Shown here: piece after piece, positions 1 to 46,847 of the stretch
How positions within the stretch are numbered: position 1 is the first letter of the stretch
Layout of the letters: each line of letters starts with the position of its first letter
From: Myxococcales bacterium
GTDB taxonomy: Bacteria > Myxococcota_A > Polyangia > Fen-1088
Direction of reading: 5' to 3'
DNA length: 46,847 nt
NCBI GenBank assembly: GCA_003158735.1
Contig: PMLB01000322.1
Coordinates: 47,722 to 94,568, forward strand
The notes under the pieces: model-generated
Database searches by the model: none
Told to the model about the DNA's origin: nothing
What the model saw: only the letters and a program-made list of their open reading frames with translations
Translations under genes and position numbers: made by a program

Positions 1-72
1 GTACTTGAGGACCGGAAGCGCAGGCCCGACGCAGCCAGCGGCCCGGATCGTCGGCCGTCGTCGCCTCAGTGG
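1..72. repeat. Left-edge copy of a dispersed extragenic repeat
   Basis: The first 27 bases match positions 39261-39287 exactly, and the block at 47-62 (ATCGTCGGCCGTCGTC) matches 39386-39401 exactly. The sequence between the two blocks is about 20 bp here and about 98 bp in the other copy. The element is cut by the window edge, so its full extent is unknown. It lies just downstream of the minus-strand gene ending at 90. The matches are read directly from the sequence; the function (terminator, mobile repeat) is not known. Confidence 0.75.
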
Positions 73-89
73 CTTGGGGCGTAGCTTCC

Positions 90-1559
90 CTAGACATACT
101 TGAGTTTGCTGGCGGCTACGGCCGACATCTTGAGCAGCAACCAGCCGTGCTTCCAGCGCGAGATGTTGGTGGAGCCGTACAGGCGCTCCTGATAGCGCAC
201 CGGAACCTCCACGATCTTCAGGTTGAGTCGGGCGGCCCCAAAAATGAGATCGAAATCCCCGAAAGGATCGAAGTCGCCAAACACGTGCCGCGCAGCCGCC
301 AGCCGCTCGTAGTCGCGCCGTCGCAGCACCTTGGTTCCGCACAGCGTGTCCTTGATGGGCTGCTGGAGCAAGTAGGTAAACAGGTGGGAAAAAGCCTGAT
401 TGCCCACGCGGTTGAAGAAGCGCATCGCCCCCGGCTGCATGGGATAGACCAGGCGCGTCCCCTGAACGTAGTCCCCCAGTCCACGCGCGATGACGTCGTA
501 GAAGACAGGCAGCTCCTCGGGCGGCACGGTCAGGTCAGCGTCGAGAATCATCAGCACGTCGCCGGTGGCCTTGGCGAAGCCCAGTCGCACGGCATCGCCT
601 TTGCCCTGGCCGGTCTGCTGATGGGCCGACAGCTTGAGCGGGCCTCGATAGTTGTTGATCGCGTTGGTTATCGTCTCCCAAGTTCCGTCGCTGGAGCCAC
701 CCTCGACGAAGATCAGCTCGGTGGACGAGCCCATCACCGGGGTTCGTTGGATGGCAGCAGCCACGTTGCCCGCCTCGTTGCGCGTGGGAACGACCACGCT
801 CACGGAAAGCGGCCGGGGTGTTGTGCTGACGTCTCGCCGGCGCAAGGCATAGAGCCGATACAGCGAAAACCGTTCGACCAGCGGCAATTTGGCCAAGTAG
901 CGATTGACCAGCGGGGCGAGGCCTGGCACCTGCAAGGGGAGCAGCAGCCGGTCCTCGAAGCGAACCATCTCGAGGCCGGTGATGTTGAACAGGTTGTGAA
1001 AATCGTTGTGCGACAACCAGTTCGGCGTGGGAGCCGGGGTTTTCCAACCAACCGTTTCTGCCGCCCGCGCGGCAAACTCCCACAGGTAGTTGTAGGCCGT
1101 CAGATAGATCAGCCCATGCTCAGTCAGTCGATCGCGCAGGCTTTCCAGCCAGGCGCGCACGTCTGTCACCGTGTGGCACAAGCGATCGCAGATCACGGCG
1201 TCGAACTTTCGTCCTGGCGGCAAACGATCGATCCTGCCCACCTCGAAAGTGATCTCCGGATGGCGCCGCTGCGCTTCAGCCGCCAGATCGGCCGACTGGG
1301 CGATGCCCAGTCGTTCCTGGTTGGGCAAAGCGGCAGCCAGATCGCCGGTGCGGCAGCCCACCTCCACCACAGATGCGTCGGCCGGGATCCAGCGCCGTAG
1401 CGTCGCACGCAGATCCTCATCAAGAAAATCGCGAGCGGCCGGGTGGCGCGGGGGCTCGAAAGCCATTCGGTGAAAGTAGTCTGCCCAGGCGGTCGCGAGC
1501 GCCTCGGGCGAGCCAGGGCTAGGTTCCACAGGCGATGGCAGAGATCCTGACACAGGCAT
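90..1559 (-). CDS. Fusion: SAM methyltransferase + family 2 glycosyltransferase
   Basis: The 489-residue protein has two domains. Residues about 25-240 look like a class I SAM-dependent methyltransferase, with the glycine-rich motif VEVGCRTG at 65-72 and a later CHTVTD region. Residues about 250-489 are a GT-A family 2 glycosyltransferase like dolichol/polyprenyl-phosphate mannosyltransferases: VVVPTRNE at 255-262, EGGSSDGT at 286-293, the DAD metal/sugar-nucleotide motif at 340-342 and DTLCGTK near 404. No C-terminal membrane span is obvious. It starts 7 bases after the upstream kinase stop codon, so the two are probably co-transcribed. A role in envelope lipid or glycan synthesis is inferred; donor and acceptor cannot be read from the sequence. 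Confidence 0.88.
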   Translation of the reverse strand: MPVSGSLPSPVEPSPGSPEALATAWADYFHRMAFEPPRHPAARDFLDEDLRATLRRWIPADASVVEVGCRTGDLAAALPNQERLGIAQSADLAAEAQRRHPEITFEVGRIDRLPPGRKFDAVICDRLCHTVTDVRAWLESLRDRLTEHGLIYLTAYNYLWEFAARAAETVGWKTPAPTPNWLSHNDFHNLFNITGLEMVRFEDRLLLPLQVPGLAPLVNRYLAKLPLVERFSLYRLYALRRRDVSTTPRPLSVSVVVPTRNEAGNVAAAIQRTPVMGSSTELIFVEGGSSDGTWETITNAINNYRGPLKLSAHQQTGQGKGDAVRLGFAKATGDVLMILDADLTVPPEELPVFYDVIARGLGDYVQGTRLVYPMQPGAMRFFNRVGNQAFSHLFTYLLQQPIKDTLCGTKVLRRRDYERLAAARHVFGDFDPFGDFDLIFGAARLNLKIVEVPVRYQERLYGSTNISRWKHGWLLLKMSAVAASKLKYV

Positions 1560-1566
1560 GGGGGGC

Positions 1567-4386
1567 CTAGAAGTCCGTATCCACCAATGGGAAGATCTTC
1601 TTAAAGCGCTGCCCCGGCTTGAGAATGATGACCTCGTTGCGCTCGATCATCAGGTCGGGGTTGGTGAAGGTGAGCCGATGCTTTCCGCAAGCCAGGCTGT
1701 AGTCCATCAGCGGCGTGCTCTTGCCGGTCGACTTGCCATCGATGGCCACCTCGGCCCACGGCTTGGAACCGATGGTCGCCACGCATTCCGCTCCGCCTCC
1801 AGCCCCCAGCCTCCCCTCGCGTTCGAAGATGTCTTCGTCAGCTGCCGGCTTGCCTCGCGTCTTGCCGCCTGCTGCGGGTTTCTCGTCAGCGGAGCTATCG
1901 TCGCTCACCGCTTCCACTCGTGCCCCACCCCGGCTCGCGCGGCGCGAGCCGCCGGATGATTTTCCTCGGTTGTCGGCCACCGCGTTCGGGCCTGCTCCCG
2001 GCGCTGGCAGCGAAGCGACAGGCGCGCTCGGCTGTCGCGCCCCAGATGCCCCTCCTGCGCGCCCGGATGCCGAAGCGCCCGCTGACTCGCGCATGGCTTG
2101 AATCTTGAGCGTCTGGCCTGGCTCCTGGTAGATCTCCTGACGCCAGTCCTTGAAGCGTGGATCGCCCTTGATTTCGAGCACGTGGCGCCCCGGCGTTATG
2201 CGAGAAGCTCTGAAGTTGGTGGTCGCCTGTTTCCCCGTCTCGTTTACGGCAAAAGCCTGTCCGTCCAGCCACACCAGGCCACCGGGCGGCTGGCTGGTCA
2301 ATTCGAAGCCCGTATCGGGCGATGCCTCTAGCTCGATCTCCACGCGCTCCACCCGCGCGGTACGAATCTCTACGTCTTGCTCACGGGACAGGTAGCCATC
2401 ACGCCCAACCGCCAGGTGGTAAATGCCGGGCCGCCGTTCAATCACATAGGGCGGTCCCTCGTGCAGGCCAACCCCGTCGACGGTCACCCGCGCATCCGAG
2501 GGCTTGACAGCGATCTGCATCTTTCCCGACCGGGTCAGGTAGAGATAGGCTCCGCCACTGCCCAGCGCCATGAACGCGAGAAAAAGCAGGTAGTACTTGA
2601 TTCGTGACGACGGCCGCAGGGACAAGGCGGCCGCAGCCGCCGTTGCGGCGTCCATGCCGCCCGACAAGCGTGGCCCCGGCAAGCCATAGGGCTGGCCGGA
2701 CATGCCAGCAGCGGGATAGCCCTGCGACCCCTGGTCGAACCCTGACGGTGGCGGCGGTGGAAAAAACGACGGCGGCGCAGGCATGGCCGGCAATGCCCCC
2801 CCCGGGAGGTGCGCGTTGAGTGCGCCCACGCCCAGCAGCGTCTGGCGTAGCGCCGCCGGACGAGGCGGCACGGGCGGCGCCGCCAGGGGTGCAAACATCG
2901 GCCGACCTAGCGGCGCAGGAACCTGCGGCATCGGACGGACGGGCGCCAGGGGTGCCATGCCCGGTCGTGGCGCGCGAGGTGGCCCTGGTAGCGGGCCGGT
3001 TTTAGCCGGCGCGGCCGGCCGGGTCGGCGGCGGCAAGGGGACCGGCCGGACCGGTGGCGTCTGGCCCATGCCCATCACCGTCTGACGAAGCGGCTCTGGC
3101 TGATTCTCTTTGTGGGTCGGAGCCTTCTCGGAGAAGGTTGAGGGCGCGGGGAACCCCTCATTCATCTCAGCCAACGTGGCCTCAGAGAGCGGAACCGCGA
3201 CCGTCTTGTCATCGGGGCCGAGAAACCCCCCATTGGCCCGGGCTTCCGGCGTGTCTGCGCCAACCGGCTTGTCGAAGATCGAGGTCTCCAGTTCCTCGTC
3301 ATCCCAGCCCAGCGCCTGGTCGTCCTTCACCCGAGACGACGCGCCTCGCGCCGGCGCCTCCACGTCCGCCTCGACGGGTTCGATCTCTGCTATCTCGTCG
3401 GCCGATGGGCCGATCGGAGGAGCCTCGTCAACGTGTAGGCCAGCGGCAAAGGTCCGCTTCATCCAAACCGACAGGTCTTTGCGCGACGAGAACTGGCCGA
3501 CGGAATACAGGAAAGCCTGCAAGTCGTCGTGCAAGTCGAGGGCGTTCTGGTAGCGGTCCCCCACGTCCTTGGCCAACGCCTTGAGAACGATACGTTCGAG
3601 CGGCTCGGGAATCTTTGCGTTGAGTGAAGACGGCGGGACAATCTCCACATTGCGGACCTTCTCCAAGGTCGAAAAATCGCTCTCGCCCACGAACAGCCGC
3701 TGGCCCGTGAGCATTTCGTAAAGAATGATTCCCAGGGCGAAGATGTCGCTGCGCCGGTCGATGGGCAGTCCGCGCACTTGCTCGGGCGACATGTAGCCGA
3801 ACTTGCCTTTGAGAATTCCGGCCTGGGTCTTGGATGCCTTGCCGGCCGCCTTGGCGATGCCGAAGTCGATGAGCTTGACCTCGCCCTCGTATCCAATCAG
3901 CACGTTCTGTGGCGAGATGTCGCGGTGGACGAGATTGAGCGCCCGCCCCTGGGCGTCGCGCTTGTTGTGCGCGTAGTCCAGCCCCTCGCAAACCTGCATG
4001 ATCACGAAGCACACCTGAGTCTGGGGCATGGTCTGGGCGTGCCGGTGCAGGTCGTCGAAGATGCCCCGCAAGTCGCGCCCGTGGACATACTCGAGGGCGA
4101 TGAAGTACGCGTCGTCCACCTTACCGAGATCGAAGATCTGGGCGATGTTCGCGTGCTGCAATTGCACCGCGATCTTCGCCTCGTCGATGAACATCGTGAT
4201 GAACTCTTCGTCCTCGGCGATGTGGGGGAGGATGCGCTTGAGCGCAACGATTCGCTCGAAGCCCTCCACGCCCATGACCTTTGCCTTGAACACCTCGGCC
4301 ATGCCCCCGACGTTGATACGTTCGAGGAGGTAGTACTTTCCGAAAGGAGTGGGCTGGTTCAAGCGTCGACTCCGAGACGTAAGCAA
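1567..4386 (-). CDS. Membrane Ser/Thr protein kinase with PEGA repeats
   Basis: Residues about 17-295 form a Hanks-type kinase: GGM loop near 27-29, VALK lysine K50, HRDISPQN at 154-161 with catalytic D156, DFG at 174-176 and SPEQ near 200. A long linker, acidic then very proline-rich (about 430-570), leads to one membrane helix at about 598-617. Outside lie PEGA-type beta repeats at about 622-686 and 693-766, a charged linker, and a third at about 867-930. Two copies of an RQT-containing motif (LRQTVMGMG 433-441, LRQTLLGVG 513-521) sit in the linker and could be phospho-sites. The first codon is TTG at 4386; a second in-frame TTG at 4362 is as plausible, and no clear ribosome site decides. 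The catalytic residues look intact. Confidence 0.93.
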   Translation of the reverse strand: MLTSRSRRLNQPTPFGKYYLLERINVGGMAEVFKAKVMGVEGFERIVALKRILPHIAEDEEFITMFIDEAKIAVQLQHANIAQIFDLGKVDDAYFIALEYVHGRDLRGIFDDLHRHAQTMPQTQVCFVIMQVCEGLDYAHNKRDAQGRALNLVHRDISPQNVLIGYEGEVKLIDFGIAKAAGKASKTQAGILKGKFGYMSPEQVRGLPIDRRSDIFALGIILYEMLTGQRLFVGESDFSTLEKVRNVEIVPPSSLNAKIPEPLERIVLKALAKDVGDRYQNALDLHDDLQAFLYSVGQFSSRKDLSVWMKRTFAAGLHVDEAPPIGPSADEIAEIEPVEADVEAPARGASSRVKDDQALGWDDEELETSIFDKPVGADTPEARANGGFLGPDDKTVAVPLSEATLAEMNEGFPAPSTFSEKAPTHKENQPEPLRQTVMGMGQTPPVRPVPLPPPTRPAAPAKTGPLPGPPRAPRPGMAPLAPVRPMPQVPAPLGRPMFAPLAAPPVPPRPAALRQTLLGVGALNAHLPGGALPAMPAPPSFFPPPPPSGFDQGSQGYPAAGMSGQPYGLPGPRLSGGMDAATAAAAALSLRPSSRIKYYLLFLAFMALGSGGAYLYLTRSGKMQIAVKPSDARVTVDGVGLHEGPPYVIERRPGIYHLAVGRDGYLSREQDVEIRTARVERVEIELEASPDTGFELTSQPPGGLVWLDGQAFAVNETGKQATTNFRASRITPGRHVLEIKGDPRFKDWRQEIYQEPGQTLKIQAMRESAGASASGRAGGASGARQPSAPVASLPAPGAGPNAVADNRGKSSGGSRRASRGGARVEAVSDDSSADEKPAAGGKTRGKPAADEDIFEREGRLGAGGGAECVATIGSKPWAEVAIDGKSTGKSTPLMDYSLACGKHRLTFTNPDLMIERNEVIILKPGQRFKKIFPLVDTDF

Positions 4387-4531
4387 CGGCTGGCGCGAGT
4401 CATTCCGTTATCGACCACGGTCAGGCCCGAGTCAAGCAAGCCATCCGACGAGGAAAGCCGGCCGCCACAAGGCAGCACTCTACCGCCCAAACCACGCGTT
4501 TCCAGGTCAGCCCCGAGTCGTAGAGAACGCC

Positions 4532-5005
4532 TCACTCCTCGATCCAAACCTTGTTCATGCGATCACCAGCCTTAATCTTCATAACCACCTCCATACCCGA
4601 GACGACCTGCCCGAACACGGTGTGCTTGCGATCGAGGTGTGGCTGGGGTGAATGACAGAGGAAGAACTGCGATCCGCCTGTGTCCTTGCCGGCGTGGGCC
4701 ATCGAGAGCGAGCCCGCCTTGTGAACCTGGCGCTTTCCCGCGGTCTCGCACTTGATCTTGAAACCAGGGCCCCCTGTTCCGCTGCCAAGAGGACATCCCC
4801 CCTGGATCATGAAGTCAGGGATGACGCGATGAAAGCTGAGCCCGTCGTAGAAGGGACGTTTCACCTTCTTCCCGGTCGCTGGGTCCACCCATTCCTTGGT
4901 TCCGGACGCCAGACCTGCGAAGTTGGCCACCGTGGCCGGTGCGTCATCTTCAAAAAGCTCGGCCACGATTTCGCCCTTGCTGGTTTCAAAATGGACTTTC
5001 TTCAT
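4532..5005 (-). CDS. Cyclophilin-type peptidyl-prolyl cis-trans isomerase
   Basis: The 157-residue single-domain cyclophilin catalyses proline isomerisation. Hallmarks are [13 protein letters not shown] at 58-70 (catalytic R60, Q68), GTGGPGF at 76-82, GSQFF at 111-115 and HTVFGQV near 128. There is no signal peptide, so it is expected in the cytoplasm. An insertion containing [16 protein letters not shown] at 35-50 is the usual short loop of bacterial homologues that carry TKEW. The ATG at 5005 gives a family-typical N-terminus ([11 protein letters not shown]), although no Shine-Dalgarno is apparent. It is transcribed in the same direction as the PEGA kinase, with a 145-bp gap. PpiA/PpiB assignment is not attempted. 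Confidence 0.95.
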
Positions 5006-5219
5006 CGGAATACATTAAACCCTTTTGTGTCCCCATTGTAGCAGGAGATGCGACCCTCAGGGATCCACGAATCTGGCCACGCCTTCTGCGTCCGGGGCGC
5101 GGTAGCCTGTTTGACCATGGCCTCACGCAACCAAATGCGTCGCCAGCCGATAACGGGACAAGAGGCCAAGCAGTGCGCGAATCCACCACGCCGGTCTGTG
5201 CTAAGGTAGGAGCGCATCC

Positions 5220-5600
5220 ATGAAGATTTCCAAGCCGCCGTCGGGATCGCTGGTGGGCCGCCCCGCGGATCTCCCTGCGGTCAAGAACGCCGGGACAAAG
5301 GGTTTTGTACAGAAGCTCGCCCGGGCCTCGGGAGCTGACAAGGCGAGGGCTGCCACGGCGATCCAGCCGACCGGCCGCGCCGACAAAGTGGCAGGTGTCG
5401 CAGACATCGGCAACGCCCTCAAGGCCGGCCAGATCACCCCCCAGGCCGCTCTCGATCGGGTGGTCGAGCGAATCGTAACCCGCCAGGTGGGTGCCCACGG
5501 GCCTGCCGCAATCAAGAAGAATCTTAGCGCAGCGCTCCGCCAGACACTCGAAGACGATCCCATGCTGGCCGCCAAGCTCCGCGCCTTGGGCGACGAGTAG
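5220..5600 (+). CDS. Small protein of unknown function
   Basis: This 126-residue protein was not recognised. The start is supported by an AGGAG sequence about 9 bases before the ATG. The N-terminal 60 residues are rich in Gly, Pro, Ala and Lys and probably disordered. The C-terminal half (about 62-124) is predicted helical, with ITPQAALDRVVERIV and AIKKNLSAALRQTLEDDP segments. There is no signal peptide or membrane helix. It is divergent from the cyclophilin across a 214-bp gap that should hold both promoters. A longer ORF on the opposite strand across this gene lacks any family features and is treated as a shadow. Confidence 0.7.
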   Translation: MKISKPPSGSLVGRPADLPAVKNAGTKGFVQKLARASGADKARAATAIQPTGRADKVAGVADIGNALKAGQITPQAALDRVVERIVTRQVGAHGPAAIKKNLSAALRQTLEDDPMLAAKLRALGDE

Positions 5601-5684
5601 GTTGCCGGCTCCGGCGCCGGAGTCGGATGCGGATCCGGCCACGGCCACGGTCACGGCCACCTTCGGCTGCAGCGGGATTGCGGG

Positions 5685-5972
5685 TTAGCTCAATGCTTTG
5701 TGGGCAGCCGCGCGTTTTTGCGCCAGCATCTCGCGCACCTTGGGCGGCAAATACAGGTGTTCCGTGTCCATGGTCGCCAGCGCTTCACCCAGGATTGACA
5801 CGCGCTCCGAGGGAGCGGTCTTCCGGTCGATGATGATGAACCATTCACCCTTGACCTTGCACAGGCCGCCCCCTCCTGTCGGCCCGGCAGCGGCGAGCGT
5901 CTCGTAGCGCACTTTGACGCCAAGCTGGCTGGCGGCGGTTTCAAGGGACTCGGCAAGCTGTTCCGGCTTCAT
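5685..5972 (-). CDS. Small conserved-looking hypothetical, last gene of lar operon
   Basis: This 95-residue soluble protein is of unknown function. Its ATG (5972-5970) overlaps the stop codon of the upstream histidine kinase as ATGA, a translational-coupling arrangement that strongly supports the start. Visible features are a Gly-rich turn (AAAGPTGGGGLCKVKGEW at about 28-45), a strand-like WFIIIDRKT and an amphipathic C-terminal helix ending REMLAQKRAAAHKALS. Short proteins of this look are often found in delta-proteobacterial operons, but no function can be assigned here. It is the distal member of larB-larC-kinase. Confidence 0.8.
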   Translation of the reverse strand: MKPEQLAESLETAASQLGVKVRYETLAAAGPTGGGGLCKVKGEWFIIIDRKTAPSERVSILGEALATMDTEHLYLPPKVREMLAQKRAAAHKALS

Positions 5973-7174
5973 GGGGTCGACTTCTCTCCCTCAACATTTT
6001 GTGACAGGGGATGACTGACAGGCAGGGTTACCAGAAAGGTTGTACCGCTGCCGAGCTTGGACTGGAAGGTGATCTGCCCGCCATGGGCGTAGACGATGTT
6101 GCGCACCACCGACAGACCCAACCCGGTCCCGCTGCCAGCCGGCTTGGTAGTGAAGAACGGGTCAAAGATGCTGGCCCGGTGCTCGTCGCGGATGCCACTG
6201 CCCGTGTCGGTCACGGCCAAGCCAACCGTGACCTCCCCGTCGTGGAAGGTTCGAACTCGGATGCTGCCGCCCTTTGTTCCCAAGGCTTGCGCCGCATTGG
6301 TCACCAAGTTGGTCACCACCTGCATCACCTGGTCCCTCACCGCGCGCACCGGCGGCAGATTGGGCGCCAGGTCTCGATCCAGCGTGGCCTTGGCTTCCAC
6401 AAAAACATGCTCGCAAAATGACAGGGCGTGCTCGACCACCTCGTTGAGATCCAACCGTTCGATCTCGACGCGCGAGGGCCGAGCGTACCCAACCAGGTCG
6501 TGCGTGAACCGCCGGATACGTTCGGCCCCGTCTTGGATGCGCTTGAGCCGTTCCACGTCCACGGGCTCGATTTGGTTCGGTACCCGCCCTTGTGTGGCCA
6601 TACTGGCTTTGTGCAGGACCGCCTCGACGCACGCCTGGATGGACGTGAGGGGGTTGTTGATCTCATGCGCCACCCCGGCGGCGATCTGCCCCACTGTGGC
6701 CAGCTTCTCGGCATGAATCACCTGGTTTTGCAGCACACGCAGGGCTGTGACGTCCTGGCCCACCGCCAGGATAGCGGAAGGCCGGCCGCCCTCGGCACGC
6801 ACGGTGGCCACATTGAAAACCGCACGCGCGACCGTCCCGCTCACCGACGGCAGTCGAACCTCGCAGTTGGACAAGTCTCCGCCCGCTGCCACCTGTTTCA
6901 TGATCTGAGCCAACTCCGGCATGCCCGCCTCGGAAAGCCACAGCAACAGCTCACGACCCACCACCGTCTCGCGCGGAAAACCCGTCAGTCGGGACATGGC
7001 TCGGTTCCACACGACCGCGCGGCCGGCGAGGTCCGTGGCGATGACCAGCACGTTGGCTTGGTCCACGATCTGTTCGAGGTAGTCGCGCAAGCCGGCGGCT
7101 GGCTGTGACCGCGCCGGCTCGGTCCGCCGCTGCCCCGGCTTCTTCGCGGCGCGCCTTTTCGGGGAACTAGCCAT
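5969..7174 (-). CDS. PAS-domain sensor histidine kinase (NtrB-like, soluble)
   Basis: The protein has 401 residues from the ATG at 7174, whose A is shared with the larC stop (TGATG). That coupling makes this start far more likely than in-frame codons farther upstream inside larC. Domains: a PAS at about 31-145 ([22 protein letters not shown]), a HisKA dimer with [12 protein letters not shown] and phospho-acceptor H170, and an HATPase with N-box [11 protein letters not shown] (N293), G1 TDTGSGI at 322-328, FDPFFTTKP and GTGLGLS. All catalytic motifs are intact. There is no membrane helix, so the signal should be cytoplasmic. No response regulator lies in the operon; a sigma54-type regulator at 39427-40773 is a conceivable but unproven partner. 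Confidence 0.95.
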
Positions 7175-8412
7175 CAGCCCCGCTTCCGCTTCCGGGATGG
7201 CAAGAAACGCGACGCCGCGGCAGCCGCCTCGGCCAGGACCGTGCGCACGGGCACGCCTGCCCGATCGGCAAGGCGCCGGCAGTCGTCGAACTCCGGCGAC
7301 GCGCCCAGCACATGGCTGCCGTCGGCAGCCAGCTTGACTGACACGGTTCCGAAGCGCGTCTTCACATTGGCCAGCGAGCGCGACAGCACGGCCCGTTCCA
7401 TGCGAGCCCGCCTCACGCCCAACGTCGTCGAATTGCCAAAAAAAGCCTGCTCGACCGGTCCCACACCCTCCGCTGGCGCCAGGGCCGACACTTGCCACGC
7501 CGGCCGCCCCTTCTTCATCAGAATCGAGGTGGTCCACACATCGACCGCCCCTGCCGCGAAGAGAGCCGACATCAGCGGCTCGATCAACTGGGGACTCATG
7601 TCGTCCAGGTTGGCCTCCAGCAAGACCACCTCGGGCGCGGAGGCGGGCAGGGCTCGACCCAGCGCCTCACCCAGCAAGACGCGCAAGACATTGGCACGGT
7701 CAGAGACCTCACGCGTGCCCGCGCCAAAACCTTGAGCCTGGATGCGCATGGGAGGCGGCGGACCGAAATTGGTCACCAGAGCGGCCAGAATGGCGGCACC
7801 CGTGGGTGTGGTCAGCTCGCCCTCGCCTTCAAGCAAGGCCGGAATTCCGCGCAGGATCGCAGCCGTGGCCGGCGCCGGAACCGGCATCAATCCATGCGCG
7901 GTGTGCACCTGACCCGAGCCCAGCACGGGAGGCGTCGACGACACCGATGAAGGTTGCAGCCACGCGAGGGCAGCGGCCGCGCCTACGACGTCGGCAATGG
8001 AATCCCACGCCCCCACCTCATGGAAGGCCACACGATCGAGCGCAACCCCGTGCAGCGCCGCCTCGGCCTGAGCGATGCGCTCGAAGATGGCTCCAGCCAA
8101 ACGCTTGGTCTCGGCGTCGAGGCGCGCCCGTTGCAGCAAGCGGCGAATCTCCGCGTAGTCGCGGTGCTCGTGGTGATGCCCGTGATGGTGGCCGTGATGC
8201 GAACCGGGCGCGTGCACCACGAATCCCTTGCCAGCAAAGGCCCCGCGCCGCCGCTTCTCGAAGCCCACCTTCAACCCGGTCACGCCCATTTCCGCGATGG
8301 CGTCGGCCACGACCCGGGCAGGGACGCCGGCATCCACCAGCGCCGCCACCGCCATGTCGCCAGCGATCCCGGACGACGGGTCGAAATGCACATGCAATCC
8401 GCGCAGATTCAT
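7174..8412 (-). CDS. larC: LarC, nickel insertion enzyme of nickel-pincer cofactor synthesis
   Basis: LarC puts Ni into the pyridinium bis-thiocarboxylate mononucleotide to make the nickel-pincer nucleotide cofactor of lactate racemase-type enzymes. The 412-residue protein starts with the family signature HFDPSSGIAGDM at 9-20 and contains FHEVGAWDSIADVVGAA and TPTGAAIL segments and LLEANLDDMSPQ. A histidine-rich loop at about 67-83 (SHHGHHHGHHHEH core) is a likely metal-binding stretch. In Lactobacillus the gene is read through a programmed frameshift; here it is one continuous frame. Its ATG overlaps the larB stop (ATGA, 8412-8409) and its stop overlaps the kinase start. Confidence 0.96.
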   Translation of the reverse strand: MNLRGLHVHFDPSSGIAGDMAVAALVDAGVPARVVADAIAEMGVTGLKVGFEKRRRGAFAGKGFVVHAPGSHHGHHHGHHHEHRDYAEIRRLLQRARLDAETKRLAGAIFERIAQAEAALHGVALDRVAFHEVGAWDSIADVVGAAAALAWLQPSSVSSTPPVLGSGQVHTAHGLMPVPAPATAAILRGIPALLEGEGELTTPTGAAILAALVTNFGPPPPMRIQAQGFGAGTREVSDRANVLRVLLGEALGRALPASAPEVVLLEANLDDMSPQLIEPLMSALFAAGAVDVWTTSILMKKGRPAWQVSALAPAEGVGPVEQAFFGNSTTLGVRRARMERAVLSRSLANVKTRFGTVSVKLAADGSHVLGASPEFDDCRRLADRAGVPVRTVLAEAAAAASRFLPSRKRKRG

Positions 8413-9167
8413 GGCTGGCGAACCCGATTGAGCATGGAAGCGAGCCGCCCTCCCCCAAAGCCGTTGTCGATATTGACTACGGCCACGCCCGTGGCGCAGG
8501 AGTTGAGCATGGTCAGCAGCGCGGCCACGCCCCCGAAGGACGCCCCATAGCCAACGCTGGTGGGCACCGCAATCACAGGCCGCGAAAACAGACCGCCCAC
8601 CACTGTGGGCAGCACCCCATCCATACCCGCCACCACCACCAGCACCTCGGCCTCCTCAATGCGCTCGCGATGGGCGAGCAGCCGGTGCAGACCGGCCACG
8701 CCCACATCGAAGATGCGCACCACCCGGTTGCCGTCCATTTCCGCGGTGAACGCAGCTTCCTCGGCTACGGGAATGTCGGAGGTTCCCGCCGACAACACCC
8801 CCACCACGCCGCGGCCGCGATCCGGGGTCGGCTGCGGCCCGAACACCAGCATGCGCGGCACTTCCAGATAGCGCACAGCCGGCAGCAAGGCTGCCACCTG
8901 GGCTGCCAGGTCGGGCGTCACCCGGGTGGCCATCACCGGGACGCCATCGCGGCCCAGCTCGCCCAGCAGGGTGGCGATCTGCGCGGCCGACTTGCCCGAG
9001 CCGAATACCACCTCGGGAAACCCGGTCCGCATGTGACGGTGGGTGTCGGCGTGGGCAAAGCCCAAAGAACGGAAAGGCAGGTCGCGTAGCTCGCGTAGGC
9101 CATCGTCGGGCGACATCTTGCCGTCCCGAATCTCTTCCAAGAGCGCGCGCAGGCGTGAAGGGTCCAC
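8409..9167 (-). CDS. larB: LarB, pyridinium-3,5-biscarboxylate mononucleotide synthase
   Basis: LarB carboxylates and hydrolyses nicotinic acid adenine dinucleotide, the first step of nickel-pincer cofactor synthesis. The 252-residue protein has the short N-terminal helical segment and a PurE-like (AIR carboxylase-like) C-terminal domain: VGVLSAGTSDIPVAEEA, DVGVAGLHRLL, VVVAGMDGVLPTVVGGL, AVPTSVGYGASFGGVAALL and a NSCATGVAVVNIDNGFG tail, all typical of LarB. The start is GTG at 9167. It is the first gene of the coupled operon with larC. The sulfur-transfer partner LarE and a LarA-type racemase are not in this window. Confidence 0.96.
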   Translation of the reverse strand: MDPSRLRALLEEIRDGKMSPDDGLRELRDLPFRSLGFAHADTHRHMRTGFPEVVFGSGKSAAQIATLLGELGRDGVPVMATRVTPDLAAQVAALLPAVRYLEVPRMLVFGPQPTPDRGRGVVGVLSAGTSDIPVAEEAAFTAEMDGNRVVRIFDVGVAGLHRLLAHRERIEEAEVLVVVAGMDGVLPTVVGGLFSRPVIAVPTSVGYGASFGGVAALLTMLNSCATGVAVVNIDNGFGGGRLASMLNRVRQP

Positions 9168-9274
9168 AATGGGAGACTATCATCAGATGCGCGGAAGTCA
9201 CCACTGCGTCTTGATGAGGGCGGTGACAGGGACATAGGTGCCAGCCACAGTTTCCCGCAGGTTTGCCCCGGATT

Positions 9275-9388
9275 TCACCACAGAGAGCACAGAGGTCACA
9301 GAGACGGATGGGAAGGAAGGAAGGGTTCGGATTCGGATCCGAAACCCTTTCCTTCAGGCCTCTGTGGCCTCTGTGCTCTCTGTGGTGA
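9275..9388. repeat. Long CACAGAG-type palindromic element, copy 1
   Basis: A 21-bp arm at 9275-9295 (beginning TCACCACAGAGAGCACAGAG) is a perfect reverse complement of 9368-9388. Inside, AAGGGTTCGGAT and ATCCGAAACCCTT pair again, so the whole 114 bp could fold into one hairpin. It lies in the 329-bp gap between larB and the RDD kinase, with no other feature seen in that gap. Related copies are at 18469 and 28929. Repeats of this style are common between genes of several high-GC phyla, and their role is not established. It could act as a transcription terminator for the kinase gene ending at 9497. Confidence 0.9.
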
Positions 9389-9496
9389 GACTCCGGATCG
9401 CGCCGGCGGCCGTCAAGTCCCGAGAGAATCGTGGTTAGTACCTATGGGTGGCAGGGAGCGTGGCGGTTGCCGGAGCGGTGGGCCCACTGCCACCCG

Positions 9497-10966
9497 TCAC
9501 GTGTGGTCCGCAGCTGGCTCGCGTTCGTGGATCTCGTAGATCACGCGGGTGTGGGCCACCCGGTCATGGAGCGCCTGGCGATCGTGATCGAAAAGCGCGA
9601 ACAGGAATCCGGCCAGCCACGGGATGGCCACGACCAGGTTGGGCACCAACAACATGCGTAGCAGAGCCCCGGTGCTGCGATCCCACAGGGAAACATTGGC
9701 GCCGGCCACGGCTGCCCCCCACTGCAGACTGATGATGGCCAGCGCTACCAGAGGACCCCAGAACTCGACCGCGAAGCGCAAGAGCAGGTTGGACACGCGC
9801 ACCGGGCGTGTGGTGCCCACGATGCGCAGTCCCAGCAGGCGTTTGCCGATGGTCTTGCCCCACAGGCGATGAGAGAGGACATAGTACGCGGCGAAAAGCA
9901 GCAATCCGATCTGCGCGGCCGCATGCTGCGACAGTCCCAGCGTTGCGGCCGCTATCTGTCCCAAGGGTGCGATCAACATCGCATCCACGGCCAGGGCAGC
10001 CGCACGCGGCACCAGTCCGCCAGCCACGCGCGGCTTGGGCCGCAGCGACTCCAGGCGATCGAGCAGGTCCTCGTAGCCCCCGGGCCGCTTCAGCGGATCG
10101 GGGTCCATCATCTCGCGGATGAGATGGCGCAGCCGCCACGGTGCAGCCTCGGCCGGAATCTCGGGGCGCGGGGCCTCGCGATGGAGTTGCAGCATGGCGC
10201 CCAGGTTGTCAGCCTGAAACGGCACGCGCCCCGTGAGCAGCTCGTGGAAGGTTATGGCCAGCGCGTACACGTCGCCGCGCATGCTGGGGCCTTCGCCGGC
10301 AATCTGTTCGGGCGCCGCATAGTAGGGCGTGCCCACGAAAGCGCCGGCACCGGCATCTGTGGGCGCGGCCACGCCAAAATCCGCGACCTTGATGGCGTGC
10401 GACTGCTCGCCGGCCGGAATCGCGACCAACAACAAGTTCGACGGCTTGATGTCCCGGTGGACCATGCCGCGCCCGTGGGCGGCGGCCAGAGCCCGCGTGG
10501 CCTGGATGATGTATTCGAGCGCCTCGCCCCAGGGCAGCGGGCCTTCCCGCTGGATGTACTCGGCCAGCGTGCCGCCTGGAACGTGCTCCATCGCGAAGTA
10601 GGGCGCGCCTTGGAAATTGCCGATGTAGTAGATGGTCACGACGCTGGGGTGCTGCAGGCAGGCCTGGGCCTGCGCTTCCATCACCAGCCGGCCGACCAGT
10701 CTCTCGTCGCTGGCCAGCTCCCGGCGCAACACCTTGATGGCCACCGTGCGCTCCAGTGACATGTCGTGTGCCAGGTACACCGCGCCCATCCCGCCCTCGC
10801 CCAGCAACTCGTGGATTTGGAAGTGATCGATGCGCTGGCCGACCAGAGAGTCAGCCACGGCAACCGGATGCTCGATCGCTGGACCTTCTGCGTCCAGTGC
10901 CGTGGCCGCAAAGGCGCCTCCCGCACTGGGCGGCTCGTGAAGCGGGATAGTCTGCTGCCTGGCCAT
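9497..10966 (-). CDS. Ser/Thr protein kinase fused to an RDD membrane domain
   Basis: In this 489-residue protein, residues about 48-305 are a Hanks-type kinase: GEGGMGAVY at 56-64, VAIKV with K78, HRDIKPSN at 170-177 with D171, DFG at 196-198, and AAPEQ at 217-221. Residues about 315-475 are an RDD domain, starting RAAALAVDAML and ending QALHDRVAHTRVI, with about four membrane helices (330-350, 352-368, 402-422, 438-460). The kinase is therefore held on the cytoplasmic face. RDD domains are linked to transport of ions or small molecules in other proteins; a regulatory role here is inferred. The deacetylase gene lies 15 bp upstream on the same strand and is probably co-transcribed. Confidence 0.95.
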   Translation of the reverse strand: MARQQTIPLHEPPSAGGAFAATALDAEGPAIEHPVAVADSLVGQRIDHFQIHELLGEGGMGAVYLAHDMSLERTVAIKVLRRELASDERLVGRLVMEAQAQACLQHPSVVTIYYIGNFQGAPYFAMEHVPGGTLAEYIQREGPLPWGEALEYIIQATRALAAAHGRGMVHRDIKPSNLLLVAIPAGEQSHAIKVADFGVAAPTDAGAGAFVGTPYYAAPEQIAGEGPSMRGDVYALAITFHELLTGRVPFQADNLGAMLQLHREAPRPEIPAEAAPWRLRHLIREMMDPDPLKRPGGYEDLLDRLESLRPKPRVAGGLVPRAAALAVDAMLIAPLGQIAAATLGLSQHAAAQIGLLLFAAYYVLSHRLWGKTIGKRLLGLRIVGTTRPVRVSNLLLRFAVEFWGPLVALAIISLQWGAAVAGANVSLWDRSTGALLRMLLVPNLVVAIPWLAGFLFALFDHDRQALHDRVAHTRVIYEIHEREPAADHT

Positions 10967-10981
10967 GGGCCAAGCCCGATC

Positions 10982-11968
10982 CTAGTCCCGACTTCCCGAT
11001 TGCGGAACTTTTTGAATTTCCTCAGCGGCATCTCGCAGCGGCAAGAACGTCGAACCCATGCTGCGCGCTTGCTCCAAGGTGGCGTCAAGCGCAGCTAGCT
11101 TGCGCGCCAGCGGGACGCGCAGGTCGGGTTGCTTGGCAACTAGCGCCGCAGGAAACCCATCAGCCTCGGCGTCGGCCAGGTCGATGCCGTGCAGTTCCAG
11201 ATTGAAGAACGGGCTGCCCAGCGCCGCGGCCGCGAGTCGCCGCCGCAGCCACTCGGGAGCAATGACCAAGGTGGTGCCAATGACGTGCAACCGGAGCCAC
11301 GGGGTCACGGTGATGGGCAGCTCCAGGATGGGCTGGTCGCCGCGGCGATAGGGCGAGCCCTTCGCGGGCCGGTAGGGCGCGCGCGGCGCCCGCAACACCG
11401 CCGGGCTGCCCAGGATGCTGCCCGAGCGCCGACCGGTCAGGCGAATCAGCCCCATCACGGCGGCCTTGGCCAGGTAGTACGGGATAGCTGGAAAAGTCGA
11501 CGAATCGTAGCGATAGCCGCGCTGGCAGAGCAGATCGATCAGCTCAGCCGAGATCTCGTAGCCGGGCGCACGGAAGCCGACCGGCGGTCGCCCACAAACC
11601 GCGGCGATGGCAGCATGGGTCCGATCGATCTCGTCGGCGATGCGCGGGCTTGCCAGCCGGACCAGGTCGTAGGGATGGGTGTACGTGTGGCTGGCCAACT
11701 CATGACCAGCGTTGGCCAGGTCAGCCAGGATGCGGCGGCCTTCGTCGTCTTCTTCGAGGTCCCGCCCGACCACGAACAAGGTCGCGCGGATGCCGTGTCG
11801 GCTGAACAAGTCGGCCAGTCGGGGCAGACACCGGCGCAGGATCACATGTCGAATCTCGTCCGGCGAGCCGCCGAGCGCGTGAATGCGGAAGTAGCACTCG
11901 ACGGGATCGAGATCTACGGAGACGGAGACGACAGGGGCGGCCGACACGCAGATATCGTACCAGAGCAC
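10982..11968 (-). CDS. NodB-family polysaccharide deacetylase
   Basis: The protein has 328 residues from a GTG at 11968. The carbohydrate esterase 4 motifs are in order: VDLD at 18-21 (motif 1), HTYTHPY at 94-100 (motif 2, metal His), RAPGY at 133-137 (motif 3), ELPIT and LELHGID near the C-terminus (motif 5-like His). This arrangement resembles the PuuE/DUF3473-type deacetylases found in exopolysaccharide clusters. The substrate is unknown. A second GTG at 11947 is an alternative start and would leave more room for promoters, because the divergent M61 peptidase gene begins only 23 bp away. No signal peptide is visible with either start. Confidence 0.92.
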   Translation of the reverse strand: MLWYDICVSAAPVVSVSVDLDPVECYFRIHALGGSPDEIRHVILRRCLPRLADLFSRHGIRATLFVVGRDLEEDDEGRRILADLANAGHELASHTYTHPYDLVRLASPRIADEIDRTHAAIAAVCGRPPVGFRAPGYEISAELIDLLCQRGYRYDSSTFPAIPYYLAKAAVMGLIRLTGRRSGSILGSPAVLRAPRAPYRPAKGSPYRRGDQPILELPITVTPWLRLHVIGTTLVIAPEWLRRRLAAAALGSPFFNLELHGIDLADAEADGFPAALVAKQPDLRVPLARKLAALDATLEQARSMGSTFLPLRDAAEEIQKVPQSGSRD

Positions 11969-11991
11969 AGGTCCCTGGTAATGTTGTCTCG

Positions 11992-13755
11992 ATGCCTGCC
12001 TCCATACCCCTGCGCTATCGGGTGACCATGCCCGAGCCGTCGAGCCACGAGTTTCACGTCACCCTGCAAGTCCCGGCCTTGCGCGAGCGCCCGGTGCTGG
12101 ACTTGGTCTTTCCCGCGTGGACACCAGGCAGCTACATGGTTCGGGACTTTTCCCGCCATGTGTACGACTTAAGAGTTGCGAGCAACAGCCGCGGCATTCC
12201 TAGCGAACGGCTGAACAAGTTGCGCTGGCGGGTACGCAGCGACGGTCATCCGGTCGAGGTCAGCTATCGCGTCTTCGCCTTTGAACAGAGCGTGCGCACG
12301 TCGTTTCTCGACCAGGATCGTGCCTTCCTGAGCGGCACCAGCCTGTTCTTTCTCGTGCAAGGCGAGGAAACGCGGCCTTGCCTGCTCGACCTCGAACCAC
12401 CCACCGGCTGGCGCATCAGCACCGCCCTGCCCGCGCTCCGCGGAACGCGCCATCGCTTTCGCGCCGCTGGCTACGACCAGCTGGTGGACGAGCCAGTGGA
12501 GATGGGCAGCCATCGCGGGTACACCTTTCGCCAGGGCGGCGCGCGCTTCCAGGTGACCATCGCCGGCCACAGCAATGCCGACCTTGAGCGCCTGCTGGCC
12601 GACTTGCGACGGATCGTCGCGGCGACCGGCGCGCTCTTTGGCGGGTTCCCGTTCGAGCGCTACCTGTTCATCATCCACGCCCTGCCCGAAAGAGGCGGCG
12701 GACTGGAACACGCCTGTTCGTGCACGCTCGACATCGCCGGCATGGCTTTCGAGGATGAGAAGGCCTACCAGCGCTTCAACGAGCTGGCCGCGCATGAGTT
12801 CTTCCACGCCTGGAACGTCAAGCGCATTCGCGACCAGGTTCTCGGACCGTTCGACTACACGGCAGAGAACTACACCCGTCTGCTTTGGTTTCACGAGGGC
12901 TTCACCGAGTATATGCAGGCCATCATCTTGCTGCGCGCGGGCCTGGTAGCGCCCGAGCGCTACCTGAAAGACTTGGGCGAGGACTGGGCCAAGTACGCCG
13001 GCCGACCCGGCCGCAACATCACGCCTCTTTCTGAGCTGTCCTTGGAGGCGTGGATCAAGCAGTACAAGCCCGCCGACAACCACACCAACCGCGCCGTCAG
13101 CTACTACGAAAAGGGCAAGTGGGCCGGCCTGCTGCTGGACCTCGCGCTTCGACAGGCGACGCAGGGCCGGCGCGGACTGCCCCATGTGTTCCGGCGCCTG
13201 TGGCAAAGCCATGGCCGGCGCGGCCGGTCCATCACGGTGCGCGACATTCGCGCGGCTGCCGAGTCCGTGGGGCGCGGTTTTCTCGGCTGGTATTTCTCGC
13301 GCTTCATCGACGGGACCGCCGAGCTGCCCGTACCAACCTGGCTGCGCCGAGCTGGGATTGCCGCCCAGGCCCGTTCACCAGCGCAGGCGGAACGCGAGGA
13401 CCGGGTGAAGGCGCGCCGGCAACAGGGCTGGGCCGGACTCAGCTTCGCTGCCGGCGAGGCCGCGGTGGTCAAGAATGTGATTCCGGATTCGCCGGCCTGG
13501 AAGGCAGGACTGACCTTCCGCGACGAGATCGTAGCGGTCAACGACTATCAGGTCGATGCCTCGACCGTGGCCAAGCGGCTGGCGGACTGCGGCCCTGGCC
13601 AAACCGTGACGGTCGCGTTCTTCCGCCAGGAGATCCTGCGCACGACCCGTCTGCGCTTGGTGCGAACGCCCGAACGCAAGTGGACCTTCGCCATCGATCC
13701 CGCTGCGTCACCGACTCGACGGCGGGTGCGCCAAGGTTGGCTGCGCGGATTCTAA
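11992..13755 (+). CDS. M61-family metallopeptidase with C-terminal PDZ
   Basis: This 587-residue protein is like the glycyl aminopeptidases of family M61. The N-terminal beta domain (PSSHEFHVTLQVP, PGSYMVRDFSRHV) precedes the zinc site AAHEFFHAWNVKR, with H268, E269 and H272, and the downstream WFHEGFTEYM with the third ligand E302. A PDZ domain lies at about 480-560 (AGLTFRDEIVAVND). There is no convincing signal peptide, as for several relatives. A rho-independent-like hairpin follows two bases after the stop but its T-run points the other way. The divergent deacetylase gene starts very close upstream. Confidence 0.95.
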   Translation: MPASIPLRYRVTMPEPSSHEFHVTLQVPALRERPVLDLVFPAWTPGSYMVRDFSRHVYDLRVASNSRGIPSERLNKLRWRVRSDGHPVEVSYRVFAFEQSVRTSFLDQDRAFLSGTSLFFLVQGEETRPCLLDLEPPTGWRISTALPALRGTRHRFRAAGYDQLVDEPVEMGSHRGYTFRQGGARFQVTIAGHSNADLERLLADLRRIVAATGALFGGFPFERYLFIIHALPERGGGLEHACSCTLDIAGMAFEDEKAYQRFNELAAHEFFHAWNVKRIRDQVLGPFDYTAENYTRLLWFHEGFTEYMQAIILLRAGLVAPERYLKDLGEDWAKYAGRPGRNITPLSELSLEAWIKQYKPADNHTNRAVSYYEKGKWAGLLLDLALRQATQGRRGLPHVFRRLWQSHGRRGRSITVRDIRAAAESVGRGFLGWYFSRFIDGTAELPVPTWLRRAGIAAQARSPAQAEREDRVKARRQQGWAGLSFAAGEAAVVKNVIPDSPAWKAGLTFRDEIVAVNDYQVDASTVAKRLADCGPGQTVTVAFFRQEILRTTRLRLVRTPERKWTFAIDPAASPTRRRVRQGWLRGF

Positions 13756-13757
13756 AA

Positions 13758-13787
13758 AAATGGCCGATCCCGAAGGACCGGCCATTT
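13758..13787 (-). terminator. Rho-independent terminator of the lipoprotein gene
   Basis: AAATGGCCG (13758-13766) pairs with CGGCCATTT (13779-13787). Inside, TCC and GGA pair after one mismatch, leaving a CGAA loop. Read on the minus strand, the stem is followed by a run of seven T, so it fits a terminator for the gene ending at 13811. It may also slow plus-strand transcription leaving the M61 gene. Confidence 0.85.
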
Positions 13788-13810
13788 GAACTAGCTGAAA
13801 AACGTACCGA

Positions 13811-14542
13811 CTAGTACGGAACCATGCCTAGCAGGCAGAAATTGAACGGCTGAGTAGCGGTGTTGAGCCCCGGCACCTCGACCATGATCTGATTGAGGGG
13901 AACGGTGCCGTCGTAGTTGACGCCCGCGCCTCCAGGCCAGCACTGGCTGTTGAAGTCCGTGAACTTGATCTGTCCGCTGCTGCCCGTGAGGACACTGCAC
14001 CACGCTGCGCTGGGATAACCCGCGGTGCCCTGAATCTGAATGCGCAGCGGAGACGCGCCGGTATTGGTGATCGACCAACTCACGCCGGTGCCAGTCACCG
14101 TCCAGGTATTCAACGGAGCGTTGGCAGGGGTCTTGTCTTGTCCGAGACCGAAGCCGAGAAGGGCGACGCCACCGTAGTTGGGATCCATTGCCACGGTTCC
14201 AGATACACACAGCGGCGAACCCGCTGTAACGGCGCCAAAACCAGTGCCCGGCTGCCCAGTCGCTAGATCGGTGATAGCACTTGGCGTAGGAGTCATCGTG
14301 GTTCCCTTGTTCGGGGTCTCAGTCGCGGGCCAGGCCCAGCCGTGCCATGCACCGGCCGTCACATATCCGCCGTCGTCGACGGTGAAACCCGCCAAAAGTC
14401 CGCCGGAGGTTCCGCCGCCGCCGGTGCCGCCGGTGCCGCCCTTGTCGTCGCTGCTTGCGCAGGAGATCGCGAACATCGCGAAGACGCCGCACATGGCGAG
14501 TGAAAAACTAGACCTAACGATCGTGCTCTTACTTGCGTTCAT
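13811..14542 (-). CDS. Secreted lipoprotein of unknown function
   Basis: The 243-residue protein begins with a lipoprotein signal: basic start, hydrophobic stretch and lipobox FAISC with the lipidated Cys at 28. A Gly/Thr-rich linker (33-48) follows, then a beta-rich domain containing GYVTAGAWHGWAWP and SWSITNTGASPLRIQIQG, resembling the carbohydrate-binding-module-like domains of myxobacterial surface proteins. Four Cys in the mature domain could pair. A GAGAGGG ribosome site precedes the ATG. It is followed by its own terminator at 13758-13787, so it is probably monocistronic. Exact function is unknown. Confidence 0.88.
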   Translation of the reverse strand: MNASKSTIVRSSFSLAMCGVFAMFAISCASSDDKGGTGGTGGGGTSGGLLAGFTVDDGGYVTAGAWHGWAWPATETPNKGTTMTPTPSAITDLATGQPGTGFGAVTAGSPLCVSGTVAMDPNYGGVALLGFGLGQDKTPANAPLNTWTVTGTGVSWSITNTGASPLRIQIQGTAGYPSAAWCSVLTGSSGQIKFTDFNSQCWPGGAGVNYDGTVPLNQIMVEVPGLNTATQPFNFCLLGMVPY

Positions 14543-14825
14543 GTCACCCTCTCGGTTGGTGTTTACCTATTCAATAGCAGAAGCGATTGAAGTGGGAAAA
14601 ACATATCTGAACTAATTCCGCAGCTCCAGTCTTTGCTTCCGACGCAACGCGCATGGACTATCCACCCGCGGCGCCGTGCGACTCTGAAGCGGAACTCGCC
14701 CTTGCCGCCCAATCTACGGCGTCATGCTCAAGGGCGCGTCGATGACGTGAATGTCGTTGCCTTTCGGCTTCCTGCGTTCGAGCACTCACCTCCCTGCGCT
14801 CCGGCTGGTAGACTCCGCCTCCACC

Positions 14826-15662
14826 ATGAAACTATCTGCCAGCCTTCATGACCGAGTGTTGGTGGCCGCGGAAGCGGTTCGCCAGCATCTGGGCGCCACC
14901 GGCGCCCAGGTGGCCGTCGTGCTTGGCTCGGGTCTTACCGCCGCGTCCGCATCCTTGACCGACGTCCGCTCCATCGACTACGCGCAGCTTCCCTGTTTCC
15001 CCGAAACCACGGTGGCTGGCCATCCCGGCCGACTCCTCTTGGGCAAGATGGCGGGCAAGAGCGCGCTGGTGCTGTGTGGTCGCGTGCACGCGTACGAGGG
15101 ATATGCGCCGGCGGAAATCGGGTTCGGCGTGCGGGTGGCCGCAGCTCTGGGTGTGGGGACGGTGGTGGTGACCAACGTGGCGGGTGGCATCGAGCCGGGG
15201 TTGGCCGTGGGCGAAATCGTGTGCATCCGCGACCACCTGAATCTGACCGGCCTATCACCCTTGGCCGGCGCCAATGACGAGCGTTTGGGGCCTCGCTTCG
15301 TGGACATGACCGACACTTACACGCCTGCCCTGCGCGTCCTGGCGGCGCAGGTGGCGCAGGCGCTCGGTGGCAAGCCCTTGCGTGAAGGCGTGTACGCGGG
15401 CATGTGCGGGCCGTCCTACGAAACGCCGGCGGAGGTGCGCATGCTGCGCGCGTTGGGCGCGGATCTGGTGGGCATGTCCACGGTTCACGAAGTCATTGCC
15501 GCGCGCCACGCGGGCCTCAAGGTTCTCGGCCTGTCGCTGGTGGCCAACCCGGCAGCCGGCATCCTGAGCACGCCGCTGCGACACGAGGACGTGACCAGCG
15601 CAGCAGCCGGCGGGGCCGCGCGCATGGGCGAGTTGCTGCAAGGAGTGGTGGCGAGGCTGTAG
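14826..15662 (+). CDS. punA: Purine nucleoside phosphorylase (trimeric type)
   Basis: The protein phosphorolyses purine nucleosides (typically guanosine and inosine) in purine salvage. It has 278 residues from the ATG at 14826, chosen because MKLSASLHDRV matches the family N-terminus; an in-frame ATG at 14751 would add 25 unlikely residues. Motifs: VVLGSGL phosphate loop, GHPGRLLLG, RVHAYEGY, VTNVAGGIEPGL, DHLNLTGLSPL, GPSYETPAEVR with the purine-binding Glu, GMSTVHEVI and SLVANPAAG with the conserved Asn. The usual Pro in MSTVPE is His here. It is monocistronic or the first gene before the 15771 gene, with a 108-bp gap. Confidence 0.94.
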   Translation: MKLSASLHDRVLVAAEAVRQHLGATGAQVAVVLGSGLTAASASLTDVRSIDYAQLPCFPETTVAGHPGRLLLGKMAGKSALVLCGRVHAYEGYAPAEIGFGVRVAAALGVGTVVVTNVAGGIEPGLAVGEIVCIRDHLNLTGLSPLAGANDERLGPRFVDMTDTYTPALRVLAAQVAQALGGKPLREGVYAGMCGPSYETPAEVRMLRALGADLVGMSTVHEVIAARHAGLKVLGLSLVANPAAGILSTPLRHEDVTSAAAGGAARMGELLQGVVARL

Positions 15663-15770
15663 AGCACCTGACGGACGATAGCTTCGGCCACGGCCACGTC
15701 CACGACGTTTTGCGGCTATCGAGGAATTGGTGTTGCCTATCAGCCTTTGGGCGGTGCTATGGTGGCGGCA

Positions 15771-17804
15771 ATGTCTGCCATCCGCACCGACGAGCTGATG
15801 GCCCGAATTGCGGCCTACGAGGAGGGCCCATTTCCGCAGAAAGATCACTTCCATGCGGCGCTGGCGCCGTGGAAAGATCGCCTCGACGAAAACGCTCTCT
15901 TCGTGCTGACCGCGGCCCTGCGCAAGAGCGACCGGCGGCGCGCGCGACTGGTGGCCGAGGCGCTGGGCTGGCTGGCTGGCACTCCCTGCGGGCCGCTGCT
16001 GGTGCCCGTCATGATCGACCCCGGGGCGCCGCTACATCAGCGCGCAGCAGCCGCCGCCGCCATCCAGGAGTATTCCCCGGGTACAACCCACACGCTTTCC
16101 CCTGACGAGCGGGGCGTGTTGCTGGAGCTTCCCGTACGCGAGATGGTGACCGAGGCTGGTGACGATTCGTTTGCCGCCGAAGCCATTCGCGCCGCCTACC
16201 GCAGCACGCCTGCACAGGACCGCAGTGGCTTTTCCCAAGCGCTCGTCCACCTGGCGGGCTCGGATGCTGGCCGCGTGACCGTGGTGTTGGGTCACCTGCT
16301 GACGGTCGAAGACGACTCCGAGCGGCGCAGGGAACTGATTGCCCTTCTCGGCGCCAACCCTAGCCAGGAGGCGGCGGACTTCTTGGCCGGGCTGGCCGCG
16401 ACTACCAAGGACGCCAGCGAGGCAGCCGTGACCACGCGCTTGCTGGAGGCGCTGCGCACCCAGGGCTACTCGGGCGAGGTCAAGCCGGTCTGGCGAGAGG
16501 CGACCTGTTTCGCCACGGGCTCCGACGGAGATTCGTGCTTCGCCTTGACCTTCGTGATCCCGAGGCCGCCCGCCTTCACCCTGGTGCACTTTCTCATCAG
16601 CCTGGTGGACGGCGTGCGCGACGCCCTGGTGCACGCCCCGGCCAGCAAACGCGAGGCCGAAGAGTTCATTGCGCGCGAGCGCGAAATGATGACGCCTCTG
16701 TCTGGCAACGTGCCGATTGAGGTTGGACTCAGCATCTTGCAAGAAGCGCGCGAGCGCGCACGACCGGCGAGCGTGGATGAGGAGCCAGACATTCAGTCCG
16801 CCTTGCACGCCATGCAGCCCATGCTGTCCAGTGCGCGCGCGCTGTCCGAGCCTCTGCCCGCGCGCAGACACCTGAACGCGAGCGCGCTTCGAGGCCTGCT
16901 GACCAGTCCCGGTTTCGAATACTGGTACCTGGAGCCGGGAGAGGAAGTCATGCGTCCGGCTCTCGCGGCCATCAGCCGTCCCAGCCGGGCCAAAACCAGC
17001 CGCGGCCTGGAGAGCGAGATGACCCGGCGCCTGGACAAGGTCATGCCGGTCCTGCTCGAACGCATGGTGGCCACCGGCGAAATCGAGCGCCTGGGAAGAA
17101 TGCTGTGCCACCAGTCCCGCGTGCTGCGCGCGGCCGGGGATGAAAAGCGAGCCAAGCTGTGCCTGCAGGTGGCCGCCAACATGGCGGACGGCGATCCCGA
17201 GTTTCTTGTCCACCTGGCCATGCGTTCGCTGGCCGTGGCTGCCGAAGCCAACGCGGCCGAGCCACGAAACGCGCGCGGGCGCGAACAAGAGGGTCGAGAT
17301 TCGCTCCTGCATCGCATCGGGGAAGCGGCCACGCGAATCACGCTGTGTGAAGTGGCCGAGTTGGACCTAGCCACTGAGATTTATCAGGCCATCAACGAAG
17401 CCAATCGCGCGGCGCCCTCAGCACGCCGCTCGGCGCTGGCTTCGATCGAGCATGCGGCGCTGGCTTTCGCTCGCTCCTTCCTGGGTTGGTTGGAGGAACG
17501 GGCGCCCAACGCCGATCCGTCCGAGGCCGAAGTCGTCGACCTGGTCACCGGCCTGCGCAATCTGCTGGTGGAGAAAGGCGTGGTGGATTCGGCCTATCGT
17601 CTGGGCGCCGCGGGCGAGGCCGCTGCGGCAGCCCTGAATTTCGTCGAGCATCACTGCCGGGGCGACTGCCCGCATCGCTGCCTGGACCGCCGCGACCAGG
17701 ACGGCCGCCTGCTGTTCTATTCGCGGCCGCCCTTGTGGGAGGTCCGTCCCGAGGATCTGCGGGCCCACGCCAGTCTGGACCGAAACAAGCGCCCGCAGGC
17801 GTGA
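15771..17804 (+). CDS. Large helical protein of unknown function
   Basis: The protein has 677 residues from the ATG at 15771; an ATG at 15747 is also in frame. It is almost entirely alpha-helical and Ala/Arg/Glu-rich in character, with regularly spaced helix pairs at about 10-200 that suggest HEAT-like repeats. No catalytic motif was recognised. Near the C-terminus (about 627-637) is a compact cluster HHCRGDCPHRC, with three Cys and three His in 11 residues, which could bind metal. There is no signal peptide or membrane helix. It sits between purine nucleoside phosphorylase and superoxide dismutase on the same strand, which gives no clear functional hint. Confidence 0.85.
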   Translation: MSAIRTDELMARIAAYEEGPFPQKDHFHAALAPWKDRLDENALFVLTAALRKSDRRRARLVAEALGWLAGTPCGPLLVPVMIDPGAPLHQRAAAAAAIQEYSPGTTHTLSPDERGVLLELPVREMVTEAGDDSFAAEAIRAAYRSTPAQDRSGFSQALVHLAGSDAGRVTVVLGHLLTVEDDSERRRELIALLGANPSQEAADFLAGLAATTKDASEAAVTTRLLEALRTQGYSGEVKPVWREATCFATGSDGDSCFALTFVIPRPPAFTLVHFLISLVDGVRDALVHAPASKREAEEFIAREREMMTPLSGNVPIEVGLSILQEARERARPASVDEEPDIQSALHAMQPMLSSARALSEPLPARRHLNASALRGLLTSPGFEYWYLEPGEEVMRPALAAISRPSRAKTSRGLESEMTRRLDKVMPVLLERMVATGEIERLGRMLCHQSRVLRAAGDEKRAKLCLQVAANMADGDPEFLVHLAMRSLAVAAEANAAEPRNARGREQEGRDSLLHRIGEAATRITLCEVAELDLATEIYQAINEANRAAPSARRSALASIEHAALAFARSFLGWLEERAPNADPSEAEVVDLVTGLRNLLVEKGVVDSAYRLGAAGEAAAAALNFVEHHCRGDCPHRCLDRRDQDGRLLFYSRPPLWEVRPEDLRAHASLDRNKRPQA

Positions 17805-17872
17805 GTCATAGAAAGACTGGGTAACGTTGCAGCCATTCGTGTCATCCTAGCCAAGCAAGAAGGAGGAGGACC

Positions 17873-18451
17873 GTGGAACACAAGCTGCCTGAACTTCCCT
17901 ACGCCAAGGACGCACTGGCCCCGCATATCTCGAAGGAAACCATCGAGTACCACTACGGCAAGCACCACGCGACCTATGTGGCCAACCTGAACAAACTCAT
18001 TGCTGGCACCGAATTCGCCGACCTCGGCTTGGAGGAGATCGTCAAGAAAGCCTCAGGCGGGATCTTCAACAACGCGGCCCAAATCTGGAACCACAGCTTC
18101 TACTGGAACTGCCTGTCGCCCCAGGGCGGTGGCGAGCCGAGCGGTCAACTGGCCGACGCCGTCAGCAAGAGCTTCGGAGGGTTTGCGTCCTTCAAGGAGA
18201 AGTTCAGCAATGCAGCGGTGACGCTGTTTGGTTCGGGCTGGGCCTGGCTGGTCAAAGGCCCCGACGGGAGCCTGAGCATTCAGCAGGCGAGCAATGCCGG
18301 CACGCCGCTCAAGGACGGCCAGAAAGCCATCCTGACCTGCGACGTGTGGGAGCACGCGTATTACATCGACTACCGCAACGCGCGCGCGAACTACGTCGAG
18401 GCGTTCTGGAAACTAGTCAACTGGCGCTTCGCTGGCGACAACTTCAAGTAG
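17873..18451 (+). CDS. sodB: Iron superoxide dismutase
   Basis: The 192-residue enzyme dismutates superoxide in the cytoplasm. Metal ligands are H27, H74, D157 and H161 ([26 protein letters not shown]). Q70 in NNAAQIWNH and the WNCLSP region are typical of the Fe type rather than the Mn type. The start is GTG at 17873, preceded at ideal spacing by a very strong ribosome site, AAGGAGGAGG; no other start is credible. The long CACAGAG palindrome just downstream separates it from the convergent cyanophycin synthetase genes. Confidence 0.97.
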
Positions 18452-18468
18452 CGGATAGCTAGCTCTCT

Positions 18469-18586
18469 TCACCACAGAGAGCACAGAGGTCACAGAGCCG
18501 GATCGGAAAGGGAAGGGTTGGGTTCTGTCCGGTCCGAACCCCTTCTTCCTTTCCGGCCTCTGTGTTCTCTGTGCTCTCTGTGGTGA
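18469..18586. repeat. Long CACAGAG-type palindromic element, copy 2
   Basis: The 20-bp arm at 18469-18488 (TCACCACAGAGAGCACAGAG) is the reverse complement of 18567-18586. A further short pair, GCTAGCT at 18458-18464 and AGCTAGC at 18591-18597, frames it. The interior (GGAAAGGGAAGGGTTGG, GTCCGAACCCC) is nearly the same as copy 3 read on the opposite strand, so copies 2 and 3 are close relatives in opposite orientation. It fills the gap between the convergent sodB and the second cphA gene and may terminate both. Confidence 0.92.
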
Positions 18587-18610
18587 GAAAAGCTAGCCAA
18601 TCCGTGTCCG

Positions 18611-21298
18611 TCAGGCGACTTGCGGGCCCAGGGGCAAAGCGCGCTTCTCGGGTTGCGCGGCGGCGGCCGCCGTCTGCACGCGGGCGGCGGGCGTGACAGG
18701 CATGCGGTTGGCGGCCACAAACTGCTCGATGAAGGCCAGGGAGGGATCCACCTGGTCGACCTGAACCAGGATCAAGTCCCCTGGCAACAACATGCGCAGC
18801 CCCGCCTCGATGGCGTGCTGCTCGCCGCGCGTTTCGATGATCTCGGCCACCCGCGTGCTGCGTGCCAGCCCCTTGTGCATGAGCGACACCACCTCGCCGT
18901 CGGGCCGGCCGCGCGTGCACTTGTCCTCGTAGATGATCACGTGGTCAAAGCCGTTGCCGATGATCTCGGCCTGGCGAGTGATGTCCACATCACGCCTATC
19001 ACCGGCGGCCGTGTACACCACCAGCCGCCGATCGTGCGGCATGCGACCGATGGCGTCGATGAGCGCCATCAAGGCGTCAGCGTTGTGCCCGTAGTCCACC
19101 ACAATGGTGGCCTCTTCATAGTCCAGCACATTGAATCGCCCTGGCGTGCTGCGGGTGTCGCTGGTGAAAGTGGCCAGAGCCGTGCGCATCACCTCGCAGG
19201 GCACGCCCACTGACCAACACGCAGCGGTGGCGGCCAGCACGTTGTCCACCTGGAAGCCGATCTGACCGTCGCGGGTGAGCGGCACCGCGCCCAGGCTGGT
19301 CACCCGCTGCTCGCGGCTGCCTTCGGCCAGCACCACCGTCTCGTTGCACACCACCACGGCGCGACCGCCGCGTGCGCGGTGAGCGACGATAAGCGGATGC
19401 TTGGGATCGCGCGCGAAGAAGATCACCGAGCCGGGACAGTAGGGCGCCATGGCCACGGTCATGGAATCCGCCGCGTTGAGCACGGCCGCGCCGGTGGGCG
19501 CCACGTTCTCCACCACGGTGCGCTTCACTTCGGCCAGTTGCTCCGTGGTGTCGATGCCTGCTATGCCCAAATGGTCGCCCTCGCCGATGTTGGTGACGAT
19601 GGCCACGTCACACATGTCGAAGCCGAGACCCTCGCGCAGGATGCCCCCGCGCGCGGTTTCCAGCACCGCCGCATCCACCCGCGGGTTGAACAACACCGCG
19701 CGAGCGCTGCGCGGCCCGCTGCAATCATCATGGTCGATGCGCCGGTCATCGATGTAAATGCCATCCGTGCAGGCCATGCCGACGTGCCGGCCGGCAGCCT
19801 TGAGGATGTGGCCGACCATGCGCACGGTGGTGGTCTTGCCGTTGGTGCCAGCCACTGCCACCAGCGGAATGCGCCCGTTCTCCCCTGGCGGGAACATGGT
19901 GGACACGATGGCCTCGCCCACTGGTCGCGGCTTGCCCACCGACGGGGCCAAGTGCATGCGAAGCCCGGGCGCGGCATTGACCTCGACGACAATTCCGCCT
20001 TGCTCTTCCAGAGGCCGGCTGATGTCGCCGCAGATCACGTCCACGCCGGCGACGTCCAGCCCGACCACGCGAGCCGCGTCCACCGCGCGTGCGGCGTTTT
20101 CCGGGTGCACACGGTCGGTCACGTCGGTTGCCGAACCGCCGGTGCTCAAGTTGCCGTTCTGGCGCAAGAGAACCTGCGTACCCGCCGCCGGGATCGAATC
20201 AGGCGTGTAGCCCTGGCCGGCCAGCACCGCCAGTCCAATGGCATCGAGACGCATCTTGCTCAGCGACGTGGAGTGGTCCTCGCCCCGCAGCGGGTCTGCA
20301 TTGACGGCTGCCACCAGCTCGGCCACGGTGGACTTGCTGTCGCCCTGCACCTGGGGCGGATCCCGACGAGCGGCCGCGATCATCCGGTCACCCACCACCA
20401 ACAAGCGGTGGTCGGCACCATGGGCGAAGCGTTCCACCAGCACCGACGAACCCTCGGCACTCGCGGCCTGAAAAGCGGCCAGCACCTGCTCGTGCGTGGT
20501 CAGGTTGACGGCCACACCACGACCCTGGTTTCCGTGCTGGGGCTTGAGCACCACCGGGAAACCGACCTCCTGTGCCATCTCCCAAGCTTCTGCCGCGTCC
20601 TTGACGGGACCGCCGGCCGGCACGGGCACGCCGACCGATCGAAGCAGGAGCTTGGTCAGCTCTTTGTCCTGCGCGATGGACTCGCCGATGGCGCTGGTTC
20701 GATCGGTCTCAGCAGCCAGAATGCGTCGCTGGCGCGAGCCCCAACCAAGCTGAACCAGACTGCCTTGATTCAGTCGGCGGGTGGGAACTCCCCTCGCGTC
20801 GGCAGCCCGCACGATGGCCCCCGTGCTGGGACCGAGGCGCAGATCCTCATCCTGGCGGCGCAACTGCTTGACCGCGGCGTGCACGTCGAAGGTTCGCTCG
20901 GCCAGCACGGCGTCGATGACCTGAACGGCCGCTGCAACCGCAGCGCGTGCCACATCTTCTTCGCGATACTCGACCACAACCTTGAATTGCCCCGCCTCAT
21001 TTGTCGATGTCGTCTTGCTGAAGGAAACCGGAATCTTTGCCCGCCTCTGCATCGCCATCGCCACGCGTTCCAAGACATGCGCCAGGGTGGGACTTTCGGC
21101 TGTCGCACCGCTGAGATCGGCGTCAGCCCATCGCACCCCGGAGAACAGGTCGGGCACAAGCGCGCGCAGATGCGTCTCGAATCCCCGGATCTCGGCCACT
21201 GCCATACGGGCCGGCCCGAGGTCGACGGTCACCTCAAGCGCAGTATGCCGACTCCAGATATTGGGTCCCCTGAGTGCACGAATTCTTTGGAGTTCCAT
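18611..21298 (-). CDS. cphA: Cyanophycin synthetase, second paralogue
   Basis: The 895-residue protein polymerises Asp and Arg into cyanophycin with ATP. The N domain (1-160) is followed by an ATP-grasp domain (about 200-475: TSAIGESIAQDKELTK, VLKPQHGNQGRGV, VVEVNAAPGLRMHL) and a Mur ligase-like domain with P-loop GTNGKTT at 484-490, ETARGGILREGLGFD and VVDYGHNADAL. By family knowledge the ATP-grasp part adds Asp and the Mur part adds Arg. It lies 19 bp behind the first copy, so they form an operon. In the N domain the segment equivalent to HILEH of the first copy reads HVLER (74-78). An Ala-rich tail ends the protein. Tandem cphA pairs are known in other bacteria. Confidence 0.95.
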   Translation of the reverse strand: MELQRIRALRGPNIWSRHTALEVTVDLGPARMAVAEIRGFETHLRALVPDLFSGVRWADADLSGATAESPTLAHVLERVAMAMQRRAKIPVSFSKTTSTNEAGQFKVVVEYREEDVARAAVAAAVQVIDAVLAERTFDVHAAVKQLRRQDEDLRLGPSTGAIVRAADARGVPTRRLNQGSLVQLGWGSRQRRILAAETDRTSAIGESIAQDKELTKLLLRSVGVPVPAGGPVKDAAEAWEMAQEVGFPVVLKPQHGNQGRGVAVNLTTHEQVLAAFQAASAEGSSVLVERFAHGADHRLLVVGDRMIAAARRDPPQVQGDSKSTVAELVAAVNADPLRGEDHSTSLSKMRLDAIGLAVLAGQGYTPDSIPAAGTQVLLRQNGNLSTGGSATDVTDRVHPENAARAVDAARVVGLDVAGVDVICGDISRPLEEQGGIVVEVNAAPGLRMHLAPSVGKPRPVGEAIVSTMFPPGENGRIPLVAVAGTNGKTTTVRMVGHILKAAGRHVGMACTDGIYIDDRRIDHDDCSGPRSARAVLFNPRVDAAVLETARGGILREGLGFDMCDVAIVTNIGEGDHLGIAGIDTTEQLAEVKRTVVENVAPTGAAVLNAADSMTVAMAPYCPGSVIFFARDPKHPLIVAHRARGGRAVVVCNETVVLAEGSREQRVTSLGAVPLTRDGQIGFQVDNVLAATAACWSVGVPCEVMRTALATFTSDTRSTPGRFNVLDYEEATIVVDYGHNADALMALIDAIGRMPHDRRLVVYTAAGDRRDVDITRQAEIIGNGFDHVIIYEDKCTRGRPDGEVVSLMHKGLARSTRVAEIIETRGEQHAIEAGLRMLLPGDLILVQVDQVDPSLAFIEQFVAANRMPVTPAARVQTAAAAAQPEKRALPLGPQVA

Positions 21299-21317
21299 GG
21301 TGGCCGTCTCGGGTTGG

Positions 21318-24029
21318 TTAGTTTTTCTTTGAGTCCGGCCTTGATGGAGACCGGAGGGTCACTGGTGATGCGACGGACCGCGGATGGGATTTATTCGCGG
21401 TTCCAGCACCGCCGCGTGCCTTTTTCTCTTCGCTAACCACGCCGATGGCCGATAACGCAGAAAGACTCGCTTCGACGTTGTCGTCGAGGGTCTGAAGCAA
21501 CGCCAGCTCGCCCGGTGCAAGCAGCGACAAGGCCTTGCCGACCGCCTCGCGATAGTCAGAAACATAAATGATTTCAGCGACCCTTGGTCCAAGCGCCAGT
21601 CCCCTGCGCAGCAGGCCAGGGACAGCACCCGGTGCCCGGCCCGCGGCCGACGGGTCGTCGTACAGGATGACGCGGTCAAAGGCGGCGGCCAAGATCTCGC
21701 CTTGCCGGACGATGTCCTCGTCGCGCCTCGCGTCCCCAGCAGAATAGATGACAGAGCGCTTCCGCTGGGGAAACCGGTCCAGAGCAGACACGACCGCAGC
21801 CAGTGCTGAGACGTTGTGGCAGTCGTCGATTACAAGGGTAGCTTCGCCATGGGACACGACGTTGAATCGGCAAGGGTCATCCTGCCGATCGGCACGGAAG
21901 GTTTCCAGGCTGGTGCGGATGGCTTCTTTGGATATCCCCAGCGCCCACGCCGCCGATGCGGCCGCCAAGGCGTTCTCCACCTGGAAGGGGACGCGCCCCG
22001 AGCAGGTGATGGGGATCTCGTTGATCGAGATGAGGTCGGTTTCCGACGGTCCCTCGCACAGAATCAACTGACCATCGCGCACGAATACGGCGCGCTTGCC
22101 CTGGCCACGATGCTGCTGCAGCGTCGGATGCGTGCCTTCGAGGGCAAAGAAGATCACCGAGCCCGCGCACAGCGGCGCCATCTTCGCCACCAGCGGATCG
22201 CCCGCATTGAGCACGGCACTGCCGGTGGGCAAGACTACGTCCACCGGCGAGCGCTTGACCGAAAACATGTCGTCGACGGTGTCCACGTTGTGCAGCCCCA
22301 GGTGGTCGGCCTGGCCAATGTTGGTCACCACCGCCACGTCGCAGCGGTCGAAGCCAAGACCCTCGCGCAAGATCCCGCCGCGGGCCGCTTCGAATACCGC
22401 AGCCTCGACCTGCGGGTTGAGAAGAACCTTGCGCGCGCTGCGCGGACCGGCGCAGTCCCCACCATCGATCATACGGCCGGACACGTCAATGCCATCGCTG
22501 GAGGTCATGCCCACCACACGTCCCGCCGAACGCAAAATGTGCGCCACCAGGCGAGTCACTGTGGTCTTGCCGTTGGTGCCAGTCACACACACGATGGGAA
22601 TTCGCCCGTTCTCGCCCGGTGGAAAAAGCGTGTCCACGATGGCCTCACCCACGGGCCGGGGCGCGCCCACCGAGGGTGCCAGATGCATTGCCAGTCCAGG
22701 CCCGGCGTTGACCTCGACTACGACTCCGCCCTGGTCCTCCAGCGGCTGCGAGATGTCGCTGGCCACGACGTCGAGTCCTGCCACGTCCAGACCGACGATC
22801 TGAGCCGCCAGGACCGCGTGGGCTGCGGTGCTGGGGTGAACCTGGTCGGTCACGTCGATGGCCAGGTTGTCGCTGTGCTGGACCACGACCGATACGCCGG
22901 CCGCCGGTACGCTTTCGGGACGGTAGCCCTGACGTTCGAGCTGCATCTGCGTGGACTTGTCGTCCACGCAAATCTGGCACAGCGGACAGGATTCATAGCT
23001 GCCGCGCCTGGGGTCAGAGTTGAGCTGCTGGTCAATGAGCTGGGCCACCGTTCGCTGGCCGTCACCCACGATGGAGGCGACTTCCCCGCGGGCAGCGGCC
23101 ACCAGCTTGCCACCCACCACCAGCAGCCGGTGTTCGGCGCCATCGGCGAACTTCTCGACAATCACGCTGCTGCCTTCGTGGCTTGCCGCCTCGAAAGCGG
23201 CCCGCACCTGCGCCTCGCGGGTCAAACTGGTGAACACGCCACGGGCGTGGTTGCCATCGCGCGGCTTGACCACCACGGACGTGCCGATCTCCTCGGCCGC
23301 CTGCCAGGCATCGTCCGCGTCGGTGACCAGGCGCCCCTCGGGAACCGGGATGCCACCCGCGCGCAGCAAGTTCTTGGTCAGCTCCTTGTCCTGCGCGATC
23401 GATTCAGCCACTGCGCTGGTGCGGTCAGTCTCGGCCGTCCAGATACGGCGCTGCTTGGCCCCCTGGCCCAGCTGCACCAGGCTGCCCTCGTTGAGTCGGC
23501 GCACGGGAATGCCACGGACGTCCGCCGCAGCGGTGATGGCGGCCGTGCTGGGGCCCAGGCACACGCGGTCGGCCAGCTCGCGCAACTTGCGCACTTCTTG
23601 CGCGACGTCGTAGGGCTTGTCGTAGATGGCGGCCAGCACCAGCTCGCGCGCGGCGAGCAGGCAGGCGCGCGCCAGCCTCTCGTCGCGGTAGCGCACCACG
23701 ACCCGATACACACCATCTTCCACCGTCTCACGTGCACGGCCGTACCCCACTGGCGTACCGGCCAGGTTCTGCAGTTCGATGGTGACGTGTTCCAGAATAT
23801 GCGCCGGGTAGGTTCCGTCGCGCAGACGTTGAAAGAAACCGCCGCGTTCACCCACGCTGCAGCGGTGCTCAATCATGGTCGGCAACCACGCCATCAGCCG
23901 ATCATTGAGACCGGGTATGGAATCAGACGGACTGTCCTTGAGGTCCTTGAGGTCAACCCACGCCTCCAACACCGTGTGCCGCGACCAGATGTTGGGTCCG
24001 CGTAGGGCGAAGATCTTTCTGATCTCCAT
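21318..24029 (-). CDS. cphA: Cyanophycin synthetase, first paralogue
   Basis: The protein has 903 residues from the ATG at 24029, preceded by AAGGA at good spacing; in-frame codons up to 24173 would run into the divergent gene and do not match the family. Domains: N domain with HILEH at 77-81, ATP-grasp (about 200-475: TSAVAESIAQDKELTK, VVKPRDGNHARGV, VVEVNAGPGLAMHL) and Mur ligase-like with P-loop GTNGKTT at 484-490, FEAARGGILREGLGFD and VIDDCHNVSAL. An unusual cysteine cluster, CPLCQIC (C348, C351, C354), interrupts a conserved stretch of the ATP-grasp part and is absent from the second copy. The Lys/Ser-rich C-terminal tail is variable in the family. Confidence 0.95.
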   Translation of the reverse strand: MEIRKIFALRGPNIWSRHTVLEAWVDLKDLKDSPSDSIPGLNDRLMAWLPTMIEHRCSVGERGGFFQRLRDGTYPAHILEHVTIELQNLAGTPVGYGRARETVEDGVYRVVVRYRDERLARACLLAARELVLAAIYDKPYDVAQEVRKLRELADRVCLGPSTAAITAAADVRGIPVRRLNEGSLVQLGQGAKQRRIWTAETDRTSAVAESIAQDKELTKNLLRAGGIPVPEGRLVTDADDAWQAAEEIGTSVVVKPRDGNHARGVFTSLTREAQVRAAFEAASHEGSSVIVEKFADGAEHRLLVVGGKLVAAARGEVASIVGDGQRTVAQLIDQQLNSDPRRGSYESCPLCQICVDDKSTQMQLERQGYRPESVPAAGVSVVVQHSDNLAIDVTDQVHPSTAAHAVLAAQIVGLDVAGLDVVASDISQPLEDQGGVVVEVNAGPGLAMHLAPSVGAPRPVGEAIVDTLFPPGENGRIPIVCVTGTNGKTTVTRLVAHILRSAGRVVGMTSSDGIDVSGRMIDGGDCAGPRSARKVLLNPQVEAAVFEAARGGILREGLGFDRCDVAVVTNIGQADHLGLHNVDTVDDMFSVKRSPVDVVLPTGSAVLNAGDPLVAKMAPLCAGSVIFFALEGTHPTLQQHRGQGKRAVFVRDGQLILCEGPSETDLISINEIPITCSGRVPFQVENALAAASAAWALGISKEAIRTSLETFRADRQDDPCRFNVVSHGEATLVIDDCHNVSALAAVVSALDRFPQRKRSVIYSAGDARRDEDIVRQGEILAAAFDRVILYDDPSAAGRAPGAVPGLLRRGLALGPRVAEIIYVSDYREAVGKALSLLAPGELALLQTLDDNVEASLSALSAIGVVSEEKKARGGAGTANKSHPRSVASPVTLRSPSRPDSKKN

Positions 24030-24100
24030 GGGTGATTCCTTGAATGGCCGAGGTGAGTTGACGTCCAAGAGATTAATGCAACTGTGGCACAAGAAGGGTC

Positions 24101-26470
24101 GTGGTGTATTTTGACGGCGAAGAACCGACCCTGCCGAGGTATGAGCAGCGCACCTTGACCGAATTGGACACAACCTGCAACCAGCTCCCCGAGCCCTTGC
24201 GCGGCATGGTGCAGGCTATGCTTGCGCCAGGCGAATCCTTGCGCGCCGTCTTCCAGCCCGACCTGGACGACCGACTGAAATATTTTGAGGGGCTGGTGGT
24301 GCTGACTGACCGGCGCTTGCTGGCGCGCGAAGGTTCTGAGTTGCGCACCTGGCCGCTGGCGCAGGTGGAACGGCTGCAAGCACGCGACCGGGGTGGCTTG
24401 GCCACGCTGGAAGCGCTTGGCCCCAACGCGCGTCTGGCATGCTGGTTCCACACCGTGGGCAAGGCGGCGGCTGCCCGCGATCTGGTGGACGCCTTCGACC
24501 GCCTGGCCGCGGGCCACCGGCCCGGCGGCCCGGACCTCGACGACGACCTGCCCGTGCCCGAGGGTGAGACGCCCACCGCACCGGTCAACGTGCGTTCGCT
24601 CTTCCGTCTGTTTCGCTTTGCCCGCGCCCACACCGCCGCGCTGACCCTAGGACTCCTGCTCACCCTTGGCGGAACCGCCGCTGGCTTGGTCCCGCCCTAC
24701 CTGACCTGGCCTTTGGTCGACAAGGTACTCGAGCCGTATCAGGACCACGTCAAAGAGCTGCGCTCCACCTCCGCGACGGGCGACCACACAGCGCAGGTGC
24801 GCAGCATCGAGCAGGAGCGTGTCACCGGATTCCACCGCGTCGGCTTCTACCTGCTCGCCTTCGCTGCCGCGGCGCTGCTCGCCTGGGTGCTAGGCTGGGC
24901 CCAGGGCTGGGTGCTGGCCTGGATCAGCGAGCGCATCAGTGCGGACCTGCGCAACACCACCTATGCCCACTTGCAGGAGCTGTCGTTGGACTACTTCGGC
25001 ACCAAGCGCACCGGCGATCTGGTGGCCCGTATCAGCAACGACACCGATCGCATCTGCAGCTTCCTCTCGGATACCTCGGTCGACTTCATCGCCGACGTGC
25101 TCATGATCGTGGGCACGGCGGTGGTGCTCATCAGCATCGACCCCATCCTGGCTGCCGCCACGCTGTGCACCTTCCCGATCATCGCGTGGTTGACCGTCCA
25201 TTTGCGCGACCGCATGACCCACGGCTTTCTGAACGGCGGCCGCGCCTGGGACGGGATGACCAGCCTGCTGGCCGACACGATTCCTGGCATCCGCGTGGTG
25301 AAGGCGTTTGCGCAGGAAACGCGCGAAATCGAGCGTTTCCGTGCCGCCAACCTGCGCATCATCGCGGCCAACGACCGGGTCAACCGCGTGTGGACCTTCT
25401 TCTGGCCCGCGGTGGCTCTGCTCACCCAGATCGGCCTGCTGGTGGTCTGGATGGTGGGCGCCTGGGAGGTCTTCAGCGGCCGGGTCACCGTCGGCGTGTT
25501 GGTGGCTTTTCTGGCCTACATTGGTCGTTTCTATTCGCGGCTCGAGTCCATGAGCCGCATGGTCACCAGCACGCAAAAAGCCGCAGCCAGCAGCCAGCGC
25601 CTGTTTGAAATCCTGGACCGGCCGCCCGGCGTGCCCGAGCCGGCGCATCCGGTGCATCCCGAGAAGATCGATGGCGCCATCGAGATACGCAACGCCAGCT
25701 TCCGCTTCGGCAGCCGGCAAGTCATCGACGGCGTCAGCCTGGACGTGAAGCCGGGCGAGATGATCGGCCTGGTGGGCACCACCGGCGCGGGCAAGAGCAC
25801 TCTCGTCAATCTGGTGTGCCGCTTCTACGACGTGAGCGAAGGCTCGGTGCTGGTGGACGGAACTGACATCCGGTCTTTCCCCATCGCCGAGTACCGCCGT
25901 CACATCGGCATCGTGCTGCAGGACCCTTTCCTTTTCTGGGGCAGCATCGCGGAGAACATCGCATACGGCAAACCCAACGCCACCCGCTCCGAGATCGTGG
26001 CCGCAGCGCGAGCCGCGCGGGCGCACGAATTCATCCTGCAGCTCTCCGACGGCTACGATTCCATGGTGGGCGAACGCGGCCACACCCTCTCGGGCGGGGA
26101 GCGCCAGCGCATCTCCATCGCGCGCGCCCTGCTCATCGATCCGAGCATCCTCATCCTCGACGAAGCGACCTCGTCGGTGGACACGCAAACCGAACGCGAG
26201 ATCCAGGAGGCGCTCGACAACCTGGTGCGCGGCCGCACCACCATCGCGATTGCCCACCGGCTAAGCACCCTGCACAAGGCAGACCGGCTGGTGGTGCTGG
26301 AGCACGGCCGTGTGATCGAGATGGGACAGCACCCCGATCTGCTCGCCGCCGGCGGTCGCTACGCACAGCTCTACCAGGCGCAGATGCAGCGTGGGCAGGA
26401 GTTGGGCAGTCCCGAACCGCCGCGCGAGCTGCCGCCGCCCGCGCCCGAGCGCGAGGGAGGTGACGCGTGA
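24101..26470 (+). CDS. ABC exporter associated with cyanophycin metabolism
   Basis: The 789-residue half-transporter fuses permease and ATPase. Residues 1-160 form an extra N-terminal part with a PH/GRAM-like pattern (LAPGESLRAVFQ, GLVVLTDRRLLAREG, WPLAQVERLQ). Six membrane helices follow at about 180-460. The ATPase has Walker A GTTGAGKST near 559-567, signature LSGGERQR near 663, Walker B ILILDEATSSVD near 683 and the H-loop AIAHRLS. The start is GTG at 24101 or the adjacent GTG at 24104, behind AAGAAGG. It is divergent from the cphA pair with a 71-bp shared promoter region and overlaps the DUF1854 gene by 4 bases. This gene pair is known to travel with cphA, but the transported substrate is unknown. 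Confidence 0.92.
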   Translation: MVYFDGEEPTLPRYEQRTLTELDTTCNQLPEPLRGMVQAMLAPGESLRAVFQPDLDDRLKYFEGLVVLTDRRLLAREGSELRTWPLAQVERLQARDRGGLATLEALGPNARLACWFHTVGKAAAARDLVDAFDRLAAGHRPGGPDLDDDLPVPEGETPTAPVNVRSLFRLFRFARAHTAALTLGLLLTLGGTAAGLVPPYLTWPLVDKVLEPYQDHVKELRSTSATGDHTAQVRSIEQERVTGFHRVGFYLLAFAAAALLAWVLGWAQGWVLAWISERISADLRNTTYAHLQELSLDYFGTKRTGDLVARISNDTDRICSFLSDTSVDFIADVLMIVGTAVVLISIDPILAAATLCTFPIIAWLTVHLRDRMTHGFLNGGRAWDGMTSLLADTIPGIRVVKAFAQETREIERFRAANLRIIAANDRVNRVWTFFWPAVALLTQIGLLVVWMVGAWEVFSGRVTVGVLVAFLAYIGRFYSRLESMSRMVTSTQKAAASSQRLFEILDRPPGVPEPAHPVHPEKIDGAIEIRNASFRFGSRQVIDGVSLDVKPGEMIGLVGTTGAGKSTLVNLVCRFYDVSEGSVLVDGTDIRSFPIAEYRRHIGIVLQDPFLFWGSIAENIAYGKPNATRSEIVAAARAARAHEFILQLSDGYDSMVGERGHTLSGGERQRISIARALLIDPSILILDEATSSVDTQTEREIQEALDNLVRGRTTIAIAHRLSTLHKADRLVVLEHGRVIEMGQHPDLLAAGGRYAQLYQAQMQRGQELGSPEPPRELPPPAPEREGGDA

Positions 26471-26949
26471 ACGACCACGGCGCAACCGTCCCCATTCGCC
26501 TGCACCACGACGCCTTCGGTCGGCTGGTCGTGACCCTGGCCAACGGAGAAATCCACAGTGGTGTCGTGCCCGTGCGCGCCTTCCCATTCTCAGCGCCCGA
26601 CCAGTGGATTTCCCTGTGCGACGAAAGCGGCCACGAGGTCTTCTGCCTGAACGACCTGGCCGAACTCGACCGTGAAACGCGTGACCAGCTTGCGGCCGAG
26701 CTGGCCCGCCGCGAGTTCGTCCCGCGCATCCTGCGCATCATGCGCGTGGTCAAGGGCGGCGTGGCCAGCCAGTGGTTCGTAGAGAGCGACCGCGGCCCCA
26801 CCAGCTTCGAGCTGCCCAGCGAAGACAATATCCGTCGCATGGGCAGCGACGGCGCCCTGCTAATTGACGGGCACGGTATTCGCTACCGCATCACCTCGGT
26901 GGCCCAGTTGGACACTCACAGCCGGCGAATTCTGCGCCAGTATTTATGA
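26467..26949 (+). CDS. DUF1854 protein associated with cyanophycin metabolism
   Basis: The 160-residue soluble protein matches the DUF1854 pattern: VPVRAFPFSAPDQWISLCDESGHE in the first third (about 33-56), ELARREFVPRILRI, a ...WFVESDRGPTSFEL strand pair, DNIRRM and LDTHSRRILRQYL at the C-terminus. The GTG start (26467) overlaps the transporter stop as GTGA, so the two are translationally coupled. By established association this family accompanies cyanophycin synthetase and its ABC transporter. The biochemical role is not known; a regulator or partner of the transporter is only an inference. Confidence 0.9.
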   Translation: MNDHGATVPIRLHHDAFGRLVVTLANGEIHSGVVPVRAFPFSAPDQWISLCDESGHEVFCLNDLAELDRETRDQLAAELARREFVPRILRIMRVVKGGVASQWFVESDRGPTSFELPSEDNIRRMGSDGALLIDGHGIRYRITSVAQLDTHSRRILRQYL

Positions 26950-27001
26950 GTGCCCCGGGAGTTGGCTGTTGCTCGCATGGACCTGGGGTATCATTGACTC
27001 T

Positions 27002-27370
27002 ATGAGTCTGTTTCGCGTCAATGTCGTGGCCCGGAATCCCAAGGACGAGGCTCAGGCGTCCGCGCCCATCGAGGCGCTCGTTGACACCGGATCTGAACTG
27101 AGCTGGCTGCCGGCCCAACAGATGACAGCCATCGGGGTCGGCCCGCGCCGAAAGCGGACCTTCGTGACCGCCACGAAGGAGGTTGTCGAACGAGATGTCG
27201 GCTACGCGGTCCTGGCTGCCGAGGGATTCGAGACCGTTGATGAAGTCGTCTTTGCCGAGAAAAGCGATCTCTGTCTGCTCGGCGTGCGCACGTTCGAAGG
27301 CTTCGGGGTAATGGTCGACAATGTTGGTCACCGGTTTGTTGCTGTCACGACCGTGGCGGCCAAGCTGTAG
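27002..27370 (+). CDS. Retropepsin-like aspartic protease domain protein
   Basis: The protein has 122 residues from the ATG at 27002. It is a single clan AA (retropepsin-like) domain: catalytic ALVDTGSELSWLP with D28-T29-G30, a flap-like region, and LLGVRTFEGFGVMVD standing for the second structural motif. Such proteins work as dimers where active. No signal peptide or membrane helix is seen. Substrate unknown. It is 53 bp after the DUF1854 gene and convergent with the nucleotidyltransferase gene (17-bp gap), so a functional link with either is not shown. Confidence 0.85.
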   Translation: MSLFRVNVVARNPKDEAQASAPIEALVDTGSELSWLPAQQMTAIGVGPRRKRTFVTATKEVVERDVGYAVLAAEGFETVDEVVFAEKSDLCLLGVRTFEGFGVMVDNVGHRFVAVTTVAAKL

Positions 27371-27386
27371 AACCGATGCAGTCGTG

Positions 27387-28058
27387 CTACTTGCCCCGGA
27401 TCGTGTCGTCGACATGGGCCAGGCGCTCTCGCACGCCGGGCAGTTCCTGCTCCAGATCGGGGTGCTCTTCCAGCAGGCGAGAAACGTCGGCTGCGTCCGA
27501 GCGGCGCTTGCTCGGTCGACGGCGCGGCTCCTCGGCAGCTTCGAGCTTGAGCAAGACCAAGTCGGGTAGCTTCGCCACCCGAAGCCGCATCCCGAGCAAT
27601 TCGAAGGTCTGGGCGCGCTCGACCGAGCCCGGGGTGAGTTGGTCGGCCATGAACTGAATTGCCGTGCGTTGCTTGCGGGGCGCCGACCCAGGCGCCCGCC
27701 AGTTATCGGAGTGATCGAATCGGCCCTCGTGCTCGAAGCCGGCCAGTTCGAGCGCAATCCTCGGGAGGTCCTGGTAGCTGGCGAGAGCGACGTCGATGTC
27801 CCGCGTGGTGCGAGGCTCCTCGGTGTAGAGCTGCACGGCAATGCCGCCGATCACCGCGTAGCGCACGCGTTCCTTCTCGAGCAGGTCGGCGAGTTGGCGC
27901 AGAGCTGCTTCCTTCGTGTCCCCATCGGGCAAACCCATGGTAAGCCCCCATTGTTCATCGAGGGCGAAGCTGTCCCGCAAACGCGCCTGAAACTGCGCTA
28001 CTGTCGGCAACTGCGCCATAGGGTGATTGTAGCAGCCTGCTTTCGCGTCGTCTTCCAC
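27387..28058 (-). CDS. Nucleotidyltransferase-fold protein (AbiEii/MNT-like)
   Basis: The protein has 223 residues from 28058; an ATG at 28019 (MAQLPTVAQF) is an equally possible start giving 210 residues. It carries the polymerase-beta-like nucleotidyltransferase signature: VIGGIAVQLY (GG at 71-72) followed by RTTRDIDVAL with D87 and D89. The C-terminal half is helical and charged (KLEAAEEPRRRPSKRRSDA). Proteins of this type include AbiEii-like toxins and stand-alone transferases. No antitoxin-like partner gene precedes it, so a toxin-antitoxin role is not supported here. Confidence 0.85.
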   Translation of the reverse strand: MEDDAKAGCYNHPMAQLPTVAQFQARLRDSFALDEQWGLTMGLPDGDTKEAALRQLADLLEKERVRYAVIGGIAVQLYTEEPRTTRDIDVALASYQDLPRIALELAGFEHEGRFDHSDNWRAPGSAPRKQRTAIQFMADQLTPGSVERAQTFELLGMRLRVAKLPDLVLLKLEAAEEPRRRPSKRRSDAADVSRLLEEHPDLEQELPGVRERLAHVDDTIRGK

Positions 28059-28118
28059 GTCTGTTCATACGCCGCGCGATCCGCTAGTGTGCGCCGCAAC
28101 TTTTGACGAGGACGCAAC

Positions 28119-28922
28119 ATGAACGTGCAGAATATCGTCGTGGCAGGCAAGAGCGGTGCGGGCAAGCAGCCGCGCGTGGACGTGCTGGTGCAGACCTACG
28201 GGCTGCGCCAGCTGGCCACGGGAAACATTTTTCGCGAGTACCTGGGCACCTTCAACAAGGTGCGCGGCGACGCCAAGACCGACGGTCTTTGGACCGACGG
28301 CAAGTTCGCGGCCGATTCAGCGATTCGCCAGGCTTTGTCTCCCGCTTGCGCCAAGGCGGGGGTGGACGTCGATGCGGCGATGCTGGGATTCAAAGCAGCT
28401 CAGTATGTGGATCGCGGCCGTTTCGTGCCCGACGAGATCACCAATGCGCTGCTGGCCGCGGCCTTTCGCGCGGGCAGCGGCAAGGGCTTCGTGCTGGATG
28501 GCTACCCGCGAACGCCTGACCAGTCGGACTTCTTGCTCGCGCTGGCCAAGGATTGCGGCACGCGCATCGATCTGGTGCTCATCGTCGACAACGACGACGA
28601 AGCCATCGTGGCGCGCACCATCGGCCGGCGCGTGTGCCCCAACAAGTCCTGCGCCAAGGTCTTTCACCTCGAGTTCAAGCCGCCCACGCCCGACGGAAAG
28701 TGCACCGCCTGCGGCACGGCGGTGGTCCTGCGTTCCGACGACACGGAAGAAAAGATCCGCACCCGGCTGGCGGAATTCCAGAGCAAGGCTTTGCCCGCGA
28801 TCCAGCGCTTGTCGGCCGCCGGGATCCCAACCGTGTCCGTCCCTGGCAACCTGCCCGTGTTCACCGACCAGGCGGTCCAGGACAGCGTACTGGCCGTGGT
28901 CCAACCCGCGCTGAGGAGCTAG
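28119..28922 (+). CDS. Divergent adenylate kinase-like protein
   Basis: The 267-residue protein has the adenylate kinase plan with several oddities. TGNIFREYL matches the AMP-binding TGD-LR motif and FVLDGYPRTPDQ matches GF-LDGFPRT. A zinc-type LID follows, RRVCPNKSCAKVFH ... GKCTACGT with four Cys. About 45 extra residues (roughly 43-95, Asp/Ala/Lys-rich) sit in the AMP-binding part, making it longer than the usual 210-220. The P-loop reads GKSGAGKQPR (10-19) in place of GPPGAGKGTQ: the lysine K16 is kept but the following Gly-Thr is Gln-Pro. A GAGGA ribosome site precedes the ATG. Whether it is an active kinase is uncertain. Confidence 0.85.
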   Translation: MNVQNIVVAGKSGAGKQPRVDVLVQTYGLRQLATGNIFREYLGTFNKVRGDAKTDGLWTDGKFAADSAIRQALSPACAKAGVDVDAAMLGFKAAQYVDRGRFVPDEITNALLAAAFRAGSGKGFVLDGYPRTPDQSDFLLALAKDCGTRIDLVLIVDNDDEAIVARTIGRRVCPNKSCAKVFHLEFKPPTPDGKCTACGTAVVLRSDDTEEKIRTRLAEFQSKALPAIQRLSAAGIPTVSVPGNLPVFTDQAVQDSVLAVVQPALRS

Positions 28923-28928
28923 CTTTTT

Positions 28929-29041
28929 TCACCACAGAGAGCACAGAGAACACAGAGGTCGGACAGGAAGAAGGGGTTCGGACCGGAAGGGACCAACCCT
29001 TCCCTTTCCGCTCGGCTCTGTGGCCTCTGTGCTCTCTGTGA
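28929..29041. repeat. Long CACAGAG-type palindromic element, copy 3
   Basis: The left arm TCACCACAGAGAGCACAGAG at 28929-28948 pairs with the right arm at 29025-29041, which lacks the GGTG near its end, so it is slightly degenerate. The interior is the reverse complement of copy 2 with few changes (GAAGAAGGGGTTCGGACC, GGGAAGGGTTGG on the other strand). AGCTAGC lies just outside the left arm, as in copy 2. It occupies the gap between the adenylate kinase-like gene and fcl, both on the plus strand. Confidence 0.9.
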
Positions 29042-29080
29042 GAACCAGCCCGCTTCCGGATCGGGTAGACTGCAAACCGC

Positions 29081-30037
29081 ATGGAAGAGAATTCGCACAT
29101 CTACATCGCCGGCAACCGCGGCTTGGTCGGCTCGGCCATCGAGCGCCGCCTGCGCCGTGACTACGACGCCGTCATCACCAGCGACATCGCGGACTTCGAT
29201 CTCACCGATGCCAGCGCCACGGATGACTTCTTCGCGCGCACGCAGCCCGAGTACGTGTTCGTCGCTGCGGCCAAGGTCGGCGGGATCAAAGCCAACGACA
29301 GCTTCCCCGCCGATTTCATACGCATCAACCTGTTGATTCAGACCAACCTGATCCACGCTGCCTTTCGCCACAAGGTGCGCAAGCTGCTGTTTCTGGGAAG
29401 TTCCTGCATCTACCCCAAGCTGGCGCCCCAGCCCTTGAAGGAAGAATACCTGCTCACCGGCAAGCTGGAGCCCACCAACGATGCCTACGCCATCGCCAAG
29501 ATCGCCGGCATCCTGATGTGCAAGAGCTACAACCGCCAGCACGGCACCAACTTCATTGCCGCCATGCCCACCAACCTCTATGGCCCGGGCGACAACTTCG
29601 ACCTGCAAACCAGCCACGTGCTTCCCGCCTGGATCCGCAAGTTCCACGCAGCCAAAGTGGCGGGCCAGGCCAGCGTGGAGTTGTGGGGGACGGGTAATGT
29701 GAGGCGCGAGCTGCTTTACGTCGAGGATCTGGCCGACGCGCTGGTGTTCCTGATGAACCACTTCGACGCCGGGCGCGAACGCGAAGACGAGAAGATGTTC
29801 GTCAACGTGGGCCTCGGCGAAGACATCGTGCTGCGCGATCTTGCCGAGCTGGTGCGCGGCATTGTTGGCTATTCGGGCGGCATTACCTGGAATGCGTCCA
29901 TGCCTGACGGAACGCCCCGCAAGCTGCTTGACGTGGGCCGCCTTCACGCCCTGGGGTGGAAGGCGCAACACACGCTGGAGGCGGGCATCCGAAAGACCTA
30001 CGCCTGGTATCTGGAGAACGTCGCGAACAAAGCCTGA
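29081..30037 (+). CDS. fcl: GDP-L-fucose synthase
   Basis: The 318-residue short-chain dehydrogenase/epimerase converts GDP-4-keto-6-deoxymannose to GDP-L-fucose with NADPH. Visible motifs are the nucleotide-binding GNRGLVG at 11-17, AAAKVGGI near 62-69, SSCIYP at 107-112 (S107, C109), the catalytic Y136-xxx-K140 in YAIAK, NLYGPGDNFD and the WGTGNVRRELLYVEDLA segment. These positions coincide with the well-studied E. coli enzyme. The GDP-mannose dehydratase partner gmd is not in the window. The sugar probably goes to envelope or exopolysaccharide. The inverted-repeat region begins 8 bp after its stop codon. Confidence 0.96.
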   Translation: MEENSHIYIAGNRGLVGSAIERRLRRDYDAVITSDIADFDLTDASATDDFFARTQPEYVFVAAAKVGGIKANDSFPADFIRINLLIQTNLIHAAFRHKVRKLLFLGSSCIYPKLAPQPLKEEYLLTGKLEPTNDAYAIAKIAGILMCKSYNRQHGTNFIAAMPTNLYGPGDNFDLQTSHVLPAWIRKFHAAKVAGQASVELWGTGNVRRELLYVEDLADALVFLMNHFDAGREREDEKMFVNVGLGEDIVLRDLAELVRGIVGYSGGITWNASMPDGTPRKLLDVGRLHALGWKAQHTLEAGIRKTYAWYLENVANKA

Positions 30038-30118
30038 GACCAGGAGCGGGGTGCGGTGTCGGTGACAGGGGCGGTGGCAGAGGCTGTGGCAGTGACAGGG
30101 ACAGTGACGGAGGCGGTG

Positions 30119-30144
30119 GGCCCGGGCCTTTGGCGGCCCGGGCC
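30119..30144 (-). terminator. GC-rich hairpin after four-helix-bundle gene A
   Basis: GGCCCGGGCC (30119-30128) is repeated at 30135-30144; because the sequence is self-complementary it forms a 10-bp stem with the loop TTTGGC. It lies 9 bp beyond the gene's stop. There is no T-run, so an intrinsic terminator is only probable. The same hairpin is in the other arm at 34109-34134. Confidence 0.6.
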
Positions 30145-30153
30145 AGGACGGAA

Positions 30154-30483
30154 TCAGGGATGGGTCAGGCGCCAGAGGATGGCGAGGATGGAATCGAGCA
30201 GGGCCAGGGCGGGTGTGACGGTGGCTTGGTCCACGTCACCCCAAGCCATGGCCACGGCCAGATGTGAGCGGATTTCCCCGGCGGAGCCCGAGGCAATCCG
30301 GTAGTGGTGAAGGCGATCCTGGCCTGCGCGCCGGGCGCCTTCAGCGATGTTGCCCGGCACCGATGAGCCGGCGCGTTTGAGCTGTAGGGCCAGATCCCTG
30401 TCGTGGAGGCGAATTCGCTCGACCGCCGGCCGGAGCGCGCTGACCATCTGCAGAGCCATTTCGTAGACCTCGAAGCGTTTCAT
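30154..30483 (-). CDS. Four-helix-bundle protein (23S rRNA IVS/Avd-like), copy A
   Basis: The 109-residue protein belongs to the four-helix-bundle family often called 23S rRNA intervening-sequence protein, related to the Avd accessory proteins of diversity-generating retroelements. The sequence is helical throughout, with KRFEVYEMALQMVSALRPA, the family-typical GSSVPGNIAEGARRAG turn, and AGEIRSHLAVAMAWG. The ATG at 30483 is fixed by an AAAGGAGGT ribosome site 6 bases upstream; longer readings are unlikely. The amino acid sequence is identical to copy B (33770-34099). No reverse transcriptase or rRNA gene is nearby, so neither known context applies. Confidence 0.92.
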   Translation of the reverse strand: MKRFEVYEMALQMVSALRPAVERIRLHDRDLALQLKRAGSSVPGNIAEGARRAGQDRLHHYRIASGSAGEIRSHLAVAMAWGDVDQATVTPALALLDSILAILWRLTHP

Positions 30484-30598
30484 CAGGACCTCCTTTGTCG
30501 CGGCCTCAAGCAGGCCGTCGCGCGGCGATTGACGGTCCCCTGTCCCGGCGCAAGGACGAAACGACAAGGTCAGCGCGAAACCATCGCGGCCGGTGGCG

Positions 30599-30877
30599 AG
30601 CAGAGCCGCGCGCAGGTGGAAACGCGTCGGCGCGGGCGAGTTCCTCCCGCGAACGGTCGCGGGTCCGGGAAGCCTTGCAGGGAGAGCCTCCCGGCAAAGT
30701 TGGCATCGCAGTTGGGTGTACGCGAGGCGGCCTGCTCGGTCAGGAAGACCGCCGATCTCGGTTGGCTACCGTCGGCACGGAGAGGAGTTTGGCCAGCGGA
30801 AACCCGCCCAGGGCATGGGGCGGCGACTCGGGCTCTGCCGAAGCGCGGGGCTATATCCACCCTGGAAATCCCGTGGG
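30599..30877. other. Gene-free stretch between IR-A and the Schlafen-like gene
   Basis: These 279 bp of GC-rich sequence, together with the upstream part of IR-A (30484-30598), separate two minus-strand genes. Several short overlapping frames exist in both directions but none has a ribosome site plus recognisable protein features. No repeat or hairpin of note was seen apart from a local CGCGAACGGTCGCG palindrome-like stretch near 30648. Confidence 0.5.
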
Positions 30878-31684
30878 TCAGAATATTGGCCGGTAGCTCA
30901 ACACGTTCGCGCTGGAGTCGAAGGTTCCCGACACCTTTACGGCCCATGTTCCGTCGCTCTCCTCCCAAACGTCGAGAACGTCGGCGAGTGGCAAGTGGCA
31001 GGTGGTGGTGTTTCCGACTGCGGCCAGGAAGTTCCGCCCCTCAGGAACGCCTTCCAGGCGAAGTGGCCGCCAAACGGTTCTCTTCACTCCCGTCGTCGGA
31101 TAGTCGATTTGCGGGAAGTAGAACGTGACTCGTGATCGCTTTCCCTGCGGAATGCCCGCAAGCATGAGGTAGGCGGCTCTGACCTGTCGGTTCATGTACA
31201 TCGAGAGATTCTCGGGGTGAATGTCGTCGGTCTGACTTGCGCGGCGGATGGGGAACCTCCAAAGACTCGGCAAGCGTCCGGTCTTCTCATGACCACCAGG
31301 AGAGGCGACGATCTGCTCGACGTACGGATCGACGTTCACAGCAACCAGGTCAACGCCACCCGGTCCTTTGAGTGGGACGGTGTCGACGTTCTGGGCGGGC
31401 GAGCACATAGATCCGGCATGTTGGAAGATGTCCATCACCTCCGGCACCGTCTGTCCGCGCACGCCAGGGTACTTGAGAACCGTCGGATCGGACTGATTGT
31501 CAGCCCCCACCAGCAAGACGCCGCCCAGAGCGTTGGCGAAGGCCGCGATGTCCTTCGCATGTTCCCACATCGCGCCTTTGTCTGCAAAGGTCTTGAAATC
31601 TAGGTCCTGCTTCTCCCGTGCGCGAGAATCCAGTGGTCCGGGAGATGGCAAGCTCGAAGCATCCTCGATGCGCTGGTAGGTCAC
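30878..31684 (-). CDS. Schlafen/AlbA_2-domain protein
   Basis: The protein has 268 residues from a GTG at 31684. The N-terminal part (about 20-110) fits the Schlafen AlbA_2 pattern: an acidic and basic EKQDLDFK segment (24-31), then DIAAFANALGGVLLVGAD at 45-62, the most conserved stretch of the family. The remainder (about 120-268) is beta-rich and unassigned, with RRASQTDDIHPEN and a Thr/Val-rich C-terminus. AlbA_2 proteins are predicted nucleic-acid binders and many lie in mobile or defence regions; here it sits inside the inverted-repeat bracket. Activity is unknown. No helicase or winged-helix partner domain is apparent. Confidence 0.82.
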   Translation of the reverse strand: MTYQRIEDASSLPSPGPLDSRAREKQDLDFKTFADKGAMWEHAKDIAAFANALGGVLLVGADNQSDPTVLKYPGVRGQTVPEVMDIFQHAGSMCSPAQNVDTVPLKGPGGVDLVAVNVDPYVEQIVASPGGHEKTGRLPSLWRFPIRRASQTDDIHPENLSMYMNRQVRAAYLMLAGIPQGKRSRVTFYFPQIDYPTTGVKRTVWRPLRLEGVPEGRNFLAAVGNTTTCHLPLADVLDVWEESDGTWAVKVSGTFDSSANVLSYRPIF

Positions 31685-31896
31685 CCTGTGATTCTACCTT
31701 TGTCAGGTGAAGCGAGTGGCGCAAATGCCATCGGCGGCCACAGCCGCGCAACAGCCGGACTGCCGGCTCCGTCGTCCGCCCCGACTTGGGGCCGCTGCAT
31801 CTGGAAACTCGCCATGCTGGAAGGAACCATCGCGCGTAGGCTCGCGGCGCTTGGCGCCACCCTTGAATGGGTAACCTCCCGCTCGCGACGAGCAGG
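31685..31896. other. Upstream region of the Schlafen-like gene
   Basis: These 212 bp lie between the Schlafen-like gene and the left target duplication of the IS1-like element. They should hold the promoter of that gene, but no clear -35/-10 pair was identified. No convincing protein-coding frame was seen. Confidence 0.4.
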
Positions 31897-31921
31897 GAAA
31901 ACCTGGTAGTGGGTCAGTTTG
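31897..31921. repeat. Left target duplication and terminal inverted repeat
   Basis: GAAAACCT (31897-31904) is followed by the 17-bp terminal repeat GGTAGTGGGTCAGTTTG (31905-31921). The mirror arrangement, with CAAACTGACCCACTACC then GAAAACCT, stands at 33621-33645. The match is exact in both parts and stops exactly at 17 bp inward. Confidence 0.92.
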
Positions 31922-32124
31922 CCTGCGGATGGGAATGCACGACTCTGTCCAGCTATCAACCAGAGAAACACCTTTAGTAGCGCATAATGTCTCGAACATG
32001 GCGAAAACTGGACGCGGAAGGCGGACGGAATACCGTGATGAGAAAGCTTTCGCTAAACCGTTCGCCGCCAACTCAGCGTAATCCTTGTTGGAAAGCTGTT
32101 GACAAAATACTTGACTTTTCCGTT
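31922..32124. other. Left internal region of the element, no supported gene
   Basis: About 200 bp lie between the left terminal repeat and the cargo promoter. Base composition is clearly less GC-rich than the surrounding genome. One very short frame (31998-32081, 27 codons) is present but has no support. The region may be the remains of an earlier passenger or transposon end. Confidence 0.4.
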
Positions 32125-32174
32125 TGACGCTCTGCCGGGTACAAGAGCTAAACTCTTGTACTAAACTCTTGTAC
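32125..32174 (+). promoter_or_regulatory. Promoter with three-half-site operator
   Basis: GTACAAGAG (32139-32147) and CTCTTGTAC (32153-32161) form a perfect 9-bp inverted repeat with a 5-bp spacer. A second CTCTTGTAC follows at 32166-32174, so TAAACTCTTGTAC occurs twice in tandem (32149-32161, 32162-32174). A possible promoter, TTGACG (32125-32130) and TAAACT (32149-32154) with an 18-bp gap, overlaps this array. It ends 10 bp before the ATG at 32185. A repressor binding here would block transcription of the cargo genes; which protein binds is unknown. Confidence 0.7.
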
Positions 32175-32184
32175 AGGTGAAGCT

Positions 32185-32478
32185 ATGAAGAAGATCCCGA
32201 TCGGTGCCCACATCATGATTCCGTGTGTGGCGAAGCCCGGGCCATTTTCCGATGAGAAAATGGTGGCCATCACGGCCGGCGGTTTGAACTGGTTTGGATT
32301 CGTCAAGGACGACGTACTAGAGGAATGCAACGGCAAGTGGTTTATTACTGGCTCTGTGGTTGGAACCAAATCCGGCAATTTGCTGGTGCGAATACCTGGA
32401 AGTTCACCGACAGGAAACGTAGTCGAAGCCCCACGGAGCCACATAGCCGATGATCCTTGCGAAAAGAGAGCTTCTTAA
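32185..32478 (+). CDS. Small cargo protein of unknown function
   Basis: The 97-residue protein was not recognised. The start is supported by AGGTGA 6 bases before the ATG. The first 75 residues look like a small beta-barrel (IPIGAHIMIPCV, WFGFVKDDVLEE, GKWFITGSVVG, NLLVRIPG), perhaps SH3-like; the C-terminus is polar. There is no helix-turn-helix signature, so it is not an obvious repressor of its own operator. The gene overlaps the dCTP deaminase-like gene by 29 bases, which implies co-translation and a joint role. Base composition is lower in GC than the genome average, in line with transfer on the element. Confidence 0.75.
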   Translation: MKKIPIGAHIMIPCVAKPGPFSDEKMVAITAGGLNWFGFVKDDVLEECNGKWFITGSVVGTKSGNLLVRIPGSSPTGNVVEAPRSHIADDPCEKRAS

Positions 32479-33022
32479 CGAAATTCGTAAAGGCAATCGC
32501 GGGAAAGGCGGATTGAAGTTCGACCCGCCCGTTGCGAAAGAGGAGATCGAGCAAGTCTCGATTGACTTGCGGTTGAGTCGCAAGTTCAGCTTCTTTAAGA
32601 AGCTTCCCGCGCATGTTGCGACCGTGTATGTGAATTCGTCTCTACTGGATGCTGATTTGTGGGAATCTGTGGAGCAAGACGAATACACATTACTACCCAA
32701 CCAATTCGTTCTAGCTCAGACCCTAGAAAAAGTGACACTTCCCGCTGGGATTGCCGGATTTGTCGAAGGGCGCAGTACATGGGGAAGAGTAGGGGTTACA
32801 GTCCACGTCACTGCCCCCAAAATCGATCCGGGATTCTCTGGGAACATAACACTTGAGATGGCAAATCTTGGACCTTACCGAATTTGCCTGCGAGCTGGAA
32901 CCGACAAGCCATGCCAGTTGATACTCTTCAAGACAACTTCGAATGTGGCGAAAGCAGATTTGTACGGGTCCAAGAGCACCCATCGCTATCAGTTCCAAGA
33001 CTCGCCCATTTCCAAAGGCTAG
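32450..33022 (+). CDS. dCTP deaminase/dUTPase-family protein carried by the element
   Basis: The 190-residue protein is of the trimeric dCTP deaminase fold. Motifs: VSIDLRLSRKF at 36-46, LLPNQFVLAQTLEKVTLP at 81-98, the active-site segment EGRSTWGRVG at 106-115 (S109, R113), HVTAPKIDPGFSGNITLEM with the catalytic Glu at 136, and CQLILF. The full set suggests a working dCTP deaminase or a bifunctional form; dUTPase activity alone cannot be excluded. Stand-alone members make dUMP precursors, and related deaminases deplete nucleotides in phage defence. It is cargo of the IS1-like element, second in a two-gene unit. Its stop codon shares bases with that of the convergent transposase remnant. Confidence 0.88.
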   Translation: MILAKRELLNEIRKGNRGKGGLKFDPPVAKEEIEQVSIDLRLSRKFSFFKKLPAHVATVYVNSSLLDADLWESVEQDEYTLLPNQFVLAQTLEKVTLPAGIAGFVEGRSTWGRVGVTVHVTAPKIDPGFSGNITLEMANLGPYRICLRAGTDKPCQLILFKTTSNVAKADLYGSKSTHRYQFQDSPISKG

Positions 33023-33633
33023 GTCGAGAGTAGATCGACAATTTCGCCAATCTCCCAAACGTGCTCCGTGATTCCCGCCGCCATGGCCGGGGTGACTCGC
33101 AGGGTCTGGTGAATCCGGCAGAAGTTGTAGTGCATGAAGTGCAGCGCGACGGCGGCGCAGTGGTTCTCGACCTTCTTGGAGAAGGCGTTGGTCAGGCGGG
33201 TGAATCGGCGCATCGACATCCGCATGGTGAGGTTCTGGCGCTCGACGTAGCTGGTGCTGACGTGCTTCGGGTCCGGATTGCCGACAATGGGCTCTTTCTT
33301 GGCGCCGGTGCAGACGGCCGGGCTGTAGCGAGCCTCTCCGCCGCGGTCCTCGCCACCGTATAGCTTCACCAGCATGGCGTAGTCGATGTCATCGCCGAAG
33401 GCGTGCTCGACCGCATCGAGATAGATCTTGTGACCGTCGATCGTGAGCTGTACGCGGTTTACTAGGCGTCCGGCCAAGTCCGAGATGAAACCCTTTGCGG
33501 TGTCCAAGCCACGGTCGCCAACCTGCCACGACGGAACCAGCTTGGTATCTGCGCAAATAGTCGTCCAGGTCCACACATCGCCCACGCCGTGTGCGCTAGC
33601 GTTCACCTGCTTCTGCTTCTCAAACTGACCCAC
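33019..33633 (-). pseudogene. IS1-type transposase, N-terminally truncated
   Basis: There are 204 codons from a GTG that lies inside the right terminal repeat. The sequence matches the C-terminal two thirds of IS1-type DDE transposases: GDVWTWTTICADTKLVPSW at 18-36, LTIDGHKIYL with the second catalytic D66, NPDPKHVSTSYVERQNLTM with E131, and MRRFTRLTNAFSKKVENH. Full-length relatives have about 85-90 more residues with the DNA-binding region and the first catalytic Asp in a DEIW segment; here that is missing and the coding sequence joins the terminal repeat at about 33618. It should be inactive alone. Confidence 0.88.
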
Positions 33634-33645
33634 TACCGAAAACCT
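33621..33645. repeat. Right terminal inverted repeat and target duplication
   Basis: CAAACTGACCCACTACC (33621-33637) is the exact inverse of the left end, and GAAAACCT (33638-33645) is the second copy of the 8-bp target duplication. The start codon of the transposase remnant lies within the terminal repeat. Confidence 0.92.
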
Positions 33646-33769
33646 CGGAGAGAATCGCCGCCGGCCGCGATGGTTTCGCGCTGACCTCGTCGTTTCATCC
33701 TTGCGCCGGGAAAGGGGACCGTCACACGCGCACGGCGGCCTGCTTGAGGCCGCGACAAAGGAGGTCCTG

Positions 33770-34099
33770 ATGAAACGCTTTGAGGTTTACGAAATGGCTC
33801 TGCAGATGGTCAGCGCGCTTCGGCCGGCGGTCGAGCGAATTCGCCTCCACGACAGGGATCTGGCCCTGCAGCTCAAACGCGCCGGCTCATCGGTGCCGGG
33901 CAACATCGCTGAAGGCGCCCGACGCGCGGGCCAGGATCGCCTTCACCACTACCGGATTGCCTCGGGCTCCGCCGGGGAAATCCGCTCACATCTGGCCGTG
34001 GCCATGGCTTGGGGTGACGTGGACCAAGCCACCGTCACACCCGCCCTGGCCCTGCTCGATTCCATCCTCGCTATCCTCTGGCGTCTGACCCATCCCTGA
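33770..34099 (+). CDS. Four-helix-bundle protein (23S rRNA IVS/Avd-like), copy B
   Basis: This 109-residue protein has the same amino acid sequence as copy A (30154-30483), in opposite orientation. AAAGGAGGT lies 6 bases before the ATG, which fixes the start. The DNA differs at a few silent positions (for example GAGGTTTACGAAATGG here), so the duplication is not brand new or has been partly homogenised. The family is small, helical and often next to rRNA or retroelements; neither is present. Both copies are complete and have their own hairpin downstream, so both may be expressed. Confidence 0.92.
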   Translation: MKRFEVYEMALQMVSALRPAVERIRLHDRDLALQLKRAGSSVPGNIAEGARRAGQDRLHHYRIASGSAGEIRSHLAVAMAWGDVDQATVTPALALLDSILAILWRLTHP

Positions 34100-34108
34100 C
34101 TCCGTCCT

Positions 34109-34134
34109 GGCCCGGGCCGCCAAAGGCCCGGGCC
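34109..34134 (+). terminator. GC-rich hairpin after four-helix-bundle gene B
   Basis: GGCCCGGGCC at 34109-34118 and 34125-34134 forms a 10-bp stem with the loop GCCAAA, 9 bp after the stop codon. No T-run follows. It mirrors the hairpin at 30119-30144. Confidence 0.6.
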
Positions 34135-34243
34135 CACCGCCTCCGCCACCGTCACCGTCCCCGTCACTGTCCCTGCCACAGCCTCTGCCACCGCCCTCGG
34201 CACCGACACCGCACCCCGCTACCCATTCTCTCGTCGAGTCTCG

Positions 34244-34272
34244 TTGACTGTGTGCCGTGCGTACCGTAGGTA
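34244..34272 (+). promoter_or_regulatory. Possible sigma70-type promoter of nfnAB
   Basis: TTGACT (34244-34249) and TAGGTA (34267-34272) are 17 bp apart and 29 bp upstream of the nfnA ATG. The -35 is good and the -10 weak. The site lies outside the inverted repeat, so an inversion of the bracketed segment would not disconnect it. Confidence 0.35.
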
Positions 34273-34301
34273 TTCGGTAGAGCAGCCCCGACGAGACGCA
34301 G

Positions 34302-35147
34302 ATGTTCAAGATCGTCAAACGAGAGCAGTTTTCCCCTGTCACCTACCTCTGGAAACTGGAGGCACCCGACATCGCCAAGGCAGCGCAGCCCGGCCACTTC
34401 GTGATCATCCGTCACGGGGATGGCGGCGAGCGCGTTCCTTTGACCATTGCCGATTTCGATCGCCAGGCCGGCACCATCACTTTGGTCATCCAGGCCGTGG
34501 GCAAGACCACCACCGCTCTTCAGGGTCTGAAAGAGGGCGAATACCTCGACGATCTCGCCGGCCCGCTGGGTCACGCGCGCCACTTCGACAAGGTGAAGAA
34601 GGTCGTGTGTGTGGGCGGCGGCCTGGGCGTGGCCCCGACCTATCCCCAGTTGCGTCAGTACAAGCAGAACGGCGCCCACACCATCTCCATCGTTGGCTTT
34701 CGCTCCAAGGATCTCATGTTCTGGATCGACCGCTTCAAGGCCGAAAGCGACGAAATGATCATCGCCACCGACGACGGATCCTTCGGCGTGAAGGGCCTAG
34801 TCACCGGCCCGCTGCAGGAGGTGCTGGACAGAAATCAGGACGTCGACGAGGTGCTGGCCATCGGGCCCGCCATCATGATGAAGGCCTGCGTGGCGGTCAC
34901 CAAACCGCGTGGCATAAAAACCATCGTCAGTCTGAACCCCATCATGGTGGACGGCACAGGGATGTGCGGCGGGTGCCGGGTGACAGTGGGTGGCAAGATG
35001 GCCTTTGCTTGCGTGGACGGCCCTGAATTCGACGGCCTACAGGTCGACTTCGACGAACTCATGGCCCGGGCCAAGCGCTTTGACCCGTTCGAACGCGAAT
35101 CCATGCGACGTTTCCGAGAACAACACGAGTGCCACCTGCCCAAGTAG
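34302..35147 (+). CDS. nfnA: NfnA-type small subunit, NAD(P)H-ferredoxin oxidoreductase
   Basis: The 281-residue FAD/NAD-binding subunit resembles NfnA (also annotated sulfide dehydrogenase beta or ferredoxin-NADP reductase subunit alpha). FAD part: QPGHFVIIRHGDGGERVPLTI. NAD part: VVCVGGGLGVAPTYP. A [2Fe-2S] cluster site near the C-terminus, GTGMCGGCRVTVGG followed by FACVDGPEFDG, provides the Cys ligands. With NfnB it forms the cytoplasmic NADH-dependent ferredoxin:NADP+ oxidoreductase, which couples NADH, ferredoxin and NADPH pools by flavin-based bifurcation in characterised anaerobes. The nfnB gene follows after 33 bp. Confidence 0.93.
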   Translation: MFKIVKREQFSPVTYLWKLEAPDIAKAAQPGHFVIIRHGDGGERVPLTIADFDRQAGTITLVIQAVGKTTTALQGLKEGEYLDDLAGPLGHARHFDKVKKVVCVGGGLGVAPTYPQLRQYKQNGAHTISIVGFRSKDLMFWIDRFKAESDEMIIATDDGSFGVKGLVTGPLQEVLDRNQDVDEVLAIGPAIMMKACVAVTKPRGIKTIVSLNPIMVDGTGMCGGCRVTVGGKMAFACVDGPEFDGLQVDFDELMARAKRFDPFERESMRRFREQHECHLPK

Positions 35148-35180
35148 CCCATTCCCACTAGGAATAAGTCAGAGCTCGTA

Positions 35181-36632
35181 ATGGAAGCATCAAGACCGAA
35201 GAAGACCATCAAGACCATCGCCAAGACCAAGACCGCGATGCCGGAACAGGATCCGGCAGTTCGCGCCCGCAACTGGAACGAGGTGACTCTGGGCTATTCC
35301 GAGGACCAGGCGCTGGCTGAAGCGGCCCGATGCATCCAGTGCAAGAAGCCCGGGTGCATCGCGGGGTGCCCGGTGGCCATCAACATCCCGGGATTCATCC
35401 AGGCCGTCGAAAACCGTGATTTTCGCAAGGCCTACGACGTCTTGGCCGCCGACAACGTGCTGCCCGCCATTTGCGGCCGCGTCTGCCCGCAGGAATCGCA
35501 ATGTGAAGCCGTGTGCATCGTGGGCAACAAGCTGGAGCCGGTGGGCATCGGCCGCCTCGAGCGCTTCGTCGGCGACATGGCGCTCAAGCACGGTTGGTCG
35601 CTGACCACTTCGGTCAGGCCGAACGGCCACAAGGCGGCCATGATCGGCAGCGGTCCCGCGTCCATCACCTGCGCCGTGGATCTGGCGCGCGCCGGAGTCG
35701 ACGTGACCATCTACGAGGCGCTGCACACGGCCGGCGGCGTGCTCAAGTACGGCATCCCGGAATTCCGGCTGCCCAAGAAACTGATCGACCGCGAGCTGGA
35801 GGCTTTGAAGGGTCTGGGTGTCAAGGTGGTGACCAACGCCATCATTGGACGCCTCTTCACCATCCCGCAGCTCATGCAGGAAATGGGGTACGAGACCGCG
35901 TTCATTGGCGTGGGGGCCGGCTACCCCAATCTCATGGGCATCCCGGGAGAAGGGCTCAACGGCATCTTCTCGGCCAACGAGTACCTGACCCGCGTGAACC
36001 TGATGCGCGCCTATCAGCACCCGCAAACCGACACGCCCACCGGCATGGGCAAGAAAGTGGCGGTGATTGGAGCAGGCAACACGGCCATGGATGCCTGCCG
36101 TGTGTCCATCCGCATGGGCGCCGAAGAAGTTTACTGTGTGTATCGTCGCACCAAGAAGGAAAGCCCGGCGCGCGCCGAGGAAGTCCACCACGCAGAAGAA
36201 GAGGGTGTGAAGTTCAACTGGCTGACGGCTCCAGTGCGCATACTGGGCGACGAGCGCGGCTGGGTCAGGGCCATGGAATGTATTCGCATGGAACTGGGCG
36301 AGCCGGATGCGTCGGGCCGCGCGCGCCCGGTGCCGGTGAAAGGCTCAGAGTTTCTCTTCGAGGTGGACACCATCGTGTACGCCATCGGGACCTCGGCCAA
36401 TCCCATCCTGGCGCAAACCACGCCCGGGCTGAAGCTGAACAAGCGCGGCTACATCGATGTCAGCCCTGACACGCAGATGACCAGCATCCCGGGCGTTTTC
36501 GCCGGCGGCGACATCGTGACCGGCGGTGCCACGGTAATTCTGGCCATGGGCGCGGGACGCAAGGCCGCGCGCGCCATGTTGCAGTACATGGGACTCGCCA
36601 CGGCTGCCCAGCCCGCGCACCAGGCGAAATAG
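35181..36632 (+). CDS. nfnB: NfnB-type large subunit (glutamate synthase small-subunit-like)
   Basis: The 483-residue protein is like the NADPH-dependent glutamate synthase small subunit and NfnB. The N-terminal Cys-rich part has C51, C54, C59, C63 (CIQCKKPGCIAGCP) and C98, C102, C108, C112 (CGRVCPQESQC) for [4Fe-4S] clusters. FAD motif MIGSGPASITCA at 154-165 and NADPH motif VAVIGAGNTAMDACR follow, and the C-terminus has the second FAD contact VFAGGDIVTGGATVILAMGAGRKAA. The first 20 residues are Lys-rich and atypical, so the ATG at 35238 (MPEQDPAVRARNWNE) may be the true start. No large glutamate synthase gene is adjacent, which favours NfnB over GltD. Confidence 0.93.
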   Translation: MEASRPKKTIKTIAKTKTAMPEQDPAVRARNWNEVTLGYSEDQALAEAARCIQCKKPGCIAGCPVAINIPGFIQAVENRDFRKAYDVLAADNVLPAICGRVCPQESQCEAVCIVGNKLEPVGIGRLERFVGDMALKHGWSLTTSVRPNGHKAAMIGSGPASITCAVDLARAGVDVTIYEALHTAGGVLKYGIPEFRLPKKLIDRELEALKGLGVKVVTNAIIGRLFTIPQLMQEMGYETAFIGVGAGYPNLMGIPGEGLNGIFSANEYLTRVNLMRAYQHPQTDTPTGMGKKVAVIGAGNTAMDACRVSIRMGAEEVYCVYRRTKKESPARAEEVHHAEEEGVKFNWLTAPVRILGDERGWVRAMECIRMELGEPDASGRARPVPVKGSEFLFEVDTIVYAIGTSANPILAQTTPGLKLNKRGYIDVSPDTQMTSIPGVFAGGDIVTGGATVILAMGAGRKAARAMLQYMGLATAAQPAHQAK

Positions 36633-36635
36633 AAG

Positions 36636-36866
36636 CTAGCGCTCAGCGTCTTTGCTGCCTACCACAGTCAGGTTCAGACCGACCTGCACACTGAGCGGTT
36701 TGCCATCAACGGCCACGCTGATCTTGCCGTTGAAAAACCAGCCGAATGAGCCGGTCGAGAACTCTTTCTTGTCAGCCACCAGTTCCTGACCGTTGATGAC
36801 CAGCTTGATGGGCTCGGACTTTTCAATGAAGTGCGTCTTGGAAATCGCGCAGGGTGATTTTGCCAT
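36636..36866 (-). CDS. Small conserved-looking hypothetical
   Basis: The protein has 76 residues from the ATG at 36866 (MAKSPCAISK); an in-frame start at 36893 would add nine. It is of unknown function. The sequence looks like a compact beta protein: EPIKLVINGQELVADKKEFSTG, SFGWFFNGKISVAVDGKPLSVQVGLNLTVVG. No signal peptide or membrane helix. It is convergent with nfnB with only 3 bp between the stop codons, and divergent from the lipoprotein gene at 36983. Confidence 0.75.
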   Translation of the reverse strand: MAKSPCAISKTHFIEKSEPIKLVINGQELVADKKEFSTGSFGWFFNGKISVAVDGKPLSVQVGLNLTVVGSKDAER

Positions 36867-36982
36867 GGTGCCGACAGCGTAACACAGCTCCAACGCAAGG
36901 TGTTTCCTGCGTGCGAAGAGAAAAGCAACCGGCCTTGCCGGGTGGTAGAGTCAACACTGCGAGCAACCTCAGTGAGGAAACA

Positions 36983-37720
36983 ATGAACGCAACAACTGTG
37001 AAGGTGTTCATCGGAGCCATCGCGCTTGCCACCGTGGGCTGCGCCACGGAAACGACCATGTACCGGCCTGTGTCGGAGCCGCCACCCGCCGCCGCTCAGA
37101 CGCCTGCCGCAACCTACCCCATCCCGGCCAAGGATCCCAAAGGCACGGCCTATGTCATATCTTTCGGCGGAGAGCCCCTGGCCACGCCCTCGGGCACGCA
37201 GGGTTTCTATCTTCACCTGCGCATCGCCGCCGAGAACCGCACTGACGTCGTTGCCTGGACCATCGACACCCGCGATCAGGTCGTCAGCCTAGGGGCTGTT
37301 CCCGTGCGACCCACCTATGCTCAAGGCTCGGCCGGTGGTTCGGTGCTCACGGTGGCCCAGGGACAGCACGGCTACCTGGATGTCTTCTTCCCCCTGCCAC
37401 CGCAAGGCAGTCCGGGACAGGCCATCCTGTCATGGCAAATTCGCCGCGGCAGCGAGCCCGTCACTGGGACCACGTCGCTTGAACTGGTGCCGAATGAGTC
37501 ACCTGAATACGTCGACTACCGACCGGTTGGCGTGGCCGTTGAAATGTGGCCGGCCTGGTGGTGGGGCGTGGGGTTCTATCCTTGGCTGTGGGGCCCCGGC
37601 TGGGGGTACCATCCCTACTGGGGGCGGGGATATGTTCACGGGGGCGGCGGGCATGTCTCTCCTGCTCCGGCCCGAGGATTTGGCGGCGGCATGAGGTTCG
37701 GCCGCGGCTTCCGCCGCTGA
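36983..37720 (+). CDS. Lipoprotein with Trp/Gly-rich tail
   Basis: The protein has 245 residues from the ATG at 36983, which has GAGGAAA at proper spacing. The signal peptide ends at the lipobox ATVGC. A Pro/Ala-rich linker leads to a beta-sandwich-like domain (about 45-175: FYLHLRIAAENRTDVVAWTIDTRDQVV). The last 60 residues are rich in Trp, Tyr, Gly and His (VEMWPAWWWGVGFYPWLWGPGW, then GYHPYWGRGYVHGGGG) and end in Arg/Gly. Function unknown; probably in the outer or inner membrane facing the periplasm. Similar tails occur in periplasmic proteins of several deltaproteobacterial groups. Confidence 0.85.
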   Translation: MNATTVKVFIGAIALATVGCATETTMYRPVSEPPPAAAQTPAATYPIPAKDPKGTAYVISFGGEPLATPSGTQGFYLHLRIAAENRTDVVAWTIDTRDQVVSLGAVPVRPTYAQGSAGGSVLTVAQGQHGYLDVFFPLPPQGSPGQAILSWQIRRGSEPVTGTTSLELVPNESPEYVDYRPVGVAVEMWPAWWWGVGFYPWLWGPGWGYHPYWGRGYVHGGGGHVSPAPARGFGGGMRFGRGFRR

Positions 37721-37806
37721 CTGGAACCGGCCCTAACCTGTCGTGACCGCGCGAAAGGTGACAATCGCCCTGGCAAGGGCTCGCCTCGCACTGGATAATC
37801 TCGGCC

Positions 37807-39021
37807 ATGGCGCAGGACCGAGACAGCCGTCGGAGAATCCGCGCGGCCAAAGATTCGCCCGCAGCTCGGGGCCTGCGTGCATCCAAGGATAGAAAAACGC
37901 CCCAAGTGCAAGACCAGACGCGGCCCGCTCCGAGCGCAGATCTCGAACGGGAAGCGCTGCTCGCCGCCACTTCCGAGGGCGTGGTCGTGCTGGCTGCCGA
38001 CGGAGTGGTAGCCAGCGCAAACCATAGAGCCCGATCGATGCTCGGCCTGGCCGACCAGGACGTCGGGCAGTCTGTGCGCAACGTCCTGGCGCGCACCCCG
38101 CTCGCCGGAAGCGACGGTGTGCCCCTGCCGGTTGAGTCCTGGCCCGGGCTTCGAGCCCTGCGCGGAGAGACCGTACGTAACCTGGATGTCGGCATTCATC
38201 GCGATGGCCACACGACCTGGCTGTCGACCAATGCAGTGCCCATCGTGCTGGCCGGGGGCGCCTGCGGCGGAGCCGCGCTGACCTTGTCGGACGTCACCAT
38301 GTTGCGCACCCTGGAACAGCGCCACGAGCAGATGATCCGTTTGGTGTCACACGATATTCGCAACCCACTGACATCGGTTCACCTCAACGCGCAACTTCTG
38401 CAGAAAGCTCTGGCTGAGCGGGGCCTGGAAAAGGAGCAACGCCTTGCTTCGGTCGTGATCGCGGCGGCGCGACGTCTGGACGCGATGATCGAGGAATTGG
38501 TCGACTCGTCGCGCGTTCGCTCGGGCCAGCTCAGGCTGGAACTGCGCCCGGTGGCCATCGAGCACATGCTGCCCGAGATCCTGGCGCGCAATGCTCGCAC
38601 CCTCGACACCACCCGGGTCAGGCTCGCGCTTCCTGACGGCCCGGTCTTGATCACGGCCGACATCGTTCGACTGGAACGCGCGCTCATCAGCGTGCTCCTC
38701 ATCGCGCTGCAAAACTGCGCAGATGGCGCAGAAGTCACGTTGCGGGTTGCTGCGGCTGACGACGAAGTGCGCTTCGCCGTGGTGGTTCCTGGCCGAACCC
38801 ACGCCAGCACTGAGCCGCCCAGCCCTCCCAGCAGCCAGCTTGACCAGCTCAAGGCCGATCATGGCTACGGGATGGGACTCTTCGTCGCCCGCATGCTGGT
38901 GGAACGACATGGCGGCCGCCTCTGGGTTGAGAGCACACCCGATCGCCAGGCCACCTTCCATTTCGCGCTCCCCGTCGGCGGTCCTGAAGGCGAATCCCCC
39001 CGTCCCTCCTTGAGGGCATAG
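37807..39021 (+). CDS. PAS histidine kinase with degenerate ATP-binding motifs
   Basis: The 404-residue soluble protein has an N-terminal basic tail (1-45), a PAS domain (about 48-165), and a HisKA domain with RLVSHDIRNPLTS and phospho-acceptor H182. The catalytic domain keeps its last motif (DHGYGMGLFVARMLVERHGG near 351-370), but the N-box reads LISVLLIALQNC where the conserved Asn should be, and the G1 box reads VVVPGRT in place of DxGxG. Loss of both residues predicts poor or no ATP binding. It is followed by a repeat-rich gap and then, convergently, an NtrC-type regulator gene. The start is ATG at 37807; no strong ribosome site is seen. Confidence 0.9.
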   Translation: MAQDRDSRRRIRAAKDSPAARGLRASKDRKTPQVQDQTRPAPSADLEREALLAATSEGVVVLAADGVVASANHRARSMLGLADQDVGQSVRNVLARTPLAGSDGVPLPVESWPGLRALRGETVRNLDVGIHRDGHTTWLSTNAVPIVLAGGACGGAALTLSDVTMLRTLEQRHEQMIRLVSHDIRNPLTSVHLNAQLLQKALAERGLEKEQRLASVVIAAARRLDAMIEELVDSSRVRSGQLRLELRPVAIEHMLPEILARNARTLDTTRVRLALPDGPVLITADIVRLERALISVLLIALQNCADGAEVTLRVAAADDEVRFAVVVPGRTHASTEPPSPPSSQLDQLKADHGYGMGLFVARMLVERHGGRLWVESTPDRQATFHFALPVGGPEGESPRPSLRA

Positions 39022-39260
39022 AACACGTCGCTCCCTGACGGCCGCAAGAAACGTGAGGCTGGCAGCACAGATTGCGATGTCCCTTTGCATCCGGCCGACA
39101 AGGCCCTTCGGGCACTCGGACCTGCCCACCCTGCCACCCGCCCCGCGGCTGCGCCGCGCCTTCGCCGGGCTGCGGGCAAGGAGGGCCGACTAGCGCCTCC
39201 ACACCTGCCACCCCCGCCCGCGGCTGCGCCGCGCGCGTCGCCGGACCGGAATGTACTGAT
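39022..39260. other. Gap after the kinase gene; two hairpin units
   Basis: The 239 bp hold no credible gene. CGCGGCTGCGCCGCG, a perfect 6-bp-stem palindrome with a TGC loop, occurs at 39144-39158 and again at 39219-39233, each preceded by a CCACCCGCC-like run; the two units are 75 bp apart. They may act as a transcription barrier between two convergent genes or be part of the neighbouring repeat. Confidence 0.6.
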
Positions 39261-39410
39261 GTACTTGAGGACCGGAAGCGCAGGCCCAACCGACACGGCC
39301 AGCGACCCCGGGCCGCGTGGGCGCTGGCTTAGCTCGCCGAAGCCCGTCGCGGGAGGTGCGGAACCCTTCCAGGGTTCTGCAATGTATCGTCGGCCGTCGT
39401 CACCTCTGTG
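39261..39410. repeat. Second copy of the dispersed extragenic repeat
   Basis: Positions 39261-39287 match window positions 1-27 exactly; 39386-39401 match 47-62 exactly and the next nine bases with two differences. The roughly 98-bp middle is longer than in the left-edge copy and includes the hairpin at 39361-39377. It lies between two convergent genes. Confidence 0.8.
39361..39377. terminator. Hairpin between convergent kinase and regulator genes
   Basis: GAACCCT, TCC loop, AGGGTTC: a perfect 7-bp stem within the dispersed repeat, 50 bp beyond the regulator stop codon (39427). There is no T-run, so termination is possible but not certain. Confidence 0.45.
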
Positions 39411-39426
39411 AGATGAGAGAACTTCG

Positions 39427-40773
39427 TTAATGTAGTCCGTACTTGACCATCTTCTCCCACAGATTCTTGCGGGAGATCCCCAGCATCTCGGCGGCGCGGC
39501 GGCGCTCGCCGTCGGCCATCTTCAGAGTGCGCTCGATGTGGGCCTTCTCGAACTGGGCCATCACAAAGGCGAGCGGTTCGACGCGATCGCCCGACACGGG
39601 CCGCGCGTTACCATGGAATTCGGCTGGAAGATGGTGGACCTGGATCTCCTCGCCCCGCGCCAAGATGCTGGCGTGCTGGATGGCATGCTTCAGCTCGCGC
39701 ACGTTGCCCGGATAACCGTAGCCTTGCAGCGCAGCCCAGCCAGTCGGCGAAATACTGGGCGGCGTTTTGCCGGCCGGGGTGAATTCACGCAAGAACTGCT
39801 CGACCAGAATGGGCAAGTCGGTGAGCCGTTCGCGCAGCGGTGGCAAGCGCAGTTCGAACACCTTGATCCGGTAGTAGAGGTCCTGGCGAAAGCTACCGTC
39901 CGTGGCACTGCCCTTGAGATCGCGGTTGCTGGCCGAAACCAGGCGGACGTCGACCTTCACCGAGGTGTTGGTCCCGATGGGCTCGAACGAACCCTCCTGG
40001 ATCACGCGCAAGAGCTTGGCCTGCACGTCGGCCGGCATCTCCCCGATCTCGTCTAGAAACAGGGTGCCACCGTCGGCCGCTTTGAAACGGCCGTCGCGGC
40101 GCTTGACGGCTCCGGTGAAGGCACCACGCTCGTGTCCGAACAATTCGGCCTCGATGAGCGCCGCCGGAACCGCCGCACAGTTGACCGCCACAAAGGGCGC
40201 GTCACTCCGGTCGCTGACCGCATGAATCATGCGCGCCGCCAGCTCCTTGCCGGTGCCGCTCTCACCAGTGAGGAGCACGGCCGCCGGGCTAGCAGCGATG
40301 GCGCTGATCTGGTTGCGCAAGTGCACGATGGCCGGCGATCGACCTTCGATCATTTCGCCGACCTTGCGCGTCGCCAATTCAGCCCGGGCAGCGGCCAGAT
40401 CGCGCAGGAGCTTCCAGCGCTCATCGATACGCTGAACGATATTCAAGACTTCGGGCAGTTCGAACGGCTTGGTGACGTACTCGATCGCCGTCTCCTTGAC
40501 GGCGAGGACAGCCTCCTGAATCGTGCCGAAGGCGGTCATCAGCACCACGTGGGTATCAGGCTGCTCGTCGCGCAGGCGACGCAAAATGGTGAATCCATCA
40601 ACCTTGGGCAAGCGGATGTCGCTCAGGACCAAGTTGAAAATCTGGCGATCGAGGCACTGCATGGCCTCGTCGCCGTCAGCAGCCATGGCCACACGATGGC
40701 CGAGCTCTCTCAGTGCCTCGCCGAGCGGCAGCCGAATGTCGGCCTCGTCGTCCACTAGGAGTATGTCAAGCAT
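39427..40773 (-). CDS. Sigma54-dependent response regulator, NtrC family
   Basis: In this 448-residue protein, residues 1-120 are a receiver with acidic DDE at 8-10, phospho-acceptor D52, T80 and K102. Residues about 142-375 are the AAA+ domain: Walker A GESGTGKE at 170-177, the sigma54-contact loop GAFTGA at 217-222, Walker B TLFLDEIGE at 237-245, and arginine-finger region LRERLTDLP. The C-terminus (about 405-448) has a Fis-type helix-turn-helix (RRRAAEMLGISRKNLWEKMVKYGL). It activates sigma54 promoters when phosphorylated. No upstream kinase in the same operon; the convergent PAS kinase (37807) and the lar-operon kinase (5969) are candidate partners. Confidence 0.96.
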   Translation of the reverse strand: MLDILLVDDEADIRLPLGEALRELGHRVAMAADGDEAMQCLDRQIFNLVLSDIRLPKVDGFTILRRLRDEQPDTHVVLMTAFGTIQEAVLAVKETAIEYVTKPFELPEVLNIVQRIDERWKLLRDLAAARAELATRKVGEMIEGRSPAIVHLRNQISAIAASPAAVLLTGESGTGKELAARMIHAVSDRSDAPFVAVNCAAVPAALIEAELFGHERGAFTGAVKRRDGRFKAADGGTLFLDEIGEMPADVQAKLLRVIQEGSFEPIGTNTSVKVDVRLVSASNRDLKGSATDGSFRQDLYYRIKVFELRLPPLRERLTDLPILVEQFLREFTPAGKTPPSISPTGWAALQGYGYPGNVRELKHAIQHASILARGEEIQVHHLPAEFHGNARPVSGDRVEPLAFVMAQFEKAHIERTLKMADGERRRAAEMLGISRKNLWEKMVKYGLH

Positions 40774-41564
40774 CGTCGGAAATCCCGGCTCGTGTTTCTT
40801 CGCCCAGGCGAGAAGATATGGTCAATCATCCATGGGAGCAAAGCCATTCGTTTCTTTCAGGTGCCTCGCTTGAGATGCCCAAACGACGCGGCAGGGTGCA
40901 ATCAGCGCGTCACGATGTTCCCATCCCGTGTCACGTGACAGGGAAAGATTACGAACCCGTAACGCCAGTCCACATCGGCCGGAACTTGTCACGCTTCGGC
41001 TCCCTGCCAGTGGCACGGGGTTTGTAAGGAGCAATTGTGGGTCTGGGAAGGGAGGAGGCGCTCGGTACAGGGGGCCTTGGGTGGAGTACCGTTTGGGGGC
41101 CAGGGGCTCGAAGGGCGGCGCTGGTGGCGTGAACCGAAGAGCGCTCGGGGGAATGAGGCGAGAGCCTCAGCATGGTGGCGGAGTGGCTGCCGGTTTCGAC
41201 GTTCATGGTGGACCGCTTGGCATCGGGCAGCACTCCGTCGCCATGTGGGTCTCGACGTGGCGCCAGGTTTCGCCGAGCCCATTCTCCGCAGATCCGAGGC
41301 TCACGATCCTCTGGTCGCGACAGCGCCGCACTTCGTTCCACCAACGGTGGCGGCCCTAGAGCACCGAACGGTTTGCCTCCCGTCGTGAAATCGCGGATTT
41401 GCGTCGCGTCCCTTCGTTGCTCGTCGGTCAAATACGTCGAGTATTTTCGCTCCTCGCGCCTCGGGCCGCTCGCAACTGCGCAGTTTCCTCTCCCCTCCGT
41501 GTTCTCAGCGGAGCACGGCTATCCCACTGAATCCAACCATCCACGTTGCCTCCCAAAACCAAGC
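40774..41564. other. 791-bp gene-free region with degenerate repeats
   Basis: No supported gene. Long frames on both strands (for example 40949-41431) are Arg/Pro/Ser-rich and without ribosome sites or known motifs. Structure seen: TGAGGC/GCCTCA with a GAGA loop at 41154-41169; AAATAC/GTATTT around GTCGA at 41430-41446; and CTCCGTGTTCTCAGCGG at 41495-41511, whose reverse complement resembles CCGCTGAGAACGCAGAG at 42312-42328 on the far side of the sigma factor gene. The region upstream of the regulator gene (40774-41040) should carry its promoter, not identified. Confidence 0.5.
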
Positions 41565-42113
41565 CTATGCGGCGAGGTGTTCGCGCAATTGAGCTCGCGC
41601 ACGGCACATGCGGGTTCGGGCGGCCTGGCTGGTGATTCCCAGCGAGCGAGCCGCGTCGGGGAGAGGCAGTTCCTCGAATACGCAAAGCTGGACCACGTCT
41701 CGATAGGGACGGGGCAACTGGGCGACAGCTGCGTGCAAGCGAAAGCGGTCTTCCCCCTCTTCCAAAAGCACCGCAGGCGCGGGCCTCGAATCCGACAGCA
41801 TCGCGACCACATCACCCTGCCCTGACTGGTCGTTGGCCGCCACGCGCTCGGCGGCTCGCCGCCGCCGGCGGGCCCGCATGAGCGCCGCGTTCACCACCAC
41901 CCGGTGCAACCAGGTGCTCACCAGAGATTTTGCGCGAAACGAGCCAGAGCCGCGCAGTGCCTGCTCGACCGCATCGTGGGCAGCGTCCTCGGCCTCGGTG
42001 CCGTCGCGCAAGACAGAGAGGGCCACGTGGACCAGACGCTCACGTACCAGCGAACTGGCGAGCTCGGCAGATATTAGATTCTCGGCTTGGGCGCTGTGCA
42101 TATTCGTGGCCAT
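41565..42113 (-). CDS. ECF-type RNA polymerase sigma factor
   Basis: The protein has 182 residues from the ATG at 42113, chosen because GGAGG stands 8 bases upstream; an in-frame codon at 42149 lacks this. The sigma2 region (about 24-85) has LSVLRDGTEAEDAAHDAVEQAL and FRAKSLVSTWLHRVVVNAALMRARRRRR. The sigma4 region (about 130-178) has LPRPYRDVVQLCVFEELPLPDAARSLG and a helix-turn-helix ITSQAARTRMCRARAQLREHL. No anti-sigma gene follows, since the downstream region is empty, and the gene upstream on the same strand is unrelated. The signal it answers to is unknown. Confidence 0.93.
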   Translation of the reverse strand: MATNMHSAQAENLISAELASSLVRERLVHVALSVLRDGTEAEDAAHDAVEQALRGSGSFRAKSLVSTWLHRVVVNAALMRARRRRRAAERVAANDQSGQGDVVAMLSDSRPAPAVLLEEGEDRFRLHAAVAQLPRPYRDVVQLCVFEELPLPDAARSLGITSQAARTRMCRARAQLREHLAA

Positions 42114-42311
42114 TGGGCTTCCTCCGCGTTCGTGGGTACCATCTCCCAACTTGGGTTCTGGTTAGCTCGCCCCCGCACTCATGCCAGTGGCGTGCCAGGT
42201 CTCCCGGATCGGCGTCGCAGTTCACACGTTGTTCACCTGCGGCGGGCCCAGGGTTGTTTGTCACAATGCGCCATTGCGGTCGCAACCGAACACGCGAGCT
42301 GAAGCCACCCG

Positions 42312-42328
42312 CCGCTGAGAACGCAGAG
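42312..42328. repeat. Degenerate CACAGAG-like half repeat
   Basis: CCGCTGAGAACGCAGAG, followed by AAGACGGAGTTCACCGAGAGG, resembles one arm of the long palindromes elsewhere in the window. Only one arm is present. A related inverted fragment is at 41495-41511, on the other side of the sigma factor gene. It may be a decayed copy. Confidence 0.4.
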
Positions 42329-42378
42329 AAGACGGAGTTCACCGAGAGGCCGTGCTGCCGCGGCCCCAGATCGCCCGG

Positions 42379-43761
42379 CTACTCGTCGAGGTGGCTTCCG
42401 GCGGTGCTATCGACGTCTTCGGCGTTGCAAAAATTCTGCTTCTTGATCGTGGGCGGCGGATTGGCGCGTTCGCGGCGGGCGCGGGCCAGACGATTGGCGA
42501 AGGCTTTCTGGAAACGATCACCATGTTTCTCGAGCGCCGCCGTCATCTGTTTCCAAGCGACGGCAGCGCTGGCGGCCGCGGAGTCCCCGGACGACGGCGC
42601 ACTCGGCTCAGGAACCAAGGCAGCCATCGCAGCCAGATCCTCCAGCAGACCCGCGTCGAACTTGGGATCGGCGCAGGCGCCGGTCACTGTCGGAACCAGC
42701 ACGCTGTCTCGAAATTCCGCCAGATCGTCGGCGTCGACCTGACACCAGAGCAGCCGCGCATGCAGCTGAGCCAATGCGATGCCCGCTTCGCCTCGCGGAG
42801 CCGTCAGCAGGTGCTTGAAGACGTCGTCGTAGTCACCCTGGGCCTCGCCGTAGGAACTCAGCATGGCTTGCATCAGCTTGGCCCGGCATTCGGAATCACA
42901 GGCTCGGCTGAACATGTAGCCAGCCAGCCAGTGGCGTCGCTCGGCGTGGAACTTCTTGAGCAGGTCTTCCTCGGCCGACGTGACCAACTCTCCTGTGCGC
43001 GCCGTGGCCAGCACCAGCGCCCCCACCAGGCGTGCGCCGCTGGAGAACTTCTCGAAGCGCTCGATCTCGTTCCATTGGCGTCGTTCGTAAAGATCCTGCA
43101 AGTAGGCCTCGAACAGCCACGCCGTCTTGGTCGGATGCGCTTGCACGGCATGTTCCTCGCGCAGCAGGCCCATCGGCCCTTTGCCAACCTCGCCGCTGGC
43201 GGTGGAAACGTCCAGCTCATCAGCCACCAGCTGCGCGATGGCGTTGGAACGGTCGGCCAACTTGTCGTCCTTGCACACCTCCGCCCGCTTCTCCACCCCG
43301 AAGCGCTGCATGCAAGTCAGCGCAAAGGCTTGTTCGAGCTGGGTGTAATTCTTGTTCGCAGTGCCGGCCAGCACGACGGCCATGTAGGTCGGATTGTCGC
43401 GGCCCAATTCCAGGGCATAGGAAACCGCCAGCTCAGGGTCGAGGATGTTGCCCCGGGTGAGCGAGAGCAAGACGCCAAACCGCTGGTCCACGCTTTGCGG
43501 CCCCTGCAGCGACAGCACCGAAAGATTCTTGCCGAGAATCTCGGCGCGGGCGATGCGCCAGTCGTTGTCAGCCTTGGTGCGCGCGATGGCCTGCTCGCTC
43601 GCCTGCTGGCGCTCGGCGTTCTGCGCCTGGCGGAACTGCCAGATGGAGGTGGCCACCAGCCCGGCCACGCCGATGACGAAGCTGGAAAGGAACCCGTGGT
43701 AGTTCTGGATGAACCGCCCCAGGCGCGAAGTGTTGTCATGCGCAGCAGGTGTCTCGGTCAT
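42379..43761 (-). CDS. Membrane-anchored protein of unknown function
   Basis: The protein has 460 residues from the ATG at 43761 ([10 protein letters not shown]). Codons farther upstream (to 43908) would overlap the divergent aldolase gene and read Arg/Asn-rich nonsense. One membrane helix lies at about 24-43 ([18 protein letters not shown]), then a coiled-coil-like stretch (about 45-75). The large C-terminal part is helical with TPR-like flavour ([38 protein letters not shown]) and has several Cys, including C-x3-C in [11 protein letters not shown]. The protein should be held at the inner membrane with the helical domain on one side. No family was recognised. It is divergent from the lsrF-like gene. 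Confidence 0.85.
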
Positions 43762-43873
43762 GGCGCGAGCATACTCCGGGTTGCCTTTCGCGCATCCGCG
43801 TCGTCTGCGCCCGCCATTTGTGTTACGGTTTCGCGGCCTGTTCGGACTATTTCGCTGCGCCAAGGAGAAGACC

Positions 43874-44761
43874 ATGCCGGAAGCTGACGTCACCACCAAG
43901 AAGGACAAAGAGTTCTACACAGACGTCCCACAAGAGAGCCGGAGCTTCTTCCTCAAGGGATCGAACGCTCACGACTGGGGCATGAACAATCGCCTGGCCC
44001 ACATCTTCAGTCCGAAGTCGGGCAAGGCTGTGATGCTAGCCTTTGACCACGGCTACTTTCAGGGCCCCACCACGGGCCTCGAACGGGTCGACATCACCAT
44101 CCTGCCACTGTGCCCGTACGCCGACGCCCTGATGCTGACCCGGGGAATCTTGCGTAGCGTGATTCCCCCTGACCTGACCAACGCCGTGGTCATGCGCGCC
44201 AGCGGCGGTCCCAGCATTCTCAAGGAACTCTCCAACGAGCAGATCGCTTGCAGCATGGAAGACGCCGTTCGCATGAACGTGTCAGCGGTCGCGGTGCAGG
44301 TTTTCATTGGCGGCGAATTTGAAACCCAGTCGGTGGCTAACATGACCCGCCTGGTGGACCAGGGAAATCGTCACGGCATTCCGGTACTCGCGGTGACCGC
44401 AGTGGGCAAGGACATGGCCCGCGACGCGAAGTACATGCGTTTGGCCAGCCGAATCTGCGCCGAGCTGGGCGCCGCGTTCGTGAAGACCTACTACGTGCCC
44501 GAGGACTTCGAAACCGTGACGGCGTCCTGCCCGGTGCCCATCGTGATCGCCGGCGGCAAGAAGCTGCCGGAGCTAGAGGCACTGCAAATGGCCCACGACG
44601 CTATTTCGCAAGGTGCAGCCGGAGTGGACATGGGACGCAACATCTTCCAGGCCGACGCGCCGGTCGCCATGATTCAAGCCGTGCGCAAAGTGGTGCACGA
44701 AAACATGAGCCCGCAGCACGCCTTCGATTTCTACCAGACGGCCAAGAACCAGAAGCGCTAG
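43874..44761 (+). CDS. lsrF: LsrF-type class I aldolase/thiolase
   Basis: The protein has 295 residues from the ATG at 43874, with AAGGAG at good spacing; earlier in-frame codons are rejected. It is very similar in pattern to E. coli LsrF (3-hydroxy-5-phosphonooxypentane-2,4-dione thiolase of AI-2 breakdown): [20 protein letters not shown] at 52-71, [12 protein letters not shown] with the Schiff-base lysine K204, [19 protein letters not shown], and [13 protein letters not shown]. No other lsr gene is visible, and the next gene is an aldolase-dehydrogenase fusion. The true substrate may be a different phosphorylated sugar fragment. Confidence 0.92.
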
Positions 44762-44774
44762 CGTGCAGCCGCGC

Positions 44775-46847
44775 ATGCAAAATCGTTGGTCGGAATCAGA
44801 CGTCGCAGCCGCCGCTCAAGGCGCAGCTTGCGAAAGCAATCTCGCTGTTCTTGCCTATGCCACGCGCCTGCTCGGGTCCGATCCTGATCTGGCGCTGCAC
44901 GGTGGCGGCAACACATCTTGCAAGTGTTTGCTTGCCAACGTGCTCGGCGAAAAGCAGTCCGCTCTCTTCATCAAGGCGTCTGGGATCAATCTCGCAACGG
45001 CCCAGCCCAGCGATTTCGTCGCGCTGGACCTCGGGTACCTGCCCCGGCTGCTCGACCTGGCCGCCTTGTCGGATGAAGCCATGGCCGGTGAATTCGCCTG
45101 CCATTGTCTGCGCGCCTCTTCTCGTCGCGCCTCGGTCGAAACCCTGGTTCACGCCGTACTTCCCCACGCATTCGTGATGCACACGCATCCCAGCGCCATC
45201 CTCGCGCTGACCAATCGCACCGACGGCGCGCAGGCCGTGGCGGCAGCACTCGGGCAAGACATCGCCATGGTTCCCTACGCGTTGGCCGGGCTGGATCTCG
45301 GCCGTGCCGTGCGCGACACCGTGGCCCGCCATCCGCAGGCCCGCGCGCTCGTGCTCATGCACCACGGGCTGGTGACCTGGGGAGCGACGGCCCGCGCGGC
45401 GTACGACGCGACCATCGAACTGGTCAGCCGCGCAGAAACCTATCTGGAGAAGCACCGAACTCGTGGTCTGGGGACGCCTTCGCCCGCCGGGGATCGCGAG
45501 CAGAAATACCTCAAGCTCGCCCCGGTCATTCGCGGGGTCTTGGGTCCGGCCACGCCAGACGCGCTCGGCGATCGGGTCATCCTCGAGCCTTTGCTCGATC
45601 CCGAAGTCGCGCAATGGATCGAGGCACCCGAAGGCAAGAAGCTGGCTTTGTCAGCTCCGCTCACAACCGACTATCTGATCCGCACCCGCAGAGTTCCGCT
45701 TTGGCTGGACCATGCGACGCTCGACGACGCCAAGAGGTTCAGAGAAGAGCTGGCACAATCTGTCGCCGCCTTTCAGGCCGACTATCGGGCGTATGTGCAA
45801 AAGCACGCCGGCGGCGTACAGGTTGCTAGTGAAGCGCGCGACTTTCTGCCGCGGGTGCTGATGATACCGGGGCTCGGCGTCGTGTGCGTCGGGGCGAACG
45901 CGGCCGACGCGGCCATGGTTCGCGACATCACCCGGCAGGGGCTGGCCGTGAAGGCGACCATCTACCAGGGCGGTGCCGAATATCTGTCGCTCGACGACCA
46001 GCACCTGTTCGACATGGAATTCCGCGCCTACCAGCAGGCCAAGCTGGGCTCGCGAGCCTCCGACGACGCTGCCCACAGCTTGCACGGCAGCGTCGCGCTG
46101 GTCACCGGCGCGGCCGGGGCCATCGGCTCGGGCATCTGCGAAGCCCTGCTCGCGCGCGGTTGCCATGTCGCCGCGACCGATCTTCCTGGCCCCGCTCTGG
46201 ACGGGCTGGTGGCTGAACTCGGGCAGCGCTACCCGTCGCGGGTTGCGGCCGTGGCCATGGACGTAACCGACCCAGCCTCGGTCACCGCCGGCTTTGCCCA
46301 GGTCATCCGCACCTGGGGTGGCCTCGATTGCGTGATGGTCAACGCCGGGATCGCGCACGTAGCTCCCCTCGTCGAACTCGGCCTCGACGCCTTTCGCAAG
46401 CTCGAAAGCGTCAACGTGGAAGGCACGCTGCTGGTGCTGGCCGAGGCCGGCCGTCACTTCGCCCTGCAAGGCACAGGCGGCGACGTGGTTCTGGTCTCGA
46501 CCAAGAACGTGTTTGCCCCGGGCGCGGGCTTCGGCGCATACAGCGCCACCAAGGCCGCCGCCCATCAACTGGCGCGCATTGCCAGCCTGGAGTTCGCGCC
46601 TCTCGGCGTGCGGGTGAACATGGTCGCCCCTGATGCGGTCTTTTCCCACGGGCAAAAACGCTCCGGCTTGTGGGCCGCGGTCGGGCCCAACCGCATGAAG
46701 GCGCGCGGCCTCGACGAGCGCGGACTGGAGGAATACTACCGCTCGCGCAATCTGCTCAAGGCCGCCGTGACCGCCGAACACGTGGCCAGCGCCGTGCTCT
46801 TCTTCATCACGCGCCAGACCCCGACCACAGGCGCGACCATTCCCGTC
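44775..46847 (+). CDS. Bifunctional class II aldolase/short-chain dehydrogenase (partial)
   Basis: An open frame of 691 codons without stop reaches the right edge. The start may be this ATG or the in-frame GTG at 44763, just after the lsrF stop. The N-terminal part is a class II (RhaD/FucA-like) aldolase: HGGGNTS at 42-48, MHTHPSAIL with zinc ligands H136 and H138, MHHGLVTWG with H196. The C-terminal part is a short-chain dehydrogenase: GAAGAIG at 445-451, an NAG segment (VNAGIAH) and YSATK with Y589 and K593. The architecture matches RhaEW-type enzymes that cleave a ketose-1-phosphate and oxidise or reduce the product, or the broader group of that name. The substrate is unknown. Confidence 0.92.
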   Translation, partial: MQNRWSESDVAAAAQGAACESNLAVLAYATRLLGSDPDLALHGGGNTSCKCLLANVLGEKQSALFIKASGINLATAQPSDFVALDLGYLPRLLDLAALSDEAMAGEFACHCLRASSRRASVETLVHAVLPHAFVMHTHPSAILALTNRTDGAQAVAAALGQDIAMVPYALAGLDLGRAVRDTVARHPQARALVLMHHGLVTWGATARAAYDATIELVSRAETYLEKHRTRGLGTPSPAGDREQKYLKLAPVIRGVLGPATPDALGDRVILEPLLDPEVAQWIEAPEGKKLALSAPLTTDYLIRTRRVPLWLDHATLDDAKRFREELAQSVAAFQADYRAYVQKHAGGVQVASEARDFLPRVLMIPGLGVVCVGANAADAAMVRDITRQGLAVKATIYQGGAEYLSLDDQHLFDMEFRAYQQAKLGSRASDDAAHSLHGSVALVTGAAGAIGSGICEALLARGCHVAATDLPGPALDGLVAELGQRYPSRVAAVAMDVTDPASVTAGFAQVIRTWGGLDCVMVNAGIAHVAPLVELGLDAFRKLESVNVEGTLLVLAEAGRHFALQGTGGDVVLVSTKNVFAPGAGFGAYSATKAAAHQLARIASLEFAPLGVRVNMVAPDAVFSHGQKRSGLWAAVGPNRMKARGLDERGLEEYYRSRNLLKAAVTAEHVASAVLFFITRQTPTTGATIPV

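Follow-up and report, generated by a model that had tools for sequence, protein, structure and literature searches.

Tandem cyanophycin synthetase genes of a Myxococcales bacterium appear to divide the active sites of a single CphA1 between two proteins

An apparent division of labour between adjacent CphA1 genes

In SuCphA1, the cyanophycin synthetase of Synechocystis sp. UTEX2470, three sites reside in one chain. The DNA analyzed here (the window, 46,847 nt from a Myxococcales bacterium; contig C78 of the genome numbered G000) contains two adjacent genes of the CphA1 family, and neither of the encoded chains has all three. Copy 1 (21318..24029, minus strand, 903 aa) has an intact N-domain primer-generating site and a degraded G-domain aspartate-acceptor site; copy 2 (18611..21298, minus strand, 895 aa) has the G and M sites and lacks the N-domain metal site, as judged for both from TIGR02068 matches and alignment, to SuCphA1 in the case of copy 1. 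On these grounds it is rather probable that a tandem duplication divided a three-site CphA1 into a primer maker, copy 1, and a primer-dependent polymerase, copy 2. The observations that carry this reading are the sequence anatomy of the copies, its recurrence in the pairs examined, the complementary conservation of the domains and the tandem order. Catalysis, the primer dependence of copy 2 and the physical association of the copies are what we infer: a single three-site enzyme would have duplicated in tandem and its activities been divided; the metal site of copy 1 would cut long cyanophycin into short primers, and its G domain would no longer bind incoming aspartate, the M site being degraded too in several lineages; copy 2 would add aspartate (G) and arginine (M), extending primers, and, as it would be unable to cut, should need copy 1 to supply its primers, either within a mixed oligomer or in trans. 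No account of a split of active sites between tandem cphA genes was found in the open-licence literature searched, which omits most subscription papers.

The gene pair and its neighborhood

Both copies are open frames arranged in tandem on the minus strand, copy 1 first, with 19 nt between them. Both exceed the curated cut-off of the cyanophycin synthetase family TIGR02068 (850 bits), with whole-protein scores of 976.7 (copy 1) and 1004.9 (copy 2). The nearest named relatives of copy 1 among the matches listed are Myxococcales MAGs, at 89-95% identity. Divergent from the pair lie genes for a cyanophycin metabolism-associated ABC transporter (24101..26470, plus strand; NF052233, 1068.8 bits, cut-off 880) and a cyanophycin metabolism-associated DUF1854 protein (26467..26949, plus strand; NF052234, 174 bits, cut-off 150; PF08909). 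On the other side, a Fe/Mn superoxide dismutase gene (17873-18451) is convergent with copy 2, and an open frame of 685 aa at 15747-17804 matches no Pfam family at 1e-5. A scan for promoters and terminators gave nothing clear (2 promoter-like sequences vs. 0.7 expected, 5 terminator-like vs. 5.0).

The N-domain site

The first-pass annotation of this DNA had noticed HILEH at residues 77-81 of copy 1 (codons 23801-23787) and HVLER at residues 74-78 of copy 2 (21079-21065), readings which are exact, and had surmised that HxxEH belongs to the primer-generating site described in some CphA1 enzymes, kept in the first copy only. Residues 1-838 of copy 1 align with SuCphA1 (E 3.5e-196); C57, H77, E80 and H81 fall on C59, H79, E82 and H83 of the latter, the Cx19 spacing being exact (23787..23861, minus strand), and these Cx19HxxEH residues form the N-domain metal site according to the available text of PMC9262961. 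The surmise is thus borne out, and the refuting outcome, with the site lying elsewhere and being the same in both copies, did not occur. At SuCphA1 positions 57, 59, 67, 70, 79, 82, 83 and 87 copy 1 reads H, C, F, R, H, E, H and E, sharing metal and base residues as well as spacing. Of the Cx19HxxEH residues copy 2 retains just H79 and E82 (SuCphA1 numbering): HVLER (21065..21079, minus strand) is a remnant in which the second metal His is replaced by Arg, the Cys ligand is also gone, and two of the three metal ligands are hence missing. The complete motif is present in 83% of CphA1 sequences at 70% non-redundancy, by the same source in its available part. HxxEH on its own was discarded as evidence, since the six frames of the window contain 11 instances of it; it is meaningful here because homology to SuCphA1 places the residues of copy 1 on the published site. 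H77, E80 and H81 share one helix, residues 75-90, in the predicted model of copy 1 (mean pLDDT 82.7), in which the stretch 56-59, including the Cys, is of low confidence.

The G and M domains

Both copies had been said to keep the ATP-grasp and Mur-type nucleotide motifs. This holds for the Mur P-loop and the ATP-grasp lysines, retained in both, and leaves out that copy 1 is devoid of G-domain residues which bind aspartate. In the parts of PMC9427784 available, the incoming aspartate is contacted at its beta-carboxylate by R323 and N394 and at its alpha-carboxylate by R458, with S396 alongside. In copy 1, Gly315 (23085..23087, minus strand) replaces R323, Ala447 (22689..22691, minus strand) replaces R458, and a 5-residue loop bearing STGG and S396 is deleted at 22860..22865 (minus strand), the placement of the gap being approximate. 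Copy 2 retains R323, N394, S396 and R458. Copy 1 is thus a member of the family by sequence, and because of the changes R323G and R458A and the deletion of the S396 loop it is not classed as a working two-reaction CphA1. GshF proteins, which are ATP-grasp relatives, likewise have the STGG loop, and in the alignment one of their arginines falls near R323; copy 1 therefore probably lost old features.

Other parts of the domain look intact. K220, K261, H267, R309, D431 and E450 (SuCphA1 numbering) are all retained in copy 1 of the window, and also in the copy 1 genes of other genomes wherever these positions are readable. This counts against the split, as the G core of copy 1 keeps the ATP and acyl-phosphate residues and is conserved nearly to the level of copy 2, which is odd for a dead ligase; it suggests that binding of ATP and polymer may persist in the core, or that the core may work with a different acceptor. 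Copy 1 could accordingly be still a ligase, with a G domain that accepts something else in place of aspartate (for example a dipeptide, like CphA2, or a residue in which the two carboxylates are lacking); the product of the pair would then be a modified or capped polymer, for the processing of which the N site is kept. The combination of retained catalytic residues, strong constraint on the G core and changed acceptor-binding residues is what such a ligase would display. A simple dipeptide acceptor fits poorly with the loss of R458, the contact of the acceptor alpha-carboxylate, and no local source of dipeptides was seen, the cyanophycinase-like query taken from the genome being unmatched in 54 of 54 pair loci, with the reserve that the query is itself a weak cyanophycinase and the stretches are short. 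We regard this ligase as an unlikely though serious alternative to the primer maker.

The M-domain residues K499, T500, E558, D585, H586, D745 and H748 are present in both copies of the window, and that copy 1 has all the scored Mur catalytic residues is another argument against the split. Neighbouring residues of copy 1 differ, PGR being changed to PCR and DYGHN to DDCHN. Copy 2 shares with SuCphA1 these M residues and the scored G residues, except that Gln258 (20525..20527, minus strand) replaces His267 of the G-domain P-loop. A His267 to Ala mutant is impaired in known enzymes (PMC9427784, available part), and the replacement also speaks against the split; Gln at 267 was nonetheless rejected as proof of a dead G domain in copy 2, since it is found in 10 of 22 single genes with three sites (hand count; singles among the best 80 of at least 566 relatives).

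Recurrence of the pair in other genomes

Contigs were scanned with the alignment of copy 1, and the best 80 loci of at least 566 relatives were kept. A tandem pair on the same strand, copy 1 first, was found at 54 of these; four of the 54 belong to genomes also present in the G-numbered set. The other 26 loci have a single gene, of the copy 1 type in 4 cases and with three sites in 22. Pairs were seen in Myxococcota, Planctomycetota and Burkholderiales (Achromobacter, Bordetella, Cupriavidus, Pandoraea, Ralstonia). The scan used two search peptides, one of which overlaps the E and H of the motif and is present in 51 of the 54 copy 1 genes; the intact N site in copy 1 genes and singles found by the scan is therefore partly there by construction. 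Pairs found by whole-protein profiles provide the fair test. Among them the exact Cx19HxxEH occurs in 17 of 17 copy 1 proteins (copy 1 of G001, the N-terminus of which is missing at a contig end, stays outside the 17), and Cx18-24HxxEH in 0 of 18 copy 2 proteins. Over all rows, most copy 1 rows coming from the motif-biased scan, the motif is found in 70 of 70 copy 1 proteins and HxxEH in 0 of 68 copy 2 N-termini and in 103 of 106 singles, two of the 106 being genes counted twice; L051-L055, which repeat G-numbered genomes, and four partial or third-paralogue rows are excluded from this count.

The state of copy 2 and the state of the G domain were not selected for by the scan. STGG is present in 0 of 71 copy 1 and in 71 of 72 copy 2 frames, and R323 is replaced by Gly in every copy 1 row having a G domain. 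The sole exception is copy 2 of G232 (L168:1021-3531, an open frame), which lacks the R323-S396 stretch, the only case among the 72 copy 2 rows. The division of labour put forward in the first-pass annotation is on the whole supported by comparative inference, as copy 1 lacks the aspartate-acceptor site and the pattern recurs in readable tandem pairs, bar copy 2 of G232; having lost the aspartate site as well, the latter counts against the split. The G232 genome has another N-domain match elsewhere.

Scores above the family cut-off and retained nucleotide-binding motifs in both proteins would suit a pair of independent synthetases, each serving under its own conditions, between which the motif has merely drifted. 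This is very improbable, given that the same complementary losses are found across three phyla and the order is always copy 1, then copy 2; drift would give no such fixed assignment.

In 377 genomes of the phylum, 90 of which match at 1e-100, eight pairs were found outside the family of the window. At the 80 non-pair CphA loci of this search the C, H, E and H residues are present in 78, Ala replaces Cys in one, and the region is missing in one. A search of the same 377 genomes for standalone N-domain genes gave 89 genomes with a match at 1e-6 and one short open frame, of 279 aa, in G350. Odd genes were met among the non-pair loci: of L224, L226 and L227, one is without a readable N domain, and two have broken M motifs and Met at 267. 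Single CphA1 genes elsewhere in the class and phylum (L047, L048, L049, L050 and several of L151-L160) adjoin a separate Mur-ligase-like gene, which has M-domain motifs and no matching G domain.

The N-terminal part of the ABC protein is matched at 46 of the 54 pair loci (hand count; best 80 of at least 566 relatives). The ABC/DUF1854 neighbors were rejected as a mark specific to the split pair, a strong ABC match being found also at 9 of the 22 three-site singles (hand count; same 80 loci), so that the association seems older than the split.

Conservation of domains, selection and trees

Domain identities were compared in 24 pairs (276 comparisons, 266 for the M lid), which share ancestry and are not independent of one another. 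Mean identities in copy 1 vs. copy 2 are.62 vs..39 for the N domain,.64 vs..67 for the G core and lid,.46 vs..59 for the G omega,.49 vs..64 for the M core, and.25 vs..58 for the M lid. In 13 three-site singles the corresponding values are.645,.669,.643,.627 and.564. The 11 profile-found pairs give.62/.39 for N,.56/.67 for the G core and lid,.43/.52 for the G omega,.45/.64 for the M core and.11/.59 for the M lid, and in all 55 comparisons of the N domain copy 1 has the higher identity. By these values conservation is complementary: the N domain of copy 1 behaves as a working domain and its M domain and G omega are relaxed, the reverse being true of copy 2. Within the genus (five genomes) dN/dS is low in all domains, ranging from.049 to.194 (G core,.076 in copy 1 vs..070 in copy 2), and neither copy therefore resembles a pseudogene.

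In a tree of 94 rows made from the G and M columns other than the diagnostic ones, copy 1 proteins form one side of a branch (SH-aLRT 99), and so do copy 2 proteins (SH-aLRT 87, not starred). The branching orders of the two copies are alike by eye. These features fit a single duplication, after which the two genes were inherited and transferred together. In a weakly supported tree made from N and G columns four singles fall inside copy 1, unlike in the 94-row tree.

Reduced copy 1 genes

In 14 of 24 representatives copy 1 does not have the full set of scored M residues. Parsimony gives four changes for the loss on the weakly supported N and G tree, and well-supported branches force only two. 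In copy 1 of G122, G232, G067 and G093 the P-loop lysine and the lid residues are lost. Reduction is most pronounced in copy 1 of G310 (L169:1815-3164, 450 aa), which retains the N domain with the full site and jumps from residue about 200 to residue about 463 of the copy 1 of the window, so that the ATP-grasp is gone; the M P-loop and lid are also missing, and the adjacent copy 2 has G and M sites. G310 is one MAG with a listed contamination of 8%, a point which counts against leaning on this case; the copy 1 frame is open and the order of the pair is conserved.

The loss of the whole ATP-grasp with the N site staying in place is at variance with a ligase taking another acceptor. The predicted model of the G310 protein (449 residues, mean pLDDT 81) matches TeCphA1 over 433 residues (Z 35.6, rmsd 3.3), and a CphA1-like fold kept without ATP-grasp, along with the low dN/dS of copy 1 over all domains in the genus, would agree with a mainly structural or regulatory role, copy 1 stabilizing a heteromer by its G core and M core and the N site being incidental. 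Such a role is improbable: the N metal site is the most strictly retained feature of copy 1 (17 of 17 profile-found proteins), and it is what remains when its G and M domains decay. A larger proposal building on primer maker and polymerase, that the clade has an obligate two-subunit machine made up of a dedicated primase-like subunit and a primer-dependent polymerase, that the pair spread as a unit across three phyla and that the primase of one lineage shed its ATP-grasp, has in our judgment even chances.

Known systems and the third paralogue

CphA2, the cyanobacterial beta-Asp-Arg polymerase, has a reduced M domain, and neither copy of the window is of this kind, the M domain being of full length with GTNGKT in each, and the N motif being present in copy 1. 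Absence of the N motif (PMC9262961, from the legend available) and a short chain of 629-642 residues are features that CphA2 shares with a third paralogue described below, in contrast to the pair, in which both proteins are full length, with the N motif in copy 1 and M motifs in copy 2.

TmCphA1 is reported in the available part of PMC9262961 to lack the N motif and to need a primer, and copy 2 likewise lacks the motif; TmCphA1 has been studied as a single enzyme, whereas copy 2 is found beside a copy 1 with a predicted active N site. According to the same text, SuCphA1 with dead G and/or M domains makes TmCphA1 primer-independent in trans, and the pair looks like a natural version of this complementation. 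By the same comparison, loss of the N site need not imply a partner, because TmCphA1 lacks the motif and is studied alone.

Adjacent cphA pairs, one with an ABC neighbor, are already in print: two adjacent genes, as here, are described in Betaproteobacteria (PMC5178258), and activated-sludge 'Group 1' clusters have two cphA genes and an ABC transporter without cphB (PMC10687191). A split of active sites is absent from both accounts, as far as their available text goes. Neither in the host nor in E. coli did homologues from R. eutropha H16 yield cyanophycin (PMC8560796, citing Adames 2013), and none is reported in wild-type H16 (PMC11362209), according to the available parts of these reviews. 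The result is in favor of a ligase with another acceptor and against primer maker and polymerase. TmCphA1 with a dead N domain makes cyanophycin in E. coli (PMC9262961, available part), so that copy 2 alone might be expected to make some. If true, the division would explain why many Burkholderiales and other bacteria have two adjacent cphA genes, and would offer a possible reason why one such gene expressed alone might give no cyanophycin. Primer supply would become testable with two separable proteins, and a natural primase subunit could serve cyanophycin production.

A third CphA paralogue is present in the genome of the window (L044:2757-4706, G000:C31; 649 aa). It is devoid of an N site, carries Trp where SuCphA1 has S396 and Tyr where the latter has H267, and its M domain is truncated and without P-loop; the change S396W abolishes the activity of SuCphA1 (PMC9427784, available part). 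Directly after it lies a gene for a peptidase S51 protein resembling cyanophycinase (L044:4718-5704; TIGR02069, 72.3 bits, below the cut-off of 126.6). In the relative G001 (L041), genes that match the ABC transporter, the DUF1854 protein and the cyanophycinase-like protein line up with the third paralogue.
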